A stretch of 64,000 nucleotides of DNA, from assembly GCF_946408925.1 (NCBI RefSeq), contig NZ_CAMJUE010000005.1:1-64000 (forward strand). The letters are read 5' to 3'. Source of the DNA: an uncultured Methanobrevibacter sp. GTDB taxonomy: Archaea; Methanobacteriota; Methanobacteria; Methanobacteriales; Methanobacteriaceae. The position numbers were made by a program, and so were the translations under genes. This document shows, one piece after another, positions 1 to 64,000 of this stretch (positions within the stretch are counted from its first letter, which is position 1; each line of letters opens with the position of its first letter). The notes under the pieces were generated by a model. The model ran no database searches and had not been told where the DNA came from. It saw only the letters and a program-made list of their open reading frames with translations.

Positions 1-50
1 CAATTCATCCACGACCTAAAAAGAGGTCGTGGTATTCTTGCACGATTAAG
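1..50 (+). mobile_element. Putative right end (omega-RNA 3' hairpin) of an IS200/IS605-type TnpB element whose body lies left of the window
   Basis: attcat + perfect 9-bp hairpin CCACGACCT-aaaaag-AGGTCGTGG (9-32) followed by tattcttgc, resembling the right-end layout of IS605 tnpB elements; a comparable hairpin follows tnpB at 52444-52459. Confidence 0.5.
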
Positions 51-98
51 ATAAAAATTGCGAATTTTTTTGTAGTTAATTAATTCTGGAAATAGCAA

Positions 99-431
99 CC
101 TAACCATAGCCATGTTATTAAGCGAGCCAATTCGCCCAGGCCGACTCCCACGCTGGAGCGTTAGCGGAGGCGTGGAGGGGAGGCCTGGGTGAATAGACTT
201 GGCGAACATAAACTATAGTGAGGAAACGACCATTTCCTGCCGGTTCCGTAAGTCATCAATGAAAAAAGTAGTTTTATTTAAACAGCACCACCATTATATG
301 CAGTCCGAGCTTTAGGTCGAACTGGATGCCTTGAACGATAGCGAAAGGCCTATACTATAGACTTAACAATAGTAAGTTCGTCAAGGTTCGAGGAATAGGA
401 GCTTGTCCCCTATTCCGAGTTTATGGTTTGG
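99..431. ncRNA. Candidate structured non-coding RNA, family unidentified
   Basis: GC-rich island in AT-rich DNA; closing helix CCTAACCATA (99-108) / TATGGTTTGG (422-431); 12-bp helix TTCGCCCAGGCC (131-142) / GGCCTGGGTGAA (182-193) with flanking GCCAA/TTGGC and inner CCACGC/GCGTGG; hairpin GGAATAGG/CCTATTCC near 393-417. Confidence 0.5.
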
Positions 432-785
432 TATAGGTGAATTCGTCAAAAAAATGATTAATGAATGCTGGATGAAAATATTTAATTATTATTAGTTCTA
501 AAAAAAAGTAGTGTAGAGAGAACATAAATGATACAACTTTCGCATGAGTTTTCATATAAACTCTCTCCAATTATAATTAATTATTAATTTCATTTTTTAA
601 GTTATATATAAATAGCTATTTTTAACATGTGAATTTAAGGAATCAATTTTTTGATTTATTTATAGAATAAAAGCAAATACTTATGTTAATTTCTTTGAAT
701 TTAAGTTTCAAGAAAGTAAAATCATTAAAATTAAACATTGTGTTATTATAAGTCATATTTTACATTTTAAAAAAAGTAATGGAAT

Positions 786-858
786 GGGTCCGACGGGAAT
801 TGAACCCGCGACATCAAGGTTAAGAGCCAAGCGCTCTGCCAGACTGAGCTACGGACCC
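786..858 (-). tRNA. tRNA-Lys (CTT)
   Basis: Perfect 7-bp acceptor GGGTCCG/CGGACCC, D arm GCTC/GAGC, T arm GCGGG-TTCAATT-CCCGT, anticodon loop CTCTTAA. Confidence 0.9.
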
Positions 859-983
859 TTGATTTTTTTATAAAAATAATTATATGTTCTTCACCATATT
901 TAACTATTTTGTTTTGATATGATATTCTTAATCCAACTGGTTATGTTGTATCTTTAATTAATAATCAAATTAAATTATTTAAA

Positions 984-1196
984 TTAAAAATCATGTTTCA
1001 GTTCATCCAATAGAAATACATCTGCAATGAATTTTTGATTTAATGCCCTGGCGATTCGATTTGCATCAAGAAGGGTGACTTCGATTTGATTATTTTCTAT
1101 CGCAATCAAGTCTTCAAGTGAAATTCCAGTAATTTTAGACAGTTCCATTTGTGAAATATTGTTTTTTTGCCTCAATTCCCTTATTCTATTTTCCAT
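984..1196 (-). CDS. XRE-family helix-turn-helix protein
   Basis: IRELRQKNNISQMELSKITGISLEDLIAIENNQ pattern. Confidence 0.75.
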   Translation of the reverse strand: MENRIRELRQKNNISQMELSKITGISLEDLIAIENNQIEVTLLDANRIARALNQKFIADVFLLDELKHDF

Positions 1197-1256
1197 ATGA
1201 TGACCTTAATGTAATGTATTTATTACATCTATTTTAGATTTTCATCATTAATAAAA

Positions 1257-1646
1257 TTAATTAGGAACTACAGTGACATTTCCCTCATAACTGCATCCCT
1301 TATATTTACCATTTCCGGCAAATGTGAAATCACCATAATAGTTCTCATCCCCTGCATCAGGCAAATACTCCACATTGGTAATTGTAAACTCACCTTTTTC
1401 ATCGGTTTGGGCATCAACTATTGTCCCCATCTGATAGCCTGGCTTGTGGAAGGTTATTGTTTGATTGGCAACACCATTGCTGTATGCATCCATAAGCATT
1501 CCTGAAAATGATCCGTTTTCCTGAACTTCTGTTTCATTGAGGATTATGAATGTGGAAACATCGTTGTTGAACTGGAACCAGAACACTCCCATGCATATTA
1601 CAAATGCAACCAACAAGATTATTAAAAAATAACTCTGTTTTTCCAT
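1257..1646 (-). CDS. Small membrane-anchored protein with Ig/carboxypeptidase-regulatory-like domain
   Basis: N-terminal TM after MEKQSYF; 'GMLMDAYSNGVANQTITFHKPGYQMGTIVDAQTDEKGEFTITN' beta-sandwich pattern. Confidence 0.5.
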   Translation of the reverse strand: MEKQSYFLIILLVAFVICMGVFWFQFNNDVSTFIILNETEVQENGSFSGMLMDAYSNGVANQTITFHKPGYQMGTIVDAQTDEKGEFTITNVEYLPDAGDENYYGDFTFAGNGKYKGCSYEGNVTVVPN

Positions 1647-1731
1647 TATTTTCACCTTACTATTATATTGGAAAAACAATAAAATAAATTTTACTTAAAT
1701 TTCAATTCACAATTAACCTGGCCAAATTAAT

Positions 1732-2160
1732 TCAATGATTTAAAATCGCTTCACGCACCTTATCGACTGCAATCTGTTTTTTTGCAGGATATGCCGCAAT
1801 CTTAATTTTCAGATGAATCGCATCTCCCTTATCAAGGACGGTTAGTTTTTCATCGAGAGCATCAGTTTTATCGAATCTTAAAAACCAGTTACCTTTCTCA
1901 TCAGTTTTGCGCTCCAAATCATCATTTAACTTATCCAGGTCAACACTTTCTAGAAGTGTATTAAAAAAAGCTTTTGTGTATCGTTTTTTAGAAACAACAC
2001 CTGTCAAAATAAGTATTTTATCTTCAAGTAATCCTTCAGCCTCTTCAGCTTCTATTTCAGCTTCGGGAAGAATGTTTAAAATGGCTTCGGAAATCTCATC
2101 AACACTTTCATTTTCATAAACGAAAGCTCTGAATTTTATATTATGAATCATTTTTATCAA
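1732..2160 (-). CDS. Archaeal RNA-binding protein (PF01877/DUF54-like)
   Basis: Protein pattern; located next to rpl15e as commonly seen in archaea. Confidence 0.65.
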   Translation of the reverse strand: MIKMIHNIKFRAFVYENESVDEISEAILNILPEAEIEAEEAEGLLEDKILILTGVVSKKRYTKAFFNTLLESVDLDKLNDDLERKTDEKGNWFLRFDKTDALDEKLTVLDKGDAIHLKIKIAAYPAKKQIAVDKVREAILNH

Positions 2161-2177
2161 AAAAAGGAAAAGAAGAA

Positions 2178-2735
2178 TTATAATTTTCTTCTTCTAGCTT
2201 GTTCTGAGCCTTTTCCTTTAGATTTGATTCCACGTCCTTTGTTACCAGCACTGGTTAAGCCTCTGAGAGCTCTATTAGTGTGTTTTTTGGAACAGATCCA
2301 ATTGATTTTTTTATCGTTAACGATAGAAGGACTGTTAGGATCAACTAAAATTACTTCATAATATTTATGTTTTCCTGTAGACCATACCCAGTAGGAGTTT
2401 AATACTTCCATGTTAGGGTATTTTTTAGCTACACGTTCTTCTGCAATTCTTTGAATTGATTTAGCTTGAGTAATTTTGTTTACACCCATTCTTTTAGGTT
2501 TACGACCATTGAAACGACGGGTTTTCCTTCTTCCACCACGTCTTACTCTGGTTCTAACTAAAACGAAACCTTTTTTAGCTCTGTAACCTAAACTTCTAGC
2601 TCTGTCGAGCCTGGTTGGTCTTTCAATTCTTTGAACTGCACCTTGTTTTGCCCATTTAGGGGCTCTTTGCCACATGAGTTCACGTACGTAGGACTCATCT
2701 GGGTTTTTCCATGCGTCTCTAATATATTTATACAT
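2178..2735 (-). CDS. rpl15e: 50S ribosomal protein L15e
   Basis: [71 protein letters not shown]. Confidence 0.95.
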
Positions 2736-3017
2736 AAATAACACCTTTTTGTTCAGCCACGAGGGCCACATCCATATGGGAACTTATCCCAAAAAAAGTA
2801 ATTATAACTGTTAAATTTTTAACAGTAATCAAATATTTGTTTTATGCATTTATAAAAGTATCGATGAAATTAAAGATACATTAATTTCTCTAAAATCAAA
2901 ATTTTTTACAACACAAAATTTGAATCAAGATTTTATTTTATTGAAATTCACAGAGAAAATTTAAAAAATATTCTCATTTTGTGCATCCTACATTATAAGT
3001 TAGGGCAACTCAATAAT

Positions 3018-3197
3018 TTAGATATAATCTGATTCCAATTTTTCAAGAAATTGTCCAATAGACTCTTCCCATTTTCGTAAATCTTCATCAGAAACACAAA
3101 CCGGTCTTTCAAGATTTACTTTAAATTCTTCAGGATATTTTGGAATCCCTCTACATTTGGACACATAACCAAATCGTTCTTTTATATTATTAGACAT
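3018..3197 (-). CDS. Small protein (59 aa) downstream of and overlapping the JAB-like gene
   Basis: ATG overlaps the upstream stop (TAATG at 3197); MSNNIKERFGYVSKCRGIPKYPEEFKVNLERPVCVSDEDLRKWEESIGQFLEKLESDYI; shorter than the ORF-track cutoff. Confidence 0.6.
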   Translation of the reverse strand: MSNNIKERFGYVSKCRGIPKYPEEFKVNLERPVCVSDEDLRKWEESIGQFLEKLESDYI

Positions 3198-3928
3198 TAC
3201 TGAATCTCCTTTTTAATTAAAAATAAATCGATTTCATTAATATTTTTATCAATATTATTTAACAGATAATCTCCAATATATAATTCTATCATAGAATTAA
3301 TAATATCTGCATCAACATACATTAATTTAATTTTATCATTAATACTATTCATATCTTTTGCAAGATGATATTGAAACTTTTGTCTAATCTCTTTTTCAAC
3401 ATTGCCTCTAAATCCAACAATCCAAAAAACATTAGGGGAAATAATAATTTCATAGTCTTCAAATTCATTGCTTAGAATATCAAAATTATCAGAAGATGGA
3501 AAAGAATAATAATTTTTCGGATGATTATGCAACGAAGCAATATATCGCTCTTTAAGATGAATTCGATCATATTGCCCACCAGTTTTATCTTCCTCACCTT
3601 TCCAACTGTATATCACTTCTCCAGTTGTATAATCAAAGTACAGCATCCATTCAACTTCCTCATTAACGGTTTTTCTGTAAAATTCATCAACCAATCTGCA
3701 AGCCTCATCGCAAAACTCATCCGGCAAATCTTGAGGATCAATTGACCCAACTGACTTATCAACCCTCAATAATTTATACTCCAACCAATCAGCATCGGGA
3801 AACTCGATACCGTCAAATGACAATACCAAACCTCCACTATCATCAGTAAAAAATCTTTTAAAATCCTCAACTGAAAAAAGAAATACAAAAAATCCAATTA
3901 TTAACAAAGCCAATTTCTTCAAAATCAT
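3197..3928 (-). CDS. Membrane-anchored JAB/JAMM-like metalloprotease-fold protein
   Basis: N-terminal hydrophobic segment; 'SLHNHPKNYYSFPSSDN' resembles HxHP...SxxD. Confidence 0.45.
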   Translation of the reverse strand: MILKKLALLIIGFFVFLFSVEDFKRFFTDDSGGLVLSFDGIEFPDADWLEYKLLRVDKSVGSIDPQDLPDEFCDEACRLVDEFYRKTVNEEVEWMLYFDYTTGEVIYSWKGEEDKTGGQYDRIHLKERYIASLHNHPKNYYSFPSSDNFDILSNEFEDYEIIISPNVFWIVGFRGNVEKEIRQKFQYHLAKDMNSINDKIKLMYVDADIINSMIELYIGDYLLNNIDKNINEIDLFLIKKEIQ

Positions 3929-4067
3929 AAAGTATATTAACTTTTAAAGCATATAAAACAATCAGTTACGGATAAAAGCAATTTTACAGTCTCAAATCAA
4001 TATTTCAAAGATATACAATATTGTTATAAAAAAATAGTGAAAAAGGAGTTGGAAACTCCCATAATTT

Positions 4068-4379
4068 TTAACCCGATACCATCACAAGCTCACCTGTGGT
4101 CGGGTCTTCATATACCTTTCCGACTTCACTGTAGCCGCTGTCTTCAAGCCCTCCAGCATCAGTGTAGTTTTGGGAAAATGTTTCTGCTGTTGAAACGTCC
4201 TGTGTGGATTGGGATTGTGTTATCATATCTGGATTTGCAGATAATGCCATGATTGCAAAGATTAAAAACCCCAATGCCAGTACGAGCATTGCATCTGAAA
4301 GGTTATTCAATCCGCTCATCGGATCATCATCTACGGATTCTGAAATCCTTCTTCTTTTTCTAAGCATGATTTTCACCAT
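4068..4379 (-). CDS. DUF2149-like small membrane protein (ExbD-like topology)
   Basis: One TM after basic N terminus; directly downstream of MotA/TolQ/ExbB-like gene. Confidence 0.5.
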   Translation of the reverse strand: MVKIMLRKRRRISESVDDDPMSGLNNLSDAMLVLALGFLIFAIMALSANPDMITQSQSTQDVSTAETFSQNYTDAGGLEDSGYSEVGKVYEDPTTGELVMVSG

Positions 4380-5014
4380 CTGTTAATAGTTTCAAGTTCC
4401 GCTTCAGCAACAGTTTCAACATCAATCAGTTCGGCTTCATACCATTGCTTTTTGTATTTTGAAATTAAAAATGCAATGGCTCCTATGGTCAAACCGGTAA
4501 CTGTGGTGTCGAATGCAATTGTTAGGGATTGTGCAAGTGTTGCAATGTCCCCGGTTCCAAGTGCTGCAAGTCCTGGTCCCAGTGGTATTAAGGTACCGAG
4601 CAGTCCTAAACTTGGACCTACACAAACAAGAATATCAGTCTTATTGGTTTTTTTGATTAGTCTTGTCTCCTCTGCGGAAATCAGTTCGCTTGCAAGTGCT
4701 TTTCTTGCATCAGGTCCGATGTCATGGTTGTCTGCTATTCTTGTTAGAACTTCCTTTTGATAATCGAACAAATTGCTGTTACTTACTTCCTCTTTCATCT
4801 GGTCTACATTGGATGAAAATGAAACTCTTCTTACCAAATCCTCCAAATCTCTTGAACTTATGGATTTTCTTGAAATGAATTCATTGATCAATCCTCCGAA
4901 AGATAAAATAACTATAACTATTCCAATTACAAGCAAGACTATAACCGGAGTCAGAAGACTTTCGGAAATTATATGAATCAATGAGGTCAGTGTTTCAGTT
5001 CCCTGAATTATCAT
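4373..5014 (-). CDS. MotA/TolQ/ExbB proton channel family protein
   Basis: 'VGPSLGLLGTLIPLGPGLAALGTGDIATLAQSLTIAFDTTVTGLTIGAIAFLISK' motif. Confidence 0.75.
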   Translation of the reverse strand: MIIQGTETLTSLIHIISESLLTPVIVLLVIGIVIVILSFGGLINEFISRKSISSRDLEDLVRRVSFSSNVDQMKEEVSNSNLFDYQKEVLTRIADNHDIGPDARKALASELISAEETRLIKKTNKTDILVCVGPSLGLLGTLIPLGPGLAALGTGDIATLAQSLTIAFDTTVTGLTIGAIAFLISKYKKQWYEAELIDVETVAEAELETINRW

Positions 5015-5661
5015 GAATTTCCTCCTTTATTATCATTTATAACAACGCCCACCACCAAAACAACAATGATTCCAATTATGACATAAATCAGCTGATAAGT
5101 TGGAGTTAAAATTAGAAACGGACTAAACATTGTGTAATCCAGGTTTCTTGTTGAATTGTAGGTCAATGCAAAAATAAACATCAATATTGAAGACAGTGAC
5201 ATGTATTCGCCTACAATTACTGAGTATTGTCGTTTTGCATGACGCAATAATTTTGTAAGCTGATAAACAATAAACATTATTAAAAAAACGAATAAGGAAT
5301 ATGATACTGTGCTAGAAATATCAAGAGTTGATTGGGATGCAAACAGCACCACAGACATGAAATATACAGCAGACACTACATATAACGGTAATTTAAAGTT
5401 ATCTGTTTTTACATAATAAACTGTTGAAGCGAATATTAAAATAGCAATCACCAGGAATATGTAGCTGAAATTATCCAATAAAAAGATTTGTTGAATTTCC
5501 AGATAACCTGAAGCGTATATTAAAAGGAATGTCATGACTGAAAACATCAATGATGCCATTATCAGTTTGATGTTGTTTAACCTGTAATTTCCAAAAATCA
5601 AGGAAATATTGGCAGCGAATAAGACCAACAGTATTAATAAGTATCCTCCAATCAAGTCCAT
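5011..5661 (-). CDS. Polytopic membrane protein coupled to the ExbB-like gene
   Basis: Many TM segments; 4-nt overlap with next ORF. Confidence 0.45.
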   Translation of the reverse strand: MDLIGGYLLILLVLFAANISLIFGNYRLNNIKLIMASLMFSVMTFLLIYASGYLEIQQIFLLDNFSYIFLVIAILIFASTVYYVKTDNFKLPLYVVSAVYFMSVVLFASQSTLDISSTVSYSLFVFLIMFIVYQLTKLLRHAKRQYSVIVGEYMSLSSILMFIFALTYNSTRNLDYTMFSPFLILTPTYQLIYVIIGIIVVLVVGVVINDNKGGNS

Positions 5662-5873
5662 CTTTTCAACCTTATCCCTTATCTAATTAAATATTAAACA
5701 ACATGAATATATAAACATATCGTAATGAATAATTTAAAAATAAATTTAAGTAATAAAAATTTCCTAAATTAATAAAATAAGAATTAAAATTAGTTAAACT
5801 AAAAACAAAGATTAAATTTTGAAAAATATGAAAAAATAGATAAAATTAAAAGAAAAATAAAATACAATGTAAA

Positions 5874-6452
5874 TTATTCTTCAATTAATTCATAATAAGA
5901 ACCTTCCGCACATGACCTGCAAACTGGCTTTCCACCAATCAACTTATGCCTGCCGTCAGACACCTTTTCGCCACAGACTGAACAGAAGACAGTGGTGTAA
6001 GGTTTACCCGGCATATCGCCCGGACCCAATTCAATTTTAACCCTGTCAACCTTGAAGAGTTCCTCAGGAGGTGTGCGTCTGAAACGTGCAATCATTTCCT
6101 CCTTTGTTTCCTCATCCTTGAATTTCTTGTTTGCATCGGCATCTGTGATTCTTAATGCCTCACCAGTGTCCTGATTCATGAAAGTGGCTGCGAATTTTCC
6201 ATAATACATCTGTTTCAGTGTTCTTTTACCCATGGAACATCCTGTAACTGACTGTACAGCATCAGACATGCACCTGTCGATTTCAAGAAATACAATCAGG
6301 TTTTTATGCCTTTCATTTAATGGCATTCCAAGCAGTTCCAGACCGTACATTGCAAGTTTTGTTCCGATTGCGATTCCACCACAGATATGTCCATGAAATT
6401 CTCCAGCCTTTGCCAGCTGATCCTCATAATCCTTTTCATTCATAGTTATCAC
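5874..6452 (-). CDS. FmdE family protein (formylmethanofuran dehydrogenase subunit E-like) with C-terminal zinc ribbon
   Basis: GEFHGHICGGIAIGTKLAMYGLELLG ... EIDRCMSDAVQSVTGCSMGKRTL ... CSVCGEKVSDGRHKLIGGKPVCRSC. Confidence 0.85.
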   Translation of the reverse strand: MITMNEKDYEDQLAKAGEFHGHICGGIAIGTKLAMYGLELLGMPLNERHKNLIVFLEIDRCMSDAVQSVTGCSMGKRTLKQMYYGKFAATFMNQDTGEALRITDADANKKFKDEETKEEMIARFRRTPPEELFKVDRVKIELGPGDMPGKPYTTVFCSVCGEKVSDGRHKLIGGKPVCRSCAEGSYYELIEE

Positions 6453-7256
6453 CTATAAGTCTAATTTTAAGTTTGTCTTTAATGGTACACAAACCTTTCT
6501 TTTGCCACCCAAATCCATCAGCCTAACATCAATGGAATATGCCTTTCGCAAATTTTCCTCTGTCACCACATCATCGGGAGTTCCAAAATCAATGAATCCT
6601 CCGTCTTTCATGATTGCCACTTTTGTTGAACTTAAAAAAGCATGATCCGGAAAATGTGATGACATTATGATTGAAAGACCAGATTTTGAGAGGTTGTCAA
6701 TTATTTCCAAAAGCTTTATCTGATTTCCGAAATCCAAATGGGATGTCGGCTCATCCAAGATTAATATATCCGGCTTTTGGCACAACACCCTTGCAAGAAA
6801 TACAAGTTGTCTTTCACCACCGCTTAGGTTGGTGTATTCCTTGTCCTTTAAATCTTCAATTCCCAATATTTTCAATGATTCAAGTGCTATCCTTTTGTCA
6901 TCTTCTTTTGGGGAATCTGTCAGGTTAAGGTATGGTGCCCTTCCCATCAGCACCACATCAAATACCTTGAATGGAAATGATGGAACATGTGCCTGAGGAA
7001 TATAACCGACATGTTTTGAAATCTGCCTGAATGAGAGTTTCGTGATGTTTTCACCATTGATGAGTATTTCACCTGAGCTGATGTCATGCAAGCCGTTAAG
7101 GCATTTTATCAGAGTGGTTTTTCCGGTTCCGTTTGGCCCTAGAATGCATAACACATCACCCTTATCAATGGAAAAACTGATATTTGAAAATATTTCATCC
7201 CCGTCATAGTCGAAGGAGATGTTTTTTGCTTCAAACAGTTTGTTTTCTATGACCAT
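6453..7256 (-). CDS. ABC transporter ATPase (iron/corrinoid/FecE-BtuD type)
   Basis: Walker A GPNGTGKTT, LSGGERQL signature, Walker B ILILDEPTSHLD. Confidence 0.9.
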   Translation of the reverse strand: MVIENKLFEAKNISFDYDGDEIFSNISFSIDKGDVLCILGPNGTGKTTLIKCLNGLHDISSGEILINGENITKLSFRQISKHVGYIPQAHVPSFPFKVFDVVLMGRAPYLNLTDSPKEDDKRIALESLKILGIEDLKDKEYTNLSGGERQLVFLARVLCQKPDILILDEPTSHLDFGNQIKLLEIIDNLSKSGLSIIMSSHFPDHAFLSSTKVAIMKDGGFIDFGTPDDVVTEENLRKAYSIDVRLMDLGGKRKVCVPLKTNLKLDL

Positions 7257-8260
7257 TCTGAATAACCTCTCTTAAGTAAGTATAAAAATATTGGAACTCC
7301 AATTATTGCCGTAAGTATTCCTATTGGGATTTCAATGGCTATCACTGCACGTGAAATGTTGTCAATTAGCAAGAGGAAACTTGCACCCAGACTGAGTGAT
7401 GCCGGAAGCAATACCCTGTTGTCAGGCCCCACTATCATACGGGACATGTGCGGTATGATTAATCCAATCCAGCCGACAATACCGCTTATAGATACTGCGG
7501 CAGATGTAAGTAGTGTGCATCCTGCAATTATCAGCAGTCTTATTCTTGAGGGATTTAAGCCTAGGGACTGTGCCTCCTCATCGCCCATGGCAAGCAGGTT
7601 CATGTGCCATCTTAAAACGAGCAGTATGATAAGTCCAATTATTACAGGTATTGCTATCATCAACAGTTTATCCATATTGATTGATGCAAGTGAGCCCATA
7701 AGCCAGTAGACGATTTCAGGGAGTTTATCATCAGGATCTGCAATAAATTTGATTGCAGATATCAGCGAATTGAAGAATGCTGATATTGCAACTCCTGAAA
7801 GCACCAGCACAAGTATTCCTCCGGCCTTGTATGATTTTGATATGAGATAGGTTGCGGAAACTGATATCAAACCGAAGATAAATGCGAAAATCTGTGTTAT
7901 TATATTGGCTCCGCTTAAAAGTATTCCAAGAGCTGCACCGAATCCTGCACCGTTTGACACTCCCAACAGGTCAGAGGAGACAAGAGGGTTTTTGAATATT
8001 GACTGGAATGCAGCACCGGAAATTGCAAGGCATGCTCCTACAACTATTGCTCCGATGATTCTTGGAAGTCTTATTTCAAAGACTATTGTTGTTACTGTTG
8101 GTGAAACCTCAAGCTGAGGGAATATTGGGGATAAAATCGTATTGATGACATCAATCGGGCTGATCGGATATCTTCCAATGAGAAATGAAGCAAAAAATAT
8201 GATAATTGGAAGAAAGATTAAAAGTACAATGCTTATAATCTCCCGTGTATCCTTATCCAT
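7247..8260 (-). CDS. FecCD/BtuC-family ABC transporter permease
   Basis: RLPRIIGAIVVGACLAISGAAFQSIFKNPLVSSDLLGVSNGAGFGAALG. Confidence 0.9.
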   Translation of the reverse strand: MDKDTREIISIVLLIFLPIIIFFASFLIGRYPISPIDVINTILSPIFPQLEVSPTVTTIVFEIRLPRIIGAIVVGACLAISGAAFQSIFKNPLVSSDLLGVSNGAGFGAALGILLSGANIITQIFAFIFGLISVSATYLISKSYKAGGILVLVLSGVAISAFFNSLISAIKFIADPDDKLPEIVYWLMGSLASINMDKLLMIAIPVIIGLIILLVLRWHMNLLAMGDEEAQSLGLNPSRIRLLIIAGCTLLTSAAVSISGIVGWIGLIIPHMSRMIVGPDNRVLLPASLSLGASFLLLIDNISRAVIAIEIPIGILTAIIGVPIFLYLLKRGYSEWS

Positions 8261-8274
8261 TTAAATCCCTTTTT

Positions 8275-9381
8275 TTATAGATTAGATTCCTTTAAGCCTG
8301 AATCGAGAAGAATCTGTTTTGCCTCATCATCACTTAAATCATAGTGATAGAAGTTTGAGTAGAATTCTTTTGTTGCATCAACCATGTTGATGTCCTGGTA
8401 GTCATCCGGATAAATTGCCTTTGCAGTCCATGGCGCTCCGATAATCATGTTTGCTCCAACAGGTCTGTCGAACCATTTGAACGGTGATTGTGGAGACAGA
8501 TAGACTTCCTTGTTTTTGACCGCATCAAGCTTGTTCCAGTTCGGATTATCATAAACGCTTGCATAGAATTCCGGATCGTTAGTGATTATTACATCAGGAT
8601 TCCAGCTTATCACCTGTTCGATTGACACCTGCACGCCGCTGGTTGTGTTTCCCTGAGCAACTGAATCTGCAACGTTCACTCCACCTACAAGGTCGATAAG
8701 CTGACCGTGTGTGGAATGTGAAGGATTGGTTTGAAGTCCGTCATCTCCCTGAGCATAGTAGACTGTCTTTTTATTGCTATCTGTTAATTTGGATGACTTG
8801 TCCTTGATTATCTTCAGGTATCTATCATTGAAGTCATTGAGCTCTTTTGCCTTGTCCTGTGCTCCCACAACCTCTCCCATGAATGTTATTGACTCTCCAA
8901 TCTTTTCAACGCTGGTTGTGTCCTTGACTGCAATTACAGGTATTGATCCGAATTTATCCTGATGTTCCTTGACTGTTGATGCGTCACCGTCACCGCCCTC
9001 ATCAATTGATTCTATTACAATGTCCGGTTCTGATGCGATGAATTCCTCATAGCTTCCGTCCTGTGTACCGTACCATCCGCCTACAACCGGCAGGTTCTGG
9101 TATTGACTTGGAACATATTTCATCTCATCATCTGTCCACTGGAAGTTGACGGCTTTAAGCTTGTCCGGTGCAATCATATACAATACGGTAGTCATTGGAG
9201 GGCTGGTGGCCACCACATTGCTGACAGATGCTGGGATTTCAACATCCCGGCCAATCATGTCTGTGACATTTTTTGATCCCACAGTTTCTACAGTCGAAGG
9301 TGTTAAAAACAGGTGTGTAGCAACTCCCGCTACAACCAAAACAACTAATAGTAAGATTATAACTTTAATTTTCTTTTCCAT
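8275..9381 (-). CDS. ABC transporter substrate-binding protein (BtuF/FepB type)
   Basis: Signal anchor; 'VTDMIGRDVEIPASVSNVVATSPPMTTVLYMIAPDKL'. Confidence 0.85.
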   Translation of the reverse strand: MEKKIKVIILLLVVLVVAGVATHLFLTPSTVETVGSKNVTDMIGRDVEIPASVSNVVATSPPMTTVLYMIAPDKLKAVNFQWTDDEMKYVPSQYQNLPVVGGWYGTQDGSYEEFIASEPDIVIESIDEGGDGDASTVKEHQDKFGSIPVIAVKDTTSVEKIGESITFMGEVVGAQDKAKELNDFNDRYLKIIKDKSSKLTDSNKKTVYYAQGDDGLQTNPSHSTHGQLIDLVGGVNVADSVAQGNTTSGVQVSIEQVISWNPDVIITNDPEFYASVYDNPNWNKLDAVKNKEVYLSPQSPFKWFDRPVGANMIIGAPWTAKAIYPDDYQDINMVDATKEFYSNFYHYDLSDDEAKQILLDSGLKESNL

Positions 9382-9588
9382 TTATATAAACCCCAATGTA
9401 ATTTATCGATAAGAATATATATTCATGAAGTTATTAAATAAGTTTTCTAAAAATTCATAAAATTAATGCAAAATAATTAATCCAAGAATATATTAATAAA
9501 AAAATAATGAAAAACAGATTAAATTAAATTAAAACAAGTATAAAACAAGATTTAAAGAAAATATAAATTATTATCGTTGTAATGAAGT

Positions 9589-10779
9589 TTACAATAACTT
9601 TTTCATGGAATCTTCAAACTTATCAGTAATGACTTCCCAATCGTTTGATTTGACATATTCACGGGCATTTTGGGCAATCCCATCATACAGATTGTTTTCA
9701 AGAATTTCACTGACCTTATCCAAAACCTCAGAGGCCTCCTGAATGTATTCTATTCCATGACCGTATCCGAATTCCTTTGAAAGGCCCGGCAGTTCGGTTG
9801 CGATTACAACCTTTTTCATAGCCAGATATTCGTAAATCTTTATCGGCACTATATCCTGCATTATCGGCTCGTCAATGTGTGCAGGCAATAGGCAAAAGTC
9901 GGCAGAGGCCAGAAATTCAGGAATCTTTTCAAATGGCTGCTTTCCAGTTAAAATCAACTGGTCTGCCATGTCATAATCGTCACGGATTTCACACATCTCA
10001 TCATATGCGTCTCCGTCACCGACAACAAGTATCTTATAGTTTGGATACTTATCCTTAGCCTTACCAAGTGCCCGTGCAAGCTCCTTCATTCCTGCAAACT
10101 CATATATCCAACCCATAAAGAAAAGGACAATGTCATCACTAGCTATGCCATATTCCTCACGTATTCGTGAGTCATCCAAATCAGGATCATAGCTTGAAAG
10201 GTCTATTCCGGCATCAATCAGTATTGTTGAGTTTTCCTTAGCGCCAACGGAATATGCGAATTCCGACAGTTTCTTGTTTATTGTAATGACAAGATCGGCA
10301 TTTCTGATGGTTTTTTCAGTGAAAAACTGTCCAAGCTTCTGGAATGCCTTTTCAGGAATCAGTGCATATATGACATCAATGAAGTAGTATACGAATGGAA
10401 TGCCATGCTTTTTAGCGAGTCTTGATGCATTGTATGAGTTCAATATCCCCAATGCGAGAATAACGTCAGGTTTAAACTCTTCAATCTGATGCTCTATTTC
10501 AAGTTTGTGAGTAAAGAAAAGTGTTGCATAGTTAAGGCCCTTGATTTTGATGAATTCCGGTCTTATGACTTGGATGTGAGTGTTTTCCTTGATTTTACTT
10601 ACATTCTCATAGACTTCCTTGTGGTATATCAGGCCGGTGTCATCATCGCTTGGCCAGTCGATGGGATAGTCAATGACCTTTATCTGGTGGCCACGCTCGG
10701 CCATTCTCTCCATCAGGTGATGCTGCTGGTGAGGGTTTCTCTCCAACCAGTCGGATTCCTGAACAACTAAAATTTTCAC
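9589..10779 (-). CDS. Glycosyltransferase (GT4-like)
   Basis: LFFMGWIYEFAGMKELARALG ... PIKIYEYLAMKKVVIATELPGLSKEF. Confidence 0.8.
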   Translation of the reverse strand: MKILVVQESDWLERNPHQQHHLMERMAERGHQIKVIDYPIDWPSDDDTGLIYHKEVYENVSKIKENTHIQVIRPEFIKIKGLNYATLFFTHKLEIEHQIEEFKPDVILALGILNSYNASRLAKKHGIPFVYYFIDVIYALIPEKAFQKLGQFFTEKTIRNADLVITINKKLSEFAYSVGAKENSTILIDAGIDLSSYDPDLDDSRIREEYGIASDDIVLFFMGWIYEFAGMKELARALGKAKDKYPNYKILVVGDGDAYDEMCEIRDDYDMADQLILTGKQPFEKIPEFLASADFCLLPAHIDEPIMQDIVPIKIYEYLAMKKVVIATELPGLSKEFGYGHGIEYIQEASEVLDKVSEILENNLYDGIAQNAREYVKSNDWEVITDKFEDSMKKLL

Positions 10780-10836
10780 AAATGCTTATTTGCATTTAAA
10801 TAAATATATAAGTTTCTTTTAATAGAATAATTAATT

Positions 10837-11238
10837 ATGAAAATGCCTAATGAACTGGATTCAAAATTATTGGCTCCCTGCGGGATTAATTGTATCAGTT
10901 GTGAGAAATTTCAAAATCCATGTGCCGGTTGTTTAATCAGCGATGATGGCAAGAGCAAGGCGAGTCTGAAATGCAAGATCAAGGCCTGTTTTGACAAGAA
11001 GAACTTCAGCTACTGCGGACGATGCAGCGAGTTTCCATGCCCCTTGATGAAAAAGCACTCCAAAAAGTATGTTAAAAGGCATGGTTTAAATACATTAGAT
11101 AGTGCAAAAAGAATCAAGACAATGGGAATCGGCAGAATGATGGCGGAAGACCGCAAGAAGTGGCTGTGTCCTGAATGTGATGGGGTTGTGAAATTCCAAA
11201 CCGGAAAGTGTTCGGAGTGCGGATTTCAAATCGAATAA
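10837..11238 (+). CDS. DUF3795-like cysteine-rich protein
   Basis: LAPCGINCISCEKF...CAGC...YCGRCSEFPC plus C-terminal zinc ribbon. Confidence 0.7.
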   Translation: MKMPNELDSKLLAPCGINCISCEKFQNPCAGCLISDDGKSKASLKCKIKACFDKKNFSYCGRCSEFPCPLMKKHSKKYVKRHGLNTLDSAKRIKTMGIGRMMAEDRKKWLCPECDGVVKFQTGKCSECGFQIE

Positions 11239-11433
11239 ATGAAATATATAATTGATTTAACAGACAGTTCCAATAATAACATTCAAGATTATAAAGGATA
11301 AATCTTATTAAATTGAATCTAATTTAAAAATAGTAAAAAATGATGTATGTGACATACATCAATTTATTTTTTAATAATATTTTTGCCGTTTAGATGATGC
11401 ATTAGACATCATCCCCATGAAATTTGCTGGCAT

Positions 11434-14400
11434 TCAAGCCGGAATTTCTGAATCTGGAACACTGTATCCATAGGTCACTTTGAATGTTCTGGTAGTGGAG
11501 TTAATCAATGATCCGATTGAAATATCAATCTTATTGTTTTGTGGTTGATAATCACTTGAATTGAATGCAAATGTGCCCACACCAGCAACAACATTGAAAT
11601 TGACTTCAACTGCATCATTCAATGTCGCATACATGTCAAATACTGGAAGAATTGAATCAAACACTCCATTTTTATAAAACATTATACTGTAATTGCCCGG
11701 ACTGTTGCAGGTCATGTTGAATTCGATGTTTGTAGTATTAATTCTCGGACACATTGTTCCATAACCTACAACACCACTATCATTGTCCCAGGTAACCAAA
11801 TTATTTGTTCCATACCAGTTAGCTTCCAATTGAAGTTTTTTACTAGGGTCAGTTAACCCACCTCCATAAATACCAAATGGATTTGCACTCATCTCTCCAA
11901 GAATCATCATACTTGGACCCCTTGCATTTCTATATATTGCATTGTCAGTTACATGAGGTTTTAGAGCATTTTGTGCAAGATCATAACCTGCATTGAATCT
12001 TATTCCTTCAAGCACATTATCTGTTATTGTATTTTGGGTGATGACGATACCTGTTGAGTAGTTTGCATCAAGGGAGATTCCCAAATGATTTGCATAAATA
12101 TGGTTATGATTAATGGTGACATTTACGGCAGAATTATTCAAGAATATCCCATATCCACTTGGGCCTTCGGGAACTGTCATTATATACCACCCTGTTTGAT
12201 TGAATATGGTATTGTTGGCAATTTCAGTGTTTGCAACACCAAAACCATATTTTATACCATAGTTATTCTCTTTTAAAGTGTTATTGCCAATTACAATGTT
12301 TGAAGATTCCTGTGCGAATATTGCACTTTCAAATGATTTAACATTGTTTTTAGACAATTTAACATTAGCTGCTTTTGTAACTGAAATGCCATATCCCGGC
12401 ATGTTAACGGTTCCTGCAGCATATTGAGCAAGTTTAGATGAATCTAAAACATTTGAAATGATATTGTTTTCAATATTCACATTATTTGCGGAATCTATGA
12501 CAATTGCATCACCAGAGTTTCCCCTGATTGAAAATCCAGTGATATTCACATTATCCCCAGTAATGCGAAATACTGGACCCTTAGCTTTGGCAATCAAATC
12601 AGTTGCATTTGAAGAATAGATATTTAAAGCTTTATTTATATTCAATGAAATATCTGAATATCTGTCACCTAAAAACTCAATATCAGAGCCGTTTGAAGCA
12701 TGATTTAATATATTTTGAATTTCCTCATTTGGCAAATTATCATCCACAAATACAGTGCCCAATTTAGTTGAGACTGTAATTTTATTAGTGCTGGAAGTCT
12801 CCTTGTACTGATCATTGCCTGTGAATCTAACAATTACATCATAGGTTCCCTCTGTCAAACCATCAAGACCTATAATAGCATTGCCTTGTGAATCAGTGGT
12901 TTTTGTATAAGTTGAACCATTCACATCAAATACAATGCTTTTACTTGCAAGTGAATTGCCTGATGTGTCTTTTAAAGTAACCTGATAATTTTTTTGAGCA
13001 TCACGAGCAAATGTTTTATCATAGCTAGTTATTTGAGTTGGTAATTTAGAAACAATTATTTTACCAGTTGCCTTTGAAGCCTTATATGTTCCAGTTCCCT
13101 TATAGTTTACATCAACATTATAAGTATTTTCAGTTGCAAAATTAACACCCACACTAGCATGACCTTTGCTATCAGTTGTTTTAGTGAAAGTTTTGCCATT
13201 AACCTTAATTGTTAATTTTTGTTTAGACAAGGCTTTGTTTCCTACTTTTAAAGTAACAGTATAAGTTTTTGACTCCTTAGGAAGTAATGAAACAGAGGGA
13301 GCAGTGATTTTAGTGGCTGTTTTAGCCACAATAATTTTACCATTGGATGATGCTTTTTTATAAATTTTACTTCCTTTATAAGTTGCCTTTACCTTGTAGA
13401 TTTTTAATTTGGAAAATTTAACTTTAATCTTAATTTGGCCTTTGGAATTGGTCTTTTTAGTGTATTTTTTACCATTGATTTTGACAACCACTTTTTGTTT
13501 AGATATTCCCTTTGCATTCTCATCCTTTAAACTGACAGTATAATATTTAGCGGTTTTTGGAGGAATTACAAGATTAGGAGTTGACAATTTAGCTTTTTTG
13601 GAGGAATACTTGACAATTATCTTATTTGTTTTGATAACTGCATTGTATTTGTTGTTTCCTTTGTATGAAATAATAACCTTATAGGTTTTCTTGTTTTTGT
13701 TGAATTTGAGCTTGACTTTAGCAACACCTTTTGAGTCAGTGATTTTAGTATAGGTTTTACCGTTGACCTTAATTGTTACTTTTTGATTTGCCAATGCATT
13801 GCCTGAAGCATCTTTTAAAGTAACTGAGTAATATTCAGCCATTTTTGGAACCATGTTCAAGTTTGAAGATACGATTTTTGTAGCTGTTTTTTTAACGACA
13901 ACCCTTGCTTTTGAATAAGATCCATAATAGTCAATATCCCCATCTCCAGCATAACTTACTGTGATTGTGTAAGTTCCTTCCTTTGCCTCATCAATAACAA
14001 TTTGAGCTTTACCATTATCATCTGTTAGAATATTGTAATTTTTAGAGTTAATGTTGAAAGTTAGTGCTTCACTCTTGAGAGGATTTCCTGATGCATCAGT
14101 TAAAGTTGCAATAAATACATGATTTGAATTGGGATAAGTATTTACGTCTGAAACTGCAATTGTTGTGTTTGATGGAATTCCAGGGATATTTTCATCACTG
14201 ACAGATAATGTTTTAGAAACTTTGTCGTCGAAATTGCTACCTGGTGTTGGAAATACTGCAGTTATGACGTTTCCGGTTTTTGAAAATTCATCAGCATAAA
14301 ATCTGACTGTTGCAGTACCGTTTTTCATCATGACTGTTTTATAAACATCCCCTTCTTGTGGAGCAGCAGTCTTGCCAACCTTATTAATGTAGAATGTGAC

Positions 14401-15846
14401 AGGAACTGAACTGATATCTTTAGCGACATTTCCGTTTGCATCAACAATTGAAATAGAATATATTCCCTTTTTAACCTGTGTTATTTCACTTAATTCCAAT
14501 TCCAAACTTGGTTCTGCACTGGACCATATTTTTTTAGGTGCAGAATAGATATTCGGACAAAACACATATTCATTTATTTCAAAGACATGCCCTAAAAACA
14601 TTATCCCCTGATGACCGTAATAATCACCGCCACTTCCAACATAAGAATAAATGTCTTTATCTGCATCATAGGAATAATCCCCACTTCCCGGGCGATATTC
14701 GTATACCTGTGTCCAGACTGGACGGTCCACATCTCCTGAGCCGAAACCTCCATAATTAACCATATAATTATTTGTGATCATTTGTAATTTCGGACCTTTT
14801 GTTGCAAATGCACTGTTTTGAACATGGAAATCATTGAAAATTTCCCATTTGAGATTCTGATTAAAGAAATTGCCTTTAATTTCAACCAATGTAATCTCAT
14901 AATCAATATAAACACCATTGTTCTTGTTAAATGAAATGTAATTGCTCAAAATATAGACATTATTTGCTGAAGTGATGTTGATTCCATTACCATTTTCAGT
15001 CAGATTATTATATTTTACTGTTAATTCACTGCCTTTTCCTGAAAATGAGATTCCTGCAATTTTATTTTTAGAAATATCATTTGAATCGATTGATGTTTTA
15101 GTAACATCAATCATGTTTATTCCATAATTACAGTTATATGCCTGTGAATTTTTCACAACCAAATTTTCACTGCCCAATGCATTTATTCCGTTTATGGAGT
15201 TATGGACAGTTACATTGTCAATTACAATGCCATTAGTATTTTCCAGCCTGATTGAATCTGCCACATCATTCGTTGCAATGTCACAATCCTTGATTGTAAC
15301 ATCTGATGCACCCTTGACTAGAATTCCATAACCTTCATTTTCAGTAATCCTTAAATCATCATTGATAAATGTGAATCCCTGAATTACAGTTCCACTGGCT
15401 TTTGAAGTTAAATAAAATATCCCCTGATGGTTAGAAGTTGCCTTTGAAGAACAAGGATCAAGTGTTGTACCGACATTACTTATAATAGTTAACTTTTTAT
15501 TTACAACAAAATGACAGTGCACATAACTTCTACCATTAATTATAATGGTATCACCATCACTTGCTCCATCTATTGCCTTTTGAATGGTAGGTGAATTCAT
15601 TTCATTGTGATTTTGCTCAACTTCATCAACTACAATGACATTTGATGATAAAACAACAGAATTATCACATTCACCTAAATTTTCATTAACAGTATTCTCC
15701 TTTAATTGCAATTCATCAGTGCTTTCTAAATTCACATCTGATGAATCTGTAGTTAAATTATTATTCTCATCCACTGCTGAAACAGAACCTAAACACAGCA
15801 ATAACAATATGAATGAAAACATTATAAAAATTTTTTTACTTTTCAT
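11434..15846 (-). CDS. Adhesin-like protein: two right-handed beta-helix regions and about six Ig-like repeats
   Basis: Signal peptide; parallel beta-helix repeats (NNIxxN...); repeated 'KVTIKVNGKTYTKITDSKGVAKVKL' units. Confidence 0.85.
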   Translation of the reverse strand: MKSKKIFIMFSFILLLLCLGSVSAVDENNNLTTDSSDVNLESTDELQLKENTVNENLGECDNSVVLSSNVIVVDEVEQNHNEMNSPTIQKAIDGASDGDTIIINGRSYVHCHFVVNKKLTIISNVGTTLDPCSSKATSNHQGIFYLTSKASGTVIQGFTFINDDLRITENEGYGILVKGASDVTIKDCDIATNDVADSIRLENTNGIVIDNVTVHNSINGINALGSENLVVKNSQAYNCNYGINMIDVTKTSIDSNDISKNKIAGISFSGKGSELTVKYNNLTENGNGINITSANNVYILSNYISFNKNNGVYIDYEITLVEIKGNFFNQNLKWEIFNDFHVQNSAFATKGPKLQMITNNYMVNYGGFGSGDVDRPVWTQVYEYRPGSGDYSYDADKDIYSYVGSGGDYYGHQGIMFLGHVFEINEYVFCPNIYSAPKKIWSSAEPSLELELSEITQVKKGIYSISIVDANGNVAKDISSVPVTFYINKVGKTAAPQEGDVYKTVMMKNGTATVRFYADEFSKTGNVITAVFPTPGSNFDDKVSKTLSVSDENIPGIPSNTTIAVSDVNTYPNSNHVFIATLTDASGNPLKSEALTFNINSKNYNILTDDNGKAQIVIDEAKEGTYTITVSYAGDGDIDYYGSYSKARVVVKKTATKIVSSNLNMVPKMAEYYSVTLKDASGNALANQKVTIKVNGKTYTKITDSKGVAKVKLKFNKNKKTYKVIISYKGNNKYNAVIKTNKIIVKYSSKKAKLSTPNLVIPPKTAKYYTVSLKDENAKGISKQKVVVKINGKKYTKKTNSKGQIKIKVKFSKLKIYKVKATYKGSKIYKKASSNGKIIVAKTATKITAPSVSLLPKESKTYTVTLKVGNKALSKQKLTIKVNGKTFTKTTDSKGHASVGVNFATENTYNVDVNYKGTGTYKASKATGKIIVSKLPTQITSYDKTFARDAQKNYQVTLKDTSGNSLASKSIVFDVNGSTYTKTTDSQGNAIIGLDGLTEGTYDVIVRFTGNDQYKETSSTNKITVSTKLGTVFVDDNLPNEEIQNILNHASNGSDIEFLGDRYSDISLNINKALNIYSSNATDLIAKAKGPVFRITGDNVNITGFSIRGNSGDAIVIDSANNVNIENNIISNVLDSSKLAQYAAGTVNMPGYGISVTKAANVKLSKNNVKSFESAIFAQESSNIVIGNNTLKENNYGIKYGFGVANTEIANNTIFNQTGWYIMTVPEGPSGYGIFLNNSAVNVTINHNHIYANHLGISLDANYSTGIVITQNTITDNVLEGIRFNAGYDLAQNALKPHVTDNAIYRNARGPSMMILGEMSANPFGIYGGGLTDPSKKLQLEANWYGTNNLVTWDNDSGVVGYGTMCPRINTTNIEFNMTCNSPGNYSIMFYKNGVFDSILPVFDMYATLNDAVEVNFNVVAGVGTFAFNSSDYQPQNNKIDISIGSLINSTTRTFKVTYGYSVPDSEIPA

Positions 15847-16013
15847 ATTCTCCCACTATTTCAATTAATTATCAATATATAATAATATAACTATCGATAT
15901 ATTTAATATATTTGGTTTAGATTTACAAAAAAAGTTTTATTAATAATTTTTAAATTATTGATTTGAAAGTTATTTCTTAAAGAAAAAAGTTGATGTATGA
16001 AATCAATCATACA

Positions 16014-18929
16014 TTACTTTTTAATTTTCAATGTTGTTTTAACATGTGAATTTAAATATTTGACAACAATAAAATATTTTCCCACTTTAAGATTTTTAAA
16101 AGTGACTTTAGCTATTCCCTGTTTATTTGTTTTTGCACTATAAGTTTTACCTTTGATTTTAAATGTAATCTTTTTTCCAACAATGGATTTTCCTTTAAAA
16201 GTTTTTAAAGCTGCAGAATAGGTGATTTTTCTAGATTTTTTCTTTGAGATATTCTTTGCCTTTAAAACATTTTTAACAGTAATTGTATTTTTTAGAGTCT
16301 TTCCATCACAGATAGTGTAGATATTATATTTTCCAGGGGCTAAACTAAATATTTTTGAAACATGACCGTTTTCATCACTTTTTATTGTATAAGATTTTCC
16401 ATTGATTTTCAAAACAACCTCAATTTCACTGCCCACAACACCATAATCATCTACAACCTTGAGCTTAAATTGTTCTTTGTCACCATAATCCACTATCAAA
16501 TTTTTATTATTCTCTACATTATAGTGATTTTCAACAATATCCAATGATAAATATTGATTATTAACATTTGCAGTTATGGAATTGAATTTTGGCATCAGAA
16601 CAGAATATTCTAATGAAGCATTTGAAATTAAAGATTGATAATTATTCAAATTAAAAACTACTTTGAAATTAGGTAAGATTTCAAGATTATCCAAATTATA
16701 ATAAATATTGTCTTTATTAATTACCTTATTAAAAGATACTAAAAAATCACATGATTTATACTGGATTAGTGGTGTCTGATTAATGAAATCCATTTGAATC
16801 CATGTGAAATTGTCAACAGCATTGAAATTAAATAATTTACTAAAATCAGGATTATTAACTCCCCACCAATTGTCTTTCAAGTTCAATTCATCCCATGTCT
16901 GATTAAATATTGAGAATCCGTTGGAATCATGATTATCATATATTATTGAGTGGGAAATTGTTGTAGTCCGTCTTGCAATTACTGCCCCGCCATCACCGTC
17001 GGCAGTATTATTTTCAAAAACAGATCCTGAAACTGTTAGATTACCTTTATTGTCAATTGCACCTCCGTTTCTTGTTGCCTTATTGAATGTAAAGTTTGAC
17101 TTGAGAATAATTAGTTTACCTCCATTATCAATAGCTCCTGCACCATATGCCTGATTTTTATCGAATACTGAGTTTTCAATAGTCATATCTCCACTATTGT
17201 CAATAGCACCTCCATAGCTTTTAGCCTTATTGGAAATGAATTGAGTATTGTTAATGTAGACATTTGCAAAGGAGTTAAAAATGCATCCCCCTTCATCTGA
17301 ACCTTTATTTAAACTAAAATTTGAATTTGATATGTTAACATCACCGGAAACTAGAAAAATTACGCCGTAACTTTTAGTAATCTCATTGCGGACAAACCTA
17401 GAATTGTTTATTTTTAAATCAGAAGTGGAATATATCGCAGCAGCCTGAGATGCTTTATTTAAATTAAATTCCGATTTTTCGATGTTGACATTACCCCGAT
17501 TAAATACTGCTCCCGCATTTTCGGCACTGTTGAAATTTAAATTAGAATTTATTAAAATTGATTCCCCTAAATTATAGATTGCCCCACCTTCATAAGCGGA
17601 ATTTTCGTTAAATTCAGTATTTTGAACTTTAACAATATTTTTATTATAAATTGAACCACCATAATAAGCAGAATTATTGTCAAACAATGCATATTGAGCT
17701 TCAAACTTATTCTTATTGTATACCGCACCACCGCAATAAGCGGAATTATTGTTAAATTTTGCATTTGAAATTTTGATATCCGCTAAACCGGCATAGATTC
17801 CCCCTCCATACTTTGCACCATTATCATTCAAAATAATATTTTTTAACACGGATGAATAGTCATACTCACAATATGATATTCCCCCTCCATAATTAGAAGC
17901 ATGGTTGTTGGTTAAATTAATGTTAGTCAATGTTAAAATGCCTCTTAAGATGCCGATTCCTCCGCCGTCATTTTCAGCAGAGTTATTGATTATTCGTGTG
18001 TCTTTAATTCTTAAATCTCCACCAACATCAACGAAAAATCCTCCACCATCAAATGCAGTATTATTTTCAACAATGCAATCATAGACCCTCATTCTGTACT
18101 GTGATATGAATAATCCTCCGCCCTGATAGCCTGTGTTATTAACTATGATTGAATCATGAACTGCACATTCACCCCAACTTTTAATTCCCCCACCTAAATG
18201 GCCTGCATAATTATTATAAAATTTAGACGTATAAATTATCATTTTTCCACGATTGTTATACACTCCCCCACCACGTTCCGAAGTGTTATTAAAAAAGATT
18301 GAATTGGCAACTATGAATTGTCCGAATCTATTGTAGATTGCCCCACCTTCATTTGCAGCATTATTGGTGAAAGTGGAGTTGTAAATGTTCAAGTCACAGT
18401 CATAGTTGTCAATTGCTGCACCCACAGCCGCCTTGTTATTATCAAATAATGAATTATAAACAGTTAATTTAGAACCTGTTGTTGTATGAACCGCACCGCC
18501 ATATGCATTATTATTTATAATAGTGAGATTGAATAGTGATAAAATTCCGCAATTATATATTGCTCCACCATCCCCATCGGAATGGCCGTTGGCCAATGTC
18601 AAATTGATTAAATCAACATTAACATTTGGAGACACTACAAAAATATTGGATTTATCACTTGCATTTAAAATAGCGTTTCTGCCATCAATTGTTATGTTCT
18701 TAGTGATTTTAATTGAGGATCCATTGCCCAAATAAGTTTTATTTTCCAGTTTTACGGAATCTCCAGGATTCGCATCATCAATTAAAACTTGAATTTGGTT
18801 AAAATTATAATCATCATTCTCATCAGTCATGTTATCATGAATAGTCAAATCATCTGCACTGACTGCATTAATAATACACATTGAAACGACAATAAAACAG
18901 AGAAATATTATAAAATGAGTTTTGGTTAT
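16014..18929 (-). CDS. Adhesin-like protein, polymorphic beta-helix repeats (NNSAxxGGAI) with C-terminal Ig-like domains; apparent ATA start
   Basis: Repeats; in-frame signal peptide ITKTHFIIFLCFIVVSMCIINAVSADD upstream of first ATG (18881); SD GGAGGGG at 18941-18935. Confidence 0.7.
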   Translation of the reverse strand: MTKTHFIIFLCFIVVSMCIINAVSADDLTIHDNMTDENDDYNFNQIQVLIDDANPGDSVKLENKTYLGNGSSIKITKNITIDGRNAILNASDKSNIFVVSPNVNVDLINLTLANGHSDGDGGAIYNCGILSLFNLTIINNNAYGGAVHTTTGSKLTVYNSLFDNNKAAVGAAIDNYDCDLNIYNSTFTNNAANEGGAIYNRFGQFIVANSIFFNNTSERGGGVYNNRGKMIIYTSKFYNNYAGHLGGGIKSWGECAVHDSIIVNNTGYQGGGLFISQYRMRVYDCIVENNTAFDGGGFFVDVGGDLRIKDTRIINNSAENDGGGIGILRGILTLTNINLTNNHASNYGGGISYCEYDYSSVLKNIILNDNGAKYGGGIYAGLADIKISNAKFNNNSAYCGGAVYNKNKFEAQYALFDNNSAYYGGSIYNKNIVKVQNTEFNENSAYEGGAIYNLGESILINSNLNFNSAENAGAVFNRGNVNIEKSEFNLNKASQAAAIYSTSDLKINNSRFVRNEITKSYGVIFLVSGDVNISNSNFSLNKGSDEGGCIFNSFANVYINNTQFISNKAKSYGGAIDNSGDMTIENSVFDKNQAYGAGAIDNGGKLIILKSNFTFNKATRNGGAIDNKGNLTVSGSVFENNTADGDGGAVIARRTTTISHSIIYDNHDSNGFSIFNQTWDELNLKDNWWGVNNPDFSKLFNFNAVDNFTWIQMDFINQTPLIQYKSCDFLVSFNKVINKDNIYYNLDNLEILPNFKVVFNLNNYQSLISNASLEYSVLMPKFNSITANVNNQYLSLDIVENHYNVENNKNLIVDYGDKEQFKLKVVDDYGVVGSEIEVVLKINGKSYTIKSDENGHVSKIFSLAPGKYNIYTICDGKTLKNTITVKNVLKAKNISKKKSRKITYSAALKTFKGKSIVGKKITFKIKGKTYSAKTNKQGIAKVTFKNLKVGKYFIVVKYLNSHVKTTLKIKK

Positions 18930-18995
18930 TTAAACCCCTCCAATGAAAGAATCTAAAAAAAGAAAAGAATAAAAGTAATAAAAAATATTACTTAT

Positions 18996-21077
18996 CTATT
19001 TTTTTACTGTAAGTTTAACAGTTTTTGTTGCTGCTTTGTAAGCTCCATCACCAGCAAAACTTACTTTTGCATTGAATTTGCCTTTTTTAGTAACTTTTAC
19101 TTTAATGGTAGCTACACCTTTAGCATTGGTTTTTGCTGAGAAAGTTTTACCATTTACTTTAATGGTAACTTTTTTATTAGCAACTGCTTTTCCTGCAGAT
19201 TTTAAAGTAACTTTAATTTTTTTAGCTTTTTTAACTTTTAAAGTTGCTTTTGCAGCAGTTAATGCAGTAGCTTTTTGATTAATAGTTATTTTACCAGTGC
19301 CAATAGATGCACCATAATCATCATCACCTATGAATGATACGGTAGCATAATGGGTTCCAGCACTTGCATAGCTTACAGGTAATCTTGCAACACCATTTGC
19401 ATCAGTAATAGCAGTTTTAGTTACTCCATCAATAATTACAGATACTGTTTTATTAACTAAAACACCTTCCATAGCATTTTTCAAAGTGATTTCTAAGTTT
19501 GCACTGTCACCTGCATTAGCAGTTAATGCTTTAACAGTGATTACAGTTCCGATAAGAGTATCTTGTGATGAAGTTAAGAAAGCGGAAGATTCACTTGAAG
19601 CTAATTTATCGGTTCCAGCAAAAGTGATGTTTACAGATTCACCGGATTTACCTACAACAGTAAATATACCGTTTTCATCAGTTTCAGTGGAATTAGATAC
19701 TTCGCCGATTTTATAATTTATGGTTTCACCTGCTAATGCTTTACCATTAATATCTGTTAATTCACAAGTTAAAACAAGACCATTAATGTCAACTATTTTA
19801 ATAATTGTAGGAGCAAGGGCACCTTTAGGAATTATTGTATTACCATCTTCAGTTCCCCAGTTGGTGTTCCAGTAGATTACAGATTTAGCACCGTTTAAAT
19901 CGTTTCCGGTTACATTAATAACACCAGTAGGGTTGAGGTCTGAACCTCTACTTAATATATGTAAAAGTACAACACTTTGAGCATCCACACCAGTTGGAAC
20001 TGTTATTTTGTTACCTGTTACTTTTACATCACCCATTTCACTTGGATATCCGTGTGCAGCGTTACCTGCTTCAGCAGCGATTAATACATTATTATTTACA
20101 GCTGTGAATTCATTGTCAGTGATTGCAATAACATCAGCAGCCTTTTGGATACTTATAATTGGTAATTTAGTCCATTCAACGTATTCTCCATGGTTATCTA
20201 ACTCTTTGTAGTAACCAACATTGATGAATCTGTTACCTTTAATGGTGGTTCCTCCAGTTGAAGCTCCACCGAAGTAAATAGCATATGCATTTCCATTGAA
20301 TGTATTATTATAGATATATGCATTTCCAGAATTTGAAGCCATGGATATAGCATCAAGCATTGGTCCTTCAAATGTATTATTAATAATTTGAGGTCTTAAT
20401 GATCCCATTATACCAATAGCTTTGGTACCTTTTTCGACATTTACTGTAGGGTCATTTCTCAAGTAGTTTGCAATTCCATAGAAGTAACTATTTTTAACTG
20501 TCACATCATTGGATTGAGCCTGGATTCTTACTCCATGGTTGAAGTTGATGAAACTACAATTGTCAACTACACCATTAGCCGCCCTTTGGAAGTGAATACC
20601 CCATCCTTTGATCTCATTCGCATTTTTTGTTGCATTATCATAATATGTCAAAACACTATTAGGATTTGTATCTACAAATTTAATTCCTTGGAAAGTTACA
20701 CCATTAGCGGAAACATGGAAGATACCGTTTCCAGGTCCTCCCCATCCTTTAATTTCAGTATTACCATTACCTTTGATAATAAGATTATTTACACCCACTT
20801 CAATGGTAGCATTTCCTACATCATATGAAGCGTGATCAGATAAATCAACAGTGTCTCCTTCTGTAGAACAGGTAATTGCTTTTTGGATAGCGTCAGCACT
20901 ATTGGTTTCTGGTTTGATGGTGCTTGCGATTACATCAGCATCATCTGAAGGAAGTGAAACTTCATCTACAGTTTCATCAGTTGCAACAACCTCAGTTGCC
21001 TCTTCAGCAGAAACTGCACTAACAGAAACTGCAATTAAAAGAACTAAGAATAAAGACAATAAAATCTTTTTATTCAT
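18996..21077 (-). CDS. Adhesin-like protein, beta-helix plus Ig-like repeats
   Basis: MNKKILLSLFLVLLIAVSVSAVSAEE signal peptide; C-terminal 'KKVTIKVNGKTFSAKTNAKGVATIKVKVTKKGKFNAKVSFAGDGAYKAATKTVKLTVKK'. Confidence 0.85.
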   Translation of the reverse strand: MNKKILLSLFLVLLIAVSVSAVSAEEATEVVATDETVDEVSLPSDDADVIASTIKPETNSADAIQKAITCSTEGDTVDLSDHASYDVGNATIEVGVNNLIIKGNGNTEIKGWGGPGNGIFHVSANGVTFQGIKFVDTNPNSVLTYYDNATKNANEIKGWGIHFQRAANGVVDNCSFINFNHGVRIQAQSNDVTVKNSYFYGIANYLRNDPTVNVEKGTKAIGIMGSLRPQIINNTFEGPMLDAISMASNSGNAYIYNNTFNGNAYAIYFGGASTGGTTIKGNRFINVGYYKELDNHGEYVEWTKLPIISIQKAADVIAITDNEFTAVNNNVLIAAEAGNAAHGYPSEMGDVKVTGNKITVPTGVDAQSVVLLHILSRGSDLNPTGVINVTGNDLNGAKSVIYWNTNWGTEDGNTIIPKGALAPTIIKIVDINGLVLTCELTDINGKALAGETINYKIGEVSNSTETDENGIFTVVGKSGESVNITFAGTDKLASSESSAFLTSSQDTLIGTVITVKALTANAGDSANLEITLKNAMEGVLVNKTVSVIIDGVTKTAITDANGVARLPVSYASAGTHYATVSFIGDDDYGASIGTGKITINQKATALTAAKATLKVKKAKKIKVTLKSAGKAVANKKVTIKVNGKTFSAKTNAKGVATIKVKVTKKGKFNAKVSFAGDGAYKAATKTVKLTVKK

Positions 21078-21465
21078 TATTTTTTCTCCTTAATTTAATA
21101 ATTATTATACAAATATTCAAATGCCAATTATTATTTTTTACAAGGCATATTTGATATTAGTACGAATAATATATTTAGTCGAAATGCAATATAAATCTTA
21201 TCGTTTATCGACAAAAAATTAAATAATTAAAAACGAATAAAATAATAAATTAAAAACTAAAAAATAAGTTTTAACGTTAAAAAAATAATTTAAAATTAAA
21301 AATAATAATTATAAATATATAACACTATTTAATTAATTAAATAATAGATTTTTATTAATGAATAAAATTTCAAAACGAAAACAATATTGTTTCATTATAA
21401 ACATTATTAAATATCATTAAATTCAAAACTATTATTATCAAAACACTCCAAAGGAGGTGAAAAAA

Positions 21466-23052
21466 ATAAAAAAGACATATTTAATTATCCTAATAATTTT
21501 CATCTTTGCTATCGGCTCAGTCAATGCAATAGATTCAGATTCGAGCTTAAACAAAATCGATTTAACTTCAACCGAATTAAACCAAAAAAACAATAGTGTT
21601 GAAGAAGTTGCTTCGTTTGATTTAGAATCTGAAATCAATGATGCCGAAGATGGTGATGAAATACTTATTGAACCAGGAACATACAAAATCCATGATATGC
21701 TAATTACAAAAAGCATTACATTGCAGGGAAATGGAAACCCAAGGGACATCATCATTGACGGCGAGCAAAAATCAAGCATTTTTCTCATCAGAAATGATGA
21801 AGTTCATGTGACCTTCAAGAATATTACATTCATCAATGCCAACATTATAGGATTTGGAGGTGCAATATCAATGGAAACCGGACATGTATACGTGGATAAC
21901 TGCATATTTGCAAACAATACTGCCAGTGTAAATGCCGGAGGAATCTCCAACTATGGTAATGAAAACACAAGAGGATATCTGCTTGTAAACAACTCATTAT
22001 TTATTAACAATCATGGCGACCATGATGGAGGTGCAATAACTACCTGCTATGCTGATTCATACATCTATAATACTGTTTTTATTAACAACTCCGCTCACAG
22101 AGACGGTGGGGCGATACGCGTAAGCGTTGCAGGATATGGAAATGTTGAGGACTGTATTTTCATGTTCAATCATGCTGATGAATGGGGCGGCGCATATTAC
22201 AGCTGGTCAGGCACTTCAGATATCAACAGATGCATCTTTTTAAACAATACTGCAGGAACAAATGGAGGAGCAGTGATGGTTTCAGGAGATTTGAATCTGG
22301 AAAATTCAATTATCATGAATAATAATGGTGGAGAAACTGGAGGATCATTCTACATTCAACAGCCAATGTATGATGCCACCACCAAAATAAATGTACACAA
22401 TAATCTGATAACCAATAATACATCTCCTTATGGTAAAGAGATATTTATCAAATGGAACGATACAAAACATTTATTCACAAAGTTTGATGACAATGATTGG
22501 GGAGATGAAGACCCCAATGACCCGTCTGTAATCGATCCGGACAAGGTAACAAGCAGAAGTAAAGTCACATCAACAATCAAATCCAATTTGTTGAATATTT
22601 TAAATCTAGGTCTTTTAACAAAATATGCAGACCTGCTTGACCCATATTTCCCAGAAGATTATCTTGATAATATCAAAAACGGATTAAACAATACTAATGA
22701 AAATGAAAAAAATAAAAAGGAACCTAAAACTGTTTCAAGTAAGAATCTAGAAAAATTTAATGGAGATTTAACTTCTAAAAATCCATTGAAATCCGATGCA
22801 GATAGCAGAAAAATAAACACTGCCACATCAAATATCAATTCTCCACAGGTTAGTGAAGCCACATCAAACAGTCAAGTTGCCATTGGAAATTCAACAACTC
22901 ATGGAGAAAATGATAATGCATATGAGATAAATGAACATGAATCTGTGGCAAAACAGTCCAGTGTAGATTATAAAATGTTTATTGCAATATTATCATTAGC
23001 ATTAATATTATTGGCAATTGGTTATAGGAGAGAAAAAAAGATGAGTAAATAG
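21466..23052 (+). CDS. Adhesin-like beta-helix protein with C-terminal TM anchor; apparent ATA start
   Basis: AAGGAGGTGA SD at 21451-21460, ATA at 21466 followed by KKTYLIILIIFIFAIGSVNA; C-terminal MFIAILSLALILLAIGYRREKK. Confidence 0.65.
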   Translation: MKKTYLIILIIFIFAIGSVNAIDSDSSLNKIDLTSTELNQKNNSVEEVASFDLESEINDAEDGDEILIEPGTYKIHDMLITKSITLQGNGNPRDIIIDGEQKSSIFLIRNDEVHVTFKNITFINANIIGFGGAISMETGHVYVDNCIFANNTASVNAGGISNYGNENTRGYLLVNNSLFINNHGDHDGGAITTCYADSYIYNTVFINNSAHRDGGAIRVSVAGYGNVEDCIFMFNHADEWGGAYYSWSGTSDINRCIFLNNTAGTNGGAVMVSGDLNLENSIIMNNNGGETGGSFYIQQPMYDATTKINVHNNLITNNTSPYGKEIFIKWNDTKHLFTKFDDNDWGDEDPNDPSVIDPDKVTSRSKVTSTIKSNLLNILNLGLLTKYADLLDPYFPEDYLDNIKNGLNNTNENEKNKKEPKTVSSKNLEKFNGDLTSKNPLKSDADSRKINTATSNINSPQVSEATSNSQVAIGNSTTHGENDNAYEINEHESVAKQSSVDYKMFIAILSLALILLAIGYRREKKMSK

Positions 23053-23057
23053 CACTG

Positions 23058-23489
23058 CTATTTACCATTCACTATTTTTTTATTTAAGTTGCGGGCAAGC
23101 AGGTAATAGTAAATGTAAAAACCGAACCAGAATATTGCGGCAAATACACATGCAATTGCAATCCAGATTACAATTGGCCCTATTCCCAAATCAACAGGCA
23201 TCCATTTTAAGTATATTGCAACTAAAAACAATACTGTCATTCCAATACCCATCTGGAAGATTATCTGAAACGGCAAAGCCAAATCCTCTTTTTCATATAT
23301 CAATCCGGTTAATGAAAAACCCCATCCTGCAACTATACAACCCAAGAACAGGTTAACAATATCAGTTCCTGAAAAAGTGATATTTTGAGGACCTGCCTGA
23401 AGAGAAATCAAAACTGCAACAAGCAGCCCTATAAAACAACCGACAAAGGCACCTAATGCCAAGCTTTCTATTATATCCGTGAATTTCAT
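23058..23489 (-). CDS. DUF3021-like four-TM membrane protein
   Basis: Four TM segments; adjacent to LytTR gene, as in bacterial LytTR-DUF3021 pairs. Confidence 0.65.
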   Translation of the reverse strand: MKFTDIIESLALGAFVGCFIGLLVAVLISLQAGPQNITFSGTDIVNLFLGCIVAGWGFSLTGLIYEKEDLALPFQIIFQMGIGMTVLFLVAIYLKWMPVDLGIGPIVIWIAIACVFAAIFWFGFYIYYYLLARNLNKKIVNGK

Positions 23490-23497
23490 TTAATCAC

Positions 23498-23938
23498 CTA
23501 CAAATCCAATGCATTTTTAAAATCAGGCAAGTATTTTCTTGAGATATTGTCCTTCAAACCATTTTTCAACTGTATAAACATCATTCCCTTAAGTGAAGGC
23601 GCAACTCTTTCAACCTTTTTCAGGTTAATTATTGTTGTTTTTGAAATTCTAACGAAATCACCTGTCAGACTCTCTTCAATTTGATACAACGGCTTTTTGA
23701 TTATGTACTCATTAGTTTGTGTAAAAACCTTCACCTGTTTTTCTTCAACCCTAAACATGAAAATATCCTTCAACTCCAGAAGAGTGATGTCAGAACCCTT
23801 TTTGACAGCCAACATGTCCTTTTGATCGTCACTTTCCAAAATATTAATCGCTTTGGATATATTGTCTGTCAGCTCATCAGTATGTATATCTGCATAAGGC
23901 TCTTCAATATCTCTTGAAACAAACAAATTTACCTTCAT
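23498..23938 (-). CDS. LytTR DNA-binding domain transcriptional regulator
   Basis: 'LELKDIFMFRVEEKQVKVFTQTNEYIIKKPLYQIEESLTGDFVRISKTTIINLKKVERV' is a LytTR pattern. Confidence 0.85.
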   Translation of the reverse strand: MKVNLFVSRDIEEPYADIHTDELTDNISKAINILESDDQKDMLAVKKGSDITLLELKDIFMFRVEEKQVKVFTQTNEYIIKKPLYQIEESLTGDFVRISKTTIINLKKVERVAPSLKGMMFIQLKNGLKDNISRKYLPDFKNALDL

Positions 23939-23941
23939 AAT

Positions 23942-24220
23942 TTAATTCCTTAATTTTTCCATTTCCTCTTGGATTTTACGTTCCCTGTAACTTTCACTAT
24001 CAAAATCATCAATGAACACATATGCCTTTAAAAAGTCAGCAATGACTCCAATACCCCAGAAAAATACCGGAAACATTACCCACCAGAACTCGGGTGAGAA
24101 TAAGCCATTGATGATGGCCAGTATTGCATTAACAATAATGTATGCTTTCAAGTTTCTATAGAATTTAATTTTTAAGTTTACCCTTTCTTCAGCTCTTGCC
24201 CTTAAATTGTCATTCATCAT
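23942..24220 (-). CDS. 2TM domain protein
   Basis: Two TM segments, 'RNLKAYIIVNAILAIINGLFSPEFWWVMFPVFFWGIGV'. Confidence 0.7.
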   Translation of the reverse strand: MMNDNLRARAEERVNLKIKFYRNLKAYIIVNAILAIINGLFSPEFWWVMFPVFFWGIGVIADFLKAYVFIDDFDSESYRERKIQEEMEKLRN

Positions 24221-24338
24221 TATCGCCTTTTTAATCGATAATAATACTTAGTAAAATTATATATAAATGGATAGTTATCAACTTTACCAAGATGCATAAT
24301 ATGATTGCCAAGATGCAAAAAATAGAAGTTAAAAGTGA

Positions 24339-25037
24339 CTATAATACAGCCACCAAATAATATAATATTGAAGTTACTGCCGGAACTGTCAGGTTATCTA
24401 TTCCACCATAGCTGAACGCTTCACATATTGTTGCAACCGCCGAAATCATTATAATATTTACCAGATTGAATTCAGGCATTGTACAGCCAATGGATGTGAA
24501 AACCATCCATACAAATACGCTCATTACAGTTGTAATTACAAACATAGTAAGGGAGCCTTCAAGGGATTTTGTACCACCGAAGATGGTGTATTTGACCTTA
24601 CCGAATTTCTGACCTATAAGCGCTGCAAATCCGTCACCATAAACCATTGGAACAATTGCCAGTGCCACAATCCAGATAAAGAATTTTGGATCGTTTGCCG
24701 GTGAAATGATTGCAAATACTGCAATCAGCACTGTCCATATTCCTGCATAGAAGAATAATCCCAGTGCATGACCAGATTCAGTTACGCTGTTTTCTATTTT
24801 TATCGGAGAGTATTCTGTTAGGAAGAACAGCACTATTGTAATCGGCAGTGTTAAAAACCATACCATCACCCAGGGGTCTGAGAAAAATGGCATGGCAAAT
24901 ATCATGTTACCTACCATGATATGTAGAAATTTACGTGAAACTTCAGGCCGTGTCTTTAAAACCATTTCGGCTACTACGAAAATGACTGCAACATAAACAT
25001 ATACGATGATTAATGCAAGGATATCAGAGAATATCAT
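24339..25037 (-). CDS. Polyprenol/phytol/diacylglycerol kinase-like (SEC59/DGK1/VTE5-type) membrane protein
   Basis: RPEVSRKFLHIMVGN ... YGDGFAALIGQKFGKVKYTIFGGTKSLEGSLTMF. Confidence 0.75.
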   Translation of the reverse strand: MIFSDILALIIVYVYVAVIFVVAEMVLKTRPEVSRKFLHIMVGNMIFAMPFFSDPWVMVWFLTLPITIVLFFLTEYSPIKIENSVTESGHALGLFFYAGIWTVLIAVFAIISPANDPKFFIWIVALAIVPMVYGDGFAALIGQKFGKVKYTIFGGTKSLEGSLTMFVITTVMSVFVWMVFTSIGCTMPEFNLVNIIMISAVATICEAFSYGGIDNLTVPAVTSILYYLVAVL

Positions 25038-26155
25038 CAGTCATCATACTCCCCATACTCACAACCGGCATTTTCGATTTTTACATGATCAATAAGAGTG
25101 CCGTCCTTTTTGTATAGCTTGATTTCACCCCAACCGTTTCCACCGTTCCATAGGCGGTTGTGTCTTTTGGTTCCGTTTGGTGCTTCATAGTTGAAAAGCA
25201 TCATTTCATCACGTTTACAGTAGAGTACCAATTCCATCTTGGAGTTCTTATTGCTTGCATTGATGTGCCAGGTGTTAACATCTTCGCCTTCCTCAAAGTC
25301 AAAGTCGATTTTAACAAGATTCCAGAATCTTGCAAAGTTGTATTCATACATTGTTCCTTCATAGTAGAATCCTATAAGCAGTTTACGTGGAATTTCTATA
25401 CCGAATGCCTTAGGCCTTCCCCCACCTGCTTCAAATGCAGAGTTGTTTAATTTTTTACCTGTGATTAAACTTGTAATGTTACATGAGGATATCCATAGCC
25501 ATGGTGAGGTAAAGTCTCCTCCCCAGTTCTTATCGGCATATCCATAGGATTTTTCAGGAATTACTTCATACTCTTCCCCATCAAGCCAGATTGTTCCGCT
25601 GTATTCTGTCTTGATTCCTTCAGCATGCCAGAACATTTCAAATGCATTTAATTTTCTGAAAAATGAGTTTGCACCATATCCCACATTAAAAGTGATTTTT
25701 TTGTCGATGTCCAAATCCCACATCATGTCTCCCGCATCAGACATGTATTCAGGGTGATTTTTGGCATCATCCTCTGATACTCTTGAAAAACCACTCATAT
25801 GAGTTTCTGTAAGGCTGCAGTCTCCAACTTGGATGTTGAGTTCATCGTCAGGGCAGTTGAAGTATTTCATTGAGTAAAAATTATGAATCTGTTTTGGATT
25901 TTTACCCCATGTTCCTGCCTTAATCATACAGTATGATGGTCTTTTACCTGCCTTTTGATTTTCAGGCAATTGTCCGAGTGTTGGTTCTTCTTCAGCTAAA
26001 TCAGGATTGCATACGAAGTATTCGATGAAGAATGGTTTGGGTTCGCCTGTCTTTTTATTATATGCTGTTAATGAATGCCACCACCAGTCATATCCCTTTT
26101 TGGCCAGCGGTCCCTTAAGCATAAAATAATCTCTTTTCAAATCACTTTTATTCAT
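25037..26155 (-). CDS. Tocopherol cyclase-like family protein
   Basis: SD GGAGG then MNKSDLKRDYFMLKGPLAKKGYDWWWHSL; 'YGYADKNWGGDFTSPWLWISSCN' resembles tocopherol cyclase core; overlaps next gene by 1 nt. Confidence 0.7.
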   Translation of the reverse strand: MNKSDLKRDYFMLKGPLAKKGYDWWWHSLTAYNKKTGEPKPFFIEYFVCNPDLAEEEPTLGQLPENQKAGKRPSYCMIKAGTWGKNPKQIHNFYSMKYFNCPDDELNIQVGDCSLTETHMSGFSRVSEDDAKNHPEYMSDAGDMMWDLDIDKKITFNVGYGANSFFRKLNAFEMFWHAEGIKTEYSGTIWLDGEEYEVIPEKSYGYADKNWGGDFTSPWLWISSCNITSLITGKKLNNSAFEAGGGRPKAFGIEIPRKLLIGFYYEGTMYEYNFARFWNLVKIDFDFEEGEDVNTWHINASNKNSKMELVLYCKRDEMMLFNYEAPNGTKRHNRLWNGGNGWGEIKLYKKDGTLIDHVKIENAGCEYGEYDD

Positions 26156-26329
26156 AATAATCCTCCAAAGATAATATAATTTAGTATTTATCATAAATGT
26201 ATTAAATAATTTATTATAATCTCCTAAATTAACTGAAAAAACAATGAAAATATAAAAAAATATCAAATTGGAATAAAAATATAACCAAAAATTGAATTTT
26301 TGAATAAAAAAAGTGAAAAAAAAGATGAA

Positions 26330-28459
26330 TCATCTTTTGGAATTCATTTCTTTTATATCATCACGATAATAAAATCCGACTGTCAAAATCATCAGCAATA
26401 CAATAAATGAAATTCCAGTAATCTTAAAGAATTCATCTTCATCTATTATTATTTGTTTTACAACAGATTGGGATTGAGAACCAGGATTTCCTGAATCCCC
26501 AATGCTTGCTTGGGATGTACCTGCAGATGAAGTATCTGGTGTATCATAACTTTGTGAAACATCATTGACAGGATTATTTGCATTATTTGCAGGATCTGAT
26601 TTTTGGCTGTGGGTGCTGTTACCATTGGATTGGCTATCCTGTGTTGATGCACTATTTCCTCGATTAGCGCTACTCCCAGAACCCTCTCCATTTCCGTCAC
26701 CATCACCATTTCCACCAACATTGCCGTTTATCATATCATCGTAGATTTGATAGTTAGGAATACTTGGGTAGGAATATGTTGGTGTTTTTCCATTTAATGA
26801 ATTTGAATTTGGAGTGGTTGAATCATAGGTATTTTTACGTTCGGAGTAGTCAACCTTGGCATTTACAATATCCCCATCATTTGCATCTACTGTAAATGTT
26901 GCAACACCACCACTTACTGTTAATGAAATTGTTTTTCCATCATTGGTTTTATAGGATAATGTCCTGTCAGGAAGCAAGCTAGCAATATTTCCTTTGGAAT
27001 CCAGAAATGTTGCCTGAAATTGATTTTTTCCTGTTTGAGTGACGACAAATTTTATATTATTCGATTTGATTTTCGGACATAATGTATTATAGTCACTATA
27101 CCAATTATCACCTATTTCCAATCTATTACCATTTTCCTGATAATATGTATCTTTTGCTTCCACTTCTCTGCCACTGTTGCCAAATATGGCATTATAGCTG
27201 ACATCTTGAGATTTAGGTTTTACATAATTATCAAAGAATTTGATTCCATTTGCATGATTATCTGTGATTACATTGGATTGCACCTTATTATTTCCAATGT
27301 GTCCTATTGAAATACCATTGCCCCAGTTGGAATTAATTTCATTGGAATTGATATTAACATCATTTCCAGCATTTTGAATTAAAATTCCATCATTGGAATT
27401 CCTGTTGAGGGTATTCTTGTTAATGTAAATCTTTTCAGGACCTTCGCCATAGTTTGCTCCATTGACTGTTTTTGAAAGGTAAACACCATTAGCACCATTA
27501 TTTGAAATAGAATTGTCATGAATATATACATTGCTTGATTTTGCCACTTCAATACCGTTTGCACCATTATTACTGATTTTATTGTTAAAAATATAAGTAT
27601 AACTGGACTCTGCCAGACTTATTCCACTTTTTAAGTTTTTAACAATGTTGTTTTTAGTAATGTTTAAGTATTTAGTATCCAAAGCAACAACACCATTTCC
27701 TTTACATGTAATGCCATTACCCTCAATTGTCACATAATCAGCCGCATCGACTTTGATTCCGTCACCTGTGCATTCAATTGTAAATCCCTTTACTTTTGCA
27801 AGTGAAGCGGATTTGCCATTAATTGTTATTACAGGAGATGATGAACTTGATTTAAGGGTTGTTCCAACATTACTTAAAAGGGTTAGTGATTTGGTAATCA
27901 TCAAGTTGATGCCGGAATAGCTTGATCCCTTAAAAAGTATTACATTGTTGGTTTTGGCATTGTCAATGATGCTTTGAATCTCTGAATTGCTTAAACCTGC
28001 ATCAACTACCCTGGTATTGGCCATCTTTACTGTTGTGGTCATGCTTGATGCCTCATATTTACTGTTACCTGCATATTTGGCAACTATCTTATATGTTCCA
28101 TCTTTTAGTCTGAGCTGAAGTGAAGCGATTCCGGATGAATCGGTGTTTTGATTATAGCTTTTGCCGTTTACTGTGAATGTCACTTTGGTGTTTTTAAGCA
28201 CATTATTGCTTGAGTCACTTAATTTCACTTTAAAGTAATCGCCAATTGCATCAAAATCTGTTTTTCCTGCAACATCAATGTGAGTATTTACGCCGGAAGA
28301 TTGTAAAACATGAGTCTCATTTGCAACTTCCAAAGCAGGTTCTTCAAAGACCGATAATTCATTTACTGTTTCTGTTGAATTATCATCCTGTGCAGCACAG
28401 GTACTTATCGTTAGTAATGTTAATGCAAGAAGCCCCATAATAATTAAATTTCTATTCAT
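26330..28459 (-). CDS. Adhesin-like protein: Ig-like domain, beta-helix, low-complexity Ser/Gly/Asn linker, C-terminal TM
   Basis: Signal peptide, repeats, 'FFKITGISFIVLLMILTVGFYYRDD' anchor. Confidence 0.85.
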   Translation of the reverse strand: MNRNLIIMGLLALTLLTISTCAAQDDNSTETVNELSVFEEPALEVANETHVLQSSGVNTHIDVAGKTDFDAIGDYFKVKLSDSSNNVLKNTKVTFTVNGKSYNQNTDSSGIASLQLRLKDGTYKIVAKYAGNSKYEASSMTTTVKMANTRVVDAGLSNSEIQSIIDNAKTNNVILFKGSSYSGINLMITKSLTLLSNVGTTLKSSSSSPVITINGKSASLAKVKGFTIECTGDGIKVDAADYVTIEGNGITCKGNGVVALDTKYLNITKNNIVKNLKSGISLAESSYTYIFNNKISNNGANGIEVAKSSNVYIHDNSISNNGANGVYLSKTVNGANYGEGPEKIYINKNTLNRNSNDGILIQNAGNDVNINSNEINSNWGNGISIGHIGNNKVQSNVITDNHANGIKFFDNYVKPKSQDVSYNAIFGNSGREVEAKDTYYQENGNRLEIGDNWYSDYNTLCPKIKSNNIKFVVTQTGKNQFQATFLDSKGNIASLLPDRTLSYKTNDGKTISLTVSGGVATFTVDANDGDIVNAKVDYSERKNTYDSTTPNSNSLNGKTPTYSYPSIPNYQIYDDMINGNVGGNGDGDGNGEGSGSSANRGNSASTQDSQSNGNSTHSQKSDPANNANNPVNDVSQSYDTPDTSSAGTSQASIGDSGNPGSQSQSVVKQIIIDEDEFFKITGISFIVLLMILTVGFYYRDDIKEMNSKR

Positions 28460-28818
28460 TTTTCACCTCCATTAACTTCGATTAGCAAGGAATTTATTAT
28501 TGATAATTTTCCTTAATTTATACTATATCCTTAATCAATATATATTATTGCCTTTTTCTTTTAATGATATTAACTTATAATAATGTCGATGAAATTTTCA
28601 ATTCAAGGTAAAAATTGATTTAAAGATGTCAAATAATGATTAAAAAGCAATATTGTAATTAAACAATATATAACTTTAAAAAAAAAGCGTTATTAAAAAA
28701 ATTATTTAGTTAATATTGTTATTTTACTAATTTAAAAATTTTAAGGTGAAAAAATGAGCGAAGATTATAGAATAGAAAATCCAAAAAAAAGAGTTTAGAA
28801 AAATTATTAGATTGAAAT

Positions 28819-30213
28819 TCACATCATATCGTGAATTTCATCTTTAATATATAATACCACAATCACTGCTGAGATAATGGCTAGAACAGACATTACAAGA
28901 GAAGTCTGTGCAAATGCAGACACTGAAACATGGTTATGACCAACGTTTCCTCCCGCAAATGTTGCCATCAGCACTACTGCCACAGCAGATCCGATTGCTC
29001 CTATGATTTGTCTTACGGTGTTGTTGATTGCGGTTGCATCCTCAACATCCCCTGACACTACAGCAATTGTCCAGGTTACCGCTGGCATTAATCCTAATCC
29101 AGCACCGATTGCGCGCACAATCTGAGTAATGACCATGTATTCAACAGTGGTTGACTGATCATAGGTCATCATCAACAGATATCCGACAACTGTGAATAAA
29201 CAGGACAATAATAATACTTTACGAACACCGAACTTATTAGCCATCAACGGGCCAATGAAGTTGAATACAATCATTACCAGTGTTGCCGGAAGCAGTATGA
29301 TTCCCGCAGTTGTTGCATCATAATTGGATATGCTTTGGGCAAACAATGGCATAATCACATTCAGTCCGCACATTGTGAAATAAAGAATAGCTGAAAACAA
29401 TGTTCCAAAGAAGAAATACTTATTTTTCAATGCATTCAAATCAACCAATGGTGTTTTGATGCCAAATTGTCTTTTAACAAACAATACCAAGGACACTGCA
29501 CCTATGACAATCGGCAGAATCACCCAAACAATGTCGAATCCGTTTTCTGCAATGTTTGTAAATCCAAACATTATTCCCACACATGCCAATACACATAATA
29601 TCAATGAGCTGATATCTAACGGATAATGTCCTGTTTCAAATTCCAGTTTAACAACAACTGCTGCCACCAATATCAGTACTGCAATAATTGCTGCAAATAT
29701 TAAAAATATTGATCTCCATCCGACAGTGTCGATTATGAATCCTCCAGCGGTTGGTGCCAGTGCAGGTGCGATTCCTATGATAAATCCGAACAGTCCCATG
29801 TATACCTGCCATTTTTCTTCAGGAATCACCTTGAACAGTACAATTTGTGTGATAGGAAGCAGGATTCCAGAACCGATGGCCTGAACTACACGTGCCAATA
29901 TCAACACTTCAATGTTTGGAGAAAAAAATGCTATGATTGACCCGATTAAAAATAATGTTAATGATGCCAATAATATTGTTTTTACTTTAAATCTACGGGT
30001 GAAAAATGCGGATAATGGAATCATCACACCTAAAACAAGCAGAAATGAAGAGTAAATCCATTGTGCTGTTGTTGAGGATATATGAAAATCAGTCATTATC
30101 CCAGCAATCCCGGTTGTCACTACACTTTGAGCAGCGCTCAATATCGCTGCGGCAATAATAAAAATGATTAATGTTGACATTCCTCTGTCTATGTTCTCAT
30201 TCATAATATTCAC
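28819..30213 (-). CDS. MFS transporter, DHA2/EmrB-like
   Basis: Multiple TM; 'TTAQWIYSSFLLVLGVMIPLSAFFTRRF', 'ARVVQAIGSGILLPI'. Confidence 0.85.
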   Translation of the reverse strand: MNIMNENIDRGMSTLIIFIIAAAILSAAQSVVTTGIAGIMTDFHISSTTAQWIYSSFLLVLGVMIPLSAFFTRRFKVKTILLASLTLFLIGSIIAFFSPNIEVLILARVVQAIGSGILLPITQIVLFKVIPEEKWQVYMGLFGFIIGIAPALAPTAGGFIIDTVGWRSIFLIFAAIIAVLILVAAVVVKLEFETGHYPLDISSLILCVLACVGIMFGFTNIAENGFDIVWVILPIVIGAVSLVLFVKRQFGIKTPLVDLNALKNKYFFFGTLFSAILYFTMCGLNVIMPLFAQSISNYDATTAGIILLPATLVMIVFNFIGPLMANKFGVRKVLLLSCLFTVVGYLLMMTYDQSTTVEYMVITQIVRAIGAGLGLMPAVTWTIAVVSGDVEDATAINNTVRQIIGAIGSAVAVVLMATFAGGNVGHNHVSVSAFAQTSLVMSVLAIISAVIVVLYIKDEIHDMM

Positions 30214-30415
30214 TCTAATAATTCTATAATTATATTAATCAAAAATATTATATAAATATAATTTATAAAACAAATTAATAAATATATCTTGTTAAAATTA
30301 AACAATAAACTATAAATTTAAAATATAATTAGTAATTTATTAAAATAAATTGCAGTTTAATGTAAAAAAAATTATCCGAAACATGCAACGGACATAAAAA
30401 AATAGATATAATCAG

Positions 30416-30853
30416 CTACTTTAACTTATTAGAATTAATGATATCCAAAAGACCCAAATCAAAAATCAACCTGCGCAAGTGCCTTTCAGAGTATGTTACA
30501 CCAAATTCACGTTGAATCTCTTTTTTAATCTCTGAAATTGATGACAAACCCTTAACGGTAATATTGGTCTTTAGAATTTCCCTCTGATAATCGGACAATT
30601 TTGAAATTCTTCCAGAACCCTCTTTTCTAAACAGACCATCAAAGCCTTCTTCATTCCATGATTTCAACCATTTATAACCTGTTTGTGGAGTTTTACCTCT
30701 CCTCTCCATTGCAGATTTGACCGTTTCATCACAATATAACTCTTCAATGAAAGCTACCTTTTCATACAAGTCCACAAATTTCTGCAAATCACGTTTTACT
30801 TTGCGAATTTCAGTTATTGGAATATGTTTATTGACTTTGGCTTGCCTGCTCAT
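30416..30853 (-). CDS. Stand-alone IS630-like helix-turn-helix protein
   Basis: AMERRGKTPQTGYKWLKSWNEEGFDGLFRKEGSGRISKLSDYQREIL, no DDE domain downstream. Confidence 0.6.
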   Translation of the reverse strand: MSRQAKVNKHIPITEIRKVKRDLQKFVDLYEKVAFIEELYCDETVKSAMERRGKTPQTGYKWLKSWNEEGFDGLFRKEGSGRISKLSDYQREILKTNITVKGLSSISEIKKEIQREFGVTYSERHLRRLIFDLGLLDIINSNKLK

Positions 30854-30896
30854 TGATAATACTTTATTAAAAAATACTATAAAAATTTTATGTCAA

Positions 30897-30998
30897 TTAA
30901 AAATCATCTTCACCGTCAATACAGTAAATATCATATCCGCAATTTGGACAGTATTCCTCGCCTTCCTCTACAAATGTTCCACATACCGGACAATACAT
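30897..30998 (-). CDS. Mini zinc-ribbon protein (33 aa)
   Basis: MYCPVCGTFVEEGEEYCPNCGYDIYCIDGEDDF, two CxxC pairs; shorter than the ORF-track cutoff. Confidence 0.7.
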   Translation of the reverse strand: MYCPVCGTFVEEGEEYCPNCGYDIYCIDGEDDF

Positions 30999-31008
30999 TA
31001 TTTTCACC

Positions 31009-31476
31009 TCAAAGATTGATTAAAACCAAACCGAACATGCAAACCACTATTCCGATTATTTGGCGTATTGATACATTTTCTCTGTATAAGAAATATCCAA
31101 CAATTAAAAGCACACATGCAAGGCCAATGTTTGCAACGACACTTGCCGTACTCACCTGCCAGCCTGCACGGTAGACAAATACATATCCAACTTCCAATCC
31201 CACCAGCACCAATGCCAAAACGATTGATGTCCAATTAACTTTAGATAGTTCAAACATCACATTTGACGGCTTTACCATAACAACAAATATGATTGCCGTA
31301 ATTATTGCTGAAACTATATAGGTAACCATCAGTGCACCGAATGGATTGACATCCGATGGCATTGATTTCATACAAATATTATAGAATGTATTTGACAAAA
31401 TTACGATTAAAATCGGCCAGATTAAGTTCCACATTGTATCAAAAAAAAGAAAAAAATTAGTGAAGATTATCTTCAC
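31009..31476 (-). CDS. EamA/DMT-family small transporter
   Basis: Five TM segments, 'IGLACVLLIVGYFLYRENVSIRQIIGIVVCMFGLVLI'. Confidence 0.65.
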   Translation of the reverse strand: MKIIFTNFFLFFDTMWNLIWPILIVILSNTFYNICMKSMPSDVNPFGALMVTYIVSAIITAIIFVVMVKPSNVMFELSKVNWTSIVLALVLVGLEVGYVFVYRAGWQVSTASVVANIGLACVLLIVGYFLYRENVSIRQIIGIVVCMFGLVLINL

Positions 31477-32102
31477 TATTTTGTACCGTATACCCTGTCA
31501 CCTGCATCCCCGAGACCTGGCAGGATATATGCATTTTCGTTAAGTTCACGGTCAACTGTTGCACAGAATATTTTAACATCAGGATGATCGTCTTCAATGC
31601 ATTTTATACCTTCCGGCGCAGCTACAATACATAATAGCTTAATTTTGCTTACACCATCCCGTTTAAGCCTTGAAATTGTTGCTGATGCGCTTCCACCTGT
31701 TGCAAGCATAGGATCAACTACTAAAACTTCCCGATCTCCAATTCCTTCAGGCATCTTGTAGTAATATTCCACTGGCTCGAAGGTTTCCTCATCACGGTAA
31801 AGACCAATGTGTCCTATTTTTGCATTTGGAATAATATTCAATACTCCGTCAACCATACCCATTCCTGCCCTGAGTATTGGTACGATTGCATATTTGTCCT
31901 CGTTCAACATTCCAGTATCCATTTTCTCCAAGGGAGTTTCAATTGTTGTTTTTTCCAGTTTAGCATCCCACATTGATTCATAAACAAGAATTGTTGAAAT
32001 TTCTGTAACTAATTCTCTGAATTCTTTTGTTCCTGTGTTTTTATCCCTTAGAATCGCTAGTTTATGAGTTATCAATGGATGATTCAATACATATTCATTC
32101 AT
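31476..32102 (-). CDS. upp: Uracil phosphoribosyltransferase
   Basis: [15 protein letters not shown] ... [33 protein letters not shown]. Confidence 0.95.
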
Positions 32103-33042
32103 GATTTTCCTCCGGCACTAAAAGATTTAATAATACACCTACAATAGCTGCAAGAGACATTCCTGAAATAGATATGGACAAGTCCCCATAAGCTAAGGAT
32201 AATGCTGCTCCACCTAATCCTAAAACAAGCATTGTTGCAGCGACAACCACATTCTTGTTGTTGTTGAAGTCAACTTGATTGTGGATCAATATTTTCAAAC
32301 CGTTTACAGAAATAAATCCGTATAACAATACTGAAATACCTCCTAAAACAGGTCCGGGAATTGCAGTTAAAAGTGCTGTCAAATGCCCTGAGAATGCAAA
32401 TATTATTGCAATGATTGCTGCAAGACCTATCACATATGTTGATACCACACGAGTCATACCGACAACTGAAGTGTTTTCACCATATGTGGTGTTTGCCGGA
32501 CCTCCAAGGAGCGCTGCTACGAATGTTGCAAGACCGTCACCAAGAAGAGTTCTTTGAAGACCAGAATCTTCAATTAGGTCACGGCCGATTATTTCACTCA
32601 ATACCTTGTGGTCTCCGACATGCTCCACCATTGTCACCAGTGCAATCGGAACTATTGTCAGAACTGCTGCAAAGTTAAGGTTATAGTTCAGGAAAGGCAT
32701 GTAGAATTTAGGAACTTCTATTACATGGGCTGAAAAAGTGGCTGCAAAATCAACCATACCGAGAGCTGCAGCAACTATATAACCTACAACAATACCCACC
32801 CGGAACGGAATAACCTGCAGAATACCTTTTCCACGAACCGCAACTATTGCAGTCACCAAAAATGATATGAATGCAACCAGAAGGCTTTGCCATGGCACAA
32901 CTTCCAAATCCAGTCCGATTGATGCAATTGCTGTTGGAGCAAGGGACAGACCAATAACCATAATCATCGGTCCAACCACTACAGGAGGCAGCAGTTTGTT
33001 AATTATAAAATCTAATATACCAATTTCTGATTAATAATATAT
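32095..33042 (-). pseudogene. uraA: Uracil permease (NCS2 family), N-terminally truncated
   Basis: Family-typical sequence begins mid-protein (ILDFIINKLLPPVVVGPMIMVIGLSLAPTAI); in-frame TAA just upstream; ~100+ N-terminal residues missing. Confidence 0.65.
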
Positions 33043-33133
33043 ATCTGAATAAAAGTATAAAATATTTGCCCAAAAAAACAAAATTGATAGGAAAATAAAA
33101 AAAAGTTTGGGAAAAAATTCCCAATGAAAATTT

Positions 33134-33775
33134 TTAAGCTTCTGCCGGTTTTCCTTTCTCAGCCCATCTAACTGCCATACCAGTAAATGGCTGAGCGATT
33201 GCACTCCAAATCAAACTTAATATCCAATGAGAAATAATCATTACCAAGATTTCCCATACAGGGAAAACTCCAATGAATGCTAGTCCAATGAAAACAAAGT
33301 TATCAATCAATTCACTGAAAGCAATAACAGATAAGTTTTTAACTGCTGAATACTCATTTCCCCTGTTAACGATTGTTGTAATTCTTGCGTTTACAAAGTT
33401 ACCGATAAGATAACTGATATATGATGCAATAAGGATTCTTGGAGTCTGTGTGAATACGAATGCAAGGCTTGAATCCCCTGTGAATGTTGCAGGAGAAGGC
33501 AGGAACAGTATCAGAGTTGTCATGAAAACAAACAATACATCAACACATAAACCCAAAATGATGGTTCTGCGTGCTGTTCTTTCACCGTAAACATCCGCAA
33601 TTACATTGGTTAAGATATATACCAAAGGATATATCAAAACTCCAGCAGGAGTTTCCATTCCTAAAAATCCTATGTTTATGATTTTAACTGTAATTAAGTT
33701 TGCGATTGTGAATGCCATACAGAAAAATGCAGTAAGGATTACCCTTTTTTCAGTAAAGTCAAAATTCAAATCCAT
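33134..33775 (-). CDS. VUT/QPTR family (queuosine precursor transporter-like)
   Basis: VLIYPLVYILTNVIADVYGERTARRTIILG. Confidence 0.85.
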   Translation of the reverse strand: MDLNFDFTEKRVILTAFFCMAFTIANLITVKIINIGFLGMETPAGVLIYPLVYILTNVIADVYGERTARRTIILGLCVDVLFVFMTTLILFLPSPATFTGDSSLAFVFTQTPRILIASYISYLIGNFVNARITTIVNRGNEYSAVKNLSVIAFSELIDNFVFIGLAFIGVFPVWEILVMIISHWILSLIWSAIAQPFTGMAVRWAEKGKPAEA

Positions 33776-33856
33776 ACACAACTATATTAAGTTTTAATGT
33801 ATTAAAAGTAATTATAAAGTTTATTTGAGTTATCTAAAATGAGAATGAATGTAAAA

Positions 33857-35734
33857 TTACACCCTTCCTATATTATGGTGAGCATTTTGTACTACCCAAT
33901 TCTTGCCCATGCTGGAATAATAGCTGTTAATGCTGTTGATAGTGGAATCAGATAACTTATAGTTAAGCTTGACAACTAAACTTTCATCCCACTTTGGAGA
34001 GAATTTATTTTTCATATAGCTAACCTTAACCCAACCTGTAGGAATATTATCATATGATCCATAGGAATTGCTTACTAAAACCTTTTTACCATCCTTACTG
34101 ATATCCAATATACTTACATAATGATTGTTTGCATGGAATATTAAAGCACAACCACCATTTTTAAGTTCATTCAGTGCAGAGTTAAATGTGGATTTATAGA
34201 AGTAATAGCAATTAAAATTATTCTTCCTCATTGCATTTATCATATCATCACAGGAGGTTCCATACCTGCTGGTTTTGGCAAGTTTTGCAATGTATTTTTC
34301 ACATACATAATTTTTTAAAACCTGACTGCACATACTGCATGAAGTAGGTCCGCATGTATGGCCATTATTTTGAGCATCCCTCACAAACGGGTATTTATAC
34401 GATTTGCCCTTTAGAGAAACCGTAATCTTAGCCGGCCAATAGCCCGGTTTATTTTTCATGACAAGTTTTGTATTAATAGCCCTTTCAATCACATTCCATT
34501 TTTCACGCTTGACAATGTGATTTAAGCTAGGATGATTTTTTGTTTTGAAAAAAGTGTATTTTGGCAATTTATTATATAAAAATAAACAATAGCTATCTCT
34601 TTTTAAAACTTCATTATATTGTGATTTTTTAAGAGAGTATTTGGCATTTTCATCGGCCATAATATAATTTCCGGGCATTAGGTCAATATCCGGAGCACCG
34701 TTTTTATATGGAATAGCTTCAGTCATTGGATCTTTTACATTGCCTTCATAACATTTTATGTATTTAGCAGAATAATATTTACCATATTTTGCTTTAACAG
34801 TATAAGCTCCCACTTTAGCATGAGGCTTAAATATTGTTACCCCTTCAGAGTTGGTCTTATGCTTTAATTTAATAGCACCCACAGTTAATGTGATTGTTTT
34901 TTTAGATAAAGCCTTGCCGTTCTGTTTTAAATAAACTCTTATAAAACCATTAGTCAATAATTTAGAGTTTCCAATAGTTATTGAAATTGACTTTTTAACT
35001 ACATTAAGGGTAATTTTTTTAGAAGCTGAATTGTACTGATTATCTCCCAAAAATTTGACTGATATGGAATTTTTTGACTTTGAAGAAGTTATCCTTACTG
35101 AAACCCTTCCATTGGATTTGGTGGTTTTTGTATATTTTTTACCGTTAACCTTAATAGTTATCTTTTTTCCGGAAAGAGAATCGCCGTTCATATCAGTTAA
35201 ATGGAAAAACAATAATCTATTTTTTAAAATAAAATTTGACGATTCCGTGATTTTAGTATTTAATTTACTGACTTTTATCATGAAGACTTTTGATACTTCA
35301 TTATATTCGCTATCACCATCAAACATTACTGTCAATTTATAAGATTTAGCAGGTAAATCTATATTTAAATTTGAACAGCCCTCTGAGTCTGTTTTAAGTG
35401 AATATTTTTTATCATTTAAGATTGCAGTGATTTTTTTAGAAGCTAATGGATTTCCAGTTGAATTTTTTAAATAAATTTTCAAATTATCCTTAGCCTTAAC
35501 ACTGTAAGAATCAATTGTGATGACCGGTGTTGTTTTTTCAACACTATTATTTTCATCACTGGATTGGTTAAAATCAATATCTTGTGAAGCGATTTGATTA
35601 TCTAACTCCAAACTTACATTATCAATTTCCAATGTTTCATTAGAATTTAAATCACTGGCTGAAACGGATGCAACATTGATTGCTATGAAAACCACTAATA
35701 TAACAAAAAATATTCTGTTATTCATTATATTCAT
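33857..35734 (-). CDS. Secreted Ig-repeat protein with C-terminal C39-like cysteine peptidase domain
   Basis: Ig-like repeats; 'DAQNNGHTCGPTSCSMCSQVL ... HANNHYVSILDISKDGKKVLVSNSYGSYDNIP'. Confidence 0.75.
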   Translation of the reverse strand: MNIMNNRIFFVILVVFIAINVASVSASDLNSNETLEIDNVSLELDNQIASQDIDFNQSSDENNSVEKTTPVITIDSYSVKAKDNLKIYLKNSTGNPLASKKITAILNDKKYSLKTDSEGCSNLNIDLPAKSYKLTVMFDGDSEYNEVSKVFMIKVSKLNTKITESSNFILKNRLLFFHLTDMNGDSLSGKKITIKVNGKKYTKTTKSNGRVSVRITSSKSKNSISVKFLGDNQYNSASKKITLNVVKKSISITIGNSKLLTNGFIRVYLKQNGKALSKKTITLTVGAIKLKHKTNSEGVTIFKPHAKVGAYTVKAKYGKYYSAKYIKCYEGNVKDPMTEAIPYKNGAPDIDLMPGNYIMADENAKYSLKKSQYNEVLKRDSYCLFLYNKLPKYTFFKTKNHPSLNHIVKREKWNVIERAINTKLVMKNKPGYWPAKITVSLKGKSYKYPFVRDAQNNGHTCGPTSCSMCSQVLKNYVCEKYIAKLAKTSRYGTSCDDMINAMRKNNFNCYYFYKSTFNSALNELKNGGCALIFHANNHYVSILDISKDGKKVLVSNSYGSYDNIPTGWVKVSYMKNKFSPKWDESLVVKLNYKLSDSTINSINSYYSSMGKNWVVQNAHHNIGRV

Positions 35735-35753
35735 TAATAATTATTCAATTGAC

Positions 35754-36389
35754 TTATTTTTTAGCCCGGCCCACTCTGCGAGCAACAACCATTTCACCGA
35801 CAGAAATTAAACCTGCAAAGAATTTTTCAAGTCCTCCTGTTGCCCAAATAGCTTCTCCAAATGTGGAATCCATAATGTTTGCTTCATATTCTTCTGCAGA
35901 AATCTTTTTACCGGTTGTCTTTTTAGACACAAGTGCAGAAGCGGACATTAACTCCTCCCAGCTTACGCCTTTTAGTTGGTGTTGCATTGCTTTGTATAAG
36001 CTTTCAACTTTAATATCATATAAATCGGACAATAATTCTACAATGTCGCATGCGCGCACCATACCGATTACCTGATTGTCATCATTTACCACAGGTACGG
36101 TTACGAATTTATTGTTAGCAGTTAAAATTACCGCTTTTCTTGCAGGATCATTTTCATGAACTGTAGAAACTTCATCTGAACTACTCATAATTTCAGAAAT
36201 CTTATCATTACCTTCTCTTAAACCTTTTGTAATATCAAATGCAGTTACCCATCCGATTAACTGTTTTTTATCATTTACAACAGGACAGGTGAAACGTCTG
36301 ACATTTTCCATAGCTTTTGAAGCTTCAATTACACTATCATTAGCATTTAAGTACACGAAATCTTTATCCATTAATTCATTTGCTTTCAT
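35754..36389 (-). CDS. Tandem CBS-domain protein
   Basis: MKANELMDKDFVYLNANDSVIEASKAM ... VPVVNDDNQVIGMVRACDIV. Confidence 0.85.
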   Translation of the reverse strand: MKANELMDKDFVYLNANDSVIEASKAMENVRRFTCPVVNDKKQLIGWVTAFDITKGLREGNDKISEIMSSSDEVSTVHENDPARKAVILTANNKFVTVPVVNDDNQVIGMVRACDIVELLSDLYDIKVESLYKAMQHQLKGVSWEELMSASALVSKKTTGKKISAEEYEANIMDSTFGEAIWATGGLEKFFAGLISVGEMVVARRVGRAKK

Positions 36390-36403
36390 AAACAGCCTCC
36401 ATT

Positions 36404-37234
36404 TTATTCTATTTCCACTCTTTTTAATGCTCCTACAGGACAATGATGTGTACATTCAACACATCGTATACATTTATCATTATCTAAAACAACTTCTCCA
36501 TCCACCAACTCTACAGCACCTGTTGGACAATTTTCTTCACATAAATAGCAATTTACACATGCCTCATGATTGACATCAATATATCTGCTGTGAACAATAG
36601 GCCCTATATACCTATCCAATTGAATTGCAAAATCATTTAGTGAAATTTCACGACAGGCTCCGCATCCAATGCACATTTTCTCATTAATGTAGGGATATAC
36701 CTCATCATCCATAAGGTCGATTCCCAAATCCATACCTTTTTCTTCAAAAAATTCCTTAAATTCCAAAGAAAATGCATTTGTTGGACATAAGTTTGCACAA
36801 TCATCCCAATTATTGTCTTCAACCGAATAATCGATTGAAATACTATTCATACGAATGACCCTATGAGAACAACTGATATTGGCCAAATTATATTCAATGA
36901 CTTGTCTTTCATCCTCATGGTTATAACTAATTAAATTATCAATTAGCTTAATGGCTGAAACCGGACAAGTTTGAACACATATTTCACATTTAACACATTT
37001 ATCAGTAATCTTAGCCATTCTAAAAATATTAGCTGGTTCAATTGCATTAACTGGACATTCACCAACACAGGTATTACACCTTACACATCTAGGTGAAACA
37101 GCAAGGATTTCTTCGTTTGTACTGAAATTATCCAGTTCAAATTGGAAATCATCACCATCATCATCTAATTCAACAGATTTTAAAAGAACTTCACGTTCTA
37201 AGTTTTTCACCTGTTTTATAAAAGATACATTCAT
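36404..37234 (-). CDS. Polyferredoxin (multiple 4Fe-4S motifs)
   Basis: Repeated CxxCxxCxxxCP motifs. Confidence 0.85.
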   Translation of the reverse strand: MNVSFIKQVKNLEREVLLKSVELDDDGDDFQFELDNFSTNEEILAVSPRCVRCNTCVGECPVNAIEPANIFRMAKITDKCVKCEICVQTCPVSAIKLIDNLISYNHEDERQVIEYNLANISCSHRVIRMNSISIDYSVEDNNWDDCANLCPTNAFSLEFKEFFEEKGMDLGIDLMDDEVYPYINEKMCIGCGACREISLNDFAIQLDRYIGPIVHSRYIDVNHEACVNCYLCEENCPTGAVELVDGEVVLDNDKCIRCVECTHHCPVGALKRVEIE

Positions 37235-37273
37235 TTTAATACCAACTAAATAATTTATTTTGATAAATTTTAA

Positions 37274-38209
37274 TTATTTGAAAAATTCCTCCAAATCTTT
37301 TAGAGTCGGGAATTTTTCCATTCCAAATCCTTCAATGGATTTGCTGGCCACCCAATTTGCGATTCTGCATGATTTTTCCAAATCATACCCTTTAAGATAA
37401 GAATATAAAAATCCGCTATTGAAACTGTCTCCGGCTCCGGTGGTATCCACAACATCACATTCAAAAACATCAACTTCACATTCGGTGGAGTTGTTGATTG
37501 CAAACACTCCTTTTGAACCCCGTTTAACAACAACAGTTTCAATTCCTAAATCTAAAAATTCAATAGCCAATTGCCTTAAAGGACTTTCATTATTATTGCA
37601 TAATAATCTTAATTCTGATTCATTAATTAATAGGATATTGGTTCTCTCAAGTATAGGTTTTATCTCATCAAATCCTTTTTTGACATATAACATGCCCGGA
37701 TCAAAGCTTAATACACATTCATCATTGAGCTTTTCTAGCAGTTCTATTTGTGTATAAAATGAATCTCCAACAAAAGATGTGTAATGCATTATTTTACATC
37801 TCATGATGTTTAACGGATTTATTTCACCAATTTTAATGTCATCATTGACTCCGGGGTCAATGTACAGGCATCTTTCACCTTCATCATCAACAAAACCTAG
37901 ACATTTACCGGTTGAACCTGTTTCTGAGTAAATCAGATTATTTGAATAAACTCCATTTATTGCCAGATGATATTCAATTAAATCCCCGTCTTCATCTTCA
38001 GCTATTTTACCGATCATGGATGTGGAACAGCCCAGTCTTGACAATCCCACTATGGTATTAGCTGCAGAACCTCCGGGAGTATCAGTTTCACTTTTTATAA
38101 AGCTTTCTTCATCTTTTGAAACAATACTTTCTACTGAATATAGCTTATCCACATTCAGTGCTCCAAATCCAATTACTTCAGCATTCAAATCATTGTCAAA
38201 AATTTCCAT
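37274..38209 (-). CDS. PfkB-family carbohydrate kinase
   Basis: TPGGSAANTIVGLSRLG ... DVVDTTGAGDSFNSGFLYSYLKG. Confidence 0.9.
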   Translation of the reverse strand: MEIFDNDLNAEVIGFGALNVDKLYSVESIVSKDEESFIKSETDTPGGSAANTIVGLSRLGCSTSMIGKIAEDEDGDLIEYHLAINGVYSNNLIYSETGSTGKCLGFVDDEGERCLYIDPGVNDDIKIGEINPLNIMRCKIMHYTSFVGDSFYTQIELLEKLNDECVLSFDPGMLYVKKGFDEIKPILERTNILLINESELRLLCNNNESPLRQLAIEFLDLGIETVVVKRGSKGVFAINNSTECEVDVFECDVVDTTGAGDSFNSGFLYSYLKGYDLEKSCRIANWVASKSIEGFGMEKFPTLKDLEEFFK

Positions 38210-38218
38210 ATTAAAACC

Positions 38219-39109
38219 TTACTTTAATATATCCAATAAATTAATATTTTTATCTCCAAGTTTTCCATCAAAGTTACCTGCAGAAATGCCAACTACTCCT
38301 TCAAATTGTAAAGCCGCATCAATACCTGCTTTAACTGCATCATTCATGGATTTTTCATCAATTGCATTAATGACAACTTCAGGAATATAGTTAACCCCAT
38401 CCGGAACTTTGGATTCATCACCTAAACGTTCTTTAAGGGACGGACAGTAAAAATGATTTGTGGTCGGACCAATTTCCGGGAAATTTGTTTCAGGTTTTGA
38501 AGCAGCTGAACAGATATCAAATGGTGCAGTTGCCCCTTCAACATTCATAATTGCTTCAATAATCGCATCACCAGCATCAATTACTGCTTCTGGAGTTTCA
38601 CATAGATACCAGAAGTTTCCACCCATTGTTCCGTCATTGATTCTGAATTTTTCTTCTATCTGAAAATCAGGTACTGCTATTGGGACATTGATCATTTTCC
38701 TTCCATATTCTTCAACAGTCCATTCATATCCATCACCACAGTGACCTACGATATCCATCATTTCAATATATTCCTCACTTTCCTTATCTGAATAGTCAAA
38801 AATGCGTGTGAACGGTTTTACTAGCACATCCTGTCTTAATCTGTAGGACAGTTCAAATGCGAATTTTTCCACATCATCTCCACCTAACCAGTATTGTACG
38901 ATTGCTCCGAATCTTCCGTCAGGAGTTTGTGATTCATCCAAAAAGCCTTCAACTCCACCTTCAACTCTTCCAATTACTGCACTGGGAGTTGAAGTTGAAT
39001 CATATGCCGCTCTTTTAACGATAGATTCATTCGGACCTGTAATCAGTGCCCTTACATATTTTCCTTGGAACGCTTCAAAGAATGTGTCTTCTACTTTATC
39101 ATAATTCAT
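38219..39109 (-). CDS. ehaS: Eha subunit S: formylmethanofuran:H4MPT formyltransferase paralog
   Basis: Ftr-like sequence; last gene of the Eha order. Confidence 0.75.
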
Positions 39110-39117
39110 TTTTACAC

Positions 39118-40161
39118 CTAACCTAATCCGCCTATATCCTGACCACGAATATTATTTCTCATTTCTTTACTGACTTTTAATATTTCTTCATAGTTTTCCC
39201 CAGTTATTATTTGGATTAACGGATATTCGCTTGTAAATACTTTGAAAAATTGATTTTTAATATTTGAATCTATATTGTAGTCATTGAATAATTTTTCTAA
39301 ATCATCTGAATTGTTATAATCATTTATAAACTTTAAAACTTTATTTTTGTCATTTTGTGAATATACATCTGCAATAACTGCAGTGGCTATTGCACTAGGA
39401 GATACTATTGCAATTTCCGCCACTTTTAGCGGATATTCATTTCCGTTAAAGGATATGCTGATTCCGTTGTTTTTTCTGGCAAATTCCAATGGTTCAACAT
39501 CTGTTATGCTGTCACCAATGTAGAGTATCTCTCCGACATCAATATCATCCCTTTCGATGATTTTATCGATTGCCAGTTTTTTACCTTCTCCGCCAACAAC
39601 TTCAATTTCATGGAGCTTTTCATAGATTCCCATTTTTGGAATTTGAGCGAAGAAAATATCATCAAACAGTTCGTAATCATCAGGATTATCCAAAATCATC
39701 CTCTTGAATTCATTGATTTTTTGAATTTCATCATCATTTAATTTAAGGCTATCCACATCAACATCTGTATAAAATGTGTTTTCAAATGGAACTTCCATAT
39801 AATTGGATACCGCTTCAATATATTGGCCATAACTGGTACTGACTATATATGTATTCATAGTTTCCTTTAAGTATTCCAGTAGAAATTTGGAATCATTTAC
39901 CGCATAAATATTGTCTTTTGAAAAATCCACCATAATATTATTTGAAAGGTTTTCAACAACAAAGAAAGGCAAAATCAACTTTAAAGTATTGCCCGCCTTA
40001 TAATTCTCTTTTTTAACAATATCTGCAAGATAATCATCATATAAACTGAGAACTTTAAATAATTCACCGCCATTTTCAATTAGATTTTCTGCCAGTTCAT
40101 AGGCATTGTCATTTAATGTCAGCGGACCTTCACAATCTGTAATAAATGATTTTTCAAACAT
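39118..40161 (-). CDS. ehaR: Eha subunit R: HAD-like protein
   Basis: [27 protein letters not shown], '[14 protein letters not shown]' HAD motif. Confidence 0.7.
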
Positions 40162-40164
40162 GTT

Positions 40165-41535
40165 TCACCTGAAATTTACTATTCTAATGGCATCAAGAGG
40201 ACAAATATCCTCACAAGTTCTACAATAAATACATTTTTCACTCTCAAATTCTATTTTATCATCTTCAGTCAGTGACAAAGCTTCTGTCGGACAATTTTTA
40301 GTACAAATTGCACATGCCTGACATTTATCTTCTGAAAGTGAAAAGTCACCGAGCCTTTGCTTGTAAAGATAAGACCTTGCATAGTATAAGTCCTGGTCCT
40401 TACTGTAGAAATAATCATCATAAGCTCCGATAGCATCAAATTGACATACCTCAACACATTTTCCACAGTATATACAATCATCAGTTATGGTAATTGGATT
40501 TGGACCGTTTAATTTAATTGCATTAACCGGACATACATTAAAACATTCTCCGCATGCAACACATTTTTTATCATAAACTTCAATGTTTCTGTCCATTAAA
40601 TAGGAACCTACCAATTTTGTGAATTTATCCACTTCAATACTTGTGTCAAGACTTATTTTCAATTCCCTTTCCATCATGTCATTTACTTTATATTCGATGA
40701 AATGTTCAAAGTCCTGATCGTTGAATTCCAAGGCAGTTGCCTTCCCCACTTTTTCAAGAACCTTATTTAAACTAATCAAATCAAGTGACAGTCTTTTAAC
40801 ATCATGGTCAATTATGCTGGACACTATATCATATGATTTTATTTCACTGTACATCTTATATGCCTTTTTACGTGAGGAATACCTAATTGCGGTTGATGGG
40901 CATGAATGCATACATTCTTCACATCTGGCACAATACCCCGGGTTAATATATGGCAATTTGTTAGTTCTTCCAACATTGATTGCACCCATTGAAGGACAGA
41001 CTCTGGTACAGGTCATACAACCGATACACTTGTCCTGGTTGACAATGATTGCCTTACCTCCCTTGACGGTTTTAGGAAGCAATTCACCATATTTAATCGC
41101 ATCTGTAGGACATACTCTGAAACAGTATCCGCACCTGACACATGTATCCTTATCTATCTTACTGTGAGGCTCATGTTTTCCATCGGCAACAATATGAATT
41201 GAAGCATTTTTACATGCCTGAACACAGGCTCCACATGCCTTACAAAGCTTTGTGTTAATGTTTGGAACATTCTCCTTAAGTGGAGGATCCATTTTAACAT
41301 CCAATGATATTGCATCAAATGGACATGCATTACGACACAATACACAACCGAAGCAAGTACTTTTTAACTTTATAAGACCATCTGACTCGTCCAAATAGAC
41401 TGCATCAATAGGACATGATGTAAGGCAGGGTTTTTCACTGCATTTCGCACACTGAGTCTGGTCAATTACGAAATCAACATCAACATGCCTTAATGGCCTT
41501 GGTGTTTTAGTAAAACTATCTATCATAACGCTCAC
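40165..41535 (-). CDS. ehaQ: Eha subunit Q: polyferredoxin
   Basis: Many 4Fe-4S motifs; position after large subunit. Confidence 0.8.
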   Translation of the reverse strand: MSVMIDSFTKTPRPLRHVDVDFVIDQTQCAKCSEKPCLTSCPIDAVYLDESDGLIKLKSTCFGCVLCRNACPFDAISLDVKMDPPLKENVPNINTKLCKACGACVQACKNASIHIVADGKHEPHSKIDKDTCVRCGYCFRVCPTDAIKYGELLPKTVKGGKAIIVNQDKCIGCMTCTRVCPSMGAINVGRTNKLPYINPGYCARCEECMHSCPSTAIRYSSRKKAYKMYSEIKSYDIVSSIIDHDVKRLSLDLISLNKVLEKVGKATALEFNDQDFEHFIEYKVNDMMERELKISLDTSIEVDKFTKLVGSYLMDRNIEVYDKKCVACGECFNVCPVNAIKLNGPNPITITDDCIYCGKCVEVCQFDAIGAYDDYFYSKDQDLYYARSYLYKQRLGDFSLSEDKCQACAICTKNCPTEALSLTEDDKIEFESEKCIYCRTCEDICPLDAIRIVNFR

Positions 41536-42557
41536 TCCACAATATTCTCATTTAGATTAGATGCCTTTACAGTAACATGTATGATTTTGCCATCATCTAT
41601 TGAGAATTTGGCTATAAAGTATTTGATTACTGAAAACGGACATGTCTGGTAACAAATACTGCAACGTAAACATCTATCTTTATCTCTTACAATCGTATCC
41701 CTTGACTCATCAAATGAAATACATTTGGTTGGACAATCAGGAATACATAATTGACATTTTTCACATTTATCTTTATCCCAGTCAATGATTCTGACTTTAA
41801 GCCTGTTGACTGCATTGGTCATGATTTCCAATGCGATTTCCTCATCAGGCATTATTTTCAAAGCATCGTCTATAATCTCAGAAATAGGGACATCATACTG
41901 CAGGAGACCGTCTTTTTCCAAAGACCTTAAATCATCTTCCTTAGCGTTAATGTATTCCTCAAGGTAATTTACACATAAAAGTATCAATTCTTTTTGGTCT
42001 TGCAGGTTATCAACGAAAACCGCTTTCATAGCACCATTTACAGGACATACATCAAGACATTCCCCACAGGAAATGCATTTAAGCTGATCCACTACCACTT
42101 TTCCATCAATTTCACTGATTGCCTCAACAGGACATTTTTTCAGACATTTCTTACATTTAATACACAGATAATCATCAACAATGTATTGTCTTTTTGATGG
42201 GATAATATTGAATTCCGGTAAAATTAAATGATTGTGACCGCATTCCAATGTTTTAGGATCTGTCGGACAAACTTCAGCACAAAAACCGCAACGGATACAT
42301 GCTCCTGGCTTGATTACAGGATATGTCATGCCCGCACCCTCTTCAGAGTCCTCATCACGAACAAGTTTTATAGCATTCGGTGAAGGACAAGAAACTGTAC
42401 ATGCTCCACAGCCAATACAATATTCCTTATTAACTTTTGGAAAATCCCTGAAACGTTCCGGCTTTTCAGATATGTCAGGTTCGTTTTTTGCATTTAAAAA
42501 TGTATCTGCCCATGCCTTTCTTGCAAAATCATAAATATACCATATAAGAGATGACAT
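41532..42557 (-). CDS. ehaP: Eha subunit P: polyferredoxin
   Basis: 4Fe-4S motifs; overlaps ehaQ by 4 nt. Confidence 0.8.
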   Translation of the reverse strand: MSSLIWYIYDFARKAWADTFLNAKNEPDISEKPERFRDFPKVNKEYCIGCGACTVSCPSPNAIKLVRDEDSEEGAGMTYPVIKPGACIRCGFCAEVCPTDPKTLECGHNHLILPEFNIIPSKRQYIVDDYLCIKCKKCLKKCPVEAISEIDGKVVVDQLKCISCGECLDVCPVNGAMKAVFVDNLQDQKELILLCVNYLEEYINAKEDDLRSLEKDGLLQYDVPISEIIDDALKIMPDEEIALEIMTNAVNRLKVRIIDWDKDKCEKCQLCIPDCPTKCISFDESRDTIVRDKDRCLRCSICYQTCPFSVIKYFIAKFSIDDGKIIHVTVKASNLNENIVE

Positions 42558-43682
42558 CTATATCACCTCATCGAATTTTTTGATTGATGTGATTCCGGCC
42601 TCGTTTGTTATTGCAACTCTTTCCGCACATGCAACACACGGATCACTAGTTGCATAAGTGGCCACAGCATCTGCAACTGTCGGAACATCCCGAATCATAT
42701 ATCTCGCACAGGAATCCATGTTTGCAATACTTGGAGTTCTGATGGAAATGTTTTTGATTAAACTGCCATTAGTTTCAATCATATATGTAACTTCCCCACG
42801 AGGAGCTTCATTCTGACGCATAGCATATCCAGACTTTAAGTCTACAGGAGTACGTACTTCACCTTTAGGTATATTTTCAATAGCTTGTCTCAATATGCTT
42901 ATTGATTCTGGTATTTCATCAAATCTTGTTAAAGTTCTTGCGTAATTGTCCCCTTCAGTTCGGGTAATTACCTTAAAGTCAAAGTAATCATCATAAGTAT
43001 AATGGCCGTTACGGAAATCCTTTGTGATTCCTGATGCTCTTCCAATAGGTCCTACAGCTCTTCCTTTGATGGCTTCTTTTTTAGTCATTACACCAATGCC
43101 TTTACATCTTAAAGCCAAAGCAGGACCTTCTGCAAACAATTGACGGGTTCTTTCAAATCCTTCTTCAATAATATCAAGATTTTTAAGAATTTTATTGAAA
43201 TGGCGTTCATCAGCATCCATTCTAACACCGCCAACAACATTCCAACCCATATTAACCCGATTACCAGTTAATAGTTCTATGGAATCCATTGCATATTCCC
43301 TCAATTCCAAAACGTGCATGAATAATGTTTCATGATCCATTGATTTGAAAAATGTAGAATTACCGAGCAAATGACTTTGTATCCTATCCAATTCATTCGC
43401 AATGACTCTTAAAAATTGTGCTCTTACCGGCACATCAACATCAGAAATTTGTTCAATTGTCTCTGCAAAAGTCTGTGTGTGTTCATATGAACAGATTCCA
43501 CATACCCTTTCAGACAAGTATATTCCTTTCTGCCAGGTTTTACCTTCAATTATCTTTTCAATTCCCCTATGAACATAACCATATTCAATTTCTGCTTTAA
43601 CAACTCTTTCACCTTCAGTCTGTAGTTTTAATCTGATAGGTTCTTTTAAAGCAGGGTGAATTGGACCAATAGGAACTATCAT
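42558..43682 (-). CDS. ehaO: Energy-converting [NiFe] hydrogenase A large subunit
   Basis: [17 protein letters not shown] (L1) and [10 protein letters not shown] (L2) nickel-binding motifs. Confidence 0.9.
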
Positions 43683-44128
43683 TGTTGCTCCCTCCCCCTG
43701 TCAGCAATAGCTTGCGGTCCGACTGCAAGAATAGCTTCTAAAATCTCACTAGGTCTTGGAGGACATCCTGGAATTTCTGCCGCAACTGGAATGAAATTAG
43801 ATGCAGGAGCATTTACATGACCCCCTTCCTGTGCAAATACATCCCCAGATATCGGGCAGTTTCCCACTGCTACAGCTATTTTTGGTTCAGGAGCCTTATC
43901 ATAAATTCTTTTTAAATTGTCTTTCCATTGTTCGGTTACAGCACCTGTTAACAATAGAACATCAGCTTCACGAGGATTATTGTGAACATAAATACCAAAT
44001 TGCTCTAAGTCGTATCTAGGAGATAATAATGCAACACATTCCACGTCACATCCATTACACCCTCCACAATTTACGATACAGACATGAATTGAGCTTTTTC
44101 TCACAACATCCCTAATAGCATCAAACAT
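43679..44128 (-). CDS. ehaN: Energy-converting [NiFe] hydrogenase A small subunit
   Basis: [28 protein letters not shown] ... [13 protein letters not shown] ... [12 protein letters not shown]. Confidence 0.9.
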
Positions 44129-44161
44129 TGTACTCCCTCTTATTAAATAAATTTATAAACA

Positions 44162-44563
44162 TTAATATTCTGATTTTTCTTTTAGTAATTCAAATAATTC
44201 TAATTGACCCTCTTTTAGTGCATCATCATAATTTTTTCCTGATTTGACTTGGCCAACCAATTTTTCCTTTAATTCATCCCCTTCTTCAGGAGTGATTATC
44301 TCCAAAGTGCCAATATACCAACATAATCTTAAATCCGCATGGAATTTCTTTGCCAAACATATATCCTGAGCAATATCCAATGTTCCATGGGAGGCCTCTA
44401 AAGTAGACATGTCGAACAGTTTAAAGAATACCTCTTTCAGTTCATCAGGTGTGCAGTCATAATCCTTAGAAAGGGGTTTAATAATATCCCTTTGCCATGC
44501 ATAACTTCCGAGTATTCTTTCTTTCATTAAATTCATTTTAGATTCATCATCCATGCAAATCAC
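44162..44563 (-). CDS. ehaM: Eha subunit M (DUF1959)
   Basis: DUF1959-like sequence directly upstream of ehaN. Confidence 0.75.
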   Translation of the reverse strand: MICMDDESKMNLMKERILGSYAWQRDIIKPLSKDYDCTPDELKEVFFKLFDMSTLEASHGTLDIAQDICLAKKFHADLRLCWYIGTLEIITPEEGDELKEKLVGQVKSGKNYDDALKEGQLELFELLKEKSEY

Positions 44564-44863
44564 CTAAATTATCGGCATTGCCCAGTACACAATCACGGAT
44601 ATAATCAATCCAATTGCGGTTTCCTTTCTTCCATAACCTGGCCTTTCTCCCATTACAAATCCTGCGAGGAGAAAACCGATAGCTGATAAAATAACGTTTC
44701 CTGCATTGAATGCCAAAAACCATCCGAAAATTGCAATAATCAAAGCAACAATATTGATTTTAGTTACCGCAACAAATGGTTCACCATGCTGCTTGTAACT
44801 GTAAAGCAATCCCAAAATGGATCCAACAACAAATGCAAGTATATAAATCATATAATTTAACAT
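44564..44863 (-). CDS. ehaL: Eha membrane subunit L
   Basis: Small TM protein; operon position. Confidence 0.65.
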   Translation of the reverse strand: MLNYMIYILAFVVGSILGLLYSYKQHGEPFVAVTKINIVALIIAIFGWFLAFNAGNVILSAIGFLLAGFVMGERPGYGRKETAIGLIISVIVYWAMPII

Positions 44864-44871
44864 AATATCTC

Positions 44872-45171
44872 CTACATAGGTTTATAAAGTAATATAAATG
44901 AACATATAATTGCTATAAATGTAATTACAAAACATAATTTCTCAATGCTCTCTATCTTATGGGAAAAACTGCCTTTAGACAATAATACGAATATTGCCAA
45001 AATCACCCCAATAACGACTATTGGAGCAAGGGCAGTTGAGTGGAAAAGAGTTGCCAAGAGTCCAACAACAATTATGCCTACAGCAACCAATAGAGTAAAA
45101 TACCTTATTACATCTTCACTGTTCATGCTACCACTCCTGTAAATATCATCAATATTGTTCCAAAGAAGCAA
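44872..45171 (-). CDS. ehaK: Eha membrane subunit K
   Basis: Small TM protein; operon position. Confidence 0.6.
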
Positions 45172-45995
45172 ATTGCCCCAATTGTAATTTGAGTCATGAC
45201 TGAATGATTTGGAGAGAATATCGGTGTTGTAGCATTAATAAATCCTGTAATGAATGTTATAACAATCATTCCAACCAGATATCCCACAGCTGTTAAAGGA
45301 CCAAAGAATATTGTTAAGAATACCCAAAGCATAACATACCATGCGATTGATTCTGAAAAATGCATGAATCCCCTTAAAAGTCCATAATGCTCGGTTTCAA
45401 AACCTGAAATCAACACTTTATCCTTTGTTATTGCAAATGGAGAGTAAGGTGATTTTGTAATGATTAGCATGAAAAACATCAACGCTGCAAGTGGAATTGA
45501 AAATATCAAAGGACCATGAACTGATTGATAAGCAATGATTTCACCAATATTCATTGTACCGGTTACCAGATAAACAAAGATGATAGCTGCAAACAATGGA
45601 AGTTCAGTTGCCGCTGACAGTACTGCCCTTACACAACTTAATTTACCATATGGAGAACCGGAACTTGATCCTGAGTTATGTTCCACAATTTTATAAACTG
45701 CATAAACACCAAATAAGATTAATAATGAATCATGAGCCACAGGCCCTGCAATAACACCAACAATCCAAATTAAAGCAAGTATAAATGTAATGCCTATATA
45801 AAATGGTTTTGAAGCGGTTTTTGGAAAACCTGTTTCCTTAAAGAAAAATTTCAATGAATGCAGCAAGTGCTGTATAATAGGTGGTCCCGGACGTCTTTGG
45901 ACACGTGCCATAATTTTCCTATGCAATCCCAGAAGCAAACTTCCCGCCAGAAATGCAATAATTACCTGAATTAAAATATTTGCCATTAAATTCAT
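45123..45995 (-). CDS. ehaJ: Eha subunit J, NuoH/HyfC-like membrane subunit
   Basis: [24 protein letters not shown] and [27 protein letters not shown] are ND1-like. Confidence 0.8.
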
Positions 45996-46004
45996 GATAC
46001 CACC

Positions 46005-46229
46005 TTAATATCCAGTAAATGGCTCCTTGACCCTTTCTTCAGCATCTTCGGGTTTTGGTTTAGCCATAGTCAGTAAACCTAAAGATAATACCCATGCAGG
46101 AATACCGAAAATAGATACTGTATAAACAATCCATGTCTCTAAGTTTATAACCAAACATGCCAAGATTGCTATTGTAGATAATACCAATACGATAATACTT
46201 ATAATTTTTTGACTATTCATACTAACCAC
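46005..46229 (-). CDS. ehaI: Eha membrane subunit I
   Basis: Small TM protein; operon position. Confidence 0.6.
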   Translation of the reverse strand: MVSMNSQKIISIIVLVLSTIAILACLVINLETWIVYTVSIFGIPAWVLSLGLLTMAKPKPEDAEERVKEPFTGY

Positions 46230-46904
46230 TTACCACAATACCAATAATAAAATTTCAACAGCTCTTACAATAATAAATAATGAACTTAAGTGAATAATAA
46301 CAATAAATGGAGAACCAGGTGTTCTAAACATTTCTGCCTTACTTGCAAAGAACGGTGCCACTCCACTTTCACCAAGAATACCTATCAGCATCAATATTGC
46401 ACCGAATACCACCATTGGACTTGCATGCATTTGTGACAATACTGCAAGAGAAAGTGTTCCTGTGGATGCCAAAATTATTGAAGCTCCACCAAATAACGGT
46501 AAACTGCACATCATGGCTATCAAACCATAATTGAATGCTGAGTTTAAAACGCTAGTCTGTTTAACCGCAGAAACAATACCAATGTTCAATATTCCAACCA
46601 GAGCCATGAACAATGTGAAGTTAAATAAATCTCCAGTTATCATTGCTCCAGCTGAAGCAATACCGCAGATTACTGATAGGAATCTTCTTTGTCTGAATTC
46701 TTTTTCATCAACCTTAACTTGAGCATTGTCTAATGTATTAAATTTAGCGGCTTCAACTTGTGTTTCCGGTTTACTTACTGCAATCAATGCTGTAAAACCA
46801 AGTAACACTGCAAAAAGGAACAGGTTAAACGGATTAACATACAATACAATATCTCCAAGCGGAATTGTTCCAAGTAAATTTCCTCCCAATGTAACAAAAT
46901 CCAT
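46230..46904 (-). CDS. ehaH: Eha subunit H (antiporter-subunit-like membrane protein)
   Basis: [24 protein letters not shown] ... [20 protein letters not shown]. Confidence 0.7.
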
Positions 46905-46909
46905 ATTAT

Positions 46910-47605
46910 CTACTCCTTATCAATGTCCTCTCTCATAAGCAGGCCTATTAAACCTACTTTGGAAGCTACTTTTAATAGTAATCCACATGCAGCCAAGAAT
47001 AAACTTAATACCCAGTATTGAGGTGCAACAAAGAATAATAAGAAACCAATTATCCATAAACACCATGCAATTCCAGAAACTCCTGCAATTCCATCCAATA
47101 ATAAAACTGGAAGCCCTCTGGCTTTTTTAGATATTGCATGCAATACTATTCCTCCACCGGCTACTGCTCCACCAGTAAAACCAGTTAAGAAAATTCCATA
47201 TCCTATTAAGACCAATGCAATGAAATTAGGTGCGGTAGTCATTATTTCCATGTCAAGGGAGAATGCCTGAGGAAACATTGAAGAGGATTTTGTTAGATTT
47301 GCTCTTGGATCCTGTTCAATTTTACGCATTTCTCTTGTAATCAGTATTTCGGAAATAGCTAGAGTTTCTGCTAGCTCAACTACCAATCCAGGCAGAATCA
47401 ATGCTTCTGCAAGGTCCGTTCCAACTGCAGAAACCACAAAAATCATAGCAAGACCGACAAGATCAGTCAGGATAAGAATATGAATTTCTTCTCTTTTCAT
47501 TGCTATTGCCATAGTTGCTATAAAACCAACGATTAATCCGGCATAAATTGCAGGCATATACATTGTTATGAATGTTTCAGGAACAAACGGAGGTATGAAT
47601 ACCAT
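46910..47605 (-). CDS. ehaG: Eha membrane subunit G
   Basis: Polytopic; operon position. Confidence 0.65.
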
Positions 47606-48198
47606 CAGTTATCCCTCCTCAATTGCTTTGACCTTGCTTTAGCATCATTTGCCTTAACTTCTCTTGCTACATGTACAGAGTCATTCACTGCTTTTTTCAT
47701 GTCTTTTTTGATTTCATCAGCATCATTTTTTCTATTCATAGTATAATTGATTGACAACCATGAAGCAATGATAAATGACATCATTAAAATGCTTGATTCA
47801 AGAATTGTATCGAATCCTCTTGTATAATATAATATTTCATCGACAAGACCTCCCGGCGAAGAGTAAATTGATGTACCAAAGTAAGGTGAAATTGATGAAA
47901 TCCACTCCGCCAGAGGTGACATGTATCCTGTAATCATACCCAAACTAGCGGCATTTTCCGGATATTGAGGATTAATGAATCCCGCCTCTTTTAATGGTTC
48001 ACCTCCCCTGTCATAAGGAGCAAGAGCCAATCCTTCATCGATTTGCTCTTGTGGGTCTGGTCTAACATATATCTGATCGGGATTTAATGCCATCGGGACA
48101 ATAAAACCGATTATTAAAATTATTCCTAAACTAAATGCAAATAAACGTGGAATATTTTTAGGGTCAGCCAATTTGTTCCATAAAACTCCAATTCTCAT
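47605..48198 (-). CDS. ehaF: Eha membrane subunit F
   Basis: MrpB/MnhB-like tail '[25 protein letters not shown]'; operon position. Confidence 0.65.
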
Positions 48199-48455
48199 AC
48201 GTCTGCCCCCATTTCTTCTAAACGAATAATTGCTCTAAATAATATTAGTGAAATGATAACAGTTGTTGCAAGCAATGTCAATAATGCCAATACATGATTA
48301 TAGCATAGCAATACCAAACATACTCCAATTGATGCAACTTCTGTGTTGAATGTTCTGACAATAGGGTCATTTACTCCAGGACCCCAAGCAGTAGCAATAC
48401 TTCCTACAACCGCTAAAATTATACCAAAGTAGAAGAATAATGAAATATTAATCAT
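48195..48455 (-). CDS. ehaE: Eha membrane subunit E
   Basis: Small TM protein; coupled genes. Confidence 0.65.
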
Positions 48456-48717
48456 TTATATCACCACTTGCCAGTTTTTTAGTTCTTATCTCCTTGATTT
48501 TAACTATTGATAAGATGAATACTAAAGTTGATAGCGGACCGGCCAGAGCCGCAAACATTGCCACATCCAAATACTTAAATAATACAATAACTAAAACAAA
48601 TCCCGCATCCATTATTGAAAACATGATTACCTTATCCAATGGTCTTTTTAGAAATATTACACCAAAGGCACCAATAATCATCAAGGCTATTGCAATTATT
48701 GAAACGAAAAATTCCAT
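48448..48717 (-). CDS. ehaD: Eha membrane subunit D
   Basis: Small TM protein; coupled genes. Confidence 0.65.
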
Positions 48718-48723
48718 TTTTTA

Positions 48724-48990
48724 TCACTCCAATAGTATCTCATCATCTAGTCTTTTTAATGTATAAGCAATAGCATTCGCACTTATTGTGGAACAAATAA
48801 AGAATGCGGCTGCAACTACAAGAGCAAATGGAGTGTTGATTACCAATGCAATAATTGCTGAAACTCCAAAACCAATAACATTTAAATATAAAAGTCTTTC
48901 AGCCCTATTTTGTGTTATCAGTGCTCTCAATGCTACAAATATGACTATAACTCCAATAATTTCGACATACATATAATCACTCTCTAGCAT
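48724..48990 (-). CDS. ehaC: Eha membrane subunit C
   Basis: Small TM protein; coupled genes. Confidence 0.65.
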
Positions 48991-49474
48991 ACCTATTGAA
49001 TTTTTTGGCTATTTTTCCTAAAACTACAGAAATCCTTGCCTGGTCTATACCCATGATAATAAATATTGCAATAACCATGCCCACAATAAACATTTCAGGC
49101 TTGAATCCTACAAATGAAGTTAAAAATATTATTGTAGTGGCTGTCAGACATCCGGTAGTTCCGGCATAGCCAGGATCAGCACATAATCTATTTCCAATAA
49201 ATACTAAAAGTGCCGCAATTATTCCTCCAGGAATTCCTAAAAGCAAATATCCAATAGAAGCCATTAATGTACCAGCAGATGCATCAGGAGAACATAAAAT
49301 GTTACCCTGGAAAAATCCGCCAGCAATATCTCCCCCTCTTTTTTCGACATCTTTTCCAATTATCCTAGCCCCTCTCACGCCAGGCTGCTCGGGAAGTCCG
49401 AAATATGTATCTACAATTATAAAATTCAACAAACATAAAACTGTGGCAATTATGATTCCAATTACCTCATTCAT
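48977..49474 (-). CDS. ehaB: Eha membrane subunit B
   Basis: Polytopic; operon position. Confidence 0.7.
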
Positions 49475-49856
49475 TTATATCCTCCCCCGCATTTTCATCC
49501 AGAGGTTTTGGAAATACAAAATCAAACAAATATTTCACAAATAATGCTGATAAAACACCAATAACAATAGCTAAAACCAAACCATTATACATGAAAGAAT
49601 AATTTAAAACTAAAAATATAGAAAGAATACTGATAGCTATTATTGGAGTTGGATATAATGCACTTACATCAAAAGAATACCTATATGGTTTGCTCGGAAG
49701 TAAGGGCAATCTTAAAACTAAAGCTACAATAATAGAACAAACAATAGCTACAATATAAGCTAATAAAATATCGAATGAAGATAAACTTATATTGCCTAGC
49801 CCATAGAAATTACTATACGAAGCAAAATATATGGCATTAAACACCAAATCAAACAT
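49467..49856 (-). CDS. ehaA: Eha membrane subunit A
   Basis: First gene of operon; polytopic. Confidence 0.7.
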
Positions 49857-49971
49857 ATTATTAGACTCCTCTTATAATATAATTATATTCGCATAAAAAT
49901 ATATAAATATTGTGACTTAAAAATAATAAATAATTGTTTAATTAATATTTAACTTTATTATTGGTGGATTA

Positions 49972-50904
49972 ATGAAGAATAAAAATATTTTAATAACTGG
50001 TGGTGCAGGTTTTATTGGTTCTCACATTGCAAATGAACTAATAGACGAAAATAAAGTCACTATTGTAGATAATCTCTCCACTGGAAACATTAAAAATTTA
50101 AAAAATCCAGAACATGACAATTTAAATTTCATCAAAGCAGATATCTCTAAAGTGAATTTGGATGAACTGACCTCTGGAATTGACTACATTTTTCATCTTG
50201 CAGCTATGGTAAGTGTTCCGCTAAGTGTTGAAAATCCAACCAAATGCAATGAAATAAACCTTAATGCAACTGTAAAACTTCTTGAATCCGCTGTCAAACA
50301 TGATGTTAAAAAAATAGTGTTTTCATCATCATCTGCAGTTTATGGGGAAAATAAAAACATACCCCTAAAAGAAACAGAACCACCAATGCCAACTTCACCC
50401 TATGCAGCATCAAAAGCAAGTTGTGAATTATATTTAAAATCATTTTATGAAAGTTATGGATTAAATTATACTGCTTTAAGATACTTTAATGTATTCGGGC
50501 CAAAACAGGACAAGAACTCACCGTATTCTGCTGTCATTCCCAATTTCATCAGTGCATTGCTTGAAGGAAAGCAGGCTGAAATTTATGGGGATGGTGAGCA
50601 AACCCGTGATTTCGTTTATGTGAGTGATATCGTTCGTGCAAACATATATGCCTGCAAATCCGATTACAACGGTATCGTAAATGTTGCATCCGGCGAGAAA
50701 TTAACCATAAATCAATTATACAAAATAATTAAAGACGCACTGGAAAGTGATTTGGAACCTGAATACTTACCTGAAATATTAGGTGACATTAAACACTCCC
50801 TAGCTGATGTAGACAATATGAAGAAAATTAATTTAAAAATTGACTCTGAAAATTTTGAAAATCAGCTTATTGAAACTATAAACTGGTTTAAAACTGTTCT
50901 GTAG
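49972..50904 (+). CDS. NAD-dependent epimerase (UDP-glucose 4-epimerase-like)
   Basis: ITGGAGFIGSHIANEL, SSSAVYGE, SPYAASKASCELY. Confidence 0.9.
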   Translation: MKNKNILITGGAGFIGSHIANELIDENKVTIVDNLSTGNIKNLKNPEHDNLNFIKADISKVNLDELTSGIDYIFHLAAMVSVPLSVENPTKCNEINLNATVKLLESAVKHDVKKIVFSSSSAVYGENKNIPLKETEPPMPTSPYAASKASCELYLKSFYESYGLNYTALRYFNVFGPKQDKNSPYSAVIPNFISALLEGKQAEIYGDGEQTRDFVYVSDIVRANIYACKSDYNGIVNVASGEKLTINQLYKIIKDALESDLEPEYLPEILGDIKHSLADVDNMKKINLKIDSENFENQLIETINWFKTVL

Positions 50905-50912
50905 GTATAAAA

Positions 50913-51722
50913 ATGGATAAAAGAGTATCTGATTTTAATGTTCGTTTAAGAACCATAAGAATAAGGGAACTGATTGTTGGAATAATACTGACTTTCATAT
51001 TAACTGGAGTATTGACAGTTATTTTTCCAGAAGTTTCCGAATCCGATGAATTGTTTTTCATAATTTTATTTTTAATTGGTGCTTTACTGTTTGCATGGGG
51101 TCTTCGAGGTACCCGGGGACTTGACAAGAATATTGAAAACATATTTGAAGAAAATAACAGAAAAGAGATTTTATATGTATTTTTAATTAATATTCTGTTT
51201 GCATTCCTGTTCATGTTTGTGATATCTTCAGCAGATATTCTCATTGGTTTGAATGACCCCAACTGGATATCTATGTGGGATATTGAAACATATGATGTTG
51301 ATGCGGGAATAATTATTCTTGAAGCTATCGGATCAATAATTTTTGCACCTATTGTTGAGGAATTGGTTTTTAGAGGAGTTTTATTCAACAGATTAAAAAT
51401 CAGAACTGGAATAATTCCTGCAATGTTGATTTCATCATTTTTATTTGCAATCGGACATGATGTTGGAGGAATGGTAAGTGCATTCCTATTTGGAGTGTGC
51501 ATGTGTATTTTATACTTAAAAACAGACAATATTCTAATTCCAATGAGCGTCCATTTTTTAAACAATGTTGCTGCAACACTATTGGAAGTGACACAGATTG
51601 ATATAATTTTAGCACAGTTCCCATTAATCGTGCCTTCCTTAATTTTATCAATCATCGGAACTGTTTTATTAATCAGGTATATTATTAAAGAAGTTAAAAC
51701 ACTTCGAAGCCAATATACTTAA
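50913..51722 (+). CDS. CPBP-family intramembrane metalloprotease
   Basis: APIVEELVFRGVLFNRL ... FAIGHDVGG ... HFLNN. Confidence 0.85.
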   Translation: MDKRVSDFNVRLRTIRIRELIVGIILTFILTGVLTVIFPEVSESDELFFIILFLIGALLFAWGLRGTRGLDKNIENIFEENNRKEILYVFLINILFAFLFMFVISSADILIGLNDPNWISMWDIETYDVDAGIIILEAIGSIIFAPIVEELVFRGVLFNRLKIRTGIIPAMLISSFLFAIGHDVGGMVSAFLFGVCMCILYLKTDNILIPMSVHFLNNVAATLLEVTQIDIILAQFPLIVPSLILSIIGTVLLIRYIIKEVKTLRSQYT

Positions 51723-51749
51723 ATATTTACTAAATAGAATAACCATATT

Positions 51750-51910
51750 ATAGATTATCTAAAGAAATTCCAATTATATTAGCAACTTCAGCATAGTATG
51801 ATTTTCCAATAGCATTCTAATAATGCTTTTTCACTAAAACCCTATGTTTTACACGGATTAATCAAACATTCAATTATACCCCGAGTTTTAATTCCATACC
51901 ATAACAAAAT
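51750..51910 (-). pseudogene. Degenerate second copy of the Rpn/PD-(D/E)XK nuclease C-terminus
   Basis: Reverse complement aligns by eye with 51975-52140 (e.g. AATGCTATTGGAAAATCATxCTATG, GAAGTTGCxAAT) but carries stops. Confidence 0.65.
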
Positions 51911-51962
51911 ATTATTTATTAATTTAAAAAAAAAAAGAAAAAAAGAACTAAAAGATAAATTA

Positions 51963-52364
51963 TTAACTTTTAATTATTTCTTTTAATTCATTTAATGAAA
52001 TTTCAAGAAGATTTGCAACTTCCACCATAGAATGATTTTCCAATAGCATTTCAATAATACTTTTTCTACCTTCACCAAAACCTTGAGTTTTACCTTCATT
52101 AATCAAAGCTTCAATTACTCCTTCAGTTTTAGATTCCATATCAATCTTCTCCAGCATTTCATCCTGCCTTTTAGGATCAACATATTCTACTATATTCAAG
52201 TACATTCCAGTTACAACATTACCTAATTCTTCATTAGGAATGCATTGAGACTTATTTTCAATATATCCACAAATTTCTTCAACGACTACGTCTTCACTTT
52301 CTTCCAATTCAAATAGAGGAAATGCAATTAACTGTGAACATTCATCGGAATTTATAGTCTTTTA
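51963..52364 (-). pseudogene. C-terminal fragment of Rpn-family recombination-promoting nuclease/putative transposase
   Basis: NSDECSQLIAFPLFELEESEDVVVEE ... EGRKSIIEMLLENHSMVEVANLLEISLNELKEII; no N-terminal nuclease domain; in-frame stop upstream. Confidence 0.65.
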
Positions 52365-52435
52365 CTTAATGTTTGTACCATTTTGTAAAATTATTCTTGG
52401 GCTATTATAAAATTTATGTTTTATAAGATTTACCA

Positions 52436-53640
52436 AGCTATCTCCCGTTGACTGACGGGTTCGATGAAAAATATATTTTTTTCATTTACTTTATTTTTTT
52501 GGCATGATTTAGTATTTGTAGTCCTTCGTTTAAGATATTTTTTGCTGCGTTGATGTCTCTTTGATGGTGTGTTCCACAAATTGGACATTTCCATTCTCGT
52601 ATTTTGAGTGTTAAATCATTTTTTTGATATCCACAGATGCAACATCTTTTGCTTGAAGGGTAAAATCTGTCTATTTGTACGAATTTTTTGTTATACCATT
52701 TTGATTTGTATTTTATCATGTTTATTAGTTTGTATAGGCTTATTTTTTGAAGTTTTGGTGACCATTTTTTGTTTTGAAACATTCCGTGAATGTTTAAATT
52801 TTCCATTGCTATGATGTCGTAGTTTTTTACTAGGTATTTGCTGAATTGGTGGTATGCGTTTTGTATTTTGTTGTTTTTCTTGTTTTGCCATTTGTAGTAT
52901 TTTTTAAGTGTTTTTTGATAATTTTTACTCATATATTTTTGTCGGGATAATTTTTTTTGATATTTTTGTATCATATGATCTTCATATCTTAGGTCAAGAT
53001 TGGTTATCTCTTGGCCGTTGGATAGTGTTGCAAGATTTTTTAATCCTAAATCAATACCAATGTTTTTTCCACTGCATTCCAACTCTTTTACGATGGTAGT
53101 GATGTTTATTATTGCATAGTATTTACCATTTTCTTTTTTAATTGTTATGTTGTTGATTTTTGATGATTTCAATAATTTGCGATATTTCTTGCTTGTGCGA
53201 TAATGTACAAATCCAATTTTTGCCAGTCTGATGCGCCTGTTGGTTATTTGTATATTGTTGCCGTTTTTTTGAATTCTGAAAGATTGTTTGGAGTTTTTCT
53301 TAGATTTAAAGTTAGGAAAAGCACTTTTTCCTTTAAAAAATCTGGTAAAAGCTTTATTCAAATCACGAAATACTTGCTGCTGACTTGTAGACTCACCATC
53401 ATATAAAAAAGGATAATCCTGCTTTAACATCTTTAAAATCGCATTCAAATTATTGATATTTGGGTTTAAAGGATATCCGTGAAAACAAAAAAGATATATA
53501 TGTAATTGTATCTGGAGAGAATATTATTCCAGATAAATCGTGCATTGCCAATATTTTGATTTATACTGTGTTCCATATTTTTATCAGGAAGAATTTCAAC
53601 TTTTAAACCTTTTTTTACAACATTAACCATAAAAAAAAAT
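52436..53640 (-). mobile_element. IS200/IS605-family element carrying tnpB only (approximate ends)
   Basis: tnpB ORFs plus right-end hairpin CCCGT-tgactg-ACGGG (52444-52459). Confidence 0.65.
52486..53630 (-). pseudogene. tnpB: RNA-guided TnpB endonuclease (IS605 OrfB), frameshifted in the N-terminal region
   Basis: N-terminal part MVNVVKKGLKVEILPDK...NARFIWNN in one frame (stop 53466); HGYPLNPNINNLNAILKML..., RuvC GIDLGLKN, AMENLN, zinc finger CCICG...CPICG, HQRDINAAKNIL in another. Confidence 0.8.
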
Positions 53641-54046
53641 ACTCCAAATATTTTTTTTAGAATATTTTTTCTAAAACGTACAATAATTATATAATTAAAA
53701 TAACCTATATAAATAAATCCAGAGAGCATTTGCAAACTAACCATCAACAATACCCTAAATGGTAAAAACTTTAAGAGATACACTATAATATTATGTTATT
53801 TTCAAATTTATCCCTAACCACTTTTAAATCTTGTTGTTTGTTAATATCTTTAGTTTTGATGATTTTGGTAAATTGAATATAAACATATTCGCTCAGTTAA
53901 TAGTTTATTTGAAGAAATATATAAAATGTTTGTTACAATTAAAGTAAATTTAACAAGATAAAAACAATATTGAGATATATTAACAGATTTTTATATTAGG
54001 TTAATAATAATGATTTGAAAGCAAGTGAATAATAAAAAAAGTTAAA

Positions 54047-54418
54047 TTAGTGGAATCCGCATCCACTACAGGTTTCACATTTCTCTTCTTCTAAAGGATC
54101 ATACTGTTTATCTTCTTGTAAAGTAGCTGAAATAAAGTATTGGTCAAATTCATCCTTATTTTTTAAAACTGGAGACACCCCTTTGAAATCACATTTGATA
54201 TCACCGGTTCCACCAATATCAACCATGATTGGTTCGCCCATCTTAAATTTTTTAAAGTAAGCTTCAACTTCGTCCTTTAATGCACCAGGTACTCTAAAAT
54301 TAAAAGATAAAATATTATTTTCCTTCATCTTCAAACCGACATATTTCTGGTCTATTTCATAGTTTAATCCTAATTGTTTTTTGAAAATTACATTAGTACC
54401 TATCTCATTAGATGACAT
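54047..54418 (-). CDS. Conserved hypothetical protein with C-terminal CxxCxxC (CETCSGC) motif
   Basis: Open frame with coding-like sequence; cysteine-rich C terminus. Confidence 0.5.
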   Translation of the reverse strand: MSSNEIGTNVIFKKQLGLNYEIDQKYVGLKMKENNILSFNFRVPGALKDEVEAYFKKFKMGEPIMVDIGGTGDIKCDFKGVSPVLKNKDEFDQYFISATLQEDKQYDPLEEEKCETCSGCGFH

Positions 54419-54728
54419 TTTTATAATCTCCTTAAATGATTAAGTTAAAATTATTGTTTGTAATATATAAAACTTTCCATAAGAAATCATTAATGTAACT
54501 TTAAATTTAATTCCCAACAATAGAAATGTAAAAAATTCCTCCCAAATTATCAAAGAAAGTTACAGATAATTTAAAAATGTTTAAATTATAAATTTTTTTG
54601 TTCAATGAAATTGTAACGAATTTTAATGATTTTTAATAAGGTTTATATAAAGTTAAAATCAAAATTTATAATATGTTATAATATTTATTATAATATGAAA
54701 AATCAATTAGAAAAATAGGTGTTTATAA

Positions 54729-55280
54729 ATGAATGAATACAACAAAGATATTGGAAATAGAATTAGAGAATTAAGAGAATTGTCAGATATTACCATTAAA
54801 GAAATTGCAGACGAATTGAACATTAAACAAGAAACTTATATCCAATATGAAAACGCTGAAGTAGACATTCCAGCAAGTTTTTTATATGAACTGGCACACA
54901 TTTTCAAAGTTGATTTAGGATTATTATTAACAGGTGAAGAATCAAGAATGAGCATTTTCGACATCACCCGTGCAGATAAAGGTGTTTCAGTCGACAGAAG
55001 AAAAGAATATACACATCAAAACCTATGTTCTAATTTCATTCACAAACAGGCTGAAACATTTATCGTAGTGGTGGATCCGGAAAAAAACCCTGTGCCTTCA
55101 CTTAACTCACACCCTGGACAGGAATTCAACTATGTCCTAGAGGGTTCCTTAAAAATATATATCCACAATAACGAAATCGTGCTAAACGAAGGAGATTCAA
55201 TTTTCTTCGATTCAACACACAGACACGCAATGGTAGCGCTTAACGATAAACCCGCTAAATTCTTAGCAGTAATAATATAA
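54729..55280 (+). CDS. XRE HTH-cupin transcriptional regulator
   Basis: N-terminal HTH, C-terminal cupin [41 protein letters not shown]. Confidence 0.9.
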
Positions 55281-55300
55281 TATTTATAGGAGTAATTTTA

Positions 55301-56968
55301 ATGACCTCAGTAATAGAAGATTTTGTAGAAAGAGTTGAATTCAACTCTTATGAAGACTTTTTTAAAAATTTCAAGCTTAAATATAAAGATGACTATAATT
55401 TCGGATTTGATGTAGTGGACAAGTATGCCGAAATAGACCCAGATAAAATAGCATTGATTTGGGTAAATGACCATGATGAAGAACACATCTTCACTTTCAA
55501 AGACATGAAGGAATATTCAAATAGAGCCGCCAATTTATTTAAAAGTTTAGGAATCAAGAAAGGCGACTGTGTAATGTTAACACTTAAAAACAGATATGAA
55601 TGGTGGTTCTGCATGGTTGCATTGCACAAAATCGGTGCAATACCAATTCCTGGAACACATATGCTTAAGCTTCATGATATCGATTTCAGATTAAAAGAAG
55701 CCAATGTGAAAATGGTCGTTTCAATAGAAGAGGATACACTCCTTCCAGATTATGAAGAAGCTGAAAAACAACTAGATTACGAACTGAAAAAAGTAGTTAT
55801 TGAAACCGACAGGGACGGATGGATTAACTTCAGTGAAGCCATAAAAGACGAAAGCCCAATATTCGAAAGGCCAACAGGCGAAGACAAGACTTATGCTGAA
55901 GAGATATTTTTAATCTACTTTACTTCAGGAACCAGCGGACTTCCAAAAATGGTATCCCACAAGCACACCTACTCATTAGGCCACATCCCTACCGCAAAAT
56001 ACTGGCATAATGTTGTGGAAGATGGAATTCACCATTCCGCTGCAGATACCGGATGGGGAAAAGCTGTATGGGGAAACATTTACGGACAATGGATTGCTGG
56101 AACCGCAATATTCATTTATGATTATGACAGGTTCAATGGAATAAAACTGCTTGAAAATGTAATTAAATATAAGGTCAATACTTTCTGTGCGCCACCAACA
56201 GTTTACAGATTTTTAATTAAGGAAAACATCAAAGGATATGATTTTTCAAATATGACCTATGTCACAACTGCAGGTGAACCTCTCCCTCCGGAAGTTTCAG
56301 AAAGATTTTATGACATTTCCGGATTAAGGATTAAGGAAGGATTCGGCCAAACTGAAACCACATTGTCAATTGGAACATTCATCTGGTTGGATGCAAAAGT
56401 CGGATCAATCGGTAAGCCTTCCCCATTATTCGATTTAAGATTACTTGATGAAAATCATGAAAGAGTTGAAATTGGAGATGAAGGAGAGTTATGTTTCAAG
56501 TTACAGGAAGGCCCTAATCCGGGTTTATTCAAAGATTATGTTAATGATGATGAAAAATATAAAAAGCAAATCCATCACGGTTACTACCACTGTGGAGACA
56601 CAGCTTGGGTGGATGAAGAAGGTTATGTTCACTTTGTCGGAAGAAACGATGATATAATCAAATCTTCAGGTTATCGTATTGGACCTTATGAAGTGGAAAG
56701 TGCAGTATTATCACATGAAGCGGTTTCAAACTGTGCGATTACCGCTTATCCTGATGAAGTTCGTGGCCAAATCGTAAAGGCAACAATCATATTGCAGCCT
56801 GGCTTTGAACCGTCAGATGCACTTACAAAAGACATTCAGAATCATGTTAAAAGAGTTACAGCTCCTTATAAGTACCCTAGAATGATTGAATATGTGGATG
56901 AAATCCCAGAAACAATCAGCGGTAAAATAAGAAGAGTAGAAATCAGAGAAAATGATAAAGAAAATTAA
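55301..56968 (+). CDS. AMP-forming acyl-CoA synthetase
   Basis: IYFTSGTSGLPKMVSHKH, GFGQTETT, YHCGDTAWVDEEGYVHFVGRNDDIIKSSGYRIGP, ISGKIRR. Confidence 0.9.
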   Translation: MTSVIEDFVERVEFNSYEDFFKNFKLKYKDDYNFGFDVVDKYAEIDPDKIALIWVNDHDEEHIFTFKDMKEYSNRAANLFKSLGIKKGDCVMLTLKNRYEWWFCMVALHKIGAIPIPGTHMLKLHDIDFRLKEANVKMVVSIEEDTLLPDYEEAEKQLDYELKKVVIETDRDGWINFSEAIKDESPIFERPTGEDKTYAEEIFLIYFTSGTSGLPKMVSHKHTYSLGHIPTAKYWHNVVEDGIHHSAADTGWGKAVWGNIYGQWIAGTAIFIYDYDRFNGIKLLENVIKYKVNTFCAPPTVYRFLIKENIKGYDFSNMTYVTTAGEPLPPEVSERFYDISGLRIKEGFGQTETTLSIGTFIWLDAKVGSIGKPSPLFDLRLLDENHERVEIGDEGELCFKLQEGPNPGLFKDYVNDDEKYKKQIHHGYYHCGDTAWVDEEGYVHFVGRNDDIIKSSGYRIGPYEVESAVLSHEAVSNCAITAYPDEVRGQIVKATIILQPGFEPSDALTKDIQNHVKRVTAPYKYPRMIEYVDEIPETISGKIRRVEIRENDKEN

Positions 56969-56981
56969 TTAGATGATAATA

Positions 56982-57266
56982 ATGACAGAGGAAATATCTT
57001 ATCCAGTTATAAATAAAGAAATTTGTAAAGGGTGCATGAGATGCATCACAGGATGTCCTCAAAATGCAATATTACTTTCAGAAGACATGAACAACGCAGG
57101 ATATCAATATGCATATTATAGCGGAGACGGATGTACAGGATGTAAAGACTGTTACTTTACATGCCCTGAACCATTAGGTCTTGAAGTACATCAAATCAAA
57201 AATATTGCCAATAACTCCGTTGCAAAAATGATTAAAGCCAAAGTGGCTAACAAAGGGGGAAACTAA
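56982..57266 (+). CDS. vorC: 2-oxoacid:ferredoxin oxidoreductase delta (ferredoxin) subunit, VorC-like
   Basis: [16 protein letters not shown] ... [12 protein letters not shown]. Confidence 0.7.
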
Positions 57267-57267
57267 T

Positions 57268-58380
57268 ATGAGTAATCAGATGGTTAAAGGAAATACAGCT
57301 GTTGTCATTGGTGCAATGTATGCCGGTTGTGACTGTTTCTTTGGATATCCAATTACTCCCGCAAGTGAAATTTTACATGAGGCATCAAAATACTTCCCGA
57401 TGGTTGGAAGAAACTTTGTTCAGGCCGAAAGTGAAGAGGCATCCATCAACATGGTTTATGGTGCATCAGGTACCGGCCATAGAGTAATGACCTCATCATC
57501 AGGACCTGGAATCAGTCTAATGCAGGAAGGTTTCACTTTCCTTGCAGGTGCTGAACTGCCTGCAGTAATCGTCGACATCATGAGGGCAGGACCTGGACTT
57601 GGAAACATCGGCCCTGAACAGGGAGACTACAATCAAGTCGTTAAAGGAGGAGGACATGGAAACTATAAAAACATAGTTTTAGCCCCAAATAGTGTTCAGG
57701 AAATGTGTGACCTGACCATGAAGGCCTTTGAACTGGCAGACAAATGGAGAAATCCAGTAGTTGTTTTAGCGGATGGTACTTTAGGTCAGATGGCAGAGCC
57801 ATTGGTATTCCCTGAAAAGGCAATTGAACCTAAAAATGATAAGGATTGGGCTGTGAAAGGTAACGCTGAAACCATGGACAATCTCATTACATCAATATTC
57901 AATGACTTTAATGACCTGGAGGATTTCAACTTCAAGCTTCAGGAAAAATATGCTAAAATTGATGAAGAGGAAGTCATTGTTGATGAATATCAGGTTGATG
58001 ATGCTGAAATCATTCTTGTATCCTATGGTATCAGCAGCAGAATTGCAAGATCTGCCGTTGACAAAAGCCGTGAAAAAGGATTGAAAGTAGGGCTTTTAAG
58101 ACCTATCACATTAAATCCGTTCCCAGTTGACAGAATCAAGGAACTGTCCGACAAAGGCGTTAGCTTCATATCAGTTGAAATGAGTAACGGACAGCTGTTG
58201 GCTGATGTCCAGTTTGCAGCACTTAAAAAGGAAGACACCTATCTTGTTAACAGAATGGGCGGAAATCTTATTGAACTTAAGCATGTGCTTGCAAAGATTT
58301 ATGAAATTGCAGGACTTGACGAGGAAATTGATACTTCAAAAAGAAGTGATGAAAAAGCAAGCCCAAATATAATTGACTAG
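57268..58380 (+). CDS. vorB: 2-ketoisovalerate ferredoxin oxidoreductase alpha subunit
   Basis: [38 protein letters not shown]. Confidence 0.75.
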
Positions 58381-58393
58381 AGGATGTGGAATA

Positions 58394-59839
58394 ATGAATG
58401 ATAAAGAATTTAACGATAAAGATTATGAATTACAAGTGCGTAGAAATCCACAATCCCTTTTAGAAGAGTATCCTAGAAAAGGAACTAATATCCAATCAAC
58501 TCACTATTGTGCAGGTTGTGGACATGGAATATTGCATAAGTTAATTGCAGAATGTATGGATGAACTTGGAATCCAGGAAAGATGTGTAATGATTTCCCCT
58601 GTGGGATGTTCAGTATATGCATATTTCTATTTTAACTGTGGAAACTTCCAGACAGCTCACGGAAGAGCACCTGCAGTAGCTACAGGTATTTCAAGAGCTG
58701 AAGACAATGCAATTGTCATGAGTTATCAGGGTGATGGAGACCTTGCTTCAATCGGTTTGAACGAAACCCTTCAGGCTGCAAACCGTGGAGAGAAAATTGC
58801 AGTGTTCTTTGTTAACAATACCGTTTATGGAATGACCGGAGGACAGATGGCTCCAACCACATTAATCGGTGAAAAGACAGTAACATGTCAAACCGGAAGA
58901 GACCCTGACTATGCAGGACACCCAACACACATGTGCGAATTAATCAACACATTGAAAGCACCAGTGTTCATTGAACGTGTATCCTTAGCCAATCCTTTAA
59001 AAATCAGGCTTGCAAAATATGCCATAAAACAGGCATTGACCGTTCAAAAGGAAGGTAAAGGTTATTCATTTGTTGAAGTCCTATCACCTTGTCCAACCAA
59101 CTTAAAGCAGGATGTGGTAAGTGCACAAAAATTCATTGAAGAACAGATGGAAAAGGAATTCCCTGTTAAAAACTTCAGAAATAACCTATACACCAAACAA
59201 CCTGTCCAAAGACCCGCAAGTGATTTTTCAACAGAATCATTGGATAAGATTTTCAATGTTACAAGAGATGGCGATTCAGGATATGTTGACGATGAAATCA
59301 ATCCTGTAAGCATCAAGGTTTCAGGTTTCGGAGGCCAGGGAGTATTGAGTGCAGGTTTAACCATTGCACAGGCTGCCTGTGCAGAAGGAAAACATGTTTC
59401 ATGGTATCCAAGCTACGGACCTGAACAAAGAGGAGGAAAATCCAACTGTTCAGTTGTGATATCCAATGAAACCATTGGTACCCCGGTCGTTGATGATATT
59501 GATATTCTTATAGCTTTAAACAAACCGTCTTTAGAACAGTTCTCACAGGATGTTAAAGAAGGCGGAACAATACTTTATGATGCTCATATCGGCGAGTTTG
59601 AAACTGACCGTGACGTGAAAGTCATTGCAATGCCTTGTGTTGACATTGCAGAGGAACATGGAAATGCAAGAACTGCTAACACTGCTCTTTTAGGCGCATT
59701 AACCGAATTGGGCGATGTTTTAAAACGTGAAAGTTATGAAAATGCAATTCGTGAAATGTTTGCATCCAAACCAAAAGTCATTGACGTGAATATTGATGTA
59801 TTGCATGCGGGAGCAGAATGGATTAAAAACAATTCATAA
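58394..59839 (+). CDS. vorA: 2-ketoisovalerate ferredoxin oxidoreductase fused beta-gamma subunit
   Basis: TPP-binding [11 protein letters not shown]...[12 protein letters not shown] fused to gamma domain [20 protein letters not shown]. Confidence 0.8.
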
Positions 59840-59849
59840 GTGTGATTTA

Positions 59850-61160
59850 ATGACATATAAGAAAAACAGCGAAAACTATATTGAAAATTACGGTTTAAGT
59901 ATAGGAGACACAATTAAAGTACATAAGGAAGACATCACCTATACCGGTATCTTACTTGACAGACCTGAAGACGCTGATGACGGATACATTGTTATCAAAT
60001 TATCAAGCGGATATAATATTGGAGTGGCAATCGAGGACACAACAGCAGAGCTTGTTGAAAAAGGTGACAAACCTAAAATCGGTTATGATGAAACTGAAAT
60101 ACCCCATGACGATTCCAAACAAAACATTTCAATAGTATCAACCGGAGGTACAGTATCCTCAGTTATTGATTATCGTACAGGAGCTGTGCATCCTAAGTTT
60201 ACTGCATCTGATCTTGTTAAGGCCAACCCTGAATTATTGGATTATGCAAATTATAATGTTAAGGCATTATATAATATCTTAAGTGAAGACATGAAACCTG
60301 AATACTGGGTTAAAGCTGCAGAGGAAGTGGCAAATGATATTTCAAACGGTGCCGACGGTGTTGTAATAGCACACGGTACAGATACCATGCACTACACTTC
60401 CGCCGCATTGAGCTTTATGTTAAAAACCCCAGTACCAATCGTTATTACAGGAGCTCAAAGAAGTTCAGACCGACCTTCAAGTGATGCCAACATCAACCTG
60501 ATTGATTCAGTTATTGCTGCAAAATCAGACATTGCTGAGGTTTGTGTCTGCATGCACGGCAGTTTAAATGACAAATACACCTACCTTCACAAGGGAACAA
60601 AGGTAAGAAAAATGCACACTTCAAGAAGAGATACCTTCAGAAGCATCAATGCCCAGCCAATAGCTAAAATCGAAAATAAGAAAGTTAGCATTAATCCGGA
60701 TTATGATTATACCAAACGTGGAGCTAATGAGCTGGAATTGAATACTGATATCGAAGAGAAAGTCGGTTTCATCAAAAGCTTCCCAGGCATTTCTCAAGAG
60801 TTTATTGAATATCACATTGATAAAGGTTATAAAGGTCTTGTTATTGAAGGAACCGGTCTTGGACATGTTCCAAATAACCTAATCGATTCATTCAAAAGAG
60901 CACAAGATGAAAAAATCCCAATAGTCATGACATCCCAATGTCTTTACGGAAGAGTTAATATGAACGTTTACTCTACAGGACGTAATATTTTAGATGCAGG
61001 AGTAATCTCAGGTCGTGACATGACTCCTGAAACCACTTATGTCAAGTTATGTTGGGCATTAGGTCAAAGTGACGATTACGAGAATGTGAAAGAGATTATG
61101 CAAACTAATATTGCAGGTGAATTTTCACAAAAATCCTCAATCAAGGATTTCTTAAACTAG
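59850..61160 (+). CDS. gatD: Glutamyl-tRNA(Gln) amidotransferase subunit D
   Basis: Asparaginase-like [39 protein letters not shown]. Confidence 0.95.
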
Positions 61161-61169
61161 GGTGATAGC

Positions 61170-63041
61170 ATGGATTTTGATTATGAAAAATTAGGATTAA
61201 AAATGGGACTTGAAATTCACCAACAGTTAAACAGTCAGCACAAGTTGTTCTGCCCATGTAAAACAGAACTTGTTGATGATGAATTCAGTGAATTGGTTCA
61301 AAGAAAATTAAGGCCAACACAATCTGAGCTTGGTGAAATCGACCGTGCAGCATTACAGGAATCCCTCAGAGGATTGAATTTCAAGTATGAGAACTTTGAA
61401 AAACATACCTGTCTTGTTGAAAACGATGATGAACCGCCTCACAGTTTAAATGAAGAAGCTTTGGACATTTGTATCACCATTGCATGTTTGATGAATATGC
61501 ATATTGTTGATGAGTTCCATACCATGCGTAAACAGGTTATTGATGGAAGTAACACTGGAGGTTTCCAGAGAACCGGTATGGTTGCAACCGACGGTTATTT
61601 GGACACTCCATACGGCAAGGTAATAATTGAAAGCCTTGGTCTTGAAGAGGACGCAGCAAGAAGAGTTGAAACCAAGGACGGATTTACCGAATTCAGATTA
61701 GACCGTTTAGGAATACCATTAGCTGAAATTACCACCGACCCTTCAATGCACCATCCCGATCAAGTTCGTGAAGTTGCATATATGCTTGGTCAGATATTGA
61801 GGAGTACAAATGTTAAAAGAGGTCTCGGTACAATCAGGCAGGACTTGAACATTTCCATTGCTGAGGGCGCACGTGTGGAAATCAAAGGTGTTCAGGATTT
61901 AGATTTAATGGCTGAAATCGTAAACCGTGAAGTTCAAAGACAGTTGGAATTGATTGACATTAAAAAACAGCTTCAAGATAGAAATGCTGAAGTGTTAGAT
62001 GAAATTCATGACTTGGACGAATTATTCGAGGATACCGAATCCAAAATATTGAAATCCGCTGAAACCATTAAGGCAGTAGTTCTTAAAGGTTATGATGGAT
62101 TGATCGGTCATGAAGTGCAACCTGGAAGAAGATTCGGTACTGAAATTGCAAGCTATGCTAAAAAACGTGGAGTTTCAGGAATATTCCACTCCGACGAATT
62201 ACCTGCATACGGCATAACCCAGGAAGAAGTCGATAAAGTAAATGATTTCCTAAATATTGGTGAAGATGATGCATTTATTATCGTGGCTCATGATGAAGAT
62301 ATAGCAATATCCGCTTTGGAAGAAGTTAAAAGAAGAGCTTCCTTAGGTCTTGAAGGGGTTGTTGAAGAGACAAGAAAAGCTCTTGATGACGGTAACACTG
62401 AGTATATGAGACCGCTTCCAACCGCAAACAGAATGTATCTTGAAACAGACATTCCACTATTCAAGATTACTGATGACAGAATTGAACCTATAGCCAACAA
62501 CTTGCCTGAATTGCCTGATGTCAAACAGGCAAGAATCATTGAGGAATACAAACTAAGTGAAGATTTGGCAACACAGCTTGTCAAAAGGCAAGAAGCTGAC
62601 ATGTTTGAGGCTATTTTAGCAGATGTTGATGTTGATGCAACACCAGTTGCTTCACTTCTCGCATATGATTTAAGAGAAATCAAAAGGGAAGGTCATGATA
62701 TCAATGTGTTAACCCTTAATCACTTCAAGGATATATTCACATTATTGGCCGATGGTAAAATTGCAAAGGACAGCGTTCGTAAACTGGCGATTGAGACAAT
62801 CAAAACACCTGATGAGAACATATCAGAAATTGCTGAGAAAAACAATTTGACAATGCTTAGTGAGGAAGATGTTGTAAGTATTATTTCTGAAATTGTAGCT
62901 AACAATGAGGGAATGGTTAAAGAACGTCAAATGGGAGCTATGGGTCCTTTGATGGGAATGTGCATGAAACAGCTGAAAGGAAAAGCCGACGGCAGCTTAG
63001 TCAATAAGGTTGTTCGTGAAGAAATTCAAAAATTAATTTAA
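61170..63041 (+). CDS. gatE: Glutamyl-tRNA(Gln) amidotransferase subunit E
   Basis: [26 protein letters not shown]. Confidence 0.95.
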
Positions 63042-63099
63042 GGAAACTCAGTTGGGTTTCCATTCAAACTCTTTTTTTAAAAATTTTTTAGGTGATATT

Positions 63100-63611
63100 A
63101 TGCAAGATTTTTACAGTTAGCCTGTGAAAGGTATTCAGTCAGAAAATATGCAGACAAAGAAATTGAAGATGAAAAACTGGAAAAGATTTTAAAGGCAGCG
63201 CAGGTTGCTCCAACAGGAAACAATTTCCAGCCACAACGTGTTTTTGTAATTAAAAGTGAAGAAGAGCTCAAGAAAGTTAGGGACTTCACACCATACTGTT
63301 TTAATGCTCCGGTCGTGCTTTTAATCTGTTATGATAAGAATGTATCATGGAAGACTGTTGACGGTCATGATGCAGGTCTTGATGATGCAGTCATTGCAAC
63401 AACACAGATGATGCTTGAGGCATATGATTTAGGAATAGGTTCCGTTTGGGTTAGAGGTTATGACAAACGGGTGTTGGATGAACTATTCGACCTACCTGAA
63501 AATATGGTTTCAGTGGCATTGCTTCCTATAGGCTATCCTTCAGATAAGGCCCGACCCTCCCCATTGCATTCCAGAAACATAAGCATGGAAGATATGGTAG
63601 AATACTTATAA
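63100..63611 (+). pseudogene. Nitroreductase-family protein with frameshifted start
   Basis: ATG CAA GAT TTT TAC AGT TAG at 63100; adjacent frame encodes RFLQLACERYSVRKYADKEIEDEKLEKILKAAQVAPTGNNFQPQRVFVI... Confidence 0.7.
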
Positions 63612-63660
63612 TCAGGAAAATTTTAAATAAACCAAAAAATAATATAACAATGGTGATAAT

Positions 63661-64000
63661 GTGGAAAAACTAGATGACATTATTGTATCAAGAGCAATCA
63701 TTGAAGAATTCATGAACGATTTTTTAGACTACACAGACATTGATGTGGCAATCGGTGGCGGAGGCCCATCAGGAATAACTGCAGGTTATTATCTTGCAAA
63801 GGCAGGGTATAAGGTTGCATTGTTTGAACGCAAACTTTCCATTGGTGGTGGAATGTGGGGAGGGGGAATGATGTTCAATAAAGTTGTTGTTCAGGAAGAA
63901 GGCCGCAGAATCCTTGATGAGTTCGGAATAAACTACAAAAAATATCAGGAAAACTATTATGTTGTCGACTCCATAGAGTGCACATCAACACTTACATCCA
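63661..64000 (+). CDS. thi4: Thiazole/ribose-1,5-bisphosphate-type Thi4 protein (truncated by window end), GTG start
   Basis: [77 protein letters not shown]. Confidence 0.85.

Follow-up and report, generated by a model that had tools for sequence, protein, structure and literature searches.

The window, by which we mean the whole stretch of 64,000 nucleotides from an uncultured Methanobrevibacter species that was analysed, contains two adjacent genes on the minus strand that overlap by 1 nt at position 25037, just where the initial annotation had placed them, and the upstream product does carry the peptide YGYADKNWGGDFTSPWLWISSCN on which that annotation relied. The genes and features discussed below are:

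25037..26155, minus strand: cyclase/hydratase-like gene, first of the pair (372 aa; PF14249, AttH/CrtC/lipocalin-like fold)
25490..25549, minus strand: predicted catalytic core YGYADKNWGGDFTSPWLW with Asp208, Trp219 and Trp221
25035..25039, minus strand: TGATG stop/start overlap in the sequence, with 1 nt common to both genes
24339..25037, minus strand: membrane kinase-like gene, second of the pair (232 aa; probable member of the CTP-transferase/dolichol-phytol kinase superfamily)
23942..24220, minus strand: gene for a 2TM-domain protein (PF13239, E 4e-22), downstream of the pair
23058..23938, minus strand: genes for a LytTR regulator and a DUF3021 membrane protein (PF04397, PF11457), downstream of the pair

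The cyclase-like gene starts at the ATG at 26155, which has a GGAGG Shine-Dalgarno sequence about 7 nt upstream, and the longer version with a TTG start proposed by the ORF caller is unlikely. Its TGA stop codon (25039-25037) runs into the ATG of the kinase-like gene (25037-25035), which ends at 24339; this TGATG overlap suggests that the two genes may be translationally coupled. Throughout the window genus (g1, 67 genomes) the gap between the matched ends of cyclase and kinase is mostly 2 or 5 nt. The order of the 2TM gene after the pair is the same in three genomes (G008, G004 and G032), and that of the LytTR and DUF3021 genes in these and a fourth (G001). The 2TM gene, a neighbor restricted to the window genus, is outside the conserved pair. 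The three downstream genes (window 23058-24220), found after the pair in several genomes of the genus, could form a regulatory unit.

Family, fold and predicted active site of the two proteins

The cyclase-like protein matches PF14249 (Tocopherol_cycl) over residues 164-368 of 372 with an E-value of 8.8e-12 and a score of 45.2 bits against a curated cut-off of 26.6, so that the family-level similarity anticipated by the initial annotation is confirmed; the N-terminal half of the protein, however, scarcely matches the tocopherol cyclase model. When the AlphaFold model (pLDDT 89.7) was compared with PDB structures using Foldseek, all 12 matches with E<=0.001 belonged to the AttH/CrtC/kievitone hydratase group, namely AttH (2ich, E 2e-8), kievitone hydratase (7a0t/7a0q, E 1.5e-7), 25-phosphosteroid lyase (9g4c, E 3e-6), and, as the remaining ones, the Diels-Alderase CghA and a related pericyclase. 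Judging from this model, the protein is a two-domain double lipocalin-like beta-barrel of the tocopherol cyclase/carotenoid 1,2-hydratase/AttH fold group.

Across about 118 distinct relatives, Asp208 and Trp221 are invariant and Trp219 is missing from a single one. In a profile alignment with kievitone hydratase, YADKNWG...PWLW of the query lies against WYDRQWG...NWTW, and mutagenesis of carotenoid 1,2-hydratase (CrtC) has identified the acid D268 and the tryptophans W110, W283 and W285 (PMC12402844). Mapped through this alignment and the residue description in the same paper, Asp208 and Trp219/Trp221 would correspond to the acid and the tryptophan cage of CrtC. The window protein appears to share the fold, the catalytic Asp and the W-x-W arrangement with CrtC and kievitone hydratase, although identity is about 12% and the sequence match just reaches E 0.02-0.08. 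Considering the conservation of these residues, the alignment and the CrtC data together, hydration or cyclization at a prenyl double bond is the leading reading of its predicted activity.

With the tocopherol cyclases VTE1, SXD1 and slr1737, the window protein has in common PF14249, the Y-x-[D/E]-K-N-W-G and W-x-W core and probably the fold, but it differs from them in having Asp for Glu, an anaerobic host and no tocopherol pathway. Plant tocopherol cyclases carry Glu in this motif (YxEKNWG; PMC4963081), whereas the window motif is YADKNWG and Asp occupies the position in all of the approximately 118 distinct relatives. Two other genera of Methanobacteriaceae contain a classical Glu-type tocopherol cyclase-like protein (L099:7318-8301 and L101:6781-7749; motifs YLEKDWG and YMEKDWG) that is unlinked to the kinase. 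Tocopherol cyclase-like proteins with this motif, of unknown function, have also been reported from non-photosynthetic heterotrophic bacteria (PMC4963081); the gene studied here differs in being archaeal and joined to a kinase.

The downstream product had been named a SEC59/DGK1/VTE5-type kinase, an assignment that is weaker than stated, as the protein itself has no Pfam or NCBIfam match, and just one of 14 relatives touched PF01148 (E 0.012). Attempts to name it through Pfam, NCBIfam, PDB sequences or plasmid records yielded nothing usable. The top four PDB matches of its AlphaFold model (pLDDT 83.8) are all CdsA (4q2e/4q2g) with a probability of 0.95-0.99, but with E-values of 0.07-0.18 and a TM-score of about 0.4. 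A profile built from the kinase family hits a DUF92 fusion in its N-terminal domain (E 5.7e-28), and HHpred has placed a similar N-terminal domain of a Methanosarcina protein in SEC59 (PMC5898192). Such a fusion of a window-kinase-like domain to DUF92 (PF01940) is seen in a Lacrimispora protein (L191:694-2139). Conserved motifs include YGDG...K-x-x-EGS and D214-N215, with D135 and D214 invariant, and the Methanobrevibacter smithii copy has been listed as K18678, phytol kinase (PMC10939349). The predicted membrane fold, the conserved aspartates (possible metal ligands) and the similar DUF92-fusion domain may be features shared with archaeal dolichol kinase/COG0170 (arCOG01881), K18678 and CdsA, from which the window protein differs in falling below Pfam recognition. 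On the basis of the modeled fold and the domain fusion, what stands of the assignment is that the protein is probably a lipid kinase of the CTP-transferase type, which may depend on CTP and act on a prenol.

Distribution of the pairing and descent of its members

Among 152 genomes of the phylum, PF14249 was detected in 85-86 (85 of them over the curated cut-off), which belong to 6 of 20 genera, and the kinase was detected by profile search in 106. Named records that contain the same contigs place Methanobrevibacter in two genera, g1 and g9, and Methanosphaera in g12. Of the 67 genomes of g1, 63 have the kinase and 59 the cyclase, and where both are present the cyclase lies directly upstream of the kinase on the same strand in 56 of 58 g1 genomes and in 16/16 of g9, which bears out the expectation that the pairing is conserved in relatives. 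These counts include G098, whose gap was taken from separate inspection since the Pfam match stops early and whose kinase is split over two contigs, as well as G105, whose coordinate was approximated and which has its cyclase in two pieces and an internal TAG in the kinase. The genes flanking the pair differ between g1 and g9. Both genes are present but apart in G030 and G025, and the cyclase is absent and the kinase retained in G006. In G032 (L108:7295-7639) a cyclase remnant is left, namely the initial MNKSDLK plus a piece that corresponds to residues 141-190, next to an intact kinase, and in the near-complete genomes G007 and G002 (L104, L105) no cyclase was found and the kinase has thymidylate kinase and a CofH-like gene as neighbors.

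The thermophilic methanogens tested have the kinase without the cyclase. Conversely, cyclases occur without a detectable kinase in Methanosphaera and in G078, with 10 such genomes outside g1 and g9 (nine of the Methanosphaera-type genus g12 and one of g6), and of 25 bacterial genomes that bear a cyclase, 23 gave no sign of the kinase, indicating that the cyclase needs no such kinase. In Methanosphaera-type genomes (L097:7454-10779, L098:7047-10384) genes for a MacB/FtsX permease and an ABC ATPase come next after the cyclase. Co-occurrence in bacteria could not serve as proof of coupling, the kinase being found in 2/25 genomes, in one as a DUF92 fusion.

More than 550 relatives of the cyclase were found among the matches listed, most of them from Bacillota of the gut and rumen and some from Spirochaetes, and their distribution is patchy (18/145 relatives of one Lachnospiraceae genome carry the gene). 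No shared neighbor was found among the hundreds of bacterial relatives examined, and a conserved operon that might name the substrate was sought without success; neighbors are scattered, for example short-chain dehydrogenase with old-yellow-enzyme, or CmpB-like proteins. In two loci (L161:7169-10127 and L177) the genes after the bacterial relative encode a short-chain dehydrogenase and an old-yellow-enzyme-type reductase. Plasmid records gave no match to the cyclase, and carriage by phages was dismissed, as the two "phage" records are bacterial-looking contigs. These records from human faeces (MT837528.1 and MT838316.1; L244, L245) encode a relative with 38-39% identity among ORFs that otherwise look bacterial chromosomal, so their bacteriophage label is probably mistaken.

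Phylogenetic trees place the methanogen cyclases in two groups that branch separately among Bacillota proteins, which indicates at least two transfers. The main group adjoins Lachnospiraceae proteins, and the type B cyclases (G096, G098, G030, G025 and G009) adjoin proteins of Bacilli. Transfer would have been from bacteria to archaea because the bacterial diversity of the cyclase is wider.

As for the kinase, its neighbor in other genera and in basal members of g1 is thymidylate kinase, joined in distant genera by UbiA and myo-inositol-1-phosphate synthase, an ancestral context that fits lipid synthesis. In G096, a type B cyclase is located directly upstream of the native kinase-thymidylate kinase pair. 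In most genomes of g1 and g9, a main-type cyclase precedes a kinase belonging to a single clade that spans both genera (support 98/95 to 100/97). The pyrG tree keeps g1 and g9 each together, with which the kinase tree is incongruent, and forcing the g1 kinases together was rejected by the AU test (p 0.001, a value that is optimistic because the test was picked after the kinase tree had been seen). Considering that nearly every g1 and g9 genome has just one such kinase and that the trees are incongruent, the cassette seemingly replaced the native kinase. On the simplest reading of these sequence data, a cyclase-kinase cassette passed from one genus to another and displaced the native kinase, and the juxtaposition arose more than once. 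Two unrelated cyclase lineages have been joined to two different kinase lineages, with the cyclase in front both times. Such repeated and conserved juxtaposition supports functional coupling, and the pairing is probably functional. Weighing against a tight coupling are the cyclases of Methanosphaera, of G078 and of most of the bacterial genomes, which had no detectable kinase, and the separated genes of G030 and G025. No paper on the pairing was found in the searches made of open-access text; "tocopherol cyclase" and "dolichol kinase" are separate entries in the annotation of Methanobrevibacter ruminantium (PMC7772410).

A candidate isoprenoid-lipid modification in rumen methanogens

The explanation that we favor, at roughly even odds, is a laterally acquired, acid-catalyzed hydratase or cyclase for a prenyl chain that became coupled in rumen methanogens to an archaeal prenol kinase. 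Gut methanogens would have acquired the cyclase from Bacillota at least twice. Asp208 would probably protonate a C=C bond of the prenyl chain and Trp219/Trp221 would stabilize the resulting cation, which would then be captured either by water (hydration) or by an internal nucleophile (ring closure). The archaeal membrane kinase probably forms prenyl phosphates or recycles them. Translation in Methanobrevibacter would be joint, and both proteins would probably share one isoprenoid lipid as their target, with the kinase either feeding the hydratase/cyclase or trapping its product. The data show homology, the fold assignment, the conserved residues, a juxtaposition that is conserved and recurrent, and the incongruent trees; the chemistry, the CTP dependence, the order of steps and the substrate are all inferred here.

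The main competing explanation, which we consider rather unlikely, is that the roles of the two proteins are unrelated: the kinase would be a housekeeping archaeal polyprenol kinase, the cyclase would detoxify or hydrate a dietary lipid (a plant terpenoid, sterol or unsaturated fatty acid), and their adjacency would reflect promoter convenience and hitchhiking. The kinase of cyclase-free thermophilic methanogens, its persistence where the cyclase was lost (G006) or broken (G032), the stand-alone cyclases of bacteria, the association with an ABC transporter in Methanosphaera and the patchy, accessory-like distribution in Bacillota would all be expected under this explanation, but it does not readily account for two cyclase lineages lying upstream of two kinase lineages in the same order and on the same strand, the genes overlapping at stop and start or lying a few nucleotides apart in most of g1. 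There is a slim chance that an isoprenoid (perhaps tertiary) alcohol is phosphorylated by the kinase and that the AttH/CrtC-fold protein eliminates the phosphate to give an alkene. A precedent exists in Sterolibacterium, where 25-hydroxysteroids undergo a two-step ATP-dependent dehydration by a kinase-lyase tandem (PMC8449060); there an alcohol kinase is partnered by an enzyme that has the fold of the window cyclase, and the 12 significant fold matches include structures of 25-phosphosteroid lyase. However, no lyase candidate lies near the kinase gene in that organism (PMC8449060), AttH and the hydratases outscore the lyase, and bacteria and Methanosphaera hold the lyase-like protein without such a kinase.

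Far less credible is the route modeled on VTE5 and VTE1 that the initial annotation had in mind, in which a phytol kinase would activate phytol from the diet and ring closure on a prenylquinol, catalyzed by the cyclase, would give a chromanol. PF14249 similarity, the K18678 listing of the M. smithii kinase (PMC10939349) and the host-associated life of these methanogens would agree with it, but the window's own genome, which is about 88% complete, has no match to TIGR01263 (HPPD) and a single UbiA, with no second one (homogentisate prenyltransferase) found, and the vitamin-E (tocopherol) pathway was rejected on these grounds. The analogy is further contradicted by the presence of Asp where YxEKNWG has Glu, the kinase being older than the cyclase in the order, the stand-alone origin of the cyclase in Bacillota and the kinase-free cyclase of Methanosphaera. 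Equally improbable is that the cyclase-like protein is a non-catalytic calycin-type lipid carrier or sensor, as its lipocalin-like fold might allow, since the acid and tryptophans are invariant at the catalytic positions.

A known fold family is here joined to an archaeal lipid kinase, and the analogy to vitamin E is unsupported; the broader idea of a lipid-modifying pathway in a methanogen is plausible, with the pairing conserved. That a bacterial enzyme was acquired at least twice and twice set directly before the recipient's own lipid-alcohol kinase suggests that the two proteins act jointly on an isoprenoid lipid. We tentatively propose, as a possibility somewhat short of even, a two-enzyme modification in rumen methanogens in which the bacterial-derived hydratase/cyclase and the archaeal prenol kinase act on a prenyl chain to yield a prenol, lipid carrier or archaeol in hydroxylated or cyclized form that would be tied to rumen life. 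If the coupling is true, the main methane producers of the rumen would carry a lipid-modifying step that came from neighboring bacteria and is absent in the thermophilic methanogens tested.
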